45,463 nucleotides of DNA from Patescibacteria group bacterium (GTDB lineage: Bacteria; Patescibacteriota; Patescibacteriia; Patescibacteriales; UBA12465): the NCBI GenBank assembly GCA_028705215.1, contig JAQWDY010000006.1, positions 1 through 45,463 on the forward strand, in the 5' to 3' direction. Shown piece after piece: positions 1 through 45,463 of this stretch (position 1 is its first letter; each line of letters begins with the position of its first letter). The notes under the pieces are model-generated. The model saw only the letters and a program-made list of their open reading frames with translations. It did no database searches and had not been told where the DNA came from. Both the position numbers and the translations under genes were made by a program.

Positions 1-473
1 GCTTTTCTTGCCTTCTTCAAACCCGGTTTCTTTCTTTCTACTTGACGTGGATCTCTGGTTAGGAAATCATTAGCCTTTAAAGCTTCCTTCGCCTCTGGAT
101 CAACTTCTAAAACAGCTCGCGCAACACCAAGCTTAACTGCGTCAATCTGCCCTGATTTTCCTCCACCCTTAACTAGGACGGAAAAATTATAATCACGACC
201 ATGACCCGTTGCCTTTAAAGGTTGAGTAATAATATTAAAACCTTCTCCGGGAAAATAATCAGTAACCTTTTGCCCATTAACAACAACCTGTCCTTTACCA
301 CCTTCATATAATCGCACCTGTGCGACTGCCCTTTTTCTTCTTCCGACAGCGTTTATATATTTACCAGAAAAATCAATTACTTCATTTTTACCAGTCTCTT
401 TTAATTCTTTTATCTCTTTTTCTTCTCTGGGTTTAGTGCTTGTCTTTTTTTCTTGCTTCTTTGTCTCTGCCAT
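1..473 (-). CDS. rpsI: 30S ribosomal protein S9 (3' end cut by window edge)
   Basis: Small-subunit ribosomal protein whose C-terminal tail reaches the P-site tRNA. The ORF, read from the complement, has 157 complete codons before the window edge. After a Lys/Glu-rich N-terminal extension of about 33 residues come the S9 landmarks GRRKRAVAQVRL, GKGGGKSGQ-type core (seen as VKGGGKSGQIDAVKLGVARA) and TRDPRQVERKKPGLKKARK. Only the last few residues (normally ending Ser-Lys-Arg) are missing. The ATG at 473-471 lies 1 nt after the rplM stop, so the two are translationally linked, as rplM-rpsI usually are. There is no Shine-Dalgarno motif in front of it. Identification is secure; the charged N-terminal extension is unusual compared with E. 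coli S9. Confidence 0.96.
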   Translation of the reverse strand, partial: MAETKKQEKKTSTKPREEKEIKELKETGKNEVIDFSGKYINAVGRRKRAVAQVRLYEGGKGQVVVNGQKVTDYFPGEGFNIITQPLKATGHGRDYNFSVLVKGGGKSGQIDAVKLGVARAVLEVDPEAKEALKANDFLTRDPRQVERKKPGLKKARK

Positions 474-474
474 A

Positions 475-831
475 TTATTTAATAATTAATCTTTTGAGCA
501 TATTAGGGCGCAATCTTGTTGGAGGCAACATTTCCCTAACCGCCCGACTTAAGACCTCCCCCGGGTCTTTCGCAAATACCTCATTCATTTTCTTAGTTTT
601 TAAACCACCAATATAACCGGTAACATGGAAATATTTTTTTTGTTCTAATTTTTTGCCAGTAAATTTTAATTGCTTAATATTTATCACCTCAACAATATCG
701 CCCAAGTCTAAATGCGGTTGATATTCTGGCTTATTTTTGCCACGCAAAATTAAGGCTATCTGAGTCGCCAAACGGCCAACTGTTTGTCCGGCAGCATCTA
801 ATTGATGTAATTTTCTCTCTGTTTTAATCAT
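475..831 (-). CDS. rplM: 50S ribosomal protein L13, C-terminally short
   Basis: Large-subunit protein L13, an early assembly protein. It has 118 residues against about 142 in E. coli. Recognisable landmarks are LDAAGQTVGRLATQIALILRGK near the N-terminus (residues 11-32), YQPHLDLGD, YFHVTGYIGGLK and the AVREMLPPTRLRPNMLKRL segment. The protein ends directly after this last segment and lacks the usual C-terminal tail of about 20 residues that contains the Tyr-x-Gly...His-Pro-His type motif. The stop is a clean TAA followed after 1 nt by rpsI, so the shortness does not look like a frameshift. It lies 4 nt downstream of rplQ in the same operon. Confidence 0.95.
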   Translation of the reverse strand: MIKTERKLHQLDAAGQTVGRLATQIALILRGKNKPEYQPHLDLGDIVEVINIKQLKFTGKKLEQKKYFHVTGYIGGLKTKKMNEVFAKDPGEVLSRAVREMLPPTRLRPNMLKRLIIK

Positions 832-835
832 ATAT

Positions 836-1186
836 TTAGACTAATTCAATTTGAACCATTTCCGCTCCATCACCTTTTCTGGCTCCTAATTTAACAATTC
901 GTGTATAACCACCTGGTCTTTCAAGATAGCGTTTAGCTAAAACATCCATGGTTTTTTTTACAGAATTTTTTTGTAACAAAACCTTGATCAAGCCACGTCG
1001 AGCACTTAAATCTCCAGCTTTAGCTGAAGTAATCATTCTCTCAACTAATGGTCTTACCGCTTTTGCCTTTGCCTTAGTGGTTTTTACTTTTTCGTACAAA
1101 ATAATACTGGAAGCTAAGTTTCTCAGCATCAATTCGCGCGGACCCTTTTCTCGGTCTAATATTTTATTTTTATTTCTGTGGCGCAT
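836..1186 (-). CDS. rplQ: 50S ribosomal protein L17
   Basis: Large-subunit protein near the peptide exit tunnel; 116 residues, the normal compact length. The N-terminal RHRNKNKILDREKGPRELMLRNLASSI, the KVKTTKAKAKAVRPLVERMIT segment and the C-terminal GGYTRIVKLGARKGDGAEMVQIELV are typical L17 signatures. It follows rpoA after a 53-nt gap that holds a small hairpin and precedes rplM by 4 nt. No Shine-Dalgarno motif is visible upstream of the ATG (AAGTGTAAGAATT). Confidence 0.97.
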   Translation of the reverse strand: MRHRNKNKILDREKGPRELMLRNLASSIILYEKVKTTKAKAKAVRPLVERMITSAKAGDLSARRGLIKVLLQKNSVKKTMDVLAKRYLERPGGYTRIVKLGARKGDGAEMVQIELV

Positions 1187-1203
1187 AATTCTTACACTTA
1201 ACT

Positions 1204-1220
1204 TTCCCGCTAGTGCGGAA
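1204..1220 (-). other. small hairpin between rpoA and rplQ
   Basis: On the minus strand the gap between the rpoA stop and the rplQ start contains TTCCGC-ACTA-GCGGGA, a 6-bp stem (one G-T pair) with a 4-nt loop. No U-run follows, so it is not a standard intrinsic terminator. It could be an RNA processing or mRNA-stability element, or just chance. It stands out because the G+C-rich stem lies in an otherwise A/T-rich spacer. Confidence 0.35.
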
Positions 1221-1239
1221 TTGCTGTTTAATTAATCCT

Positions 1240-2040
1240 TTATTTTTTTGCTTTTTTAGTTTTAGTCTTTTTCTCCTTAACAACTTCTTCTTTTACCTCT
1301 TCTGTTTCCTTTTCATCTTCTACAACTTCTTTTTCCTCCTCTTTTTCAACAAGTGCTCCAGGTAACAAGGCGTTAAATTGATCAACTAAGATTTTAACCG
1401 CTTCCCCAAATGCCTCTTCTGGCGTTATCGTGCCATCAGTTTTTACATCTAAAATTAATTTATCCCAGTTAGTCATTTTACCAACACGAGCATTTTCAAC
1501 CTTAATACTTACTAAAGTAACTGGTGAAAAGATAGAATCAATTTCTAAAAAACCGACTTCTTTATTCTCTCGTTTACTACCTTCGGTCATTTTGTAGCCA
1601 CGTCCACTTTTGACAATGATATCAACCTCTAAAGAACCGGCCTCATCGGTAATGTGAGCCAATACTAAGTCTGGATTTTTTATTTCCACCTCACTATTTT
1701 TAATAATGTCAGCGGCGGTAACAGTTTTTTTACCACTTACTTTTAACTCTAGCCTTACTTCTTCTTCGGTGAAAACCTTCATGCGCAACTGTTTAAAATT
1801 TAGGACCATTTGTAAAACATCCTCCTTAATATAAGGTATGGCCATAAATTCATGGCTAGCTCCTTTAATTTTTACACTCGTCACAGCAGCGCCGGGAAGA
1901 GATGATAAAAGAACACGACGTAATGAATTACCAAGAGTCATGCCGTAGCCAGGAAATAAAGGTTCGATGGTAATAACCCCTTCGTTGGGATTGCCAACTG
2001 TTTCAAAATTAATTTTTTTTGGGTTAGCAATTTTTTGCAT
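1240..2040 (-). CDS. rpoA: RNA polymerase subunit alpha, lacking a recognisable C-terminal domain
   Basis: Assembly platform of RNA polymerase. It has 266 residues against about 310-330 in most bacteria. Residues 1-230 form the N-terminal domain: ITIEPLFPGYGMTLGNSLRRVLLSSLPGAAVTSVKI is the classic dimerisation and beta-contact segment, and the domain ends in PEEAFGEAVKILVDQFNALL. After that there is only a 36-residue low-complexity tail of Glu, Lys and Val (231-266). The helix-hairpin-helix alpha-CTD, which contacts UP elements and activators, is absent. The gene sits between rpsD and rplQ, its standard place. The reading frame ends in a clean stop with rplQ following, so a sequencing frameshift is not suggested. 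Confidence 0.96.
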   Translation of the reverse strand: MQKIANPKKINFETVGNPNEGVITIEPLFPGYGMTLGNSLRRVLLSSLPGAAVTSVKIKGASHEFMAIPYIKEDVLQMVLNFKQLRMKVFTEEEVRLELKVSGKKTVTAADIIKNSEVEIKNPDLVLAHITDEAGSLEVDIIVKSGRGYKMTEGSKRENKEVGFLEIDSIFSPVTLVSIKVENARVGKMTNWDKLILDVKTDGTITPEEAFGEAVKILVDQFNALLPGALVEKEEEKEVVEDEKETEEVKEEVVKEKKTKTKKAKK

Positions 2041-2048
2041 ATTATTTT

Positions 2049-2678
2049 TTATTTTGAATAATACTCAATAATCATTTGAACGTTAAATCCTTGTGGCAGA
2101 TCTTCATCTTTAGGCTCATGTAAAACCTTCGCCACCATAGAACTTTGGTCAAAGTGTAACCAGCTTGGACGTTCAGCCTGAGCTAGCTTTTCTCCTAAGT
2201 TACGGAAATAAGGACTTTTTTCGCTTTTCTTTTTTATCGCAATTACCTGACCTTCTTTAACGCTAAAAGAAGGGATATCCGTTTTTACATCATTTACTGT
2301 AAAATGTCCATGATTTACCAATTGTCTCGCTTGTGAACGAGAATTGGCAAAACCTAAACGGAAAATTACATTATCTAAACGAAATTCAAGTGCTCGTAAA
2401 AAGTTCTTACCAGCATCACCTTTTTTGTTTGAAGCTTTTTCAAAAGTTAAACGAAATTGCTTCTCTGAAACGCCGTAATATCTTTTTGCTTTCTGTTTTT
2501 CTGCTAACTGATTGCCATAATCGCTTAAACGTCTTCGTGGCTTATCACCATGTGCACCAGGAATAGTATTTCTTTTAACCATCGCACATTTTGGACCAAG
2601 ACAACGCTCTCCTTTAAGGAAAAGTTTTTCGCCTACGCGTCGGCATTGTTTACATTTATTATCGATATTTGTTCCCAT
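2049..2678 (-). CDS. rpsD: 30S ribosomal protein S4 (zinc-binding form)
   Basis: Primary 16S rRNA-binding protein that nucleates small-subunit assembly; 209 residues, normal length. The N-terminus has four cysteines (Cys9, Cys12, Cys26, Cys31) arranged as in the zinc-carrying C+ form of S4. The S4 RNA-binding domain is visible as FRLDNVIFRLGFANSRSQARQLVNHGHFTVN at about 100-130. The gene lies 20 nt after rpsK and 8 nt before rpoA. Members of this family often repress their own operon, but no such binding site was identified here. Confidence 0.97.
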   Translation of the reverse strand: MGTNIDNKCKQCRRVGEKLFLKGERCLGPKCAMVKRNTIPGAHGDKPRRRLSDYGNQLAEKQKAKRYYGVSEKQFRLTFEKASNKKGDAGKNFLRALEFRLDNVIFRLGFANSRSQARQLVNHGHFTVNDVKTDIPSFSVKEGQVIAIKKKSEKSPYFRNLGEKLAQAERPSWLHFDQSSMVAKVLHEPKDEDLPQGFNVQMIIEYYSK

Positions 2679-2698
2679 ATTAATAAATTACTTCTTAA

Positions 2699-3298
2699 TT
2701 AAACTCGACGTGGCTTTTTCGGACGGCAACCATTATGAGGAACTGGAGTAGTGTCCTTAATAGCTGTTACTTCTAAGCCATTAGCATTTAAAGCACGAAT
2801 TGCTGATTCACGACCGGTCCCAACGCCCGCTACAAAAACATTAACTTCTTGTAGGCCATACTCTTCTTTCGCTTTTTGAACAGCAATTTTAGTAATAATC
2901 TGAGCTGCATAAGGAGTCGCCTTTTTTGCTCCCTTAAAACCAGCTAGACCAGCTGAAGCCCAGGCAATAACATCGCCCTTAGAATCAGTTAATGTCACCA
3001 TAGTGTTATTATAAGTCGCCTGGATATAAGCACGACCAGCCTTAACAACACGAGCAGTTTTTCTCTTTTTCTTTTTTACTAATTTCTTTTTTGCTCGCGC
3101 CGCCTTATTTTTTTCCAGTTTCTGTTTGATTTCCTCAGGCAAATCATCATCAGAAGAATCAAGTGAAAAAGATAAGGACTCGTCCTTTTCTTCACTTTCC
3201 TCTATTTTAGCTGGTTTTTCTGCTGGCATTGTTTTTGCCTCTGGCTTTTTTTCAGCCTCTAACTCAGCTCCTTGTTCTTTTTTTTCTTTGTCAGACAT
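2699..3298 (-). CDS. rpsK: 30S ribosomal protein S11 with long charged N-terminal extension
   Basis: Platform protein of the small subunit. The conserved S11 domain (about residues 85-199) is clear: [18 protein letters not shown], the [21 protein letters not shown] segment, [17 protein letters not shown] and the C-terminal [16 protein letters not shown]. It is preceded by about 80 residues of acidic (Glu, Asp, Ser) then Lys-rich low-complexity sequence, making 199 residues instead of about 130. No methionine lies close to the S11 core, and the extension has no stop codon and fills the space after rpsM, so I take it as translated. Confidence 0.93.
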
Positions 3299-3321
3299 AT
3301 TATATGAACTTTCTTAGTTTA

Positions 3322-3717
3322 TTAGGTCTTTTGCAAGCCTGCCTTGCTCTTACCACTACCCATGGTCATACGCTTATTACCACGAACAGTACGGCTGTTG
3401 GTCTTAGTTCTCTGACCTCTGACTGGCAAACGCCTGCTATGCCTTAAACCACGCCAAGAGTTTATTTCTTTTAGGCGTTTAATATTACTTTGGATTTCTC
3501 GCTTTAAATCACCTTCAACAGTGAATTTTTTCTCAACAATCTCACGAAGACGATTAACATCTTCTTCTTTTAAATCTTTTACCCTTATATCAGCATCAAC
3601 TTTAGCTTCTGCTAAAATTTTATTGGCGCGAGTGCGTCCAATACCAAAAATATAAGTTAAAGCGATTTCTATTCTTTTTTCATTAGGAATGTTTATTCCT
3701 GCGATTCTTACTGCCAT
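3322..3717 (-). CDS. rpsM: 30S ribosomal protein S13
   Basis: Head protein of the small subunit that contacts tRNA and the central B1 bridges. It has 131 residues. Signatures are [29 protein letters not shown] (near the N-terminus), the helix-two-turn-helix stretch, and the C-terminal [20 protein letters not shown] followed by a Lys-rich tail. It lies between rpmJ and rpsK, the classical alpha-operon order. No Shine-Dalgarno motif is visible. Confidence 0.97.
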
Positions 3718-3728
3718 AAAATAAAAAA

Positions 3729-3842
3729 TTACCCTTGTCTTTGTTTGTGTTTAGGGTTTTTGCAAATAACGTGGACCCGACCTTTGCGTCGCACAACTTT
3801 GCAATCCTTACAAATTTTTTTCGCGCTAGCTCTCACTTTCAT
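3729..3842 (-). CDS. rpmJ: 50S ribosomal protein L36
   Basis: Smallest large-subunit protein: 37 residues, reading [14 protein letters not shown] at the start and [11 protein letters not shown] at the end. The zinc-ribbon ligands Cys11, Cys14, Cys27 and His32 are all present, so this is the zinc-binding form. It starts at an ATG on the complement at 3842-3840 and ends in TAA at 3731-3729, 11 nt before rpsM. The position between infA and rpsM is standard. Confidence 0.96.
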
Positions 3843-3868
3843 AATTTCACAATATTAAGCTCACTTTT

Positions 3869-3897
3869 AATTTAACTGCGAGGTTATATTAAAGCAA
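3869..3897 (-). promoter_or_regulatory. possible internal promoter before rpmJ
   Basis: In the 68-nt gap between infA and rpmJ the minus strand carries TTGCTT (3897-3892), a 17-nt spacer and TAAATT (3874-3869). The spacing is ideal but both boxes are only partial matches. It could give extra expression of the ribosomal genes relative to infA. In such A/T-rich DNA chance matches are frequent. Confidence 0.3.
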
Positions 3898-3910
3898 TTC
3901 TTTCTAAAAT

Positions 3911-4156
3911 TTAGAGACGATAGGTAATTCTCCCTTTAGTCAAATCATAAGGGCTAATCTGTAATTTCACCTTATCGCCCGGCAAAAGTCTGATACGGTT
4001 CATTCTCATTTTGCCTGATAAATGCGCCAAAATTTCGTGACCGTTTTCAAGTGTAACACGGAAACTGGCTGCCGGCATCAACTCCATCACTTCGCCTTGC
4101 ATTTCAATAAAATCCTTAGCGTTTAAGTTGTCAGAGTTATTGCTGTTTTTTCCCAT
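3911..4156 (-). CDS. infA: translation initiation factor IF-1
   Basis: Small OB-fold protein that binds the A site during initiation. The core reads [19 protein letters not shown], then the [27 protein letters not shown] segment and [15 protein letters not shown], a full IF-1 domain. I start at the ATG at 4156 (81 residues, with about 13 Asn/Ser-rich residues before the core). A longer reading from a TTG at 4195 would run through the leader hairpin and add a hydrophobic stretch not typical of IF-1, so it is less likely. It is the first gene of the ribosomal operon, downstream of a consensus promoter and a hairpin with a U-run. Confidence 0.95.
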
Positions 4157-4170
4157 TTTTTTTAATCTTA

Positions 4171-4211
4171 ACAAAAAAAAGTTTGATAAAGACAAGCTTG
4201 TCTTATCAAAG
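4171..4211 (-). terminator. intrinsic terminator-like hairpin in the infA leader (possible attenuator)
   Basis: The minus strand has TTTGATAAGACAAG followed directly by CTTGTCTTTATCAAA, a near-perfect inverted repeat with one bulged base. A run of eight T (4178-4171) comes right after one intervening C. The element sits downstream of the consensus promoter at 4259-4287 and ends about 14 nt before the infA ATG. It therefore lies inside the leader of the ribosomal operon rather than after a preceding gene. The plus strand also has a short T-run after the stem, so it could work in both directions. Function as an attenuator is inferred from position only. Confidence 0.7.
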
Positions 4212-4258
4212 TTTTTAAAAATATTTATTTAATTTAATTTAATATTCTTAATAAAGCC

Positions 4259-4287
4259 ATTATAAAGGGAAAGTTTATCCTTGTCAA
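4259..4287 (-). promoter_or_regulatory. consensus sigma-70 promoter of the infA ribosomal operon
   Basis: On the minus strand TTGACA (4287-4282) and TATAAT (4264-4259) are both perfect and are separated by exactly 17 nt. Transcription should start near 4252, giving a leader of about 95 nt before the infA ATG at 4156. A fully consensus promoter fits a ribosomal protein operon with high output. Confidence 0.9.
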
Positions 4288-4333
4288 TAGTAATTACCCT
4301 TTATTTAATCTAGTTAATAAAGACTTAACTAAT

Positions 4334-6145
4334 TTATTCTAAAATACCCTTAATTCTCCTTATTCCCGCACTTGATGAACCTTCTTTACTAATTTTAAAA
4401 GTGCCCAAAACACCAGTGCGTTCAACGTGAGGACCACCACAGATTTCCTGCGAAAAAGCCTGATCTAAATTAGGTTTATCGTTTTCCACTGGGGCGGCTG
4501 TATACACTTTTACTCTTTCATCATATTTTGACGCAAATACGCCCATCGCCCCTCTATTTTTAGCCTCAGTTAAACTCAGCTCTTCACAAGTTATCGGTAA
4601 ATCAGCGGCGATAGCATCATTAACTAATTTTTCTACAGCACTAATTTGCTCAGTTGTCATTTTTTCAGGATGAGAAAAATCAAAACGAAGACGCTCAGCT
4701 GTAATATTACTTCCCTTTTGCACGACATGTTCACCTAAAACTTGACGTAAAGCTGCCAATAATAAATGCGCAGCCGTATGTAGCTTAGTTGTTTCTTCGC
4801 TATTATCAGCCAAACCTCCCTTAAATTTTCCAGCGGCTGCTGTACGTGACAAATCTTGATGTTTCTTTAACTCTTGCTCAAAACTAGCTTGATCAACCTG
4901 CAAACCTCTTTCTCTCGCTAGCTCAGCTGTCATCTCCCAGGGGAAACCATAGCTTTGATAAAGATTAAAAGCATCTCGTCCGCTAATATCAGAATTTGCT
5001 AATTTTTCAAATTCCAACATTCCTTTTTCCAAAGTTCGGGTAAACTTTTCCTCCTCTTCATTTAAAGAGCTTATAATAAAAGCTTGATTGCGTTTTAATT
5101 CTAGATAAAAATCACCATAGATATTAATAACCTCTTGCGCAATCTCAGCTAACCAATTTATCTTAACTATTCCCAATTGTCGCCCATAACGTAAAGCACG
5201 ACGAATTAAACGCCTTAAAACATAACCTTGATCGGTATTGGCAGGCTTAATACTTTTATCATCAGCACTAATAAAAGTTGCCGCTTTTACATGATCAGCG
5301 ATAATTCGCATCGCCTTTTTTACATCAACTCCTGCCTGATAAGATTTGCCACTTAAAATTTCAATTTTAGAAATTAAAGGCGCAAATAATTCACTTTCAT
5401 AATTATCATCCATTCCATTGATCGTGGCTAAAGTTCTCTCTAGACCCAAGCCAGTATCAACATTTTTTTGCAACAATGGTTCATAGGTGCCATCGGACTG
5501 TTTATTATACTCCATAAAAACATTATTCCAGATTTCCACCCAAGACTCATGATCATCGTTAAAACTTAAAGGAGCTGTTTTAGAAAAGTCAGTCCAGTAA
5601 AATATTTCTGTATCCGGACCACAGGGACCTGTTAAACCAGCTGGCCCCCACCAATTATTTTTTTTAGGCAACTTCGCAATTCTACTTAGTGGCAAATTAT
5701 TAGCCTTAAATATTTCTGCCCAAATTTCATAAGCCTCACTATCAAAAGGAGCATCACTATCACCGGCAAAAACCGAAACCGCGAGACGCTCTTTATCAAG
5801 ACCTAAATAGTTAGGGCTAGTTAAAAACTCCCAGCTATATAAAATTGCCTCTTTTTTGAAATAATCTCCTAGCGACCAATTCCCCATCATTTCAAAAAAA
5901 GTGTGATGCGTCTTGTCTCCTACTTCATCAATATCATCTGTTCTAATACATTTTTGCGCATTAACTAAACGCTTTCCCGCGGGATGACTTTCTCCTAAAA
6001 GATACGGAACTAATGGATGCATCCCGGCTGTGGTAAATAAAACCGTGGGATCATTTTCGGGAAGCAAAGAAGCGCTGGAAATAGCAACGTGCCCCTTAGC
6101 TTGAAAAAATTCTAAATATTTACTTCTTAGTTCCTTAGCTGTCAT
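4334..6145 (-). CDS. alaS: alanyl-tRNA synthetase, short form without C-terminal domain
   Basis: Charges tRNA-Ala and removes misactivated Ser/Gly. It has 603 residues against about 870 in E. coli. Residues 1-240 are the class II catalytic core (FFQAKGHV, NDPTVLFTTAGM, THHTFFEMMGNWS, GPCGPDTEIFYW, DTGLGLERTL). The middle tRNA-recognition helices follow (about 245-440). The editing domain is complete, with metal ligands His456, His460, Cys569 and His573 (HTAAH and CGGPH). The protein stops right after GIRRIKGILE, so the coiled coil and DHHA1/C-Ala domain are missing. It is the last gene of the cell-wall cluster, 31 nt after murB, with no own promoter seen. Confidence 0.96.
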   Translation of the reverse strand: MTAKELRSKYLEFFQAKGHVAISSASLLPENDPTVLFTTAGMHPLVPYLLGESHPAGKRLVNAQKCIRTDDIDEVGDKTHHTFFEMMGNWSLGDYFKKEAILYSWEFLTSPNYLGLDKERLAVSVFAGDSDAPFDSEAYEIWAEIFKANNLPLSRIAKLPKKNNWWGPAGLTGPCGPDTEIFYWTDFSKTAPLSFNDDHESWVEIWNNVFMEYNKQSDGTYEPLLQKNVDTGLGLERTLATINGMDDNYESELFAPLISKIEILSGKSYQAGVDVKKAMRIIADHVKAATFISADDKSIKPANTDQGYVLRRLIRRALRYGRQLGIVKINWLAEIAQEVINIYGDFYLELKRNQAFIISSLNEEEEKFTRTLEKGMLEFEKLANSDISGRDAFNLYQSYGFPWEMTAELARERGLQVDQASFEQELKKHQDLSRTAAAGKFKGGLADNSEETTKLHTAAHLLLAALRQVLGEHVVQKGSNITAERLRFDFSHPEKMTTEQISAVEKLVNDAIAADLPITCEELSLTEAKNRGAMGVFASKYDERVKVYTAAPVENDKPNLDQAFSQEICGGPHVERTGVLGTFKISKEGSSSAGIRRIKGILE

Positions 6146-6175
6146 AGTTATAATAATGATTTTTTTGTTTCGCCT

Positions 6176-7189
6176 TTATATTATATTAACTTCCTCTTCT
6201 AAATCAAGTCCAAAGAGAAATTTTACTTTCTTTTTAACGCGTTTAACAAGTGCTAAAACCTCAGCCGCGCTGCCGCCATTATTAGTTAAAATTAAGGCCT
6301 GCTTTTCATACATCGCTACTTTACCATACTTTTTTCCTTTAAAACCAGCTTGTTCTATTAACCAAGCGGCTGGAATCTTAACTTTTTTTTCTAGCTTAAA
6401 AGCCGGCATATCAGGATATTTTTTTAGTAATTTTTTATAAACACTAAAACCTACTTCTGGGTTTTTGAAAAAAGAACCAGCATTTGGCATTTGATATGGA
6501 TTCGGCAATTTACTATTTCTAATTTCACTTATTATATCAACTATTTGTTTTAAATTAGGCTTTTTTATCCCCCTCTCTTTAAGCTTAGCCTTAATTGGAC
6601 CATAATCTAATTTAAAACGTGGTTTTATGTCTAGCTTAAAAGTTACATCAGTGATAAAAAAGCGCCCCTTTAATTTATGCTTAAAGACACTTTCTCGATA
6701 AGCAAACTGACAAGCTTCTAATGCGAACTCCTTTTCTTTACCAGTCCTTAAATCTATTGCTCTTAAACTTAAAAAAACATCCTTTAGCTCCACTCCGTAA
6801 GCGCCAATATTTTGTACTGGAGCGGCGCCCACTGTTCCGTAAATTAAAAATAAATTTTCCAAACCATAAAACCCCTGATCTATAGTATAGGAAACAAAGC
6901 GCGACCAATTTTCACCGGAACTAGCGCGAACTATAACCTTGCTTTTAGTTTTTTTCAAAATTTCAATTCCCTTAATCTCATTTTTTAAAACCAAGCCCTT
7001 AATTTTTTTGGTAAAAACAACATTGGAACCACCTCCTAAAATATAGATATCCAAGCCATGCTGTTTAGCGTATTCAAGGGCTGAATAAATATCAGCTCTC
7101 TTTTTTAAAATAGCAAAATACTGCGCTCTGGCAGGCACTTTAATTGTGGTAAGTTGTGTAATGTCTCTATCATGCTCCACTTTAAACAT
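6176..7189 (-). CDS. murB: UDP-N-acetylenolpyruvoylglucosamine reductase
   Basis: FAD enzyme that reduces UDP-GlcNAc-enolpyruvate to UDP-MurNAc with NADPH, in the cytoplasm. The FAD-binding motif GGGSNVVF, the YGTVGAAPVQNIGAYG segment, the NAGSFFKNP region that holds the catalytic Ser, and AAWLIEQAGFKGKKYG are all present. I start at the ATG at 7189 (MFKVEHDRD), 4 nt after the murC stop. A longer reading from 7234 would overlap murC by about 40 nt and adds an unrelated hydrophobic leader. 337 residues, normal for the family. Confidence 0.95.
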   Translation of the reverse strand: MFKVEHDRDITQLTTIKVPARAQYFAILKKRADIYSALEYAKQHGLDIYILGGGSNVVFTKKIKGLVLKNEIKGIEILKKTKSKVIVRASSGENWSRFVSYTIDQGFYGLENLFLIYGTVGAAPVQNIGAYGVELKDVFLSLRAIDLRTGKEKEFALEACQFAYRESVFKHKLKGRFFITDVTFKLDIKPRFKLDYGPIKAKLKERGIKKPNLKQIVDIISEIRNSKLPNPYQMPNAGSFFKNPEVGFSVYKKLLKKYPDMPAFKLEKKVKIPAAWLIEQAGFKGKKYGKVAMYEKQALILTNNGGSAAEVLALVKRVKKKVKFLFGLDLEEEVNII

Positions 7190-7193
7190 ATGA

Positions 7194-8609
7194 TTATTTT
7201 TTAATAAACAGATTATCAGCGACTCGAAAAACATCGCCTGCCCCCATTAAAACAATCACCTCTCCTGCCTTAGCGGTTTGCTTAAGATAGTAAGTCGCTG
7301 CTTTTATGTCTTTAAGATTTTCTACCCTCTGCTTCAATTTTCTTTTTTTGTTTTCCGCCTTAATCGCTTTAACTAAAATCTGACTAGAGGTGCCCCCTTT
7401 TTTCTCACGAGCGGAACCATAAATATCTAAAATTGTTAGTTCATGGGCTCTACTAAAACTTGTTACAAAATCAGAAAACAACGCCTTAGTTCGAGTAAAG
7501 GTATGTGGATGAAAAATAACTCTAATATTCTTTTTCGGCCAATAAGCGCTTATCCCTTCCAGAGTTGCTTTAATTTCCGTTGGATGATGCGCATAGTCAT
7601 CAATAATAATTGCCCCCTTATATTTTCCCAACACTTGACCACGTCGAGCTGTTCCCTTAAATTGAGCTAAATATTTTTTAATATTTGCTAAAGACACTCC
7701 TAATTTTCGAGCGGCCGCAATAACAGCCAGTGCATTTTTAATATTATGCTCACCCCATAACTTAATTTTAAATTCACCTAAGTTGTTAAGTAAAAAATAT
7801 TGATAAGCTCCCCTTACTCTTACATTACGAGCTTGATAATTTACCGTCACCTTAGTCCATGCCATTTCTTTGGCGGCTAAGCCGTAACTTATCACTTGAC
7901 CCCGACTATGTTTAGCCGCAGCCACGCTTTTTTTGTCATAGCCATCAATTATTAGAAAACCAGAGGCAGGAATTTTTTTTACAAAATCAATAAAAACTTG
8001 ATTATAGGCTTTTTCATCTTTAAAAAAATCTGGGTGATCATAATCAATATTATTCAAAAGCACGCCAACAGGCTGAAAGTATTTCAGCTTATTTTGATAT
8101 TCATCAACCTCGGCTACCAAAAGTTTAGATTTTCCATTTAAGGCGCTCCCTCCCAATTGCGGCACTCGTGAGCCAATCAGGGCCTTAGGCTCTTTACCTG
8201 CCTTAGATAAAACATAAGCTAACCAAGCAGTGGTCGTTGTCTTCCCGTGGCTACCACAGACGGCTACTCCCTTGTAGCTATTAAACAACTCGCCTAAAGC
8301 TTGAGCATAACAGATAATAGGTACTTTCTTATCTTTATTTTTTTTAGTTTCTAAATATTTTAACTCGACGTTATTTTCTGCTTTAAAAGCACTAGAATAA
8401 ATTACTAAATCAATTTTAGCGGGAATATTAGAAACAGCAAAAGGAGTTTTTACTCTTATGCCACTTTTTTTTAAAACTGCATCAGTTAGAAATGTTTCCG
8501 ACACATCAGAGCCTATCACCTTATTACCCGCTGCCGCTAAAAACTGCGCCAACATAGTCATGCCCACGCCCTTTATGCCTATCATGTAAATTGTGCCAAT
8601 TTTTTTCAT
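7194..8609 (-). CDS. murC: UDP-N-acetylmuramate--L-alanine ligase
   Basis: Cytoplasmic Mur ligase that adds L-Ala to UDP-MurNAc using ATP. 471 residues, normal length. The Rossmann-like N-terminal domain has MIGIKGVGM (residues 9-17). The ATP P-loop GSHGKTTTT is at 119-127. The central domain has LLVAEVDEYQNKLKYF and NIDYDHPDFFKD, and the C-terminal ligase domain has IDDYAHHPTEIKATL and FHPHTFTRTKALF. It lies 4 nt downstream of murG and 4 nt upstream of murB, so translation is probably coupled. The presence of MurC implies L-Ala as first residue of the stem peptide. Confidence 0.97.
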   Translation of the reverse strand: MKKIGTIYMIGIKGVGMTMLAQFLAAAGNKVIGSDVSETFLTDAVLKKSGIRVKTPFAVSNIPAKIDLVIYSSAFKAENNVELKYLETKKNKDKKVPIICYAQALGELFNSYKGVAVCGSHGKTTTTAWLAYVLSKAGKEPKALIGSRVPQLGGSALNGKSKLLVAEVDEYQNKLKYFQPVGVLLNNIDYDHPDFFKDEKAYNQVFIDFVKKIPASGFLIIDGYDKKSVAAAKHSRGQVISYGLAAKEMAWTKVTVNYQARNVRVRGAYQYFLLNNLGEFKIKLWGEHNIKNALAVIAAARKLGVSLANIKKYLAQFKGTARRGQVLGKYKGAIIIDDYAHHPTEIKATLEGISAYWPKKNIRVIFHPHTFTRTKALFSDFVTSFSRAHELTILDIYGSAREKKGGTSSQILVKAIKAENKKRKLKQRVENLKDIKAATYYLKQTAKAGEVIVLMGAGDVFRVADNLFIKK

Positions 8610-8613
8610 AATA

Positions 8614-9732
8614 TTATTTATTAGCTAGTTGCAAAATCAGTTGAGCCATTCTCTCGCGCGCATCTTTTTTCATAACTTTTTCTATGTTATAGCTTAAAGC
8701 CTCTCGCCTTGCATCATTATTAAGCAAGTTAATAATACTCTCACTAAATTTATAGCTGTCAAGTTTTTCTTGATCTAAAACTAAGGCCGCCTCTTTCTTA
8801 GAAAAAACTGCCGCATTATCTTCCTGATGAGAATTAGGCATAGGAATTAAAATGGCTGATTTATTAAAAGCACACAGTTCAGTTAAGGTCGCCAGACCAC
8901 AACGTGAAACCACTAAGTTAGCATCCGCTATTAAAGCAAGCATTTCTTCACTACTGATAATTTCGCGCCACTTATAATCATAGAGTGCAGCTAATTTTTC
9001 ACGCCTTGCTATTGAAGGCGCCTTGCCCGCCCCTGTTAAATGAAAAACTTGAGCTACCTGACTTAAACGTTCTGCCCCCTCCCAGGTTAATTGATTAATA
9101 ACAGCTGCGCCTGTGCCACCACCGGTAATAATCACCAAGGGCTTTTCCCCAACAAGTTCGTACTGTTTTCTTACTTGCTTGATATAGGAATCAGCTGGTT
9201 TCTGCGGAGCAGGATTACCAATCCACTGCGCCCGACTACCATAGTCATTAAGTGATTTAGCAAAGGTAGTACTTATTACCTGAGCAGTTTTTGCCATTAA
9301 GCGATTCGCGAGTCCTGGCCGCACATCCTGCTGATGCACTAAAACAGGGATTTTTTGAAAAAAAGCAGCCCAGGCTAAAGGCACGCTGACAAAACCGCCG
9401 GCACTAACTACAACATCAGGCTTTTCTTTAATTAACAAAATACAAGATTGAAAAAAAGCAATAATGATTTGAAAAATATCAAAAAAGTTTCGCCAGGAAA
9501 AATAACGACGCCACTTCCCTGCTTTAATTATTCTAAACCTAACAGGAGTACCTGGTAGATGAAAGGTGGAAACTAATTTTTTTTCAGGACCATTTTTTGT
9601 GCCAACAAACAACAAGTCAATCTCTTTTATATTCTCTCGCAACTCTTTAGCGACTGCTAAAAGTGGCGTTACCGAGCCACCAGTACCCCCTCCAGAAAAC
9701 ATAATTTTTAGAAACTCTTTCTTTTTTGACAT
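8614..9732 (-). CDS. murG: UDP-GlcNAc--lipid I N-acetylglucosaminyltransferase, with Ser in the first G-loop
   Basis: Membrane-associated GT28 enzyme that turns lipid I into lipid II. 372 residues, full length. The N-terminal glycine loop reads GGGTGGSVTPLLAVAKEL (residues 14-31). In characterised MurG proteins the Ser20 position is a conserved His (GGTGGHV). The second loop VVSAGGFVSVPLAWAA, the ITGGGTGAAVINQL donor-domain loop and SRCGLATLTELCAF with PMPNSHQEDNA are intact, and it lies between ftsW and murC. The His-to-Ser change is probably lineage-typical rather than inactivating, because the rest is well kept, but that is inference. Confidence 0.95.
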   Translation of the reverse strand: MSKKKEFLKIMFSGGGTGGSVTPLLAVAKELRENIKEIDLLFVGTKNGPEKKLVSTFHLPGTPVRFRIIKAGKWRRYFSWRNFFDIFQIIIAFFQSCILLIKEKPDVVVSAGGFVSVPLAWAAFFQKIPVLVHQQDVRPGLANRLMAKTAQVISTTFAKSLNDYGSRAQWIGNPAPQKPADSYIKQVRKQYELVGEKPLVIITGGGTGAAVINQLTWEGAERLSQVAQVFHLTGAGKAPSIARREKLAALYDYKWREIISSEEMLALIADANLVVSRCGLATLTELCAFNKSAILIPMPNSHQEDNAAVFSKKEAALVLDQEKLDSYKFSESIINLLNNDARREALSYNIEKVMKKDARERMAQLILQLANK

Positions 9733-9737
9733 AAAAA

Positions 9738-10877
9738 TTAGGTTTGCTTGCTAATATTAACCAACAGTCCCATGCCAATTAAAGCCGCTAACATCGATGA
9801 GCCTCCAGCAGAAACAAAGGGTAAAGGGACTCCGGTCATAGGAATTAAGTTTATCATCCCTCCAATATTTAAAAAAGTCTGTACCGCCAACCAAGCAACT
9901 ATGCCCGTTGCTAGAGATCGGCCATAAATATCCGGCGCTTGACGCGCAATCAAAAGTCCTCGATAGAAAATAAATAAGTACAGTAAAATTAAAAGAGTGC
10001 TAAAAATAAAACCAGTCTCTTCAGCAGCAATTGAAAAAATAGAATCTCCCCACACCTCGGGTAGGTACATAAATTTTTGCCGACTTTGCCCTAAACCGCG
10101 ACCAAAAATACCTCCCGAACCAACCGCAATTAAAGACTGATTAATTTGATAACATTTATCCTGAGCACTAAAACTTGGATCTTTTAAACATTTAAAACGA
10201 TCCAGCTGATATGAATCAAAGCTATTCATTTGAATAGCAATAATTAAAGCTGTTAGAAAAAAACCGCCTAAAATCAATAAGTGTTTAAATTTGCCACCAC
10301 CAACAATAAAAACCATGACCGCCGAGAAAACAATGATAAAAAGGGTGCCTAAATCAGGCTGGGCTAACATCAGCCCGCCAATTACACTTAACACTACTAA
10401 AAAAGGAATAGTACCACTTTCCCAGCGACCCAACTCTCCTTTCTTTACCTCAAGCCAAGTAGCTAAATATATCAAAAAAGATAACTTTACCAATTCCGAC
10501 GGTTGCAAAGAATAGCCAAAAACATTAATCCAACTATGAGCCGTACCGTACTCAGACCGCAGACCAGGAACAAAAACTAAAACTAAAAGAATAATGGTCA
10601 CAAACAAGAAAAAAAGAGCATATTTTTTCCAAAGGTGATAATCAATTTTAGAAACAATGAAAAAGGCGAGCAAACCAATAATAACGGCAACTAATTGGCT
10701 TTTAAAATAATGATAAGTATAGCCAAATTTATCATAAGAGATAACTGAAGAAGCAGAAAATAATAAAACAAGTCCGGCTACTATTAATACAAAAAGAGCG
10801 CTGATTAAACTTTTATCGGGTTGATGTTTTTCAGCGACTTTAGTTTTCTTTTTTTTTAAAAACAGAATTGAACTCAT
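9738..10877 (-). CDS. ftsW: FtsW, SEDS-family peptidoglycan glycosyltransferase
   Basis: Polytopic membrane protein that polymerises lipid II at the septum with a partner PBP. 379 residues with a short basic cytoplasmic N-terminus and about ten hydrophobic segments. SEDS landmarks are LMLAQPDLGT, GSGGIFGRGLGQSRQKFMYLPE, FSIAAEETGFI and NIGGMINLIPMTGVPLPFVSAGGSSM. The position between mraY and murG makes FtsW more likely than RodA. Its start overlaps the mraY stop by 4 nt (ATGA type), pointing to coupled translation. Confidence 0.94.
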   Translation of the reverse strand: MSSILFLKKKKTKVAEKHQPDKSLISALFVLIVAGLVLLFSASSVISYDKFGYTYHYFKSQLVAVIIGLLAFFIVSKIDYHLWKKYALFFLFVTIILLVLVFVPGLRSEYGTAHSWINVFGYSLQPSELVKLSFLIYLATWLEVKKGELGRWESGTIPFLVVLSVIGGLMLAQPDLGTLFIIVFSAVMVFIVGGGKFKHLLILGGFFLTALIIAIQMNSFDSYQLDRFKCLKDPSFSAQDKCYQINQSLIAVGSGGIFGRGLGQSRQKFMYLPEVWGDSIFSIAAEETGFIFSTLLILLYLFIFYRGLLIARQAPDIYGRSLATGIVAWLAVQTFLNIGGMINLIPMTGVPLPFVSAGGSSMLAALIGMGLLVNISKQT

Positions 10878-11920
10878 ATTTGCTTATCAAGAAGAAAAAT
10901 GATAAGTCCCACTACCGCACCCATACCAGCTATTACCCAGAAACGCATAACCACCTTTGCCTCTGGCCAACCAATTGCTTGAAAATGATGATGAATAGGA
11001 CTGGAGAGAAATATTTTCTTGCCTCGTAATTTTTTAGACAATACCTGCAAAATAACTGATAGCGACTCTACTAAGAAAATAAGACCAATAAAAATTAACA
11101 AAAAAGCATTATTAGTTAACATGGCAATAATACCTAAGGTTATTCCCAAACTCATTGCCCCGGTATCGCCCATATAAAAACGAGCAGGAGGAATATTAAA
11201 CCATAAAAAAGCAAGTAAGGCACCAATTATAACGGCACAAAATACAGCTAAATCATAGCGTCCCATTACAAAGGAAATAACAGCATATGAGGCAAAAGAA
11301 ATTAACAAGGTGCCACCCGCTAGGCCATCAAGACCATCAGTTTCATTAACCGAAAAAGAAGTGGCAACAATAATAAATATAAATATAGGAATATACCAAG
11401 CGCCAATTTCAAAATTACCAAAAAAAGGAACATGAATAATAGTCCAATCAAGTTTTAAATAAAACCACAAAGCCCCAATTAGAGCAATTAAGGTATAAAT
11501 TAGCAAACGATGACGCAATTTTAAACCACCACCACCAAAGACCCCCTTCTCGCGGACATCAAGCCAATCATCAAATAAACCAATTAAAGCGCTCGCTACC
11601 AAGGCGCCCAGCGGCAAAAGAGTTTCTGCTCTTGACAAGAAATTAAAATAAGAAAGAAAATCGTTAGGCAAAAATTTGGCTATTCCATAAAAAAATAAAA
11701 TCAAAATTAAAACTGTTCCCCAAATTAAAATTCCCCCCATAGTCGGCGTGCCCGCTTTATGTGCGTGTAACTGGCTAAAAACTGGTGTTGTGCCACTATT
11801 TCTAATCTTTTTTCCCAACTTATATTTATACAAAAAATGTGTTAAAAGCGGGGCTGATAAAATGGCGAAGATAAAGGAAAGGGTTGCAAAAAATAAAATT
11901 CTAATAATTTGAAATTCCAT
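10874..11920 (-). CDS. mraY: phospho-N-acetylmuramoyl-pentapeptide transferase
   Basis: Integral membrane enzyme that makes lipid I from UDP-MurNAc-pentapeptide and undecaprenyl phosphate. 348 residues with about ten membrane segments. Key cytoplasmic motifs are AGTPTMGGILI, the acidic LIGLFDDWLDVREK, NETDGLDGLAGG, PPARFYMGDTGAMSLG and the histidine-rich SSPIHHHFQAIGW, which together hold the Mg2+-binding aspartates. It lies 11 nt after the small membrane protein gene. In the classical dcw order murF and murD flank mraY; neither is here. Confidence 0.97.
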   Translation of the reverse strand: MEFQIIRILFFATLSFIFAILSAPLLTHFLYKYKLGKKIRNSGTTPVFSQLHAHKAGTPTMGGILIWGTVLILILFFYGIAKFLPNDFLSYFNFLSRAETLLPLGALVASALIGLFDDWLDVREKGVFGGGGLKLRHRLLIYTLIALIGALWFYLKLDWTIIHVPFFGNFEIGAWYIPIFIFIIVATSFSVNETDGLDGLAGGTLLISFASYAVISFVMGRYDLAVFCAVIIGALLAFLWFNIPPARFYMGDTGAMSLGITLGIIAMLTNNAFLLIFIGLIFLVESLSVILQVLSKKLRGKKIFLSSPIHHHFQAIGWPEAKVVMRFWVIAGMGAVVGLIIFLLDKQI

Positions 11921-11931
11921 ATTTTTCGGAT

Positions 11932-12345
11932 TTATTGAAAATTAAACAAATAAAGTGAAAATAAAGCTAAATTTATAAAAACATTAAAAAATAAACTACT
12001 TGTAAAAAGCAAGTGCAACAAGACCTTAAACTCCTGACGACGTAAAACTAGGGCACTTAAAATAAAATTAAAAATAAGAATAAGCAACCCAAAAAGTGGA
12101 AATAAAAATATTTTATCTTCTGTTCCTAAAAGATCAACTCCAAAATCTATATTATAATGCAATATCAACCAATCACTTAATGATTTATGCCTTATATTAA
12201 AAGCCTGCCACCAAGCTAAAATTTGCAAAAGAAAAATTCCTCCCAAATAAAATTTTGCCGGAGCAAATCTAAGCACCCTGGTAAAGAAATGCCCACTTTT
12301 TTGCAGGCTATCATAAAAGCGTGCATATAAACTTGAGTATGCCAT
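11932..12345 (-). CDS. unknown small membrane protein at the head of the mraY-murB cluster
   Basis: I do not recognise this 137-residue protein. It has a basic N-terminal region and three strongly hydrophobic segments, at about residues 32-49, 79-100 and 107-134, with a short polar loop (IRHKSLSDWLILHYNIDFGVD region) after the first. No catalytic or metal-binding motif is visible. It is the first gene after the divergent promoter region and is followed after 11 nt by mraY, so it is probably co-expressed with lipid II synthesis. A role in septum or wall assembly, in the place where small division proteins occur in other dcw clusters, is a guess from context. Confidence 0.75.
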   Translation of the reverse strand: MAYSSLYARFYDSLQKSGHFFTRVLRFAPAKFYLGGIFLLQILAWWQAFNIRHKSLSDWLILHYNIDFGVDLLGTEDKIFLFPLFGLLILIFNFILSALVLRRQEFKVLLHLLFTSSLFFNVFINLALFSLYLFNFQ

Positions 12346-12384
12346 AAATGTTATTTTCTGCTATCAGCTTAACATATTTTTAAA

Positions 12385-12413
12385 ATTATATAAAATATGC
12401 TAAAATAAAGAAA
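12385..12413 (-). promoter_or_regulatory. promoter of the mraY-murB-alaS cluster
   Basis: On the minus strand TTTCTT (12413-12408), a 17-nt spacer and a perfect TATAAT (12390-12385) precede the small membrane protein gene. This overlaps the promoter of the plus-strand gene on the other side, so the two could compete for polymerase. Confidence 0.5.
12398..12406 (+). promoter_or_regulatory. extended -10 promoter of the glycosyltransferase operon
   Basis: TGCTAAAAT matches an extended -10 element (TG-N-TAAAAT). It would start transcription near 12413, about 15 nt before the ATG at 12428. No good -35 box is found at the right distance. The leader AAAAAAGAAATAATAAT has no clear Shine-Dalgarno motif. 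Confidence 0.45.
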
Positions 12414-12427
12414 AAAGAAATAATAAT

Positions 12428-13429
12428 ATGCCAAATAAAACTTTGGAAAAAATTTTTTCCATAGCCGATAAAGAACAAGCTAATAGAGTTACTATCGCCA
12501 CACAAGAAAATGATTATTCTTGTTGTTTTGAGCTGCCAGATAAAGAGGAAACATATTTTAAGCTACCAAAAAAATTAGAATCTGACCTAATTGATAATTT
12601 AAGAAAGTTATTAAATATTGCCCCTCAAGATTTAACCAGGGGTAAATATTGCAAACTGCGCTCTTCTAAATATAATCTAAACTTTCGCGTTAGCATTATC
12701 CCAGCTAAATATGGTGATAAAATTGTTATTAGCTTAATTAAAGGACGATCTTCTTTACTTCGCTTAAATCAGCTTGGCTTACAATCTCAGGAAAAGCAAA
12801 AACTAGAAGCCAGCCTAAAACGTAAAAGTGGTTTAATCCTTATTACCTCACCAGAACGAGGTGGCCGTAGCACTACGCTGTTTTCTTGCCTTGATTCCCT
12901 TAATCGGGATGATAAATCAGTCTATTTTATGGGTCTTTATCCAGAATTTGATCTTAGAGGCATTCTGTCTTTAAAAAATAATCCTGATAATTGGGAAATC
13001 GCTCTTCATCATGATTCCGATATTATCGCCCTTGATGATGGCACTGATGAGGATTTAAAACAAGCTTTTATCGCCGCTGATACTGGTCGGCTGGTTATTG
13101 CTACCTTACCCGCTGTTAATGCCCTTGAAGCGCTTTATAAGTTATTAAAATTAAACCTTCCCTGGAACTTAGTACTTGATAACTTAAAACTAATTAGTGC
13201 ACAATCTCTAACCGAGTTAAAAAGAAGCGCAAAAAATAAGGGAAGAAAACAAATTGGTTTATTTGAAACTTTAAAGCCAAGCAAAGAATTAATAAATTAT
13301 CTTAAAGATAATCAAGCCAGGATCAATAACAAAAATTTTTGGGAAGATGTTTTGCAGCTAGCTAAAAGAAATGATTACAGCCCCCTTATCAATGACGCTA
13401 AACTTAAAGAAAAGGCAGGCATTATTTAA
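12428..13429 (+). CDS. degenerate PilB/GspE-type secretion ATPase (predicted pseudo-ATPase)
   Basis: 333 residues resembling the type IV pilus/type II secretion ATPase family but eroded at the catalytic sites. FRVSIIPAKYGDKIVISLI (86-104) matches the family's arginine-finger region. SGLILITSPERGGRSTTLFS (134-153) aligns with the Walker A stretch, normally GMILVTGPTGSGKTTTLY; here the P-loop Lys is Arg and the glycines are altered. SDIIALDDGTDE (197-208) stands where DPDIIMVGEIRD (Walker B) is expected, and TGRLVIATLPAVNA where the His box TGHLVLSTLHTN is. GRKQIGLFETLKPSKELINYL (272-292) matches the C-terminal family signature. The tetracysteine motif is gone. It heads an operon with glycosyltransferases. 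ATP binding looks unlikely; a structural or regulatory role is inferred. Confidence 0.8.
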   Translation: MPNKTLEKIFSIADKEQANRVTIATQENDYSCCFELPDKEETYFKLPKKLESDLIDNLRKLLNIAPQDLTRGKYCKLRSSKYNLNFRVSIIPAKYGDKIVISLIKGRSSLLRLNQLGLQSQEKQKLEASLKRKSGLILITSPERGGRSTTLFSCLDSLNRDDKSVYFMGLYPEFDLRGILSLKNNPDNWEIALHHDSDIIALDDGTDEDLKQAFIAADTGRLVIATLPAVNALEALYKLLKLNLPWNLVLDNLKLISAQSLTELKRSAKNKGRKQIGLFETLKPSKELINYLKDNQARINNKNFWEDVLQLAKRNDYSPLINDAKLKEKAGII

Positions 13430-13433
13430 ATAA

Positions 13434-14096
13434 ATGAAAATATTTTGTATTATACCAGCTTATAACGAAGAGAAAAATATCGCTTCTGTTATCACGCGCG
13501 TTAAACCTTTTGTCGACAGAATTGTTGTCGTTAATGATTGTTCGGTTGATAAAACCGCAGAAATTGTTCGCGATTGTGACGCCACTTTAATCTCCCACCC
13601 GATTAATCGCGGGCAAGGAGCGGCTCTTCAAACTGGTAATGAATATGCCCTAACTCAAGGGGCTGATATTATCATTCACTTTGATGCTGACAATCAATTT
13701 CAAGCCGAAGAAATCCCTGAAGTTATTGCCCCACTACTTGCTAACCAAGCTGATGCAGTTTTAGGCTCACGTTTTTTAAGTAAACAATCTAATTTGCCCG
13801 CGTTTAAAAAAAATATTATCATGCCTTTAGCACGAACCGTTAATCGACTTTTTTTTAATATTAAATTAAGTGATCCCCAAAGTGGTTTTCGCGCTCTTAA
13901 CCGTAAAGCGGCCCAAAAAATTAAGATTCAACAAGATGGTATGGCTCACTGCAGTGAAATTATGCATCAGTTATTTGCTCATAAGTTACGCGTCAGCGAA
14001 ATACCAATTACTGTTATCTATCACGAATTCGGTCAAAAATTTTCTGGTGGCGTTAGAATAGTTAAAGATATTATTATAAAAAAGATAATAAAATAA
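13434..14096 (+). CDS. GT2 glycosyltransferase, polyprenyl-phosphate sugar transferase type
   Basis: 220-residue GT-A fold enzyme of the dolichyl/undecaprenyl-phosphate glycosyltransferase group. The N-terminus IIPAYNEEKNIASVI is the nucleotide-binding start; VVNDCSVDKTAEI and NRGQGAALQTGNEYA follow, then the metal-binding FDADNQFQAEE (Asp-x-Asp) and LSDPQSGFRALNRKA near the acceptor site. No C-terminal membrane domain is present. It lies 4 nt after the pseudo-ATPase gene and 2 nt before a DUF2304 gene. GT2 enzymes of this type are often paired with DUF2304 proteins, which suggests that a lipid-linked sugar is made at the membrane. The sugar is unknown. Confidence 0.9.
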   Translation: MKIFCIIPAYNEEKNIASVITRVKPFVDRIVVVNDCSVDKTAEIVRDCDATLISHPINRGQGAALQTGNEYALTQGADIIIHFDADNQFQAEEIPEVIAPLLANQADAVLGSRFLSKQSNLPAFKKNIIMPLARTVNRLFFNIKLSDPQSGFRALNRKAAQKIKIQQDGMAHCSEIMHQLFAHKLRVSEIPITVIYHEFGQKFSGGVRIVKDIIIKKIIK

Positions 14097-14098
14097 AT

Positions 14099-14440
14099 AT
14101 GCTGCAACAAATTATTGCCATTTTCATTATCGCCTTATTTATTTGGCGCTTAATCCTACAAAAGAAAAAACAAAAAATAAATAATAATGAATTTTTTTTC
14201 TGGATGAGCTTTTGGTCACTCGGTATTATTGCTATTATTTTTATCCGCCAAATTGATAGCTTTCTGATCTATCTTGGTTTTTCTGGCTCAGGCATTAACT
14301 TCCTTCTTTATCTTTCTGTTCTTGCTCTTTTTTATCTAATTTTCAAACTTCGTCTTGCTCTAGCTAAAACAGAAGCTAATATAACTAAAATTGCCCGCCA
14401 GATAGCCTTAGACCAAGAGAGAGAAAATAAAAATAATTAA
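14099..14440 (+). CDS. DUF2304-like small membrane protein
   Basis: 113 residues with hydrophobic segments at about 3-20, 33-50 and 63-82 and a charged, coiled-coil-prone C-terminal tail (LRLALAKTEANITKIARQIALDQERENKNN region). The layout, with a short Lys-rich loop and an FFFWMSFWSLG segment, fits DUF2304 proteins, which are commonly encoded next to GT2 polyprenyl-phosphate glycosyltransferases. The molecular function of the family is not established; it may anchor the neighbouring soluble GT2 enzyme. It is separated by 2 nt from the GT2 gene and by 1 nt from the next GT4 gene. Confidence 0.75.
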   Translation: MLQQIIAIFIIALFIWRLILQKKKQKINNNEFFFWMSFWSLGIIAIIFIRQIDSFLIYLGFSGSGINFLLYLSVLALFYLIFKLRLALAKTEANITKIARQIALDQERENKNN

Positions 14441-14441
14441 C

Positions 14442-15572
14442 ATGAAAATTGCGCAAATAGTCTGCGCCTACCCCCCTTATGCCGGCGGTATTGGAAGCAG
14501 CGCCTATAAACTATACGAGTTACTAAAAAATGATTACGAAATTATAAACTTTAGTCCACAAAACACTAAAACTTGGCTAAAAAAAGGTCATGGCGCTGTT
14601 TTATTTTCCCTGCTTCGCGATTTAAAAAAATTTGATTTAATTTATCTGCACTATCCCTTTTTTGGAACCGCAGAAATAATTTGGCTTTTTAAAATAATCC
14701 ATCCGCAGACTCGTCTTATCATCCATTATCACATGGATGTAAAAAACAGCTCATTTTTAAACAAGCTCTTAAGTGTGCCTAGTCGACTAATTCGCAACTC
14801 CCTGTTAAATAAGGCAGAAATAATAGTAAGCGCTTCGCTTGATTATATTAAACACAGCGAAATTAAAAAATTCTACCAGCGCTTTCCGGAAAAATTTCGT
14901 GAAGTTCCCTTCTTTATCGATACTGATAAGTTCAAACCTCAAGAGTTAGATCTTCCTAGTCAAAATAGAATTATCGCCAAAACCAAAGATTTAATAAAAC
15001 AAGTAAACCGTCTTTTTATAAAAAGAGATAAGTTTGATTTAATTTTTATTGGTGGTTTGGATAAGGCCCATTATTTTAAGGGGGTGCCCGTCTTGCTTGA
15101 AGCTCTCTCTTTAATTTTAGAACATAGATGGCGCTTAAATATTATCGGCAGTGGCGATAAGGAAGATGATTATAAAAATTTAGCCAAATCCTTGGGGCTA
15201 GAAAAAAATGTCAATTTTTTAGGTAAATTATCTGAACCTGACTTAATTAAAACCTTGCAAAAATCTGATGCCCTAGTTCTTCCGTCCATAAATAACAACG
15301 AAGCCTTTGGCATAGTTTTAATCGAGGCGCTTGCCTGTGGCATTCCGGTTATTGCCTCTGATTTACCCGGTGTCAGAAAAGTCTTTACCAACAAAAAAGA
15401 GGGCTTGCTAGTAAAGGCGAGCAGTCAAGATGATTTAAAAGAAAAGATAGAATTTTTAATAAATAATGAGAAAATAAGAATAGAAATGGGAAAAATGGCG
15501 CGCATTCTCGCCGAAAAGAAATACAGTCCAAAAAACAGTAAAGAAATTTATGAAAATTTGTTTAATAAATAA
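14442..15572 (+). CDS. GT4-family glycosyltransferase
   Basis: 376-residue GT-B fold enzyme. The N-terminal domain starts IAQIVCAYPPYAGGIGSSAY, the usual glycine-rich acceptor-side loop of GT4. The C-terminal donor domain has FIGGLDKAHYFKGVPVLLEAL, RLNIIGSGDKEDDY and the EX7E motif EAFGIVLIEALACGIPVIAS (Glu287 and Glu295), which binds the nucleotide sugar. It is cytoplasmic or membrane-peripheral, since no membrane segment is visible. It begins 1 nt after the DUF2304 gene and overlaps the next GT4 gene by 23 nt, so it is part of the same operon. Acceptor and donor cannot be told from sequence. Confidence 0.9.
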   Translation: MKIAQIVCAYPPYAGGIGSSAYKLYELLKNDYEIINFSPQNTKTWLKKGHGAVLFSLLRDLKKFDLIYLHYPFFGTAEIIWLFKIIHPQTRLIIHYHMDVKNSSFLNKLLSVPSRLIRNSLLNKAEIIVSASLDYIKHSEIKKFYQRFPEKFREVPFFIDTDKFKPQELDLPSQNRIIAKTKDLIKQVNRLFIKRDKFDLIFIGGLDKAHYFKGVPVLLEALSLILEHRWRLNIIGSGDKEDDYKNLAKSLGLEKNVNFLGKLSEPDLIKTLQKSDALVLPSINNNEAFGIVLIEALACGIPVIASDLPGVRKVFTNKKEGLLVKASSQDDLKEKIEFLINNEKIRIEMGKMARILAEKKYSPKNSKEIYENLFNK

Positions 15573-16599
15573 TCTTCTCCCCCCCTATAATCGTGGCGGC
15601 GCTGAAAAAGTCCTGATAAAAATGGCGACTGACTTAAAACAAAAAAATGATGTTTTTATTATTACCACTCGCCCCCATAAGCCAGACTTAGGTATAAATT
15701 CAGATTTTAGAACTTTATACATAAAATCCAATTATTATAATCTTTACAAAAAAAATATAATCTATCGCTTATTCTGGCAAATTTCCAACATCTATTCTTT
15801 CAAACAATTCCAAGAAATTCTTCATATTTTGAACACCGAAAAACCCGATCTAGTAATCACTCACAATCTCATGGGCCTCGGGCACATGAGTGCGCTTGCC
15901 ATTAGTCAGCTTGCAATCACTCATCATCATTTCCTTCATGATATTCAGCTACTTCATCCTTCTGGATTAATGTTTTACAGCAAAGAAAGAATATTAAATT
16001 CCCTGCCCGCTAAAATATATCAAAAACTAAGTCGAAAATTTATTGGCTCTCCTGACCTTATCATTTCTCCTTCAAATTGGCTGCTACAAGAACATTTACG
16101 TCGTGGCTTCTTCCCCACATCTAAAACTGAAATTCGTCCCTTCACAGAAACTATAGAAGATTCTGATAAAACAACCCCCAGTGGGCCTAAGAAAAATTTA
16201 TTTTTTGCCGGTCAAATTGAAAAACACAAAGGCATCATTTTTCTTATCAAAGCTTTTTTAAAATTAGCCCCCGATGACTTCACTTTGAAAATTGCGGGCA
16301 CAGGCAGTCTCTTAAAAAAGGCTAAAAAAATCGCCAAGAATGATAAACGCATCACCTTCTTTGGTAATCTAGACAAAGCGGTTTTAAAAACAGAAATGAA
16401 AAAAAGCGACCTTCTAATAGTCCCTTCCTCTTGTTACGAAAATTCCCCCCTAATTATTAGCGAAGCAAGAGCTCTTAAAGTACCCGTACTAGCCAGTCGC
16501 ATTGGAGGTATTCCTGAAGCGGTTGGAAAAGACGACAAACTATTTACCCCCCTGTCAGCAAGCGACTTATTTGCCAAAATAAAAGATTTCAATAAATAA
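15550..16599 (+). CDS. second GT4-family glycosyltransferase of the operon
   Basis: 349-residue GT-B enzyme. It begins MKICLINNLLPPYNRGGAEK, the typical GT4 N-terminal loop, which fixes the start at 15550 although this overlaps the previous gene by 23 nt in another frame. The donor domain shows LFFAGQIEKHKGIIFLIKAF, LKIAGTGSLLKKA and ENSPLIISEARALKVPVLAS (Glu297 and Glu305 as the EX7E pair). A His-rich stretch, THHHFLHD, lies near residue 125-131. It is the last plus-strand gene and ends before a bidirectional terminator. The substrate is not predictable. Confidence 0.9.
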   Translation: MKICLINNLLPPYNRGGAEKVLIKMATDLKQKNDVFIITTRPHKPDLGINSDFRTLYIKSNYYNLYKKNIIYRLFWQISNIYSFKQFQEILHILNTEKPDLVITHNLMGLGHMSALAISQLAITHHHFLHDIQLLHPSGLMFYSKERILNSLPAKIYQKLSRKFIGSPDLIISPSNWLLQEHLRRGFFPTSKTEIRPFTETIEDSDKTTPSGPKKNLFFAGQIEKHKGIIFLIKAFLKLAPDDFTLKIAGTGSLLKKAKKIAKNDKRITFFGNLDKAVLKTEMKKSDLLIVPSSCYENSPLIISEARALKVPVLASRIGGIPEAVGKDDKLFTPLSASDLFAKIKDFNK

Positions 16600-16612
16600 A
16601 ACTTAAGCCAAT

Positions 16613-16641
16613 AAAAAAACAGCACGATAATGCTGTTTTTT
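16613..16641. terminator. bidirectional intrinsic terminator between convergent genes
   Basis: AAAAAACAGCA, loop CGATAA, TGCTGTTTTTT: an 11-bp stem with A-run and T-run arms, so each strand ends in a U-run. It separates the plus-strand glycosyltransferase operon from the minus-strand epimerase gene and can serve both. Confidence 0.88.
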
Positions 16642-16651
16642 ATTATTTTAT

Positions 16652-17674
16652 TTAATTTTCAAAACGATGAAGTTTCTTGTGCGCTTTAATATCAAAAATA
16701 GTTTTTTTCAAGCCATTTTCTAAGGTAACAACTGGCATCCAACCTAGTTCATTGCGTGCCAAATGAGTATCAGGCAAGATTAGCTCTGTCATAAATAATA
16801 AATTATCGGCGTGAGATACCTTTGATTGTGAGTTTGTTTCTGCTAAAATAATGTTTACCAAATCAGTTAATTTAAAGTTAACGTCAGATCCAATATTTAG
16901 TGGTCCCGCTAAATTAGAAGCCATTACTTTTTCTATAGCATCTAAAACATCATCAATATAACAAAAGGAAGAAGAAAAATTTTCATCACCATTTATAACA
17001 ATATCCTTATTCTCTAAAGCATTATTGATAAAATCAGGTATCATTTGACCATCTTCTGATTGCATGCGCGGACCATAGACACGGAAAAGACGAATAATTT
17101 TTGCATCTAAATTATAAATCGAACGATAGTTAGCTACCATGGTTTCTGAAAAACGCTTCCCTTCATCATAGGAACCTCTATCGGTTAAATGATTAACCTG
17201 GCCTAAATCTGATTCACGGGCCTTAAAGTTAGGGTCATCTCTATGACGCAGACCATAGACAACTGAGGAAGAAAATTGCAAAAACTTCGACTGATAAGAA
17301 AGCGCTAAGTCTAACAAATTCTTCACCACATAAGAATTGGCCTCTAAAATAGCGAGGCGATTTTCTAAAAAATTGCGGGGTGACATTGGGCAAGCTAAAT
17401 TATACACTTCTTGTATTCCCTGAAATTCTATCTTAAAACGTTTTAGTTCAGGAAAGGCGGCAAAATTAATCGGTGTGGCTAAATTATGATTGATAAAGAT
17501 AAAGTCTGGATTAGAAAGAAGATGATCGATATTGCGCTCTGAACCAGAAATAAAATTATCAATACAAATTACTTTAGAAGTTTTTAACAACAAGTCACAC
17601 AAATGAGAACCAATAAAACCTGCTCCACCCGCAACAATTACATTTTTTTTATCAAATATTATTTTCTTTCCCAT
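16652..17674 (-). CDS. NAD-dependent sugar epimerase/dehydratase, UDP-glucuronate decarboxylase-like
   Basis: 340-residue extended SDR enzyme. The Rossmann motif GGAGFIGSHLCDLL is at 16-29. YNLACPMSPRNFLEN (91-105) and the catalytic Y-x3-K in SYDEGKRFSETM (Tyr169, Lys173) closely resemble UDP-glucuronate decarboxylases (UXS), which form UDP-xylose. RLFRVYGPRMQSEDGQMIPDFI and the SSFCYIDDVLDAI region are also typical. It is probably cytoplasmic and supplies a nucleotide sugar to the nearby glycosyltransferases. The precise product (UDP-xylose or a related sugar) is uncertain. It lies 8 nt downstream of the protease gene. Confidence 0.85.
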   Translation of the reverse strand: MGKKIIFDKKNVIVAGGAGFIGSHLCDLLLKTSKVICIDNFISGSERNIDHLLSNPDFIFINHNLATPINFAAFPELKRFKIEFQGIQEVYNLACPMSPRNFLENRLAILEANSYVVKNLLDLALSYQSKFLQFSSSVVYGLRHRDDPNFKARESDLGQVNHLTDRGSYDEGKRFSETMVANYRSIYNLDAKIIRLFRVYGPRMQSEDGQMIPDFINNALENKDIVINGDENFSSSFCYIDDVLDAIEKVMASNLAGPLNIGSDVNFKLTDLVNIILAETNSQSKVSHADNLLFMTELILPDTHLARNELGWMPVVTLENGLKKTIFDIKAHKKLHRFEN

Positions 17675-17681
17675 ATTTTTA

Positions 17682-19706
17682 CTAATTATTTATCTTTATT
17701 ATATCAGCCTTTACGCCTTTAATAAAGTCTTCTGAGTAAGCATAGAATGATTCCAATAAATTACCGCTCGCATCAAAACCGCGAACATGAGGCGCTCCCC
17801 CTGAATAAGCGCTAAGAATAATATCATTTACGCCATCATTATTTAAATCGCCACTTGCAATATAGGCACCGCGTAACCAGTTGTTGTTATAAGCTTGAAA
17901 GCTTTTTTTAACTACACCACGATTGGTAAATATTTTTACCTCCGCTTTTCGACCGGGGCCAGGGCTGACAATAATTTCTGCCTTATTACGATCAACTCGA
18001 CCATCAATATTAGAAACTGTTAAATTTACACCCCCTCTAAAATCTTTTTCATAAGCAAGAAATATCCCTTGTAACTTGCCACTAGCTGAAAAAATTCGTA
18101 ACTGAGGCTCAGCTCCCGCCTGCAGCGCTACTACTATTTCTAATTCACCCTGACCATCTATATTGCCTGCTGCTACCTGCACGCCTCCCTGCCAATTGCT
18201 GTCAACAGCTAAGAAGGATTTCTGTAAATTACCACGACTGTTAAATATTCTAACTTCTGCTAAACGTCCTTTTTGCGGCGCTACTATTATCTCTCCTTTG
18301 CCATCATCATCTAAATCAGCAACTGTAACATTTACCCCGCCCCGATAATTTTTTTCAAAGGCAAGAAAACTAAACTTAAATTTACCACTGGCATCATAAA
18401 TTGAAACTTTTGGTTCCTGTCCTGATGTTGCCCCAACAATTAATTCCTGATCACCGTCACCTTCAATATCAAAAGCACTAAAATCAGCTTGAAAATTAAA
18501 AATATCATCTTCTAAGCGAACAACAAGATCACCATTTACTGCTGTTAATCTTGGCACCTCGCCTTCCCCAGTTGGCACTATCACCAGGCGACTAACCTGT
18601 TTATACAAATTTTCCTTTGCCATCGAAATTGCCTTATCCACATTTAAACGACCATTACCTAAAAGACCAGCATAATCTGGATTTAAAGCATCAATTTTAT
18701 CAGTTGAAGCCAATAGAATATTAACAATTTCTCGACGTGATAATTCTGGATTAGCCTCACTGATTAAGGCCAAGGTAGCACTCACTAAAGGCGCCGCTAA
18801 AGAGGTTCCTGAAAAATAACCATCATAATATTTGTCAGCCTCTACTACCCCTTTATTTGTTACCGTATTGAAGAAACTAATCCCGGGAGCGCTAATATCA
18901 ACGCAGGTGGAACCATAACTGGAAAAGCTGGTCTTTTGATCAAGGGCGTCAGTAGCGGCCACGCCAATTACCATATTCTCTCCAATCAATTTGCCGTCAT
19001 AACAAACTGGATAAAGTTTTGTTTCATCAATATTATAGCCTTGTCCTGAGGCCTGTTCATTACCAGCTGCCGCTACTATCATTATTCCTGCACGATGTGC
19101 TCTATAAATAGCCTCTTGCAAGCCCTCACTGTAATTTAATGTACTAAAACTTAAGTTAATAATATGTGCGCCATTTAAAATTGCATAATCAATCGCACGA
19201 ATAACATCACTGGTACGTCCTTCACCCTTATCATTTAAAGCTTTAAGTGGCATAATTTGTGCCTTCCAAGTAAGACCGGCTACTCCTTTTTTGTTATTTC
19301 CGGAAGCAGCAATAATACCCGCCACTAAAGTGCCGTGGGAGATTCCCATCTTAGTCCAGCCATCTTTTAGTTTAGGATTAGGATCATTTGTATTATCCGT
19401 AAAATCCCAACCATAGATATCATCAATGAAGCCATTTCCATCATTATCTTTTCCGTCTTCTGCTATTTCTGCTTGATTGCGCCAAATATTATCTTTTAAG
19501 TCAGGGTGATCAATCTGTATGCCCGAATCAATAACTGCGATAATAGTATGGGGGCTACTGGCCGCCTTGCTCCAGGCCTTTTCAGCGGCGATACGATGTA
19601 GGTACCACTGGTTTTGATAAAAGGGATCATTTGGAGACAGGGCAGCTGAAACCGGCCCAGCGATAAGACAGGATAAAATAAAAAAAGATGTTATGATTTT
19701 TTTCAT
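17682..19706 (-). CDS. secreted subtilisin-like serine protease with C-terminal repeat (FG-GAP-like) domain
   Basis: 674 residues. The signal peptide is a Lys-rich start and hydrophobic core, with probable cleavage after VSA at residue 21. The S8 peptidase domain (about 30-365) has the full triad: Asp60 in AVIDSGIQIDHPDL, His124 in SHGTLVAGI and Ser302 in SGTSLAAPL, plus oxyanion Asn216 in AAAGNE. From about 370 to 674 there are five or six repeats of about 50 residues, each with a GGVNVTVADLDDDGKGEIIVA-type block followed by a VRIFNSRG-type block; this resembles FG-GAP/VCBS propeller blades with Asp-rich calcium loops. There is no pro-domain of normal size. It is likely exported and cell-surface or extracellular. 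It lies in a glycan gene cluster and has its own promoter candidate. Confidence 0.92.
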   Translation of the reverse strand: MKKIITSFFILSCLIAGPVSAALSPNDPFYQNQWYLHRIAAEKAWSKAASSPHTIIAVIDSGIQIDHPDLKDNIWRNQAEIAEDGKDNDGNGFIDDIYGWDFTDNTNDPNPKLKDGWTKMGISHGTLVAGIIAASGNNKKGVAGLTWKAQIMPLKALNDKGEGRTSDVIRAIDYAILNGAHIINLSFSTLNYSEGLQEAIYRAHRAGIMIVAAAGNEQASGQGYNIDETKLYPVCYDGKLIGENMVIGVAATDALDQKTSFSSYGSTCVDISAPGISFFNTVTNKGVVEADKYYDGYFSGTSLAAPLVSATLALISEANPELSRREIVNILLASTDKIDALNPDYAGLLGNGRLNVDKAISMAKENLYKQVSRLVIVPTGEGEVPRLTAVNGDLVVRLEDDIFNFQADFSAFDIEGDGDQELIVGATSGQEPKVSIYDASGKFKFSFLAFEKNYRGGVNVTVADLDDDGKGEIIVAPQKGRLAEVRIFNSRGNLQKSFLAVDSNWQGGVQVAAGNIDGQGELEIVVALQAGAEPQLRIFSASGKLQGIFLAYEKDFRGGVNLTVSNIDGRVDRNKAEIIVSPGPGRKAEVKIFTNRGVVKKSFQAYNNNWLRGAYIASGDLNNDGVNDIILSAYSGGAPHVRGFDASGNLLESFYAYSEDFIKGVKADIIKINN

Positions 19707-19717
19707 ATAACACCTTT

Positions 19718-19745
19718 ATAATAACACAAAAAGTCTATTTTACAA
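19718..19745 (-). promoter_or_regulatory. promoter candidate of the subtilase gene
   Basis: On the minus strand TTGTAA (19745-19740), a 16-nt spacer and TATTAT (19723-19718) lie 12-39 nt before the ATG at 19706. A short stem (AGTCT / AGACT) followed by T5 overlaps the -35 region and may end transcription from the glycosyltransferase gene upstream. Confidence 0.45.
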
Positions 19746-19750
19746 GACTA

Positions 19751-20965
19751 TTAATCAAAGTTAGTTATTTCTCGCAAAGTCTCACGAGCACATTTCTCCC
19801 AACTAAATTTCTCTGCCCTTTCATAACCTCGGCTAATCAATTTTTCCCTTAATTTTTGATCTTTAATTAACAAGGCCATCGCCGCTGCTATTGCCTCCTT
19901 ACTTTGATGATCAAAGCTTAAAAAAGCATCACCTCCCACTTCTTTAAAAACGGCAATATCAGAGGCAGCTACTGGTACACCACAAGCCATAGCCTGTAAT
20001 AAAGGGATGCCAAAACCCTCATGCTTTGATGGAAAAATAAAAGCTGAAGCGCCAGCTAAAATATAAGGCAAATCTGCCTCATCTATCCAACCGGGCATAA
20101 TTACATCTTCATTTAAATTATATTCTTCGATAATATACTTTACCTCATCATAACCAAAACTAGCATCACCGATTAAAACCATTTTTTCTTTCACCTCAGG
20201 ATTATCCTCCCTTAAGATAGATAAAGCCTCAATTAAAACTGGGATATTTTTCTTCTTTTCAATACGACCTATGTAGAGAAAATAAGGGAATTCCAAATCA
20301 TATTTTTCCTTAATTTCAGATATTTTTTTATTATCATCTATTTTTCTATAGCTGTCATTATTATAACCATTATGTACAACCCTTATCTTATCTTTTTTTA
20401 CCTGGGGATAGACATTTACTATTTCGTTCTTAGTAAAATGGGAAACTGTAATTATTTTCTTGGCCCGATTAAGCGCAAACTCAGTTGACCAGTACAAGTA
20501 ATCAATTGACTCCGAGTGATACTTACCACGAGTAACAATTCGTACCACCAATTCAATCAATTTACGTAAAATTGGCTTATCAGTTTTTGCCTTAGCAGAA
20601 CGATAGAGACTGCTCTCACGAGTAAAGGCTATATCATGAATCGTGTTTACTGTTTTTTTTGGATATATTAAAGGCATGGTATGAGCAGGGATAAATAAAA
20701 CATCTGGGCGATGCCATATCATTTCCCAACTTAAACGCCCTAAAGTCCAAAAAGAATAAAGCGGCCAAGCTAGAACTCGAAAAGAAAAATTAAGATTATC
20801 AACCACTGCTGCCTTCAATTCCTCCGACGGCTCTTCATTTAAATAAAGCCAATATTTATTCTCTTTATCTAAACGAGCTAAATTTTTGATTAGGTAAAAA
20901 GAGTACCATTCGGTACCGGTTTTTCGTTTTAAATTGGCGCGTGAAGCATCTATGCCTATTATCAT
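19751..20965 (-). CDS. GT4-family glycosyltransferase with modified EX7E motif
   Basis: 404-residue GT-B enzyme. It begins MIIGIDASRANLKRKTGTEWY, as in GT4 mannosyltransferase-like proteins, with NTIHDIAFT and KIITVSHFTKNEIV in the N-terminal domain and an extra stretch of about 35 residues (120-155). The donor domain has YIGRIEKKKNIPVLIEAL, LIGDASFGYDEV and EGFGIPLLQAMACGVPVAAS. Here the second Glu of EX7E is Gln324 (Glu316 is kept). It lies between mreB and the subtilase gene. It is probably involved in surface glycan assembly; the substrate is unknown. Confidence 0.9.
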   Translation of the reverse strand: MIIGIDASRANLKRKTGTEWYSFYLIKNLARLDKENKYWLYLNEEPSEELKAAVVDNLNFSFRVLAWPLYSFWTLGRLSWEMIWHRPDVLFIPAHTMPLIYPKKTVNTIHDIAFTRESSLYRSAKAKTDKPILRKLIELVVRIVTRGKYHSESIDYLYWSTEFALNRAKKIITVSHFTKNEIVNVYPQVKKDKIRVVHNGYNNDSYRKIDDNKKISEIKEKYDLEFPYFLYIGRIEKKKNIPVLIEALSILREDNPEVKEKMVLIGDASFGYDEVKYIIEEYNLNEDVIMPGWIDEADLPYILAGASAFIFPSKHEGFGIPLLQAMACGVPVAASDIAVFKEVGGDAFLSFDHQSKEAIAAAMALLIKDQKLREKLISRGYERAEKFSWEKCARETLREITNFD

Positions 20966-20966
20966 A

Positions 20967-20997
20967 TAAAAATAAACGGACCCTTTCAGGTTCGCTT
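20967..20997 (-). terminator. terminator-like hairpin between mreB and the GT4 gene
   Basis: On the minus strand AAGCGAACC, loop TGAAAG, GGTCCGTTT forms a 9-bp stem with one mismatch and one G-T pair, followed by ATTTTTAT. The U-run ends directly at the ATG of the next gene (20965). It could end mreB transcription, or act as a leader hairpin for the glycosyltransferase gene. Confidence 0.55.
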
Positions 20998-21005
20998 AAA
21001 ATAAT

Positions 21006-22013
21006 TTATTTAGTTGCTAAAATACTGCGCTTATAGGAATCTAAATTATCAAGCGCAATACCAGTTCCCTTGGCAACACATAACATCGCATCATCAGCAA
21101 TATAAACTGGCACACCAGTAGTACGTGATATTAATTGGTCCATATTACGTAATAGAGCGGTGCCTCCAGTAATCACTATTCCTTTGTCAATAATATCAGC
21201 TGACAATTCTGGGGGAGTTTTATGTAACACTTTTTTAGCCGCAGTAATAATAGATTCTAGTTCGTGTTGAATTGCCTCAGTAACATCATCGCTGGAAACT
21301 GTTATGCTTCGTGGCAAGCCGGTAACAATATCCCGTCCGCGCACTTCCATGTACAACTTATCTTCAATATATAAAGCTGAGCCAATATTAATTTTAACCT
21401 CTTCCGCCGTTCTTTCTCCAATCGCTAAATTATATTTTTTACGAATAAACTCCAAAATAGCATCATCTAATTTATTCCCGCCCACTCGAACTGAGGTTGA
21501 AGCAACTACTCCACCTAAAGAGATAACCGCCATTTCTGCAGTGCCACCACCAATATCAATAACCATATGTCCAGTGGCAGAGCCAATTGGAATATCCGCA
21601 CCAATCGCAGCCGCTACCGGCTCTTTAATAATATAGGCCGCCTTAGCACCAGCAGCAATAGTTGCCTCAATAACAGCCCTTCTTTCAGTAGAAGATATGC
21701 CAGCAGGAACAGCAACCATTACTTCCGGACGAAAAAGACGCAAGCCCCCTAGAGTTTTGTTAATAAAATAACGTATCATTGCTTCGGTAGCACGATAATC
21801 AGCAATAACTCCCTCTTTTAAAGGTTTTACCGCCATAATTGTATCTGGCGTTCGTCCCAACATATCCTTAGCCTCATTACCAACTGCTAAAATCTTTTTA
21901 TCGGCAATAGAAACTGCAACCACACTAGGCTCATTAACAACAATACCGCGCCGCGGCAAATATACTAATGTATAGGTTGTTCCAAGATCAATTCCGATCT
22001 GTTTTATAAACAT
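21006..22013 (-). CDS. mreB: MreB actin-like protein, copy 1
   Basis: Bacterial actin that forms membrane-bound filaments guiding lateral wall synthesis. 335 residues. Phosphate loop 1 is IGIDLGTTYTLVYLPRRG (residues 7-24), phosphate loop 2 is VIDIGGGTAEMAVISLGG, and the adenosine motif is VITGGTALLRNMDQLIS. MEVRGRDIVTGLPRSI is a characteristic MreB segment. It is not beside mreCD; a second MreB is encoded at 26727-27767 with those genes. This copy sits between a receiver protein and a glycosyltransferase gene and may be a specialised paralogue. Confidence 0.93.
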   Translation of the reverse strand: MFIKQIGIDLGTTYTLVYLPRRGIVVNEPSVVAVSIADKKILAVGNEAKDMLGRTPDTIMAVKPLKEGVIADYRATEAMIRYFINKTLGGLRLFRPEVMVAVPAGISSTERRAVIEATIAAGAKAAYIIKEPVAAAIGADIPIGSATGHMVIDIGGGTAEMAVISLGGVVASTSVRVGGNKLDDAILEFIRKKYNLAIGERTAEEVKINIGSALYIEDKLYMEVRGRDIVTGLPRSITVSSDDVTEAIQHELESIITAAKKVLHKTPPELSADIIDKGIVITGGTALLRNMDQLISRTTGVPVYIADDAMLCVAKGTGIALDNLDSYKRSILATK

Positions 22014-22061
22014 AATATTACAATATAACTACGACTATTTATTCTACTCATTTTAGCGCCT

Positions 22062-22505
22062 TTAGTCAATCACTAAATCAAATTCCCCCTCATCATCGTT
22101 AGGCTCAAGTTCCCCTTTGTTTTTATTCTTTATAATTTTAATAACCTTCTCGGCAAAGGAAAAGGTGTCAAAATCCTCTTTAAAAAATACGTAATCAGCG
22201 CCCATCTCCAAACTTCTCTCCCGACTATCTTCATCACTTAAATCAGTGAAAATAAAGACTTCTTTTTCACCTAATTCATCGTCGGCTTTTATTCTTTGTA
22301 GCAATTCAAAACCTTCTACCTTAGGTAAAATTAAATCTAAGACAATATAGTCTGGCTTAAACTTGCGTAAATGTTTTAATATTTCATCATCATCATTGTC
22401 AGCTTCATTTATCTCTACATGAAAGCCAGCATTGTTAAACTGAGCCTCAAGACCATAGAGCAAATTAACATCATCTTCTATAATAAAAATTTTTTTATCT
22501 CTCAT
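22062..22505 (-). CDS. receiver-only response regulator
   Basis: 147 residues: a single CheY-like receiver domain and an acidic C-terminal tail (GELEPNDDEGEFDLVID). The phosphorylation site is complete: acidic pocket Glu10, Asp11 and Asp12, acceptor Asp57 in VLDLILPKVEG, Thr87 in FIFTDLS and Lys109 in YVFFKED. There is no DNA-binding output domain, so it probably acts by protein contact. No histidine kinase is encoded in the window. It lies between rfbB (9 nt upstream) and mreB copy 1, which suggests a link with surface sugar or shape control, but this is only context. Confidence 0.9.
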   Translation of the reverse strand: MRDKKIFIIEDDVNLLYGLEAQFNNAGFHVEINEADNDDDEILKHLRKFKPDYIVLDLILPKVEGFELLQRIKADDELGEKEVFIFTDLSDEDSRERSLEMGADYVFFKEDFDTFSFAEKVIKIIKNKNKGELEPNDDEGEFDLVID

Positions 22506-22514
22506 ATTTTTAAA

Positions 22515-23480
22515 TTATTTTTTTAATTTTTTCCACCAACTTTGTTTATCTTTGTACCAATTAACTGTTTCCTCTAAACCAATATCTAAAGTATACTCCG
22601 GCTTAAAACCTAATTCGTTTTTTGCCTTGCTAAAATCAATTCCGTAACGTAAATCATGACCAAGGCGATCTGACACGTATTCAATTTGACTCTCATCTTT
22701 GCCAAGTAAAGCTAATATTTTTTTGGTAATTTCTAAATTAGTAACTTCACTATCTCCGCCCAGACAATAAGTTTGGCCAATTTTTCCTTGTTTAATTATC
22801 AAATCAACCCCCTTATTATGATCATTTACATGGATCCAATCCCTAATATTTGCACCCTTTCCATAGACCGGAACCCTCTTTCCCATTAAAAGATTAGTGA
22901 TAAAAAGAGGAATCAATTTCTCTGGATATTGATAAGGTCCGTAATTATTAGAACAATTTGAAATAGTAATTGGTAAATTATAAGTATGAAAATAGGCGCG
23001 CACTAAGTGATCAGAACTTGCCTTTGAGGCACTATAAGGAGAACGAGGATCATATGGCGTCCTCTCGTTAAACCGCGCATCACCTAAGGCAAGTGAACCA
23101 TAGACTTCATCAGTAGAAATATGATGAAAACGAATATTACCATTTAAGCGCGCTGCTTCTAATAATATTCTAGTTCCCTCAACATTTGTTTTTATAAAGG
23201 CGCCACTATCTAAAATTGAGCGATCAACATGACTTTCTGCAGCAAAATGCACTATTAAATCAACTCCTTTAAGCAGGGGGGCAACTTGTTCAAAATTATT
23301 AATATCACCTTGCACAAATTGGTAGCGCGGATTATTTTTAATATCTTCTAAATTATCCAAATTGCCAGCATAAGTTAAAAGATCAAGATTTATAATCTCA
23401 TCATTTCTATATTTATCAAGCCAGTAATGGATAAAATTAGAGCCAATAAAACCAGCCCCACCTGTAACGAGAAGCTTCAT
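22515..23480 (-). CDS. rfbB: dTDP-glucose 4,6-dehydratase
   Basis: Extended SDR enzyme that converts dTDP-glucose to dTDP-4-keto-6-deoxyglucose, a step towards dTDP-rhamnose and related sugars. 321 residues. NAD motif TGGAGFIGSNFIHYW (6-20), LTYAGNLDNL, HFAAESHVDRSI, catalytic ISTDEVYG (Asp124, Glu125) and YSASKASSDHL (Tyr149, Lys153), SNNYGPYQYPEKLIPLFI and GKGANIRDWIHV are all present. It is followed by a receiver gene and preceded by a HIT gene. rfbA and rfbD are not in this window. Confidence 0.95.
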   Translation of the reverse strand: MKLLVTGGAGFIGSNFIHYWLDKYRNDEIINLDLLTYAGNLDNLEDIKNNPRYQFVQGDINNFEQVAPLLKGVDLIVHFAAESHVDRSILDSGAFIKTNVEGTRILLEAARLNGNIRFHHISTDEVYGSLALGDARFNERTPYDPRSPYSASKASSDHLVRAYFHTYNLPITISNCSNNYGPYQYPEKLIPLFITNLLMGKRVPVYGKGANIRDWIHVNDHNKGVDLIIKQGKIGQTYCLGGDSEVTNLEITKKILALLGKDESQIEYVSDRLGHDLRYGIDFSKAKNELGFKPEYTLDIGLEETVNWYKDKQSWWKKLKK

Positions 23481-23486
23481 GTTTTT

Positions 23487-23882
23487 TTAACTTAATAATT
23501 TATTTAATAATTCTTCTTTTTCTCCCATCTTATACTCCCCTGCTGGGAATAATTTAAGACCATCATTTTCAAAACGTGGAATTAGATGAAAATGAAGATG
23601 AAAAATTTCTTGACCAGCAATCGGATCATTGTTTAGCACAAGATTGTAACCACTTATACCTAATTTATCTTTTAACATCCTGCCCACCTTCTTAACAGCA
23701 CCAATTAAAAGCGCTAAATCAGAATCGGAAATTTCTTCCAAATTAGCAACATGCCCTTTAGGAATAACTAGAGCATGTCCTGGATTAACTGGTTTTATAT
23801 CTAAAAAAGCAAGAGCTATCTCATCTTCATAAAAAATGCTAGCCGGTATTTCTTTTTTTACTATTTGACAAAAAATACACAT
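23487..23882 (-). CDS. HIT-family nucleotide hydrolase
   Basis: 131-residue histidine-triad protein, probably acting on nucleoside phosphoramidates or dinucleoside polyphosphates. It starts CIFCQIVKKEIPASIFYEDE and has FLDIKPVNPGHALVIPKGH, LVLNNDPIAGQEIFHLHFHLIPRF with the His-x-His-x-His triad (HLHFH), and the usual length. The CxxC at the N-terminus is common in this branch. It is placed between rfbC-like and rfbB genes; this is likely operon packing rather than a pathway role. Confidence 0.93.
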   Translation of the reverse strand: MCIFCQIVKKEIPASIFYEDEIALAFLDIKPVNPGHALVIPKGHVANLEEISDSDLALLIGAVKKVGRMLKDKLGISGYNLVLNNDPIAGQEIFHLHFHLIPRFENDGLKLFPAGEYKMGEKEELLNKLLS

Positions 23883-23893
23883 AAAATAAAGAC

Positions 23894-24346
23894 CTACCTT
23901 ATTTGATAAGGGCTAGTTTTATCTTCTTCCCATCTAATTTCGTCAATCTCTTCTTCCTTGTTTTTCCCCTTATATAACTTATCAGGAAAATTAACACTCA
24001 GAGCAGGAATATCGGAGATGCATTTATAACCATGCACAACACCAGGCGGCACTATAACAAAACTTGGATTACTTGCCCCCACTTCTATTTCTATACTCTC
24101 TCCTTTAGTGGGCGAATCCTCTCTTCTATCCCACAAATAAAGACGAAATTCACCTGGTCCAAAAAAAGCAAAGCCATCACTTTGTTCTTTATGCTCATGG
24201 GGACCACGCACAACACCGGGATTAGTGATGCTCATGTAAGCCATCTCTGGCGCGTAACTATCTTCATCATGACGAAATAATTCGGCTAAATAACCGCGAT
24301 CATCATGATATTGTTGTAATTTTTTAATTTTTACTCCTTCTATCAT
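23894..24346 (-). CDS. RmlC-like cupin, dTDP-4-dehydrorhamnose 3,5-epimerase family
   Basis: 150-residue cupin. The family pattern is seen in HDDRGYLAELFRHDE (14-28), MSITNPGVVRGPHEHKEQSDGFAFFGPG (His50 at the usual catalytic His position, RGxH) and FVIVPPGVVHGYKCIS. The C-terminal YxPxxExG part typical of RfbC is diverged. It is probably an isomerase for a dTDP-4-keto sugar, in line with rfbB two genes downstream. It could instead be a 3,4-ketoisomerase-type relative, so I leave the gene symbol open. Confidence 0.72.
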   Translation of the reverse strand: MIEGVKIKKLQQYHDDRGYLAELFRHDEDSYAPEMAYMSITNPGVVRGPHEHKEQSDGFAFFGPGEFRLYLWDRREDSPTKGESIEIEVGASNPSFVIVPPGVVHGYKCISDIPALSVNFPDKLYKGKNKEEEIDEIRWEEDKTSPYQIR

Positions 24347-24350
24347 ATTT

Positions 24351-25328
24351 TTATTTTTTTAATTTCAAAAGACCATTTTGTGCTCCTAGATGAGAAATTT
24401 TAGAAGCGGTATTACGAGCCGCTAAATAAAGCGCCTTTTTTATATCACCCTTATAAAGACTCAGCCCGGCAACAAAGGTGGAATTAAAAACATCACCAAC
24501 GCCAGTCATGTCAACATGTTTTTTCTCTTTTAAAATTCCTTGATGATAAAAATTTGTACCATCATAAACATAAGCACCGGCATTACCCGCTGTTACCACT
24601 ACGATTTCTGGACCGAAAGATTTAATAATTTGCAATAAATTCTTTTCGTCTTGCAAAAATTTAGCATTTAATTTTTTCTGACTTGACATGATAGCTAATT
24701 CAATCGCCTCATCTTTATTAACGGCAAAAACCTGAGTTTTTTTTAAAAAAGGAGCTAATTTTTTTAAGCCCACCTGATATTGGGCTTGGCTTGGATTCCA
24801 CGAAACAGCGATTTTCTTCTTTGTTGCTAGGGTAAATATTTTTTTTAAATTAGCAAACCATTTACCCGATAAAGAAGAGATATAAATATTTTTAGTGCTT
24901 GCTAGAACTTTTTCTGCTACTGGATTGATATGCAAATCATTATTTACCCCTCTTTGAGTAAAAATAATTCTTTCCCCCTGGTCAATTAAAATAAAGGAGA
25001 AGCCACTATCACCAGATAATTTAGAAATTAATTGGGTAGCTACTTTTTTTTGTTTTAAATTTTTAATAATCTCAGTGCCATTAGCATCATCCCCAACTGC
25101 TGCCAAGCAGGCTGTCTTGAAGCCAAAATTAGCGAAATTTACCGCTGTATTTGCTCCACCGCCACCATAGGTATAATGAAACTTATCAACTTTAATCTTA
25201 GCACCATGTTCAAAAGCGAGTAACTTTTGACGAAGCAGGTCATGACTGTTATCTAATAAAACGCCTTCATTAGTAAAAAAACTAATATCACGAGTCGCTC
25301 CACCTATCGTAATAAAATCGTAAATCAT
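24351..25328 (-). CDS. PfkB-family carbohydrate/nucleoside kinase
   Basis: 325-residue ribokinase-like protein. The N-terminal substrate-binding motif GGGGANTAVNFANFGF, LAAVGDDANGTEIIKNL, and the C-terminal DMTGVGDVFNSTFVAGLSLY (anion hole and catalytic Asp, normally DTxGAGD) are present. It phosphorylates a sugar or nucleoside with ATP in the cytoplasm; the substrate cannot be deduced. It lies between mreD and the rfbC-like gene, 4 nt from the latter, so it may feed sugar-nucleotide synthesis. Confidence 0.88.
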   Translation of the reverse strand: MIYDFITIGGATRDISFFTNEGVLLDNSHDLLRQKLLAFEHGAKIKVDKFHYTYGGGGANTAVNFANFGFKTACLAAVGDDANGTEIIKNLKQKKVATQLISKLSGDSGFSFILIDQGERIIFTQRGVNNDLHINPVAEKVLASTKNIYISSLSGKWFANLKKIFTLATKKKIAVSWNPSQAQYQVGLKKLAPFLKKTQVFAVNKDEAIELAIMSSQKKLNAKFLQDEKNLLQIIKSFGPEIVVVTAGNAGAYVYDGTNFYHQGILKEKKHVDMTGVGDVFNSTFVAGLSLYKGDIKKALYLAARNTASKISHLGAQNGLLKLKK

Positions 25329-25358
25329 AAAATATAAATATAAATTACTCTCATATTA

Positions 25359-25895
25359 TCACACAAGTCGTTTCTTTTCCAGAAAAAAAGGCTTAAACTT
25401 TTTAAACCAAAAAATTAAAGGTGAGAAAAATATAATTGCGCTTAACCCTCCCCAAAAAAATTGCCATCCTAGACTTGACCAAAAAGAAATATCTCCTAAT
25501 ATAAAACTTCCACTTAAAAAAATAAAGCTTATAATCGCTAATAAAAAATTATAGATAAAAATAAAAATAAACATCACTGCCAGAAAGGAATAAAGAGAGC
25601 GATTGGTTAAAAAATTCTTTAAAATAAAATATACGACAAGCGCCGCTGCCGTAAGGGTAAGGGTGTAAACCCCAAAAAATTGAAAAGATAAGATATCAAG
25701 AAAAAATCCAAAAGCTAAAATAAAATAAAGTGCTGGCAATAGATCAATGAAAAAAATAATAAAAACTATAACAATAACGCCCGGATATAAATTCTGCCCC
25801 CAAGCAGGCAAGGCGCTTATGAAAGAAAACTGAAAAACAGCTAATAATATGCTAACAAGAGAGAAAAGTAAAAATTGAGTTAAAGCTTTAAACAT
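25359..25895 (-). CDS. mreD: rod shape-determining protein MreD
   Basis: 178-residue polytopic membrane protein with five or six hydrophobic segments and no other motifs. MreD links the MreB filament and MreC to the elongation machinery. It is identified by membrane layout, length and its position 3 nt after mreC, in the order mreB-mreC-mreD. Sequence similarity alone would be weak, as this family is very diverse. Confidence 0.85.
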   Translation of the reverse strand: MFKALTQFLLFSLVSILLAVFQFSFISALPAWGQNLYPGVIVIVFIIFFIDLLPALYFILAFGFFLDILSFQFFGVYTLTLTAAALVVYFILKNFLTNRSLYSFLAVMFIFIFIYNFLLAIISFIFLSGSFILGDISFWSSLGWQFFWGGLSAIIFFSPLIFWFKKFKPFFLEKKRLV

Positions 25896-25898
25896 AAG

Positions 25899-26708
25899 CT
25901 AAGGCAAGACCACTGAAACTATAGTTAAATTATTAAAATTAAGCAGTGGTTCAATGGTAGCTGATTGCCAAACTTCATTACTTTCACTTTTAACTTCAGT
26001 CACTTTTCCTAAAACCAAACCACGCGGTATCTCTGAACTTAAACCCGAAGTAACAACTACATCAGAGATAGCAATTTTTTCTAACTGAGGAATAAAGTCC
26101 ATCGCAATTGTTAAGCCCAGGCGACCATCACTTAAACCCTGCGTCTGTGTTTCGTTTTGCAAAGATACCGCCAATTGACATCCGGGGGTAGTAGTCAAGC
26201 AAACTCGCGCGCTTTCTTCTTCAACGGCAATAATCTTACCAATCACTATTCCCCCATCACTTATCACTGCTAAGCCCTCACTAAGTCCCGCCTGACGTCC
26301 TTTATCAATCACCAAGTCTCGTCTTTCAGCCGTAGTAAAAAGGCCTTCTTGAGCAATAACATGCGCTAAAACGGTGGTAAAATTATTATTATCAACAAAA
26401 TTTAAATGTTTTCTTAACTTTTCATTTTCAGACAAGACTTCTTGATATAAAGCCTTATCAATAGCTAAGTCTTTTAATTGAGTCTCAAGTGATTCTATTT
26501 TTTCTAACAGCTCTTCCTTTTGTGTGCGCTCATCATAGGAGGCGCTAATACTAGTTCCCCATAAATACAAATCGTTACTAAGGGGCCTAATAGATTTAAA
26601 AATAAAACGCTCTACAGGTTGCAATGCGCCTATCCAGTGTAAGATAATAATTAGCAAAAAAATTGCCAATAAGATAAACAAAGGGTTTTTTCTTTGCAGC
26701 TTCATCAT
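25899..26708 (-). CDS. mreC: cell shape protein MreC
   Basis: 269-residue bitopic protein: short cytoplasmic start, membrane segment at about 11-30, then a coiled coil (about 60-105, EELLEKIESLETQLKDLAID region) and a periplasm-type beta domain. GLAVISDGGIVIGKIIAVEE, the TTTPGCQLAVSLQ region and DVVVTSGLSSEIPRGLVLGKV match MreC. It forms the extracytoplasmic scaffold of the rod complex. It sits 18 nt after mreB copy 2 and 3 nt before mreD. The start has two adjacent ATG codons (Met-Met). Confidence 0.93.
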   Translation of the reverse strand: MMKLQRKNPLFILLAIFLLIIILHWIGALQPVERFIFKSIRPLSNDLYLWGTSISASYDERTQKEELLEKIESLETQLKDLAIDKALYQEVLSENEKLRKHLNFVDNNNFTTVLAHVIAQEGLFTTAERRDLVIDKGRQAGLSEGLAVISDGGIVIGKIIAVEEESARVCLTTTPGCQLAVSLQNETQTQGLSDGRLGLTIAMDFIPQLEKIAISDVVVTSGLSSEIPRGLVLGKVTEVKSESNEVWQSATIEPLLNFNNLTIVSVVLP

Positions 26709-26726
26709 AATAGCTAATTGCTATTT

Positions 26727-27767
26727 CTAATCGTAAGCGGTTGGTAATACCACTTTTTCTAATAAGTCCTTATCGCTAAGCAATAAACCTGTGCCCCTGG
26801 CCACGCAGGAAAGCGGATCGTCAACAATTTTTACTGGGATTTTAGCAGCTGCTGCAATCGCCTCATCTAAACCTCGCAACATAGCCCCACCGCCTGATAA
26901 AAATAAACCTCGCTCATAAATATCGGAAACTAATTCTGGTGGCGTTGTTTCCAAAATTGTTTTAATATTATCAATGATTTTGGAAATTGTTTTCATCAAA
27001 GCTTCACGAATTTGCTTATCATTGACCATAATTGCCTTAGGTAATCCAGTTAACAGATCTCGTCCACGCACCTCAATTTCCTGTGGCTCAGGCAAAGGCA
27101 CAGCTGAACCAATTGCGATTTTAATACTCTCAGCTAATTGCTCGCCAATTAAAATATTAAACTCTTCGCGAATATACTCAATAATACTATTATCAAATTC
27201 ATTGCCAGCGGCTTTCAATGATTTCCAAGTGACAACACCACCTAAGGAGATAACCGCAATTTCAGTTGTCCCGCCACCAATATCCACTATCATTGTTGCC
27301 GTTGCGTCAATCACTGGCAAACGAGCACCAATAGCGGCCGCCATTGCTTCTTCAATTAAATAGACCTTCCTTGCCCCAGCTGACTTAGCCGCATCCTCAA
27401 CCGCTTTCTTCTCTACCTCGGTTAAATCAAGAGGGATACCAATCACAACGCGAGGACGGGAAAGTAAAGAAAAATTTTCTTTCTGCACCTTAGAAATAAA
27501 ATATTTAAGCATTTTTTCTGTAACTTCAAAATCAGAAATAACACCATCAACTAAAGGTTTAATTGCCTCAATATGACCAGGGGTCTTGCCTACCATTTTT
27601 TTTGCCGCTTCACCAACTTCTAAAATTTCATTAGTCCTTTTATTAATTGCCACTACACTGGGCTCATTAATTACTATCCCTTTATCATTTAAAAAAACTA
27701 TAGTATTTCTGGTGCCTAAATCAATCCCTAAATCATGGCTAAATTTTCCCAACATCTTATTAAACAT
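26727..27767 (-). CDS. mreB: MreB actin-like protein, copy 2 (in the mreBCD cluster)
   Basis: 346 residues. Phosphate loop 1 LGIDLGTRNTIVFLNDKG, phosphate loop 2 IVDIGGGTTEIAVISLGG and adenosine motif LFLSGGGAMLRGLDEAI are intact, with IEVRGRDLLTGLPKAI as in copy 1. It lies directly upstream of mreC and mreD, so it is the likely main elongation MreB. It differs clearly from copy 1 throughout, so the two are old paralogues, not a recent duplication. It starts 11 nt after proS. Confidence 0.96.
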   Translation of the reverse strand: MFNKMLGKFSHDLGIDLGTRNTIVFLNDKGIVINEPSVVAINKRTNEILEVGEAAKKMVGKTPGHIEAIKPLVDGVISDFEVTEKMLKYFISKVQKENFSLLSRPRVVIGIPLDLTEVEKKAVEDAAKSAGARKVYLIEEAMAAAIGARLPVIDATATMIVDIGGGTTEIAVISLGGVVTWKSLKAAGNEFDNSIIEYIREEFNILIGEQLAESIKIAIGSAVPLPEPQEIEVRGRDLLTGLPKAIMVNDKQIREALMKTISKIIDNIKTILETTPPELVSDIYERGLFLSGGGAMLRGLDEAIAAAAKIPVKIVDDPLSCVARGTGLLLSDKDLLEKVVLPTAYD

Positions 27768-27778
27768 AGATTTTGTTA

Positions 27779-29011
27779 CTATTTTTTAATAAAAGAAGCG
27801 ACCACTTGTTCTAAACTTAATATCACGCCTTCTCTATCCTGACGTTTTTTTAATTCAACGCCACCGGCCTTTATTGATTTTTCACTTATCACCAAACGAT
27901 AAGGACAACCAATTAAGTCAGCATCAGCAAATTTTTCACCCGCCGATACATCTCTGTTGTCATATAAGACATCTGTCTTACAAGCTATTAAATCCTGATA
28001 TAGTTTTTCTGCCTTATCATTTTTATTTAAAGAAAGAAGATGAACCTGATAAGGGGCCACGTTCTCTGGCCAGATTATACCTTTTTCATCATGACAAAGT
28101 TCAACAATTGCTCCTAAAAGACGGCTTATACCCAAACCATAACAACCCATGATAACCTCCTTTTTATCGCCTTCCTTTTCTTGGAAATTTAAAGCAAAGG
28201 GCGCAGAGAATTTAGTTCCTAGTTTAAAAATATTAGCAACCTCAATTGCCTTTTCCTCTTGCAAGTCTTTATTCCCACACTGCGGACAAGTATTTTGCTC
28301 CTTAATTATTTCCTTGTTAACCGCCACCTGACACTTTGGGCATACATATATCAGGTCTTCACCAGCTGGGCTTAGAGTTTGAAATTCATGTGAATATTTA
28401 GAAAAACTGCCACCGGAAGCATAGGTTAAATAAGTGCTTTCTTTCAAGCCACAACGGGAAAAAATATTTTCATAAGCTTTTATCGCTTTTTCATAATAGG
28501 CATCTAAATCTTCTTGATTTAGATGAAAAGAATAAAGATCCTTCATTAAAAATTCTCGACCACGCAAAAGCCCTGCCTTAGCTCGTTTTTCATTTCTAAA
28601 TTTAGTCTGAATTTGAAAAACAGAAAAAGGCAATTCTCGATAAGAAGAAACAAATTTCTTTACCAGTGGTGTTACTATTTCTTCATGAGTTGGATTTAAA
28701 ACATAATCTTTATTATCACTTGCCTTAATTTTAAACAAAACATCAAAATCATCCCATCTTCCGGTAGTCTGCCAATTTTCTTTTGGTGACAGAGCGGGCA
28801 TACTTATTTCCTGTCCTTCTATAGCCAGCATCTCTTCCCTAATTATTGCTTTTATCTTATTTAAAACCCGCCACCCTAAGGGCAGAAAAGAATACACGCC
28901 AGCCGTTGTTTTATCAATAAAACCAGCCCTAATTAACGTTGCCGCATTATAACTGGTTTCATCTTTTGGTACCTCTTTTAAGGTTTTAGTAAAAAGTTTT
29001 GTTTGTTTCAT
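27779..29011 (-). CDS. proS: prolyl-tRNA synthetase, short form with a small zinc ribbon in place of the editing domain
   Basis: Charges tRNA-Pro. 410 residues against about 570 for the E. coli type. Class II motifs are GVYSFLPLGWRVLNKI (motif 1), KFRNEKRAKAGLLRGREFLMKDLYSFH (motif 2) and MGCYGLGISRLLGAIVE (motif 3), followed by an anticodon-binding domain. The large INS editing domain between motifs 2 and 3 is missing. In its place is a short region with CxxC pairs at Cys224/Cys227 and Cys242/Cys245, which looks like a zinc ribbon. A short AAAGG stands 4 nt before the ATG, one of the few Shine-Dalgarno-like motifs in the window. Confidence 0.94.
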   Translation of the reverse strand: MKQTKLFTKTLKEVPKDETSYNAATLIRAGFIDKTTAGVYSFLPLGWRVLNKIKAIIREEMLAIEGQEISMPALSPKENWQTTGRWDDFDVLFKIKASDNKDYVLNPTHEEIVTPLVKKFVSSYRELPFSVFQIQTKFRNEKRAKAGLLRGREFLMKDLYSFHLNQEDLDAYYEKAIKAYENIFSRCGLKESTYLTYASGGSFSKYSHEFQTLSPAGEDLIYVCPKCQVAVNKEIIKEQNTCPQCGNKDLQEEKAIEVANIFKLGTKFSAPFALNFQEKEGDKKEVIMGCYGLGISRLLGAIVELCHDEKGIIWPENVAPYQVHLLSLNKNDKAEKLYQDLIACKTDVLYDNRDVSAGEKFADADLIGCPYRLVISEKSIKAGGVELKKRQDREGVILSLEQVVASFIKK

Positions 29012-29050
29012 ATACCTTTTATCCTAACGAAAAAATAAGAGAAAGTAAAG

Positions 29051-29635
29051 TTAAATTTTTTTCATTTTTTGCAGCGCCGCCTTAACCCGCGCGCCACTAT
29101 CTGTCAAGTTTGCTGGCAAACCGGATAAGGCGTTTCGCGCCTCAGAAAGAGAATAGCCAAGACTCATTAAAGCATCAATTTCATCGCTACTAAAATTATT
29201 ATCACCATTTTTAAAATCATCATTAATTAGCGTTAGACGCCCAATCTTAGTTTTAAGTTCCAAGACTATTCTTTCCGCTGTCTTTTTACCAATACCTGAG
29301 ACCTTAGTTAATAGATTAGGATCGCCTTGCATAATAGCCTGACTAACATCCTGTGCACTAGAGACGCTTAAAACACCCAGAGCTGACTTTGGCCCAACAC
29401 CAGACACACTAAGTAGTAATGAAAAAATTTCTAAATCGAGACTAGTTTGAAAACCATATAAATCCGAGGCATCTTCTTTAACGTGGTGATAGATATAAAA
29501 TTCTTGTTCTAAATTTATCTTAATGTTATTTAAAAAATTTTCTCCACAAAAAACCTGATAACCAATATCTTGCACTAAAACAACTACTGAATTATTATTT
29601 TTAGAAATAACTCTTCCCTTTAAAAAGGCAATCAT
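29051..29635 (-). CDS. ruvA: Holliday junction branch migration protein RuvA
   Basis: DNA-binding subunit that holds the four-way junction and loads RuvB. 194 residues. The N-terminal OB domain (MIAFLKGRVISKN), the two helix-hairpin-helix motifs SVSGVGPKSALGVLSV and KVSGIGKKTAERIVLELKTKIG (about 75-135), and the C-terminal RuvB-contact domain (DEIDALMSLGYSLSEARNAL) are all present. ruvB and ruvC are not in this window. It lies 7 nt after the U32 gene and 39 nt before proS. Confidence 0.96.
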   Translation of the reverse strand: MIAFLKGRVISKNNNSVVVLVQDIGYQVFCGENFLNNIKINLEQEFYIYHHVKEDASDLYGFQTSLDLEIFSLLLSVSGVGPKSALGVLSVSSAQDVSQAIMQGDPNLLTKVSGIGKKTAERIVLELKTKIGRLTLINDDFKNGDNNFSSDEIDALMSLGYSLSEARNALSGLPANLTDSGARVKAALQKMKKI

Positions 29636-29641
29636 AAATTT

Positions 29642-30946
29642 TTATTTTAATTTTCGTCGCAAAACACTATAGGGTGGCACAAGGCTGTCTTTGATAAGGA
29701 TAAAAACTTCTTTTGAGCCGCCACCGCCATGTGCTTCTGTTAATTTTTCTCCACTTACAAAATCGTATAAACAGTCTATTTTTATTTTTAACACCTTATA
29801 ACCAGGTAAAACAATTTCGACATCATCTCCTTGCTTTAAGGTGTTGTGCACCTTAAAGGCAACTGCTCCTTTAGGTAATTTTTTTCTATCGACCACACTT
29901 AAGTCCGCTAAAACCTGCCCACAAAATTCATAGTTGCTTTTCTTCTTAGCGTCTTTAACATTTTGACCCGCTTTTTCTTTTTCTAAAAAGCCACTAGTGT
30001 ATCCGCGATGCACTAATTTTGTTTCCAATTCTTTATATAAAAACTGCAGCTCTTTCTCTTTTTTTGCTCCTGATAATTTACTTTGCGCTATCTCAAGTGC
30101 CCGCTTATAAACAGCTGTTACGACCGCTTGATAATAGACACTTTTCGCCCTTCCCTCTATTTTAAAACTCACCACCCCCGCTTTAATTAAGTCAGGAATT
30201 TGACGAACTAAACATAAATCAAGAGAATTTAGAAGGTAGGCACCATGCTTTTCTTCAACTAACTCTAATTCCGGTTCATGACCACGAGCCTTTATTCTGT
30301 AGTGATTAACATCATATTGCCAACGGCAAGGCTGAGCGCAATCACCTAAATTAGCACTACGGCCCACAAATAAAGAAGAAAGAAAGCAACGGCCAGAATA
30401 AGCCATGCACATTGCGCCATGAGCAAAATATTCCAATTCAAGATCAGGTAAAGCCTGGTGAATTTTTTTTATCTCCTTAAGACTTACTTCCCTACCTAAA
30501 ACAATACGTGTCACCCCTTGTTTTTGCCAAAATCGAGCTGCTTCTAAATTTGTACAATTAGCTTGCGTGGAAAGATGAATCTCAACTTGCGGATAATATT
30601 CTTGTAACAAGCTAATAATTCCTGGGTCAGATGCGATAAAAGCATCGGGCAAAAACTTTTCTATTTTTTTTAAAAACTTTATCAGGGCGGGCAAATGTTT
30701 GTTATGCGCAAAAATATTGACCGTTAGATAAACCCGCTTTCCCCTTTCTCTGGCATACAAAATGCCATCCTTAATTCCCGCTAGGTCAAAGTCATTAATC
30801 CTAACTCGCAAGGAAAAATCAGGTACACCTAAATAAACAGCATCTGCTCCATAAGCAAAAGCAGTTTTTAATTTCAACATATTTCCCGCTGGTGATAATA
30901 ATTCTAAACCTGGCGCCTGTTTTTTGTTATTTTTTTCCTGTTTCAT
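29642..30946 (-). CDS. U32-family protein (peptidase U32-like, RNA hydroxylation type)
   Basis: 434 residues. The family starts with LELLSPAGNMLKLKTAFAYGADAVYLG, and the U32 signature is seen in LEYFAHGAMCMAYSGRCFLSS. Cysteines in CMAYSGRC and DCAQPCRW could bind an iron-sulfur cluster. Members such as TrhP/YegQ and RlhA take part in hydroxylation of tRNA or rRNA rather than proteolysis; which applies here is not clear. The C-terminal domain (about 340-430) looks like the small beta-rich domain of these proteins. It lies 6 nt after htpX. Confidence 0.87.
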   Translation of the reverse strand: MKQEKNNKKQAPGLELLSPAGNMLKLKTAFAYGADAVYLGVPDFSLRVRINDFDLAGIKDGILYARERGKRVYLTVNIFAHNKHLPALIKFLKKIEKFLPDAFIASDPGIISLLQEYYPQVEIHLSTQANCTNLEAARFWQKQGVTRIVLGREVSLKEIKKIHQALPDLELEYFAHGAMCMAYSGRCFLSSLFVGRSANLGDCAQPCRWQYDVNHYRIKARGHEPELELVEEKHGAYLLNSLDLCLVRQIPDLIKAGVVSFKIEGRAKSVYYQAVVTAVYKRALEIAQSKLSGAKKEKELQFLYKELETKLVHRGYTSGFLEKEKAGQNVKDAKKKSNYEFCGQVLADLSVVDRKKLPKGAVAFKVHNTLKQGDDVEIVLPGYKVLKIKIDCLYDFVSGEKLTEAHGGGGSKEVFILIKDSLVPPYSVLRRKLK

Positions 30947-30952
30947 TTTATT

Positions 30953-31843
30953 TTAACTCATTTCTCTTAATCGTTTAACTCTTTCCGCGATCGGAGGGTG
31001 GGTCGCTAAAGCTTTAGCAAATAATTGTTTCTTGGCTTGTAAAGGTGAAGCAATATACAGGTGGGCAGTTGCTCGATTAGCTGATTTTAGCGGCTCTGCA
31101 CTTGAAATTTTTTCTAAAGCTCGAGCTAATCCTTCCGGATATCGAGTTAAAAGAGCAGCGTCAGCATCGGCTAAATATTCTCGCTTGCGAGAAATTGCAA
31201 ACTGCATCATATAGGCAAAAAAAGGTGCCAAAATTGCAAGAATAATTGCAACTATCATCATAATCAGCTGCATATTGTTATTTTTACTATCACTGCTGCG
31301 ACGAGTATAAAAAGAAATACGCATAAACCAGTCAGCAAGCAATACCACCATGCCCACTAAAACAGTTACCAATGTGGCCAGCAGGATATCACGATTACCA
31401 ATATGGGATAGTTCATGAGCAATCACGCCTTCAAGCTCTGATCTTTCAAGTCGCGCTAAAAGTCCAGTTGTAACAGCGATAACAGCGTGATTTTTATCTC
31501 GTCCCGTTGCAAAAGCATTAGGAGAAGAATCGTTTATTATATATATTTTAGGTAGCGGCAAGCCAGCGGTAATGCAAAGGTTTTCTACTAAGCGATATAA
31601 TTCTAAATTATCTTCCATCTTAAGTTCCTTAGCTCCACTTAAAGACAACACTAGTTTATCGCTATTCCAATAACTGAAAAATGTTGAAAAAATACTAACA
31701 ATAACTGCAATATATAAAATCGCCGTGTTCTCCAAGGCAATGCTAAAAACGTAACCAACTAAAATAACAAAGACAAAAAACCCGGTCAAAAGAGCCCAGG
31801 TTTTTCGACGATTATTATCACTATGCGTATATAAAGTTGCCAT
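30953..31843 (-). CDS. htpX: M48 membrane metalloprotease HtpX
   Basis: 296-residue inner-membrane zinc protease for misfolded membrane proteins. Membrane segments are at about 16-36, 41-58, 155-176 and 193-214. The catalytic HExxH is AHELSH (His143, His147) and the third ligand is Glu222 in SRKREYLADADAA. The active site faces the cytoplasm in E. coli HtpX. It follows a slipin-like gene and a LemA gene; HtpX and LemA genes often occur together, and SPFH proteins are common regulators of membrane proteases. Confidence 0.95.
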   Translation of the reverse strand: MATLYTHSDNNRRKTWALLTGFFVFVILVGYVFSIALENTAILYIAVIVSIFSTFFSYWNSDKLVLSLSGAKELKMEDNLELYRLVENLCITAGLPLPKIYIINDSSPNAFATGRDKNHAVIAVTTGLLARLERSELEGVIAHELSHIGNRDILLATLVTVLVGMVVLLADWFMRISFYTRRSSDSKNNNMQLIMMIVAIILAILAPFFAYMMQFAISRKREYLADADAALLTRYPEGLARALEKISSAEPLKSANRATAHLYIASPLQAKKQLFAKALATHPPIAERVKRLREMS

Positions 31844-31873
31844 TTTTGTAATATCTTAAATAAACTTTCGTAA

Positions 31874-32635
31874 TTACTCTTTTTTCTTTAAGCTATTAGA
31901 AAATCCTTCAAAAGCTTTAAGAATTTCAATTGGAGTCATAAATATAATAGTATTTGATTGATCGGATGATAAATCATTCATTGCCTGCAGAGTTCTAAGA
32001 TGAAGCGCCCCCTGTGAATTAGATAACATCTCTGCCGCTTTTGAAATATTAGCAGCCGCAGCTACTTCTCCTTCGGAATTAATAATTACAGCCCGTTTTT
32101 CTCTTTCTGCCTCCGCTTGTTTAGCGATAGTGCGTTCCATTGAAGATGGCAAGGACACATCTTTAAGTTCTACATTATTTACTTTAAGTCCCCACTCGTC
32201 AGTTTCCTTGTCAACTATTTCTCTAATTCTGTCAGCAATTTTTTCTCTCTGGGCTAGCAATTCATCAAGAGTGACTTCACCAACTATGTTACGCATCGTA
32301 GTCTGCGCATACTGAGAAATGGCATAAAAGAAATTTTCCACCTCAATTACTGCCTTATTAGCATCCATTACCTTGTAATAGATCACCGCGTTTACCATAA
32401 CCGGCACATTATCCCGAGTAATTGCTTTCTGATCGGGAACATCAACCGCCTTAACGCGCATATCAACCTTTTTGAAACTTTGAAAAATAGGCCAAAGAAA
32501 ACGCCAACCTGGTTCCATGATGCCACTATATTTACCCATGGTAAAACGCACTCCTCTTTCGTATTGATTAATTTGTTTTAAACTAGAAAGAAAGAAAATA
32601 AAGATTAAAACAATTAAATAAACTAGCCATCCCAT
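31874..32635 (-). CDS. SPFH/Band 7 protein, slipin type
   Basis: 253 residues. One membrane segment (about 2-18) is followed by QYERGVRFTMGKYSGIMEPGW and the Band 7 domain up to about 180 with KKVDMRVKAVDVPDQKAITRDNVPV, a typical slipin/stomatin stretch. Then comes a helical region rich in Ala, Glu and Lys (AKQAEAEREKRAVIINSEGE) and a C-terminal MTPIEILKAFEGF. It forms oligomers in the membrane and probably organises or regulates the neighbouring HtpX protease. Usually slipins pair with NfeD; no nfeD is seen here. Confidence 0.92.
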   Translation of the reverse strand: MGWLVYLIVLIFIFFLSSLKQINQYERGVRFTMGKYSGIMEPGWRFLWPIFQSFKKVDMRVKAVDVPDQKAITRDNVPVMVNAVIYYKVMDANKAVIEVENFFYAISQYAQTTMRNIVGEVTLDELLAQREKIADRIREIVDKETDEWGLKVNNVELKDVSLPSSMERTIAKQAEAEREKRAVIINSEGEVAAAANISKAAEMLSNSQGALHLRTLQAMNDLSSDQSNTIIFMTPIEILKAFEGFSNSLKKKE

Positions 32636-32667
32636 ATATTTATAATTAAAGGATTAATTATGTCTGA

Positions 32668-33231
32668 TTAAAATTTTACCTCAACATTCTTTCTTTCCTC
32701 TTCATTTTCCACCTCAAAAAATTTACGATCAGTAAATTTCAACCAACCAGCGATAACATTATTAGGGAAAGTTTGAATCTTTGTATTAAAATCACGAACG
32801 TTGCCATTATAGAAACGACGTGAAGCCTGAATTTTATTCTCCGTATCAGATAGCTCTCTTTGTAGTTCTAAGAAATTTTGATTAGCTTTTAGGTCAGGAT
32901 AATTTTCCGCTAAAGCAAATATTGACTTTAGGGTTCCACTTAATGCATTTTCCGCCTCACCTTGAGCCTTAGCATCTCCTGCATTTTGAGCACTCATCGC
33001 TGCATTACGAGCAGCTATTACCTTTTCTAAAGTTTCCTTCTCATGAGCAGCGTAACCTTTAACCGTCTCGATTAAGTTAGGAATCAAATCATAACGTCTT
33101 TTAAGTTGAACATCAATATCGCTCCAAGCCTCATCAACTCTATTTTTTAGTTTAATTAAGCCATTATAAAGAGTAATAACTGCAATCGCAATGATTACAA
33201 TAATACCCAAGGCAATGTATAATCCAGTCAT
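32668..33231 (-). CDS. LemA family protein
   Basis: 187 residues with one N-terminal membrane segment (about 4-22), then the LemA domain: NGLIKLKNRVDEAWSDIDVQLKRRYDLIPNLIETVKGYAAHEK is near-consensus, followed by RNAAMSAQNAGDA and LQRELSDTENKIQASRRFYNG. It is a helical bundle, likely extracytoplasmic. It is often found near HtpX, which is two genes downstream. Upstream of the ATG the minus strand offers a weak promoter (TTGCTT, 17 nt, TAAAAA). Confidence 0.93.
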   Translation of the reverse strand: MTGLYIALGIIVIIAIAVITLYNGLIKLKNRVDEAWSDIDVQLKRRYDLIPNLIETVKGYAAHEKETLEKVIAARNAAMSAQNAGDAKAQGEAENALSGTLKSIFALAENYPDLKANQNFLELQRELSDTENKIQASRRFYNGNVRDFNTKIQTFPNNVIAGWLKFTDRKFFEVENEEERKNVEVKF

Positions 33232-33296
33232 AGTTTTGTATTATTTATTATTTTTATATTTTACACTTTTCTTAAGCAAACTATACAATAAATTCC

Positions 33297-36230
33297 TTAT
33301 TTTTTCAAGTAAATTACAATTTCCTCTCCGTCAATTTTTATCTTATCGCTAAAGCTAGCTATAACTTCTTCTGTGCTAAAAATTAGTTTTCCACTAGAAG
33401 TCTCTTGAGATATTTCTGCGTTAAACTTAGAGATAACATCGAGTATCATCTTATTACCAGAAATAATTGTTTCTGTTTTATCTTGCAAACTAAGTCCTGA
33501 TTGTTTTCTTAGGCGATTGATAAATCTAATTAAATCACGCTTAATTCCCTCTTGTTTTAACTCAGGGGTAATATTAGTATCAAGCTTAACTAAAACATCT
33601 CCCTCTTTAACAATTATTTCTAAGTTTTGTAAATTTAATTCATCTTTAATTAAAATTTTATAACTTTCATCTAATTCTTGAGGTGACTGAATTCTCGCTC
33701 CAGCTAGCATCTGTCTGATTTTAATACCAGCTTCATCACGAGCCGCTAAGCCACTTTCTACAATTTTTCTCGTTAGTTCCATATCAGCTAGAACTTTATC
33801 ATCTTTTGTTTGATCTAAATTTACCCAATTTTCTAAATGAACACTACAGTTACCATCTTGAAAATCGTGTCCACTGGTTTTCTGCCAAATATACTCAGCC
33901 ACATAAGGCATAAAGGGGGCGATTACTTTGGAAAGTTCAAGTAATAGGCGCCTTGTTACAAATAAAACATTTTCCTTATCCGCCTTATCCTCTGATTTAA
34001 AACGATCCCGGCTTCTTCTTAAATACCAAGTCGAAAATTCGTCGATAAATTCAGTAATTGGTCGCACTGCCTTTGGCAGGTTATATAAGTTCATTGCGCC
34101 ACCAACTTCAGCTGTCAAAATTGCAAACTTAGATATTATCCACTTATCTAAAACATTATCGCTCTTTTTAGCTAATTCTTGCCAAGCTTTAGGAAACTTG
34201 CCAAAAGTCTCGGCATAGAGCTCATAAAATTTATAAATATTAAGAAGTAGCATCACATTTTTACGCAGTGATTCTTCCACTCCTTTTTCAGTAAAGTTTA
34301 TATTCTCTGCTGCCATTACCGGGGAAGCTAGTAAATACATACGCAGGGCATCAGCGCCATACTTATCTAAAACCAAGCTAGGATCAGGATAATTCTTTAA
34401 CTTCTTGGACATTTTCTTACCATCTTCCGCTAAAACAATCCCATTTACAATCACATTATCAAAAGCATGACTATTTTTCACACCGCCTGAGATAACATGA
34501 AGATAATAAAACCAAGCCCTAGTTTGATCCACCCCTTCAGCAATAAATTGAGCGGGAAAGCCCTGCTCCATTTCTTCTTTATTCTCATACGGATAATGCA
34601 TCTGAGCATAGGGCATGGAGCCTGATTCAAACCAGCAATCTAAAACATCCGGCACGCGTCTCATTGTGCCATCACACTTATCACAAGAAAAAGTAATTGG
34701 ATCTACCTTATCTTTATGAATGTCACCTATTCCACTTATGCCACTTAAATCTTCTAACTCACTGACACTCCCTACCACTTTATGATGGCCGCATTTATCA
34801 CAAGTCCAAATTGGAATCGCACTGGCCCAGAATCTTTGACGGGATATAGACCAATCACGCGCTCCTTCAAGCCAATTGCCAAACCTACCCTCTTTAACGT
34901 GCTTCGGAAACCAGTTAATATTTTTAGCATTTTTAAGTAGTTCATTTTTAATTTTTGTCACATTTACAAACCAAGAAGAAGTAGCGTAGTTAATTAAAGG
35001 AGTATCACAGCGCCAACAATGCGGATAACTATGTTCGTATTTACTCTTAGAAAATAATAAATCTTTACCAGCTAAATATTTAATTACCTCAATATCAGTC
35101 GCCATGTGATTATCAATAGGTTTAACATGAAGACCCTTAAAATCACGTGCTTCTTCTTTAAAATGACCATCTAAAGCAATATGTTGAATAAATGGTAAAT
35201 TATTTTCCTTGGCAAGCTGCATATCATCTTCGCCAAAAGCAGGCGCAATATGCACAACCCCTGTTCCCTCTTCCGTTGTGACAAAAGAGGCAGAATATAT
35301 TTGCCAACCATTTTCCCTATTTTCCAGCTCCTGATTATTTACATAATAATCAAATAGAGGTTGATACTTTTTTCCAACTAAACTAGATCCTTTTAGCTCT
35401 TCTATAATCTCATAATTTTTATCAACTAAAACCTCTCCCAATCTCTCTTTAGCTAAAATATAATTTTTATCTTCCAGCCTTATTTTCACATAACTAATAT
35501 CACCCCCTACAGCTAAAGCCACATTGCCAATTAGAGTCCAAGGTGTGGTTGTCCAAGCTAAAATATAAGTACCGGGCTCACTTACTAACTCAAACTTAGC
35601 GGTCGCACTTAAATCTTTTATATCCCGATATCCTTCCGATACTTCAGATTGTGACAAGGTAGTTTCGCAACGCGGACAAATATGCATGGAGCGATAATCC
35701 TGATAGATTAAATCTTTATCCCACAAAGTTTTAAAGACCCACCAAATTGACTCCATAAAATCTAAATCCATAGTGCGATAGGGGTGTTTCATGTCAACCC
35801 AACGACCAAGTCGCGTAATCACCCTTTCCCAGTCATCAGCATAAGTCATTACTTTAGAACGGCAAGTCTCATTAAAGCGAGCTACACCAATTTCTTCTAT
35901 TTCTTTTTTTCTTTTTATTCCCAATTCTTTCTCCACAATATTTTCAATTGGCAAGCCATGGCAATCCCAACCCCAGCGTCTTTTTATGCTATAACCTTGC
36001 ATTGTAAAATAACGAGGCACAACGTCTTTCATAATACTTGACACTAAGTGTCCATAATGCGGAGTACCGGTAGCAAAAGGGGGGCCATCATAGAAAGAAT
36101 ATTTGCCAAGAGGCGCTTCTTTTTCAACTGATTTTTCAAAAATACTATTTTTTTGCCAAAAAGAAGAAACCATTTCTTCTTGTAAACATATCTGGTTTTT
36201 ATTATCTTGTTTAGCTTGATTTTGCGACAT
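33297..36230 (-). CDS. ileS: isoleucyl-tRNA synthetase, type 2 (eukaryote-like)
   Basis: Charges tRNA-Ile. 977 residues. The class I HIGH motif reads HYGH (58-61) within FYDGPPFATGTPHYGHLVSS, the form seen in type 2 IleRS rather than HIGH of the E. coli type. The CP1 editing domain (TTTPWTLIGNVALAVG), zinc cysteine pairs CPRC, CDKC and CDKC, catalytic ENIVVNG-like NVIVNGIVLAEDGKKMSKKLKNYPD and an anticodon-binding domain follow. Type 2 enzymes are linked with natural mupirocin resistance. It starts 5 nt after a DUF4143 ATPase gene, so both probably share a promoter. Confidence 0.95.
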   Translation of the reverse strand: MSQNQAKQDNKNQICLQEEMVSSFWQKNSIFEKSVEKEAPLGKYSFYDGPPFATGTPHYGHLVSSIMKDVVPRYFTMQGYSIKRRWGWDCHGLPIENIVEKELGIKRKKEIEEIGVARFNETCRSKVMTYADDWERVITRLGRWVDMKHPYRTMDLDFMESIWWVFKTLWDKDLIYQDYRSMHICPRCETTLSQSEVSEGYRDIKDLSATAKFELVSEPGTYILAWTTTPWTLIGNVALAVGGDISYVKIRLEDKNYILAKERLGEVLVDKNYEIIEELKGSSLVGKKYQPLFDYYVNNQELENRENGWQIYSASFVTTEEGTGVVHIAPAFGEDDMQLAKENNLPFIQHIALDGHFKEEARDFKGLHVKPIDNHMATDIEVIKYLAGKDLLFSKSKYEHSYPHCWRCDTPLINYATSSWFVNVTKIKNELLKNAKNINWFPKHVKEGRFGNWLEGARDWSISRQRFWASAIPIWTCDKCGHHKVVGSVSELEDLSGISGIGDIHKDKVDPITFSCDKCDGTMRRVPDVLDCWFESGSMPYAQMHYPYENKEEMEQGFPAQFIAEGVDQTRAWFYYLHVISGGVKNSHAFDNVIVNGIVLAEDGKKMSKKLKNYPDPSLVLDKYGADALRMYLLASPVMAAENINFTEKGVEESLRKNVMLLLNIYKFYELYAETFGKFPKAWQELAKKSDNVLDKWIISKFAILTAEVGGAMNLYNLPKAVRPITEFIDEFSTWYLRRSRDRFKSEDKADKENVLFVTRRLLLELSKVIAPFMPYVAEYIWQKTSGHDFQDGNCSVHLENWVNLDQTKDDKVLADMELTRKIVESGLAARDEAGIKIRQMLAGARIQSPQELDESYKILIKDELNLQNLEIIVKEGDVLVKLDTNITPELKQEGIKRDLIRFINRLRKQSGLSLQDKTETIISGNKMILDVISKFNAEISQETSSGKLIFSTEEVIASFSDKIKIDGEEIVIYLKK

Positions 36231-36235
36231 AAAAA

Positions 36236-37423
36236 TTAATAGAAATTACTTGATGTTATAATTTTAACCTGAGCATTTGTATACCTGCTTTTAAAAGCCT
36301 TGTTAATTGATTTTTGTTTATATTTTACTTCTAAACCTAGTAAAATGTCCTTATTCTCTAATACCAAATCAATTTCAGAGCCCTGTTTTGTGCGCCAATA
36401 ATAAAATTTAAAATCTTTATTTAAATAATTATTTTGTTTAATAAGTTCACAAATAATAAAATTCTCAAATAATGCCCCCTTATCATTCCTTAAATCTAAA
36501 TCAGAAAAGTTATTAATTAAAGCATTTCTAACTCCAGTATCATAAAAATAAATTTTAGCAGATTTTGAAATCTCATCTCTTTTATTTTTTGAATAAGGAT
36601 ACAAACGAAACAGCACAAAACTTTGTTCAAATATTTCTATATATCTCTTTATCGTTCTTTGGTCAGCCTTCAAGCTATTAGCTAATTCGGAATAACTTAT
36701 TAAATTACCAATTTGCAAAGACAAAAGCCGCAATAAATCTTTAGCCAATCTTTTATCCTCTATTAAATTAAGCTCGATTATATCTTTAAAAATGAGACTA
36801 TCAACAAAATTCTCTAAATATTTTTTATCCCTAGGGCTATTTATTATATAAGGATATTGTCCGTAAACCAGAATATTATTTAAAATTGTATCCATATCAA
36901 ATTTATGCATCCTATCTTGTACATTTTTTTCTTTTAAAATATTTTCAAATATTTTAAAATTTAAAAACTTTTCAATGTTAGTCTGTTGTAAATATTCAGA
37001 AAGTGTTAAAGGAAAGAGATAATAATCTATCTTTCTACCAGCCAAACTTTCTCCCGTTTTGTTTTTAATATGAAAAGAGGATGAACCAGTTATAACCAGC
37101 TTAACTCCCTCTAGCTGATCAAAAATAATCTTAGCACATCTGCCTGGGTCAGATAATAAATGAATTTCATCAATAATAATTTTCTTATTTTTCAAATCGA
37201 ACAAAGTTTTATAAGACTCAATATCATATGTTTCTAGGATTTTCCTAATAGGTTCATTATCGACTAATAAATAATCAAAATCAGAAAACACTTTTTTTAC
37301 CAAAGTGGTCTTACCAGTTTGCCTAGAACCAAGCAAAATTAAAATTTGTTTATATCTGTCAAAATGTTCTTTTATTGTCTTATCAAGATGTCTATGCATA
37401 AAAATATATAACTTTTTTAGCAT
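36236..37423 (-). CDS. AAA ATPase with DUF4143 domain
   Basis: 395 residues. Walker A is GSRQTGKTT (32-40), Walker B IIIDEIH (82-88) and a sensor-like ITGSSSF follows at 111. LAGRKIDYYLFPLTLSEYL and the C-terminal DUF4143 part with GSEIDLVLENKDILLGLEVKYKQ (a PD-(D/E)XK-like pattern) define the family. Members are common, patchily distributed and of unknown role; some lie in mobile or defence regions. It may start at Met1 or at Met9 (37399). It has a near-consensus promoter and ends 5 nt before ileS. The sequence is more A/T-rich than its neighbours, which may mean transfer. Confidence 0.88.
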   Translation of the reverse strand: MLKKLYIFMHRHLDKTIKEHFDRYKQILILLGSRQTGKTTLVKKVFSDFDYLLVDNEPIRKILETYDIESYKTLFDLKNKKIIIDEIHLLSDPGRCAKIIFDQLEGVKLVITGSSSFHIKNKTGESLAGRKIDYYLFPLTLSEYLQQTNIEKFLNFKIFENILKEKNVQDRMHKFDMDTILNNILVYGQYPYIINSPRDKKYLENFVDSLIFKDIIELNLIEDKRLAKDLLRLLSLQIGNLISYSELANSLKADQRTIKRYIEIFEQSFVLFRLYPYSKNKRDEISKSAKIYFYDTGVRNALINNFSDLDLRNDKGALFENFIICELIKQNNYLNKDFKFYYWRTKQGSEIDLVLENKDILLGLEVKYKQKSINKAFKSRYTNAQVKIITSSNFY

Positions 37424-37447
37424 TAAATGTATAAAAAGATATAACTA

Positions 37448-37475
37448 ATTATACATTATAGGTTATTTTTGTCAA
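37448..37475 (-). promoter_or_regulatory. strong sigma-70 promoter upstream of the DUF4143 ATPase and ileS
   Basis: On the minus strand TTGACA (37475-37470), a 16-nt spacer and TATAAT (37453-37448). A second TATAAT lies at 37460-37455, within the spacer. Start of transcription should be near 37441, giving a leader of about 18 nt to the ATG at 37423. Because ileS starts 5 nt after the ATPase stop, this is also the likely ileS promoter. Confidence 0.82.
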
Positions 37476-37557
37476 TATTTTCTTTTTTCAAGCTTTATTT
37501 TAATAATATGCTTATATAATTAAAATTAAACCATCAAAACGCCTTAATTTAGTAATT

Positions 37558-38766
37558 TTATTTCTTTATTCTAAACCAATTTCTTTTACCTACTTTTAAA
37601 ACTAAGCCCGCCCGAGGAATATTAACATCTTCCTTAACATCATTTTTCATCTCTTTACCATCTATCTTCACGCCTCCCTGCTCTACCAAGCGACGAAGTT
37701 CACTGTTACTCATTTCCGGTAAACACTTATTTAAAATAGAAAGCAGATCGGTCTTAGTGTCACCTAAACCAACTTCAATCATTTCATCAGGAATCTCTTT
37801 CTTTTGAAACTTAGTAACAAAATCAGCCTGAGCTTTTGCCGCCTGCTTTTCACCATGAAATATTTTTACCACCTCATAAGCAGTTTTCATTTTAAACTCT
37901 TTCGGCCCAAGGCTTCTTTCTAGCGACACAATTTCTTCTAAAGGAATGCGGGTATTGTTAACTAAAAATACCTCAGTCATTTCATCAGGTTGCGCCATAA
38001 TAGCGCCATACATATCCACACTAGAAAAGTCTAAAAATATACCAGTGCCACGACTTTTAGACATAAGTTCTCCGGTTTCAGGGTTTTCCATTAAGTTAAC
38101 CGCGACCACAAACTTTTCTTTATTCTTTAATTTCTTAAGTAAAGTTCTACCCATAAGTGCGTTAAATATCTGATCAGTACCACATAATTCAACATCAACA
38201 TCCATGGCGACACTATCATAACCTTGCATAAGCGGGTATAAAAATTCGTGTAGAAAAATTGGTTTTTCTTCCTTCATTCGTTTCTCAAACATATCGCGCT
38301 CAAGCATTTGTTGCACGGTAACATGGGAAGCCAGATTTACCACATCTTCCATTGAAAGCTTGGATAACCAATCATGGTTATACATTATCTTAGCGGGATT
38401 TTCTTTGTCTGAAAAATCCATCAGTGGCTTAATCTGTCTTAGCCAACCCTCAACATTTTTCACAACTTCTTCACGAGTTAATTGTATACGAGCAGACTCT
38501 TTGCCAGTTGGATCACCTATCCGCGCGGTAAAATCACCAATTAAAACAATTACCTCGTGCCCTAACTGACGAAACTCTTCAAGGAGCATGTAGTTTTTAG
38601 CATGACTTAAATGCAGTGCAGTTGAAGTTGGGTCAGCCCCAATATAGAAACGGAGCCTGCCATTGATCAACTTATCTTTAAACTCGCGCTCTGTTGGCAA
38701 AATTTGTTTAATCACCCCTCGACGTAAAATCTCATCCGCTTTTTTTGTTTTTTCTTGGATTGTCAT
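37558..38766 (-). CDS. tyrS: tyrosyl-tRNA synthetase
   Basis: Charges tRNA-Tyr. 402 residues. Class I motifs: HLSH in GADPTSTALHLSHAKNYMLLEEF (HIGH position), IGDFTARIGDPTGKE, MQGYDSVAMDVDVELCGTDQIFN, and KMSKS-like LMSKSRGTGIFLDF. The C-terminal S4-like RNA-binding domain is seen as LRRLVEQGGVKIDGKEM. It lies 66 nt after the fic gene and 134 nt before the DUF4143 gene. No strong terminator follows the stop codon. Confidence 0.96.
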   Translation of the reverse strand: MTIQEKTKKADEILRRGVIKQILPTEREFKDKLINGRLRFYIGADPTSTALHLSHAKNYMLLEEFRQLGHEVIVLIGDFTARIGDPTGKESARIQLTREEVVKNVEGWLRQIKPLMDFSDKENPAKIMYNHDWLSKLSMEDVVNLASHVTVQQMLERDMFEKRMKEEKPIFLHEFLYPLMQGYDSVAMDVDVELCGTDQIFNALMGRTLLKKLKNKEKFVVAVNLMENPETGELMSKSRGTGIFLDFSSVDMYGAIMAQPDEMTEVFLVNNTRIPLEEIVSLERSLGPKEFKMKTAYEVVKIFHGEKQAAKAQADFVTKFQKKEIPDEMIEVGLGDTKTDLLSILNKCLPEMSNSELRRLVEQGGVKIDGKEMKNDVKEDVNIPRAGLVLKVGKRNWFRIKK

Positions 38767-38832
38767 ATAAAAATTTATTTTTATTATGAGTTAATTTACT
38801 ACATAACACTTCTGTATCTTCTCTCCTTTGAT

Positions 38833-39861
38833 CTATTTTAATTTATAATAAGTTGCCTTACCTTTGCCTGATCTTTTTATAATTTTTAAATCAATTAATT
38901 TGCGAAAATCTAAATTTCTAGTTGGTTTTGCTCTGTCAGTTAAGTTTGCATATTCTCTATCAGTAATATAGCCATGTTCTTTAATAAAACTTATTATTTT
39001 CTGATGATGATCTTTGAGTATCTCTGACGGATTAATTGACTCTTTCTCCAACTCCTTCGCCACCCTTAAAAGCTCATCAATAATGCCATCAGTAAAATAT
39101 TCCAGCCAAGAAGTATAATCAAGATTATCCTTTAAATCATAATAATTACCGAATAATCCTACTTCTTGAAAATAACGGCTAACATTTTTGTTGTAATAAT
39201 TCTCAAAACTAAATAAATTAAAAGTATTTAATCCCATTTTAGCTAGGAGAACTTTTGTTGCTAAACGAGCAGTTCTACCATTACCATCAATAAAAGGATG
39301 TATGACTACAAACTCTTTATGAAAAATACCCGCTAAAATAAGAGGGTCAATCTTCTTAGATTTTTCCTCTAAAAAATTAAATAATCTTATTAGCATTGGC
39401 TCCACATCTCTATCATCAGGGGGTAAATATATTGTTTTTTGACTTCTAGGATCATTGACAAAAACTGGTTCTTTTCTAATATGACCACAACGATAGTCTT
39501 CAATCAGTCCACTTGTAACCATTTTTTGAATTCTTTCCAATTTATTTATATTAAGAGAAGTTTTTTTGTCTCTAATTTCCTCGTTTAATTTAATTAAAGC
39601 TTTATTATAATTTAAAACCTCTTTCTCGGAATCACGAATGAACTCTGGCTTATTCCTAATAATTCTTTTTACATCTGTTAGTGGTAAAGGATTGCCTTCT
39701 ATACTAGTAGAAGAATAGGCTGACATCTCTCTTGCTCTGCGCTCCATTTCTAAAAGTACTACCCTAGGAAAATTACGATTATTTAAATTGGCGACAATCT
39801 CAGTAATGCGCTTAATATTGCCTAATATCTTATTAGTTATTGTATATTTTGGTTGAAACAT
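38833..39861 (-). CDS. Fic-domain AMPylase-type protein with winged helix
   Basis: 342 residues. The Fic active-site motif HPFIDGNGRTARL is intact (His188 to Arg199), so nucleotide transfer, probably AMPylation, is expected. An inhibitory helix motif of the (S/T)xxxE(G/N) type stands at the N-terminus in SSTSIEGNPLP (Ser51, Glu55, Gly56), making it a class II self-inhibited Fic. Residues 284-342 form a winged helix (KIISFIKEHGYITDREYANL, then RNLDFRKLIDLKIIKRSGKGK), suggesting DNA binding and autoregulation. It has its own consensus-like promoter. No separate antitoxin gene is adjacent. Confidence 0.93.
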   Translation of the reverse strand: MFQPKYTITNKILGNIKRITEIVANLNNRNFPRVVLLEMERRAREMSAYSSTSIEGNPLPLTDVKRIIRNKPEFIRDSEKEVLNYNKALIKLNEEIRDKKTSLNINKLERIQKMVTSGLIEDYRCGHIRKEPVFVNDPRSQKTIYLPPDDRDVEPMLIRLFNFLEEKSKKIDPLILAGIFHKEFVVIHPFIDGNGRTARLATKVLLAKMGLNTFNLFSFENYYNKNVSRYFQEVGLFGNYYDLKDNLDYTSWLEYFTDGIIDELLRVAKELEKESINPSEILKDHHQKIISFIKEHGYITDREYANLTDRAKPTRNLDFRKLIDLKIIKRSGKGKATYYKLK

Positions 39862-39882
39862 AAAGAATAATTAACCTCACTC

Positions 39883-39911
39883 CTTATAGACGAATAATAG
39901 ACGATTGTCAA
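39883..39911 (-). promoter_or_regulatory. fic promoter with an internal direct repeat
   Basis: On the minus strand TTGACA (39911-39906), a 17-nt spacer and TATAAG (39888-39883). The octamer TCGTCTAT occurs twice, at 39904-39897 and 39893-39886, with an 11-bp period (about one helical turn) across the spacer and -10 region. GGAGTGAGG follows downstream as a rare purine-rich stretch. The repeat is a candidate operator. Confidence 0.8.
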
Positions 39912-39945
39912 GATTTTCTTAAAAAATCAAATAAATATCAACCAA

Positions 39946-42675
39946 TTATTTTCCACAACACTTCTTATATTTCTTGCCACTCCCACAGGGACAAGGATCG
40001 TTGCGACCAACTTTTTCCCCAGCTTCGTTTTTTACTTTCTCAGTCACCAGGTCAACCGTATTACGAGCGCCAGCTTGTTTTTGCATTTCTTTTTGCGCGC
40101 CGGTAAATTGCAAATTTTTTGCTTGCTTATTAGCAAAAGTTGCCAGCGCGTTGGCATGTTCTTGGCGTTTTGTTGCCTGAGCTAGACCTTCACCGGTTTT
40201 AAAAATTGAATAAGCAACATTTTTATTAATCAATCCCAAAAGTTCATGATATAAACGAAATGATTCTTTCTTATATTCAACCAGCGGATCTCTTTGGCCA
40301 TAACCTCTTAAACCAATACCGCGACGCAAATAATCGATAGTCTCAAGATGTTCTACCCATAATTGATCTATACTTCTTATTAGAATTCCTTTTTCAACAT
40401 CTTCAAATTTTAAATTAGCGGCAGTAAATAATTCTTTTAAATTTTGATATTTCTTATTAATTTCTTCTTTTAAGAAAGTAGTTAACTTATTTCTTACCTC
40501 CTCATTTTTTCCACCCTCGCTGACTATCTTTTCTAAATCTGATTTTAAATTCTCACTAGCAGAGAAAACAGTGCGCATAGTTTCATAAATTTCGGCAATA
40601 TTCCAATCTTTACTGTTTTCTGCCGCGCTATGAAAAGTTACAACACTAGTTATTTCCTCATAAACCATATCTAATATAATATCTGATAAGGTCTTTTCTC
40701 CTTCTTTATTCTCTTCCTTTTCACTAATTTCAATAATTTCACGCCGTCTGTTATAAATAGCTGTTCTTTGCTTATTGATAACATCATCATACTCAACTAA
40801 GTGCTTTCTCATATCAAAGTTATTACCTTCTACTTTCTTCTGCGCACTTTCAATTGAGTTAGAGATAATTTTATTTTCAATAGGCATATCAGCCGGAACT
40901 TTAAGCGTATTCATTAAGCTTTTCATCCTATCACCACCAAAAATACGCATCAAGTCATCATCGGTGGAAACATAAAATTGAGATGAACCCGGATCACCCT
41001 GACGCCCAGCTCGACCACGTAACTGATTATCAATTCTTCTTGATTCATGACGCTCAGTACCAATAACATGTAAGCCCCCTAATTCACGCACTGCCTCTTG
41101 TTCTGCCTTATCTGGCGGATTACCACCTAGGATAATATCAACTCCACGACCAGCCATATTAGTCGCTAAAGTTATCGCCCCCCGACGTCCCGCCTGAGCA
41201 ATAATTTGTGCTTCTTTAAGATGATTTTTCGCATTTAACATTTCCGGACGCAAGCCTTCGCGCGCCATCATTTCCGTTAACTTTTCATTCTTTTCAATTG
41301 AAATTGTGCCAATTAAAACCGGTTGACCTAGCTCACTGCGACGCTTCACCTCTTTTATCACAGCTCTAAATTTATCATCCTCAGTTCTATATATTAAATC
41401 ATTTAAATCACGTCTGACATTGGGTTTATTGGTGGGAATAACAATAGTGTCAAGATTATATATCTTATGAAACTCTTCTGCTTCGGTCGCAGCCGTACCG
41501 GTCATACCTGATAACTTCTTATACATTCTAAATAAATTCTGGAAAGTAATAGTTGCCATAGTCTGAGACTCCTTCTTTACCTCCACCCCTTCTTTGGCTT
41601 CAATTGCTTGGTGCAGACCTTCGCTATAGCGTCTGCCTGGCATTAAACGACCGGTAAATTCATCAACGATTATAATCTCACCATCTTTAACCACGTAATC
41701 TTTATCTTTCTTGAATAAAACTCTTGCCTTAAGGGCCTGTTCTAAATGATGTACTTCTTTGACCCCACCTTCAACATAGATGTTGCCCATGCCCAGTATT
41801 TTCTCCACCCTAGCAATTCCCGCTTCAGTTAAAGTGGCAGCCTTCATTTTTTCATCAACATTATAATCCTCATCTTCTTTTAGCACCTCTACTATCCGAG
41901 AGAATTTAGCATATCTGTCCCCTGATTCTTCTGCTGGCGCAGAAATGATAAGAGGGGTTCTAGCTTCATCAATTAAAATAGAGTCAATTTCATCAACAAT
42001 CGCATAATGAAGTGGGCGCTGCACCATTTGGCTTAGAGAATAGACCATGTTATCACGCAGATAATCAAAACCAAATTCATTATTAGTACCATAGGTGATA
42101 TCACAGTAGTAGGCATCCCGACGTGGTATGCGACGAAAATTCTTTAATCTCTCATCAAACTGCTCTTCATCAGTATATTCAGGATCATAAATATAAGCGC
42201 TATCATGCACGATCACGCCAGTGGTTAAACCAAGAGCATAATAAACCGGTGCCATCCAACCAGCGCCAACCCGAGCTAAGTAATCATTAACTGTAATAAG
42301 GTGAGCCCCTTTTCCTTCAAGCGCATTTAAATACAGTGGCAAAGTTGCCACCAAGGTCTTGCCCTCACCAGTTTTCATTTCCGCGATTTCTCCTTGATGT
42401 AAAACAATGCCACCGATAAGCTGCACATCATAATGGCGTTGCCCTAAAATACGAGAAGAAGCCTCTCTGATTGCGGCAAAAGCAGAAGGCAATATATCAT
42501 CCAAGCTTTTTTCTTCCTTTAAAAGGGCTTTAAACTCATCTGTTTTTGCCCTTAACTGTTCGTTATCTAATTTCTTATAATCAGCTTCTAGCTGATTTAT
42601 TTCATCTATCTTTGGCTGCAAACTTTTTATTACTTTTTCGTTCGCATCAGGGAATAATCGACTAAAAAATTTCAT
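39946..42675 (-). CDS. secA: preprotein translocase ATPase SecA
   Basis: Motor that drives preproteins through SecYEG. 909 residues when started at the ATG at 42675 (MKFFSRLFPDANE); a TTG 27 nt further upstream would add a nonspecific hydrophobic start lying next to a leader hairpin. GQRHYDVQLIGGIVLHQGEIAEMKTGEGKTLVATL holds Walker A, YAIVDEIDSILIDEARTPLIIS holds Walker B, and TNMAGRGVDIILGG and RIDNQLRGRAGRQGDPGSSQFYVS are the second motor domain motifs. The C-terminal zinc tail NDPCPCGSGKKYKKCCG is complete. It follows a hpf terminator, so it is its own unit. Confidence 0.97.
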   Translation of the reverse strand: MKFFSRLFPDANEKVIKSLQPKIDEINQLEADYKKLDNEQLRAKTDEFKALLKEEKSLDDILPSAFAAIREASSRILGQRHYDVQLIGGIVLHQGEIAEMKTGEGKTLVATLPLYLNALEGKGAHLITVNDYLARVGAGWMAPVYYALGLTTGVIVHDSAYIYDPEYTDEEQFDERLKNFRRIPRRDAYYCDITYGTNNEFGFDYLRDNMVYSLSQMVQRPLHYAIVDEIDSILIDEARTPLIISAPAEESGDRYAKFSRIVEVLKEDEDYNVDEKMKAATLTEAGIARVEKILGMGNIYVEGGVKEVHHLEQALKARVLFKKDKDYVVKDGEIIIVDEFTGRLMPGRRYSEGLHQAIEAKEGVEVKKESQTMATITFQNLFRMYKKLSGMTGTAATEAEEFHKIYNLDTIVIPTNKPNVRRDLNDLIYRTEDDKFRAVIKEVKRRSELGQPVLIGTISIEKNEKLTEMMAREGLRPEMLNAKNHLKEAQIIAQAGRRGAITLATNMAGRGVDIILGGNPPDKAEQEAVRELGGLHVIGTERHESRRIDNQLRGRAGRQGDPGSSQFYVSTDDDLMRIFGGDRMKSLMNTLKVPADMPIENKIISNSIESAQKKVEGNNFDMRKHLVEYDDVINKQRTAIYNRRREIIEISEKEENKEGEKTLSDIILDMVYEEITSVVTFHSAAENSKDWNIAEIYETMRTVFSASENLKSDLEKIVSEGGKNEEVRNKLTTFLKEEINKKYQNLKELFTAANLKFEDVEKGILIRSIDQLWVEHLETIDYLRRGIGLRGYGQRDPLVEYKKESFRLYHELLGLINKNVAYSIFKTGEGLAQATKRQEHANALATFANKQAKNLQFTGAQKEMQKQAGARNTVDLVTEKVKNEAGEKVGRNDPCPCGSGKKYKKCCGK

Positions 42676-42700
42676 AATTTTAATAATTTTTATAATAAGC

Positions 42701-42725
42701 AAAAATACCGAAAAATCGGCCTTTT
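42701..42725 (-). other. hairpin with U-run in the secA leader
   Basis: On the minus strand AAAAGGCCGATTTTTCGG then TATTTTT: a short G+C stem (CCGA / TCGG) with a T4 loop, flanked by A-run and T-run arms. It lies between the secA promoter candidate and the ATG at 42675. Because hpf upstream already has a strong terminator, this could be an attenuator or translational element of secA. It is small and could be chance. Confidence 0.4.
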
Positions 42726-42746
42726 CTGAATTATTTAACTAATTCC

Positions 42747-42775
42747 AGTATAATACTTATTAAGATAAAAATAAA
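42747..42775 (-). promoter_or_regulatory. promoter candidate of secA
   Basis: On the minus strand TTTATT (42775-42770), 17 nt, TATACT (42752-42747). The -10 is good, the -35 weak. It lies after the hpf terminator and about 70 nt before the secA ATG. Confidence 0.4.
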
Positions 42776-42806
42776 TATTGACAAAAATCAAGTAATGTCC
42801 TTTTTT

Positions 42807-42843
42807 AAAAAAGGAGCCACTCCTTTCAGTTTGAAGTGACTCC
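42807..42843 (-). terminator. intrinsic terminator of hpf
   Basis: On the minus strand GGAGTCACT, a 13-nt loop, AGTGGCTCC and T6: a 9-bp stem with one G-T pair. It starts 16 nt after the hpf stop codon and is the strongest Rho-independent terminator in the window. Confidence 0.92.
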
Positions 42844-42858
42844 AGTAATTTTCTACTT

Positions 42859-43188
42859 CTATTTCTTCTTCTTCCGCTTATCTTCAATTTTTTCTTTTTG
42901 TTTTTTTATTACCAACTCAAGATGATCTCTTACCTTATCAATGGCTTTATACATATCACGCTCTGTTTTTTCCACTCGCAAGAGATTGCCAGGAATATCG
43001 ATGTTAGCTTCAGCCCGAAATATCTCACCCTTATTTTGCCCACCAACAGCCATTTCAATTTCAAAATCAAAGTTTATAACCTTTATAACATTACCAAAAT
43101 ACTTTTCTAAAACTATCATTTTATCCTCAATATAGGTTTTTAAAGCTGGGGTTAGGTCTAAATTAGAAGCTTTGATGTTGATGTGCAT
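42859..43188 (-). CDS. hpf: ribosome hibernation promoting factor, short form
   Basis: 109 residues. Beta-alpha fold protein that binds the 30S subunit at the mRNA and tRNA channel in stationary phase. It begins MHINIKASNLDLTPALKTYIEDKM, with the ALKTYIEDKMIVLEKYF helix, VINFDFEIEMAVGGQNKGEIFRAEANI and the Lys-rich C-terminus. It lacks the C-terminal dimerisation domain of the long form. It has its own promoter and terminator, making a single-gene unit, which fits growth-phase control. Confidence 0.93.
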   Translation of the reverse strand: MHINIKASNLDLTPALKTYIEDKMIVLEKYFGNVIKVINFDFEIEMAVGGQNKGEIFRAEANIDIPGNLLRVEKTERDMYKAIDKVRDHLELVIKKQKEKIEDKRKKKK

Positions 43189-43228
43189 ATATTTTTAAAT
43201 TAGTTAATTTTTTTATTCCTATATTTAT

Positions 43229-43237
43229 ATTATAGCA
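43229..43237 (-). promoter_or_regulatory. extended -10 promoter of hpf
   Basis: On the minus strand TGCTATAAT, a perfect extended -10 (TG at 43237-43236, TATAAT at 43234-43229). The -35 region (TTCCTT at 17 nt) is poor. It lies about 40 nt before the ATG at 43188 and after the rseP terminator. Confidence 0.75.
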
Positions 43238-43269
43238 TACTTTATCATCTTAAGGAAAAAATTAATTAC

Positions 43270-43300
43270 AAAAAAACTACCCTTATAAGGATAGTTTTTT
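43270..43300. terminator. intrinsic terminator after rseP
   Basis: On the minus strand AAAAAACTATCC, loop TTATAA, GGGTAG and T7: a stem of about 12 bp counting the A/T arms and one G-T pair. It starts 16 nt after the rseP stop. T-runs occur on both strands. Confidence 0.87.
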
Positions 43301-43316
43301 ATAGAACAATATAATA

Positions 43317-44477
43317 TTAAAATAACTTAATAACATCTTTATAGGTCACAAATAAAACCAAGGCAATAAGAAGCAGGAAGCCAATATTATGCGCGATTGC
43401 CTCAAAATCGCGTCGCACTGGCTTGCCTTTTACCTTCTCGATTAGAAGAAAAAGAATCCGTCCTCCATCTAAGGCTGGAAAGGGTAAAATATTAATCACC
43501 GCTAAATTAAGAGAAAGAAGAGCAATAAATTGCAACAGATAAACAAAGCCTAAACGCGCTGCTTGTCCGGTAATATTGGCAATACCAACCGGTCCAGCAA
43601 ATTCACCGGCAATTTTATCGCCTGTAAATAAATTAGCAATTAAGTCAAAGAAGGCAGTAAAAATCTCTCCTAACATCCAAACAGTGAGTTTTGCCCCCTC
43701 CCAGATAGCTGGAAAAAAGGGATAGCTAACTGTGCCAGCGGCCATAATACCAACCCCCATTACTCCCCTGCCCGCCTCATTAATCTCTGGAGTAATAGTT
43801 ACACTTTCTTCATTTTCACCTCTTTTAAGTAAAAGTTCAACTTCTTCCTGACCACTATTGCCCACTATATTTTGGACATCACTTTCCAGTCCCACTTCCT
43901 GGCCATCAATGCGCAAAATAAAATCTCCCGCCTGCAAGCCAGCCCTAGCTGCCGGCGAATCAGGCATAACTTCAATAATGGCTACACTCGCTTCGCTTAC
44001 CCGAGCATGACGATTTAAATCAGTCGTTGTCTGGGGCAAGCCCAACATATAACCAAGCGAAAATAAAAACCAGGCTAAGACAACATTCATCGTTACCCCC
44101 GCTGCTAAAATAGCAACCCGTTGCCAAATTTTCTTAGCACCAAAACTATCCGGCTCCACATTACCATTATCATTTTCTCCCTTAATACTTACAAAACCAC
44201 CAATTGGCAACCAATTTAGAGAATAAATTGTCGCCAAAGGTGCTGGCCGCAATGATTCGTCCTCATTTTTTTCCAAATCTTCATAAGTGGTCTTACCTAC
44301 AACCCTGCGCCACTTGCCTGCCTTATTTTTATAAAACCCCAAAGCTCGCGGCGGAAAACCAAAACCAAATTCATTAGCCCTAACACCAAAGCGACGAGCC
44401 AAGCAAAAATGGCCCAACTCATGAACAAAAACTAAAAGCGATAATACCGCAATAAATATAATAATTGTAATAATCAT
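43317..44477 (-). CDS. rseP: site-2 protease RseP, M50 family
   Basis: 386-residue intramembrane zinc protease. The first membrane helix carries VHELGH (His19, Glu20, His23) in LVFVHELGHFCLARRFGV; the last part has LNLAVINILPFPALDGGRILF with the LDG motif that provides the third ligand. A PDZ domain lies between (about 155-240; PDSPAARAGLQAGDFILRIDG). It cleaves membrane-anchored regulators or signal-peptide remnants. It sits 12 nt after frr and ends at a strong terminator. Confidence 0.95.
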   Translation of the reverse strand: MIITIIIFIAVLSLLVFVHELGHFCLARRFGVRANEFGFGFPPRALGFYKNKAGKWRRVVGKTTYEDLEKNEDESLRPAPLATIYSLNWLPIGGFVSIKGENDNGNVEPDSFGAKKIWQRVAILAAGVTMNVVLAWFLFSLGYMLGLPQTTTDLNRHARVSEASVAIIEVMPDSPAARAGLQAGDFILRIDGQEVGLESDVQNIVGNSGQEEVELLLKRGENEESVTITPEINEAGRGVMGVGIMAAGTVSYPFFPAIWEGAKLTVWMLGEIFTAFFDLIANLFTGDKIAGEFAGPVGIANITGQAARLGFVYLLQFIALLSLNLAVINILPFPALDGGRILFLLIEKVKGKPVRRDFEAIAHNIGFLLLIALVLFVTYKDVIKLF

Positions 44478-44489
44478 TTTTTGTAAAAA

Positions 44490-45044
44490 TTAAATTTCCA
44501 TTATATCCTTCTCTTTCTTGTCTCTTATCTCCTTTAACTCCTCATTTTTCTTGGCTGAGTATTCGTCCAACTCCTTAATGAAGCGAAATTTATCATCTTC
44601 AGAAATATTTTTTTCCTCAAAAGCGCCTTCAATTACGTTTTTCACACCTTCTCTCGCTTGTCGTAGATTAATACGCACTCGCTCCATTTTTTCATTCAGT
44701 TTTTTTACTAATTCCCGTCGGTTTTCTTCCGTTAGCGGTGGCACTGTTAAACGTATCTTATCACCATCATTTATCACCCCTAATCCTAAATTACTATCTA
44801 CAATTGCTTTCTCCACGCTTTTAATCACATTGCGATCAAAAGGACTAACAATAATATTGCGTGAATCAGCCACGCCAATTGAAGCGACCGCATTTAATGG
44901 GTTCAGTACCCCATAAGCTTCCACCTTAACCCCATCTAAAACAGCCGTATTAGCACGTCCCGTTCTAATAGTGGAAATTTCATTTTTAAAGAAAGCCATT
45001 ACTTTCTCAAAATCAATCTGCTTATCTTCTAAATATTGATTCAT
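44490..45044 (-). CDS. frr: ribosome recycling factor
   Basis: 184 residues, normal length. It splits post-termination ribosomes together with EF-G. Typical segments are FFKNEISTIRTGRANTAVLDGVKVEAYG, PFDRNVIKSVEKAI, SNLGLGVINDGDKIRLTVPPLTEENRRELVK and the C-terminal helix DKFRFIKELDEYSAKKNEELKEI. It lies between a partial repeat-protein gene and rseP. The leader AAAAGAAAAATAT before the ATG has only weak Shine-Dalgarno character. Confidence 0.97.
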   Translation of the reverse strand: MNQYLEDKQIDFEKVMAFFKNEISTIRTGRANTAVLDGVKVEAYGVLNPLNAVASIGVADSRNIIVSPFDRNVIKSVEKAIVDSNLGLGVINDGDKIRLTVPPLTEENRRELVKKLNEKMERVRINLRQAREGVKNVIEGAFEEKNISEDDKFRFIKELDEYSAKKNEELKEIRDKKEKDIMEI

Positions 45045-45058
45045 ATATTTTTCTTTTA

Positions 45059-45463
45059 TTATTTTAACTTAACTGTTCCTAAATATATATTATTCGGATT
45101 TTTAAAGTCAACTAGCAAGGCGCTTCCCGCTCGTGAGGTCGGCAGCTTTCGCGTTGTCCAGGTTACCCCGCCATCAGTAGAACGGAAAAAAGTAGTATTG
45201 GTAACATAGAAAATATTATCAGAATTGTTAGCATCAACTGCTAAGGAATTTATAACCGCATCTTTATCCGTGGGAATTAGCTTTAGCTTTTCCCAAGTAA
45301 TACCATTATCTGGTGAGCGTAAAATGGTTTGATTGGTGGCAATAAAAAGTTTGCCATCAGCACTAACAACAAAGTCACGAAAAGTGCGTCCCAGGTCATA
45401 GTCTCTTAAAACCGAATTAAGATCATTGAAATTTGAGACAGCGAAACTGCGCTCTAAGGAAAT
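45059..45463 (-). CDS. BNR/Asp-box repeat protein, C-terminal part (5' end outside window)
   Basis: The complement gives 134 residues to a TAA stop at 45061-45059, with the N-terminus beyond the window. Two Asp-box-type repeats are visible, SPDNGITWEKL and STDGGVTWTTR, spaced by about 40 residues, with FVVSADGKLFIAT and SLAVDANNSDNIFYVT strands between them. Such repeats build beta propellers in sialidase-, Ycf48- and VPS10-like proteins. It is probably exported, but no signal peptide can be seen in this fragment. The function is unknown. frr starts 14 nt after its stop codon. Confidence 0.8.
   Translation of the reverse strand: MSLERSFAVSNFNDLNSVLRDYDLGRTFRDFVVSADGKLFIATNQTILRSPDNGITWEKLKLIPTDKDAVINSLAVDANNSDNIFYVTNTTFFRSTDGGVTWTTRKLPTSRAGSALLVDFKNPNNIYLGTVKLK

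Follow-up and report, generated by a model that had tools for sequence, protein, structure and literature searches.

A conserved hairpin and U-run in the infA leader of Patescibacteria is probably a conditional terminator of a ribosomal operon

On the minus strand of the window (the whole 45,463-nt stretch of DNA analysed here), we found an operon that begins with infA and continues through ribosomal protein and RNA polymerase genes to rplQ, with alaS as the upstream neighbour (Table 1). As the original prediction stated, infA is preceded by a TTGACA-17-TATAAT promoter (4287–4259, minus strand), which has 12 of 12 matches and a 17-nt spacer. There are eight full-match promoters with 16–18-nt spacers in the 746-kb genome, and the infA promoter is one of the four perfect promoters with a 17-nt spacer. 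The near-perfect inverted repeat and T8 tract that had been noticed in the leader are present at 4210–4182 and 4180–4173; read on the minus strand, the hairpin sequence (TTTGATAAGACAAGCTTGTCTTTATCAAA) is TTTGATAA GAC AAGCTT GTC T TTATCAAA, followed by C and then by T8. The infA ATG at 4156 follows 16 nt from the T-run, close to the distance of about 14 nt given earlier, and an in-frame TTG (4174–4172), which begins in the last bases of the T-run, may be an alternative start.

Table 1. Features of the infA operon and its leader in the window.
Feature	Position	Strand	Basis or remark
alaS, upstream neighbour of infA	6145–4334	–	Name by homology; ends 46 bp before the infA promoter
–35 hexamer TTGACA	4282..4287	–	Conserved in about 90/97 order-wide infA leaders
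–10 hexamer TATAAT	4259..4264	–	Start site predicted near 4252 from spacing
Upstream leader part	4217..4252	–	Weak A/U stem possible; relatives give no support (mean z –0.7, 21 leaders)
Hairpin	4182..4210	–	5' arm UUUGAUAA (4210–4203), GAC/GUC upper stem, 3' arm UUAUCAAA (4189–4182); folding, order-wide compensatory changes
U8 tract, terminator-like element	4173..4180	–	U-run 0–6 nt from stem in 68/68 measured leaders
infA (IF1), first gene of operon	3911..4156	–	Orthologue searches; name from homology
rpmJ (L36)	3729..3842	–	Translation
rpsM (S13)	3322..3717	–	Homology
rpsK (S11)	2699..3298	–	Translation
rpsD (S4), candidate autoregulator	2049..2678	–	Translation; putative role, from alpha operons elsewhere (PMC10931766, PMC7247131)
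rpoA (RNA polymerase alpha)	1240..2040	–	Homology
rplQ (L17)	836..1186	–	Translation

Folding calculations, which had been proposed as a check, agree with the original prediction. For the 97-nt leader the calculated folding energy is –16.5 kcal/mol (z = –3.6), a stability matched by 0 of 200 dinucleotide shuffles; the window hairpin alone is at about –9.8 kcal/mol, and in a dedicated terminator scan its score exceeded those of 20 of 20 shuffles. The hairpin is weaker than the GC-rich terminators of the same genome, and a generic terminator scan did not list it; the support for a terminator therefore comes from the dedicated scan together with the comparison with relatives.

For this comparison, infA leaders were gathered from the genus, family, order and class, and among the names borne by the relatives found via infA are Candidatus Falkowbacteria and other ABY1-type Patescibacteria; the Falkowbacteria type is a large group with tiny genomes. 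About 90 of the order's 97 infA leaders have the promoter, nearly always as TTGACA-17-TATAAT or TATACT, and most leaders of the order have a hairpin and U-run at the same place. The stem occurs in all family-level relatives whose upstream sequence is long enough, in weakened form in one (L116), and the family leaders follow the pattern TTTTGATAA, a variable upper stem, TTATCAAA, T6–8 and GTGTTAATG. Loss of the stem in close relatives, the finding that was to count against the original prediction, is thus not what we observed; the stem is kept across the family and most of the order. The hairpin and T-run beat 20 of 20 shuffles in 59 of 110 leaders, where about 5 would be expected by chance, and 22 of 53 further ABY1 leaders beat all 20 shuffles (about 2.5 expected). 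Some leaders are without the feature, and others have a hairpin that is weaker or of another kind: L121 and L133 have none, L116 has little U-run and family f20 has other sequences. When the region upstream of rpsM was checked for a hairpin in genomes without an infA match, contigs ended there or no clear leader was seen. Judged from these sequences, the element is order-wide and probably class-wide in ABY1 Patescibacteria. The bases past the U-run (GTGTT or GCGTT) are also conserved, even in leaders with a distant start codon (e.g. L142, L162, L166), and are possibly a pause or terminator downstream signal.

The position of the hairpin also bears on whether it simply terminates the upstream gene. 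The end of alaS (4334) lies 46 bp before the promoter, and the hairpin could be the alaS terminator that by chance lies after the infA promoter; however, the hairpin lies downstream of a perfect promoter that is conserved order-wide, no promoter fits between the hairpin and the ATG, and L011 has a separate classic terminator before the promoter while the leader hairpin is still present. We therefore regard an alaS terminator as highly improbable.

Alignment of the infA leaders for compensatory changes, as had been suggested, revealed such changes order-wide in the stem core. The core variants across the order are UUGAU/AUCAA, UUGGU/ACCAA, UUGGU/GCCAA and UUGGC/GCCAA, plus G-U intermediates such as those in L013 (TTGGT/ATCAG) and L140 (TTGGT/GTCAA). 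Core pair 4 is G-C in 22 genera, A-U in 11 and G-U in 2, and core pair 5 is U-A in 18, U-G in 14 and C-G in 3; the arms in this core-pair table were found by pairing, so the fraction paired is circular, while the variety of pair types is not. Because the table chose its arms by pairing, we made a second arm test that took as the 3' arm simply whatever bases precede the T-run, with no pairing used, which avoids the circularity. In 52 of 89 leaders, at least 95% of the arms from other families pair less well than the leader's own 3' arm (mean fraction 0.17, as compared to 0.5 expected), and the failures are mostly leaders where a later T-run served as the anchor. Inside the window's family, the lower stem is almost invariant and compensation is modest; an alignment at the family level proves little because the lower stem hardly varies there.

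The original prediction had also raised the stem as a palindromic operator, that is, a DNA site for a repressor, and the window copy is indeed a nearly perfect palindrome downstream of the promoter. This proposal did not hold up. Changes of pairs via G-U intermediates follow RNA logic and not DNA logic, there is about one site per genome, its position relative to the promoter varies, and the arm-to-arm length varies from 25 to 31 bp (about 47–49 bp in genus g3), with no fixed half-site spacing; a DNA operator is thus very unlikely.

In each of the 68 leaders measured, the gap between the core stem and the start of the U-run is 0–6 nt, while the distance from the U-run to the ATG ranges from 1 to 131 nt and that from the –10 box to the stem ranges from 9 to 138 nt. 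The U-run stays with the stem and not with the start codon, indicating that it is part of the hairpin, as in an intrinsic terminator, and not of translation initiation. The arrangement is that of a terminator-attenuator, with a stem followed directly by a U-run between a promoter and the first gene.

The same distances bear on two explanations that dispense with termination. In a translational r-protein leader, a protein on the hairpin beside the start codon would block ribosome entry without transcription termination; the start codon in the window's family is only 6 nt past the U-run (16 nt in the window), and in the E. coli alpha operon S4 acts at the level of translation (PMC10931766). However, 13 of 34 leaders outside the family have a start codon more than 15 and up to 131 nt from the U-run, with the U-run still on the stem, and there is no Shine-Dalgarno site to mask; we consider this explanation unlikely. 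The genome has hardly any Shine-Dalgarno-like sites (2 of 45 window genes), and starts are embedded in A/T-rich sequence. Less likely again is a constitutive structural element, in which the 5' hairpin would stabilise the mRNA and the U-run would be a ribosome (S1) landing site where there is no Shine-Dalgarno sequence. The hairpin does lie nearly at the 5' end of the transcript in some relatives (9 nt past the –10 box in L132), but the U-run tracks the stem and not the start codon, runs of T7 or longer were not found within 35 nt upstream of 45 other window genes, and nine families have mutually exclusive pairings (see below). Separately, the family's conserved infA start motif GTGTTAATG is altered to TTGTTAAGA at 4174–4154 in the window and in its sister L004; in these two leaders the motif's conserved ATG has become AGA, and translation would begin instead at the following ATG or at the in-frame TTG.

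As a control, we compared the infA promoter with the other strong promoters of the same genome, considering only the stretches around them. Most of the others have no such hairpin before the gene, and where a strong promoter lies no more than 120 nt from a gene, a strong hairpin and U-run stand between the two only at infA and typA. The leader of the typA/bipA-like GTPase gene (L203, G000:C22:66862-66890) has a perfect promoter, a terminator-like hairpin (AACACGGCTT..AAGCCGTGTTTTATTTTC) and an ATG 59 nt past the –10 box. In the rpsB leader (L202, G000:C22:33509-33536), a perfect promoter is followed by two terminator-like hairpins (TTCTGC..GCAGAAATTTTT; AAGGTGTTTTCACCTTTTTTCTT) before the start, and this leader is a possible second attenuator at a translation gene. 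In the window, a perfect promoter with a 16-nt spacer at 37448–37475 is followed by a short leader without a hairpin before an ATPase-like ORF.

A UACCAA segment that can pair with the 5' arm, and thereby exclude the terminator stem, precedes that arm by a few bases in 16 of 35 GG-type leaders, representing nine families. Its pairing is worth about –4 kcal/mol, and the terminator stem in the leaders that bear it is worth about –4 to –16 kcal/mol. By sequence, these mutually exclusive hairpins in nine related families have the layout of a classic attenuator. In families f2 and f19, the ACCAA-first hairpin is itself followed by a U-run. We found no such antiterminator (ACCAA) segment in the window or its family. 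Two other candidate elements were rejected: the window's family gives no support for an aptamer stem (P1) upstream (mean z –0.7), and a switch that pairs the 5' arm with the start-codon region (UUUUGAUA with UGUCAAAA), although possible in many f1 leaders, is lost in the window, L028, L030 and L031 and was dropped. Since the window's family has neither an ACCAA segment nor a supported upstream stem, any switch there must act on the hairpin itself, e.g. via a protein.

Taken together, the observed anatomy, order-wide conservation, compensatory changes and the way the U-run keeps to the stem suggest that the element is probably a conditional intrinsic terminator (attenuator) of the infA-rpmJ-rpsM-rpsK-rpsD-rpoA-rplQ operon. 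Attenuation, which the original prediction had called likely, is the best-supported mechanism, with the U-run tied to the stem and exclusive hairpins in nine families; it is predicted from comparison, and termination, its conditionality and the identity of the regulator are inferences. RNA polymerase would start at the strong promoter and transcribe about 95 nt of leader; on reaching the hairpin and U8, it would either release or read through into infA. The hairpin is A/U-rich and weak, so that a fraction of polymerases should always get past it. The level of termination would be set by a trans-acting protein that binds RNA and recognises the conserved stem, and this protein would balance operon output against ribosome assembly; the attenuator is probably read by such a protein. 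By precedent, S4, which the operon itself encodes, is the first candidate, put forward tentatively; NusA or a different protein of the operon could also fill the role. Elsewhere, alpha operons are under S4 control, and S4 additionally binds RNA polymerase as an antitermination factor, although one described as specific for Rho-dependent terminators (PMC10931766); in comparative studies, the leaders of alpha operons are assigned to S4 on precedent (PMC7247131). Many relatives have GGUAA in the 5' arm, which resembles the GUAA of Firmicutes S4 leaders (PMC7247131); the window has GAUAA instead.

A broader and more doubtful proposal takes in the rpsB and typA leaders, in which a hairpin and U-run follow perfect promoters in the same genome as the infA element. 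Translation-machinery operons (infA-alpha, perhaps rpsB and typA) may be ruled mainly by protein-sensed intrinsic terminators in Patescibacteria that are nearly without Shine-Dalgarno sequences, and masking of the ribosome site would be unavailable as a means of repression because there are almost no such sequences to mask. On this view, the infA element would represent one attenuator family spanning ABY1, of which some lineages have retained a switchable form (A:B against B:C). If the attenuator reading is correct, it would provide a direct route that matches ribosome production to growth in Patescibacteria, where gene regulation is little explored, through an operon that covers IF1, S13, S11, S4, RNA polymerase alpha and L17.

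Comparison with Rfam covariance models, also at relaxed thresholds, gave only chance matches to unrelated families and no match to an alpha-operon or S4 leader, in line with the earlier statement that no classic ribosomal-protein binding site was recognised. In the literature searched, mostly outside subscription journals, we found no infA leader of this kind. The element does lie consistently upstream of r-protein genes and has a covarying structure, as expected of an r-protein leader. S4 leaders of alpha operons (the gammaproteobacterial pseudoknot and the Clostridia and Fusobacteriales motifs; PMC7247131) share the operon core rpsM-rpsK-rpsD-rpoA-rplQ; however, the infA element differs in structure, lies before infA and not rpsM, and is terminator-like and not translational. 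B. subtilis rplJL is an established case in which r-proteins, here L10(L12)4, attenuate transcription (PMC4538822), and in both rplJL and infC-rpmI-rplT (L20, cited in PMC10931766) an intrinsic terminator lies between the promoter and the r-protein operon, as the predicted terminator does in the infA leader. The competing hairpins of these B. subtilis leaders have a counterpart in the nine families related to the window's; the rplJL leader has a protein-binding anti-antiterminator, whereas the infA leader is short and, in the window, has no antiterminator segment.

The closest known element is the rimP-leader, an attenuator of rimP-nusA-infB (Naville and Gautheret 2010, PMC2965389), for which that study suggested a protein such as NusA as the reader. 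Both elements, the infA one by prediction, are terminators in the leader of a translation operon with an unusual conserved stem and no larger aptamer, and the terminator-to-start distance is 4–130 nt for the rimP-leader and 1–131 nt for the infA element. In both, an upstream inverse motif in some lineages can form termination/antitermination structures, and most species with the rimP-leader also have no alternative pairing. In contrast to the GGGc/gCCC stem of the rimP-leader, the infA element has UUGGU/ACCAA or UUGAU/AUCAA (in the order also UUGGY/RCCAA), and its other operon (infA-alpha), other phylum and weaker, A/U-rich stem place it outside the rimP-leader. Thus, the infA element appears to belong to a known type, the terminator-only leader attenuators of translation operons, as a member that no Rfam family or report we found covers. 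As a second such leader at a translation operon, after rimP, it would help to ask which protein reads these terminators.
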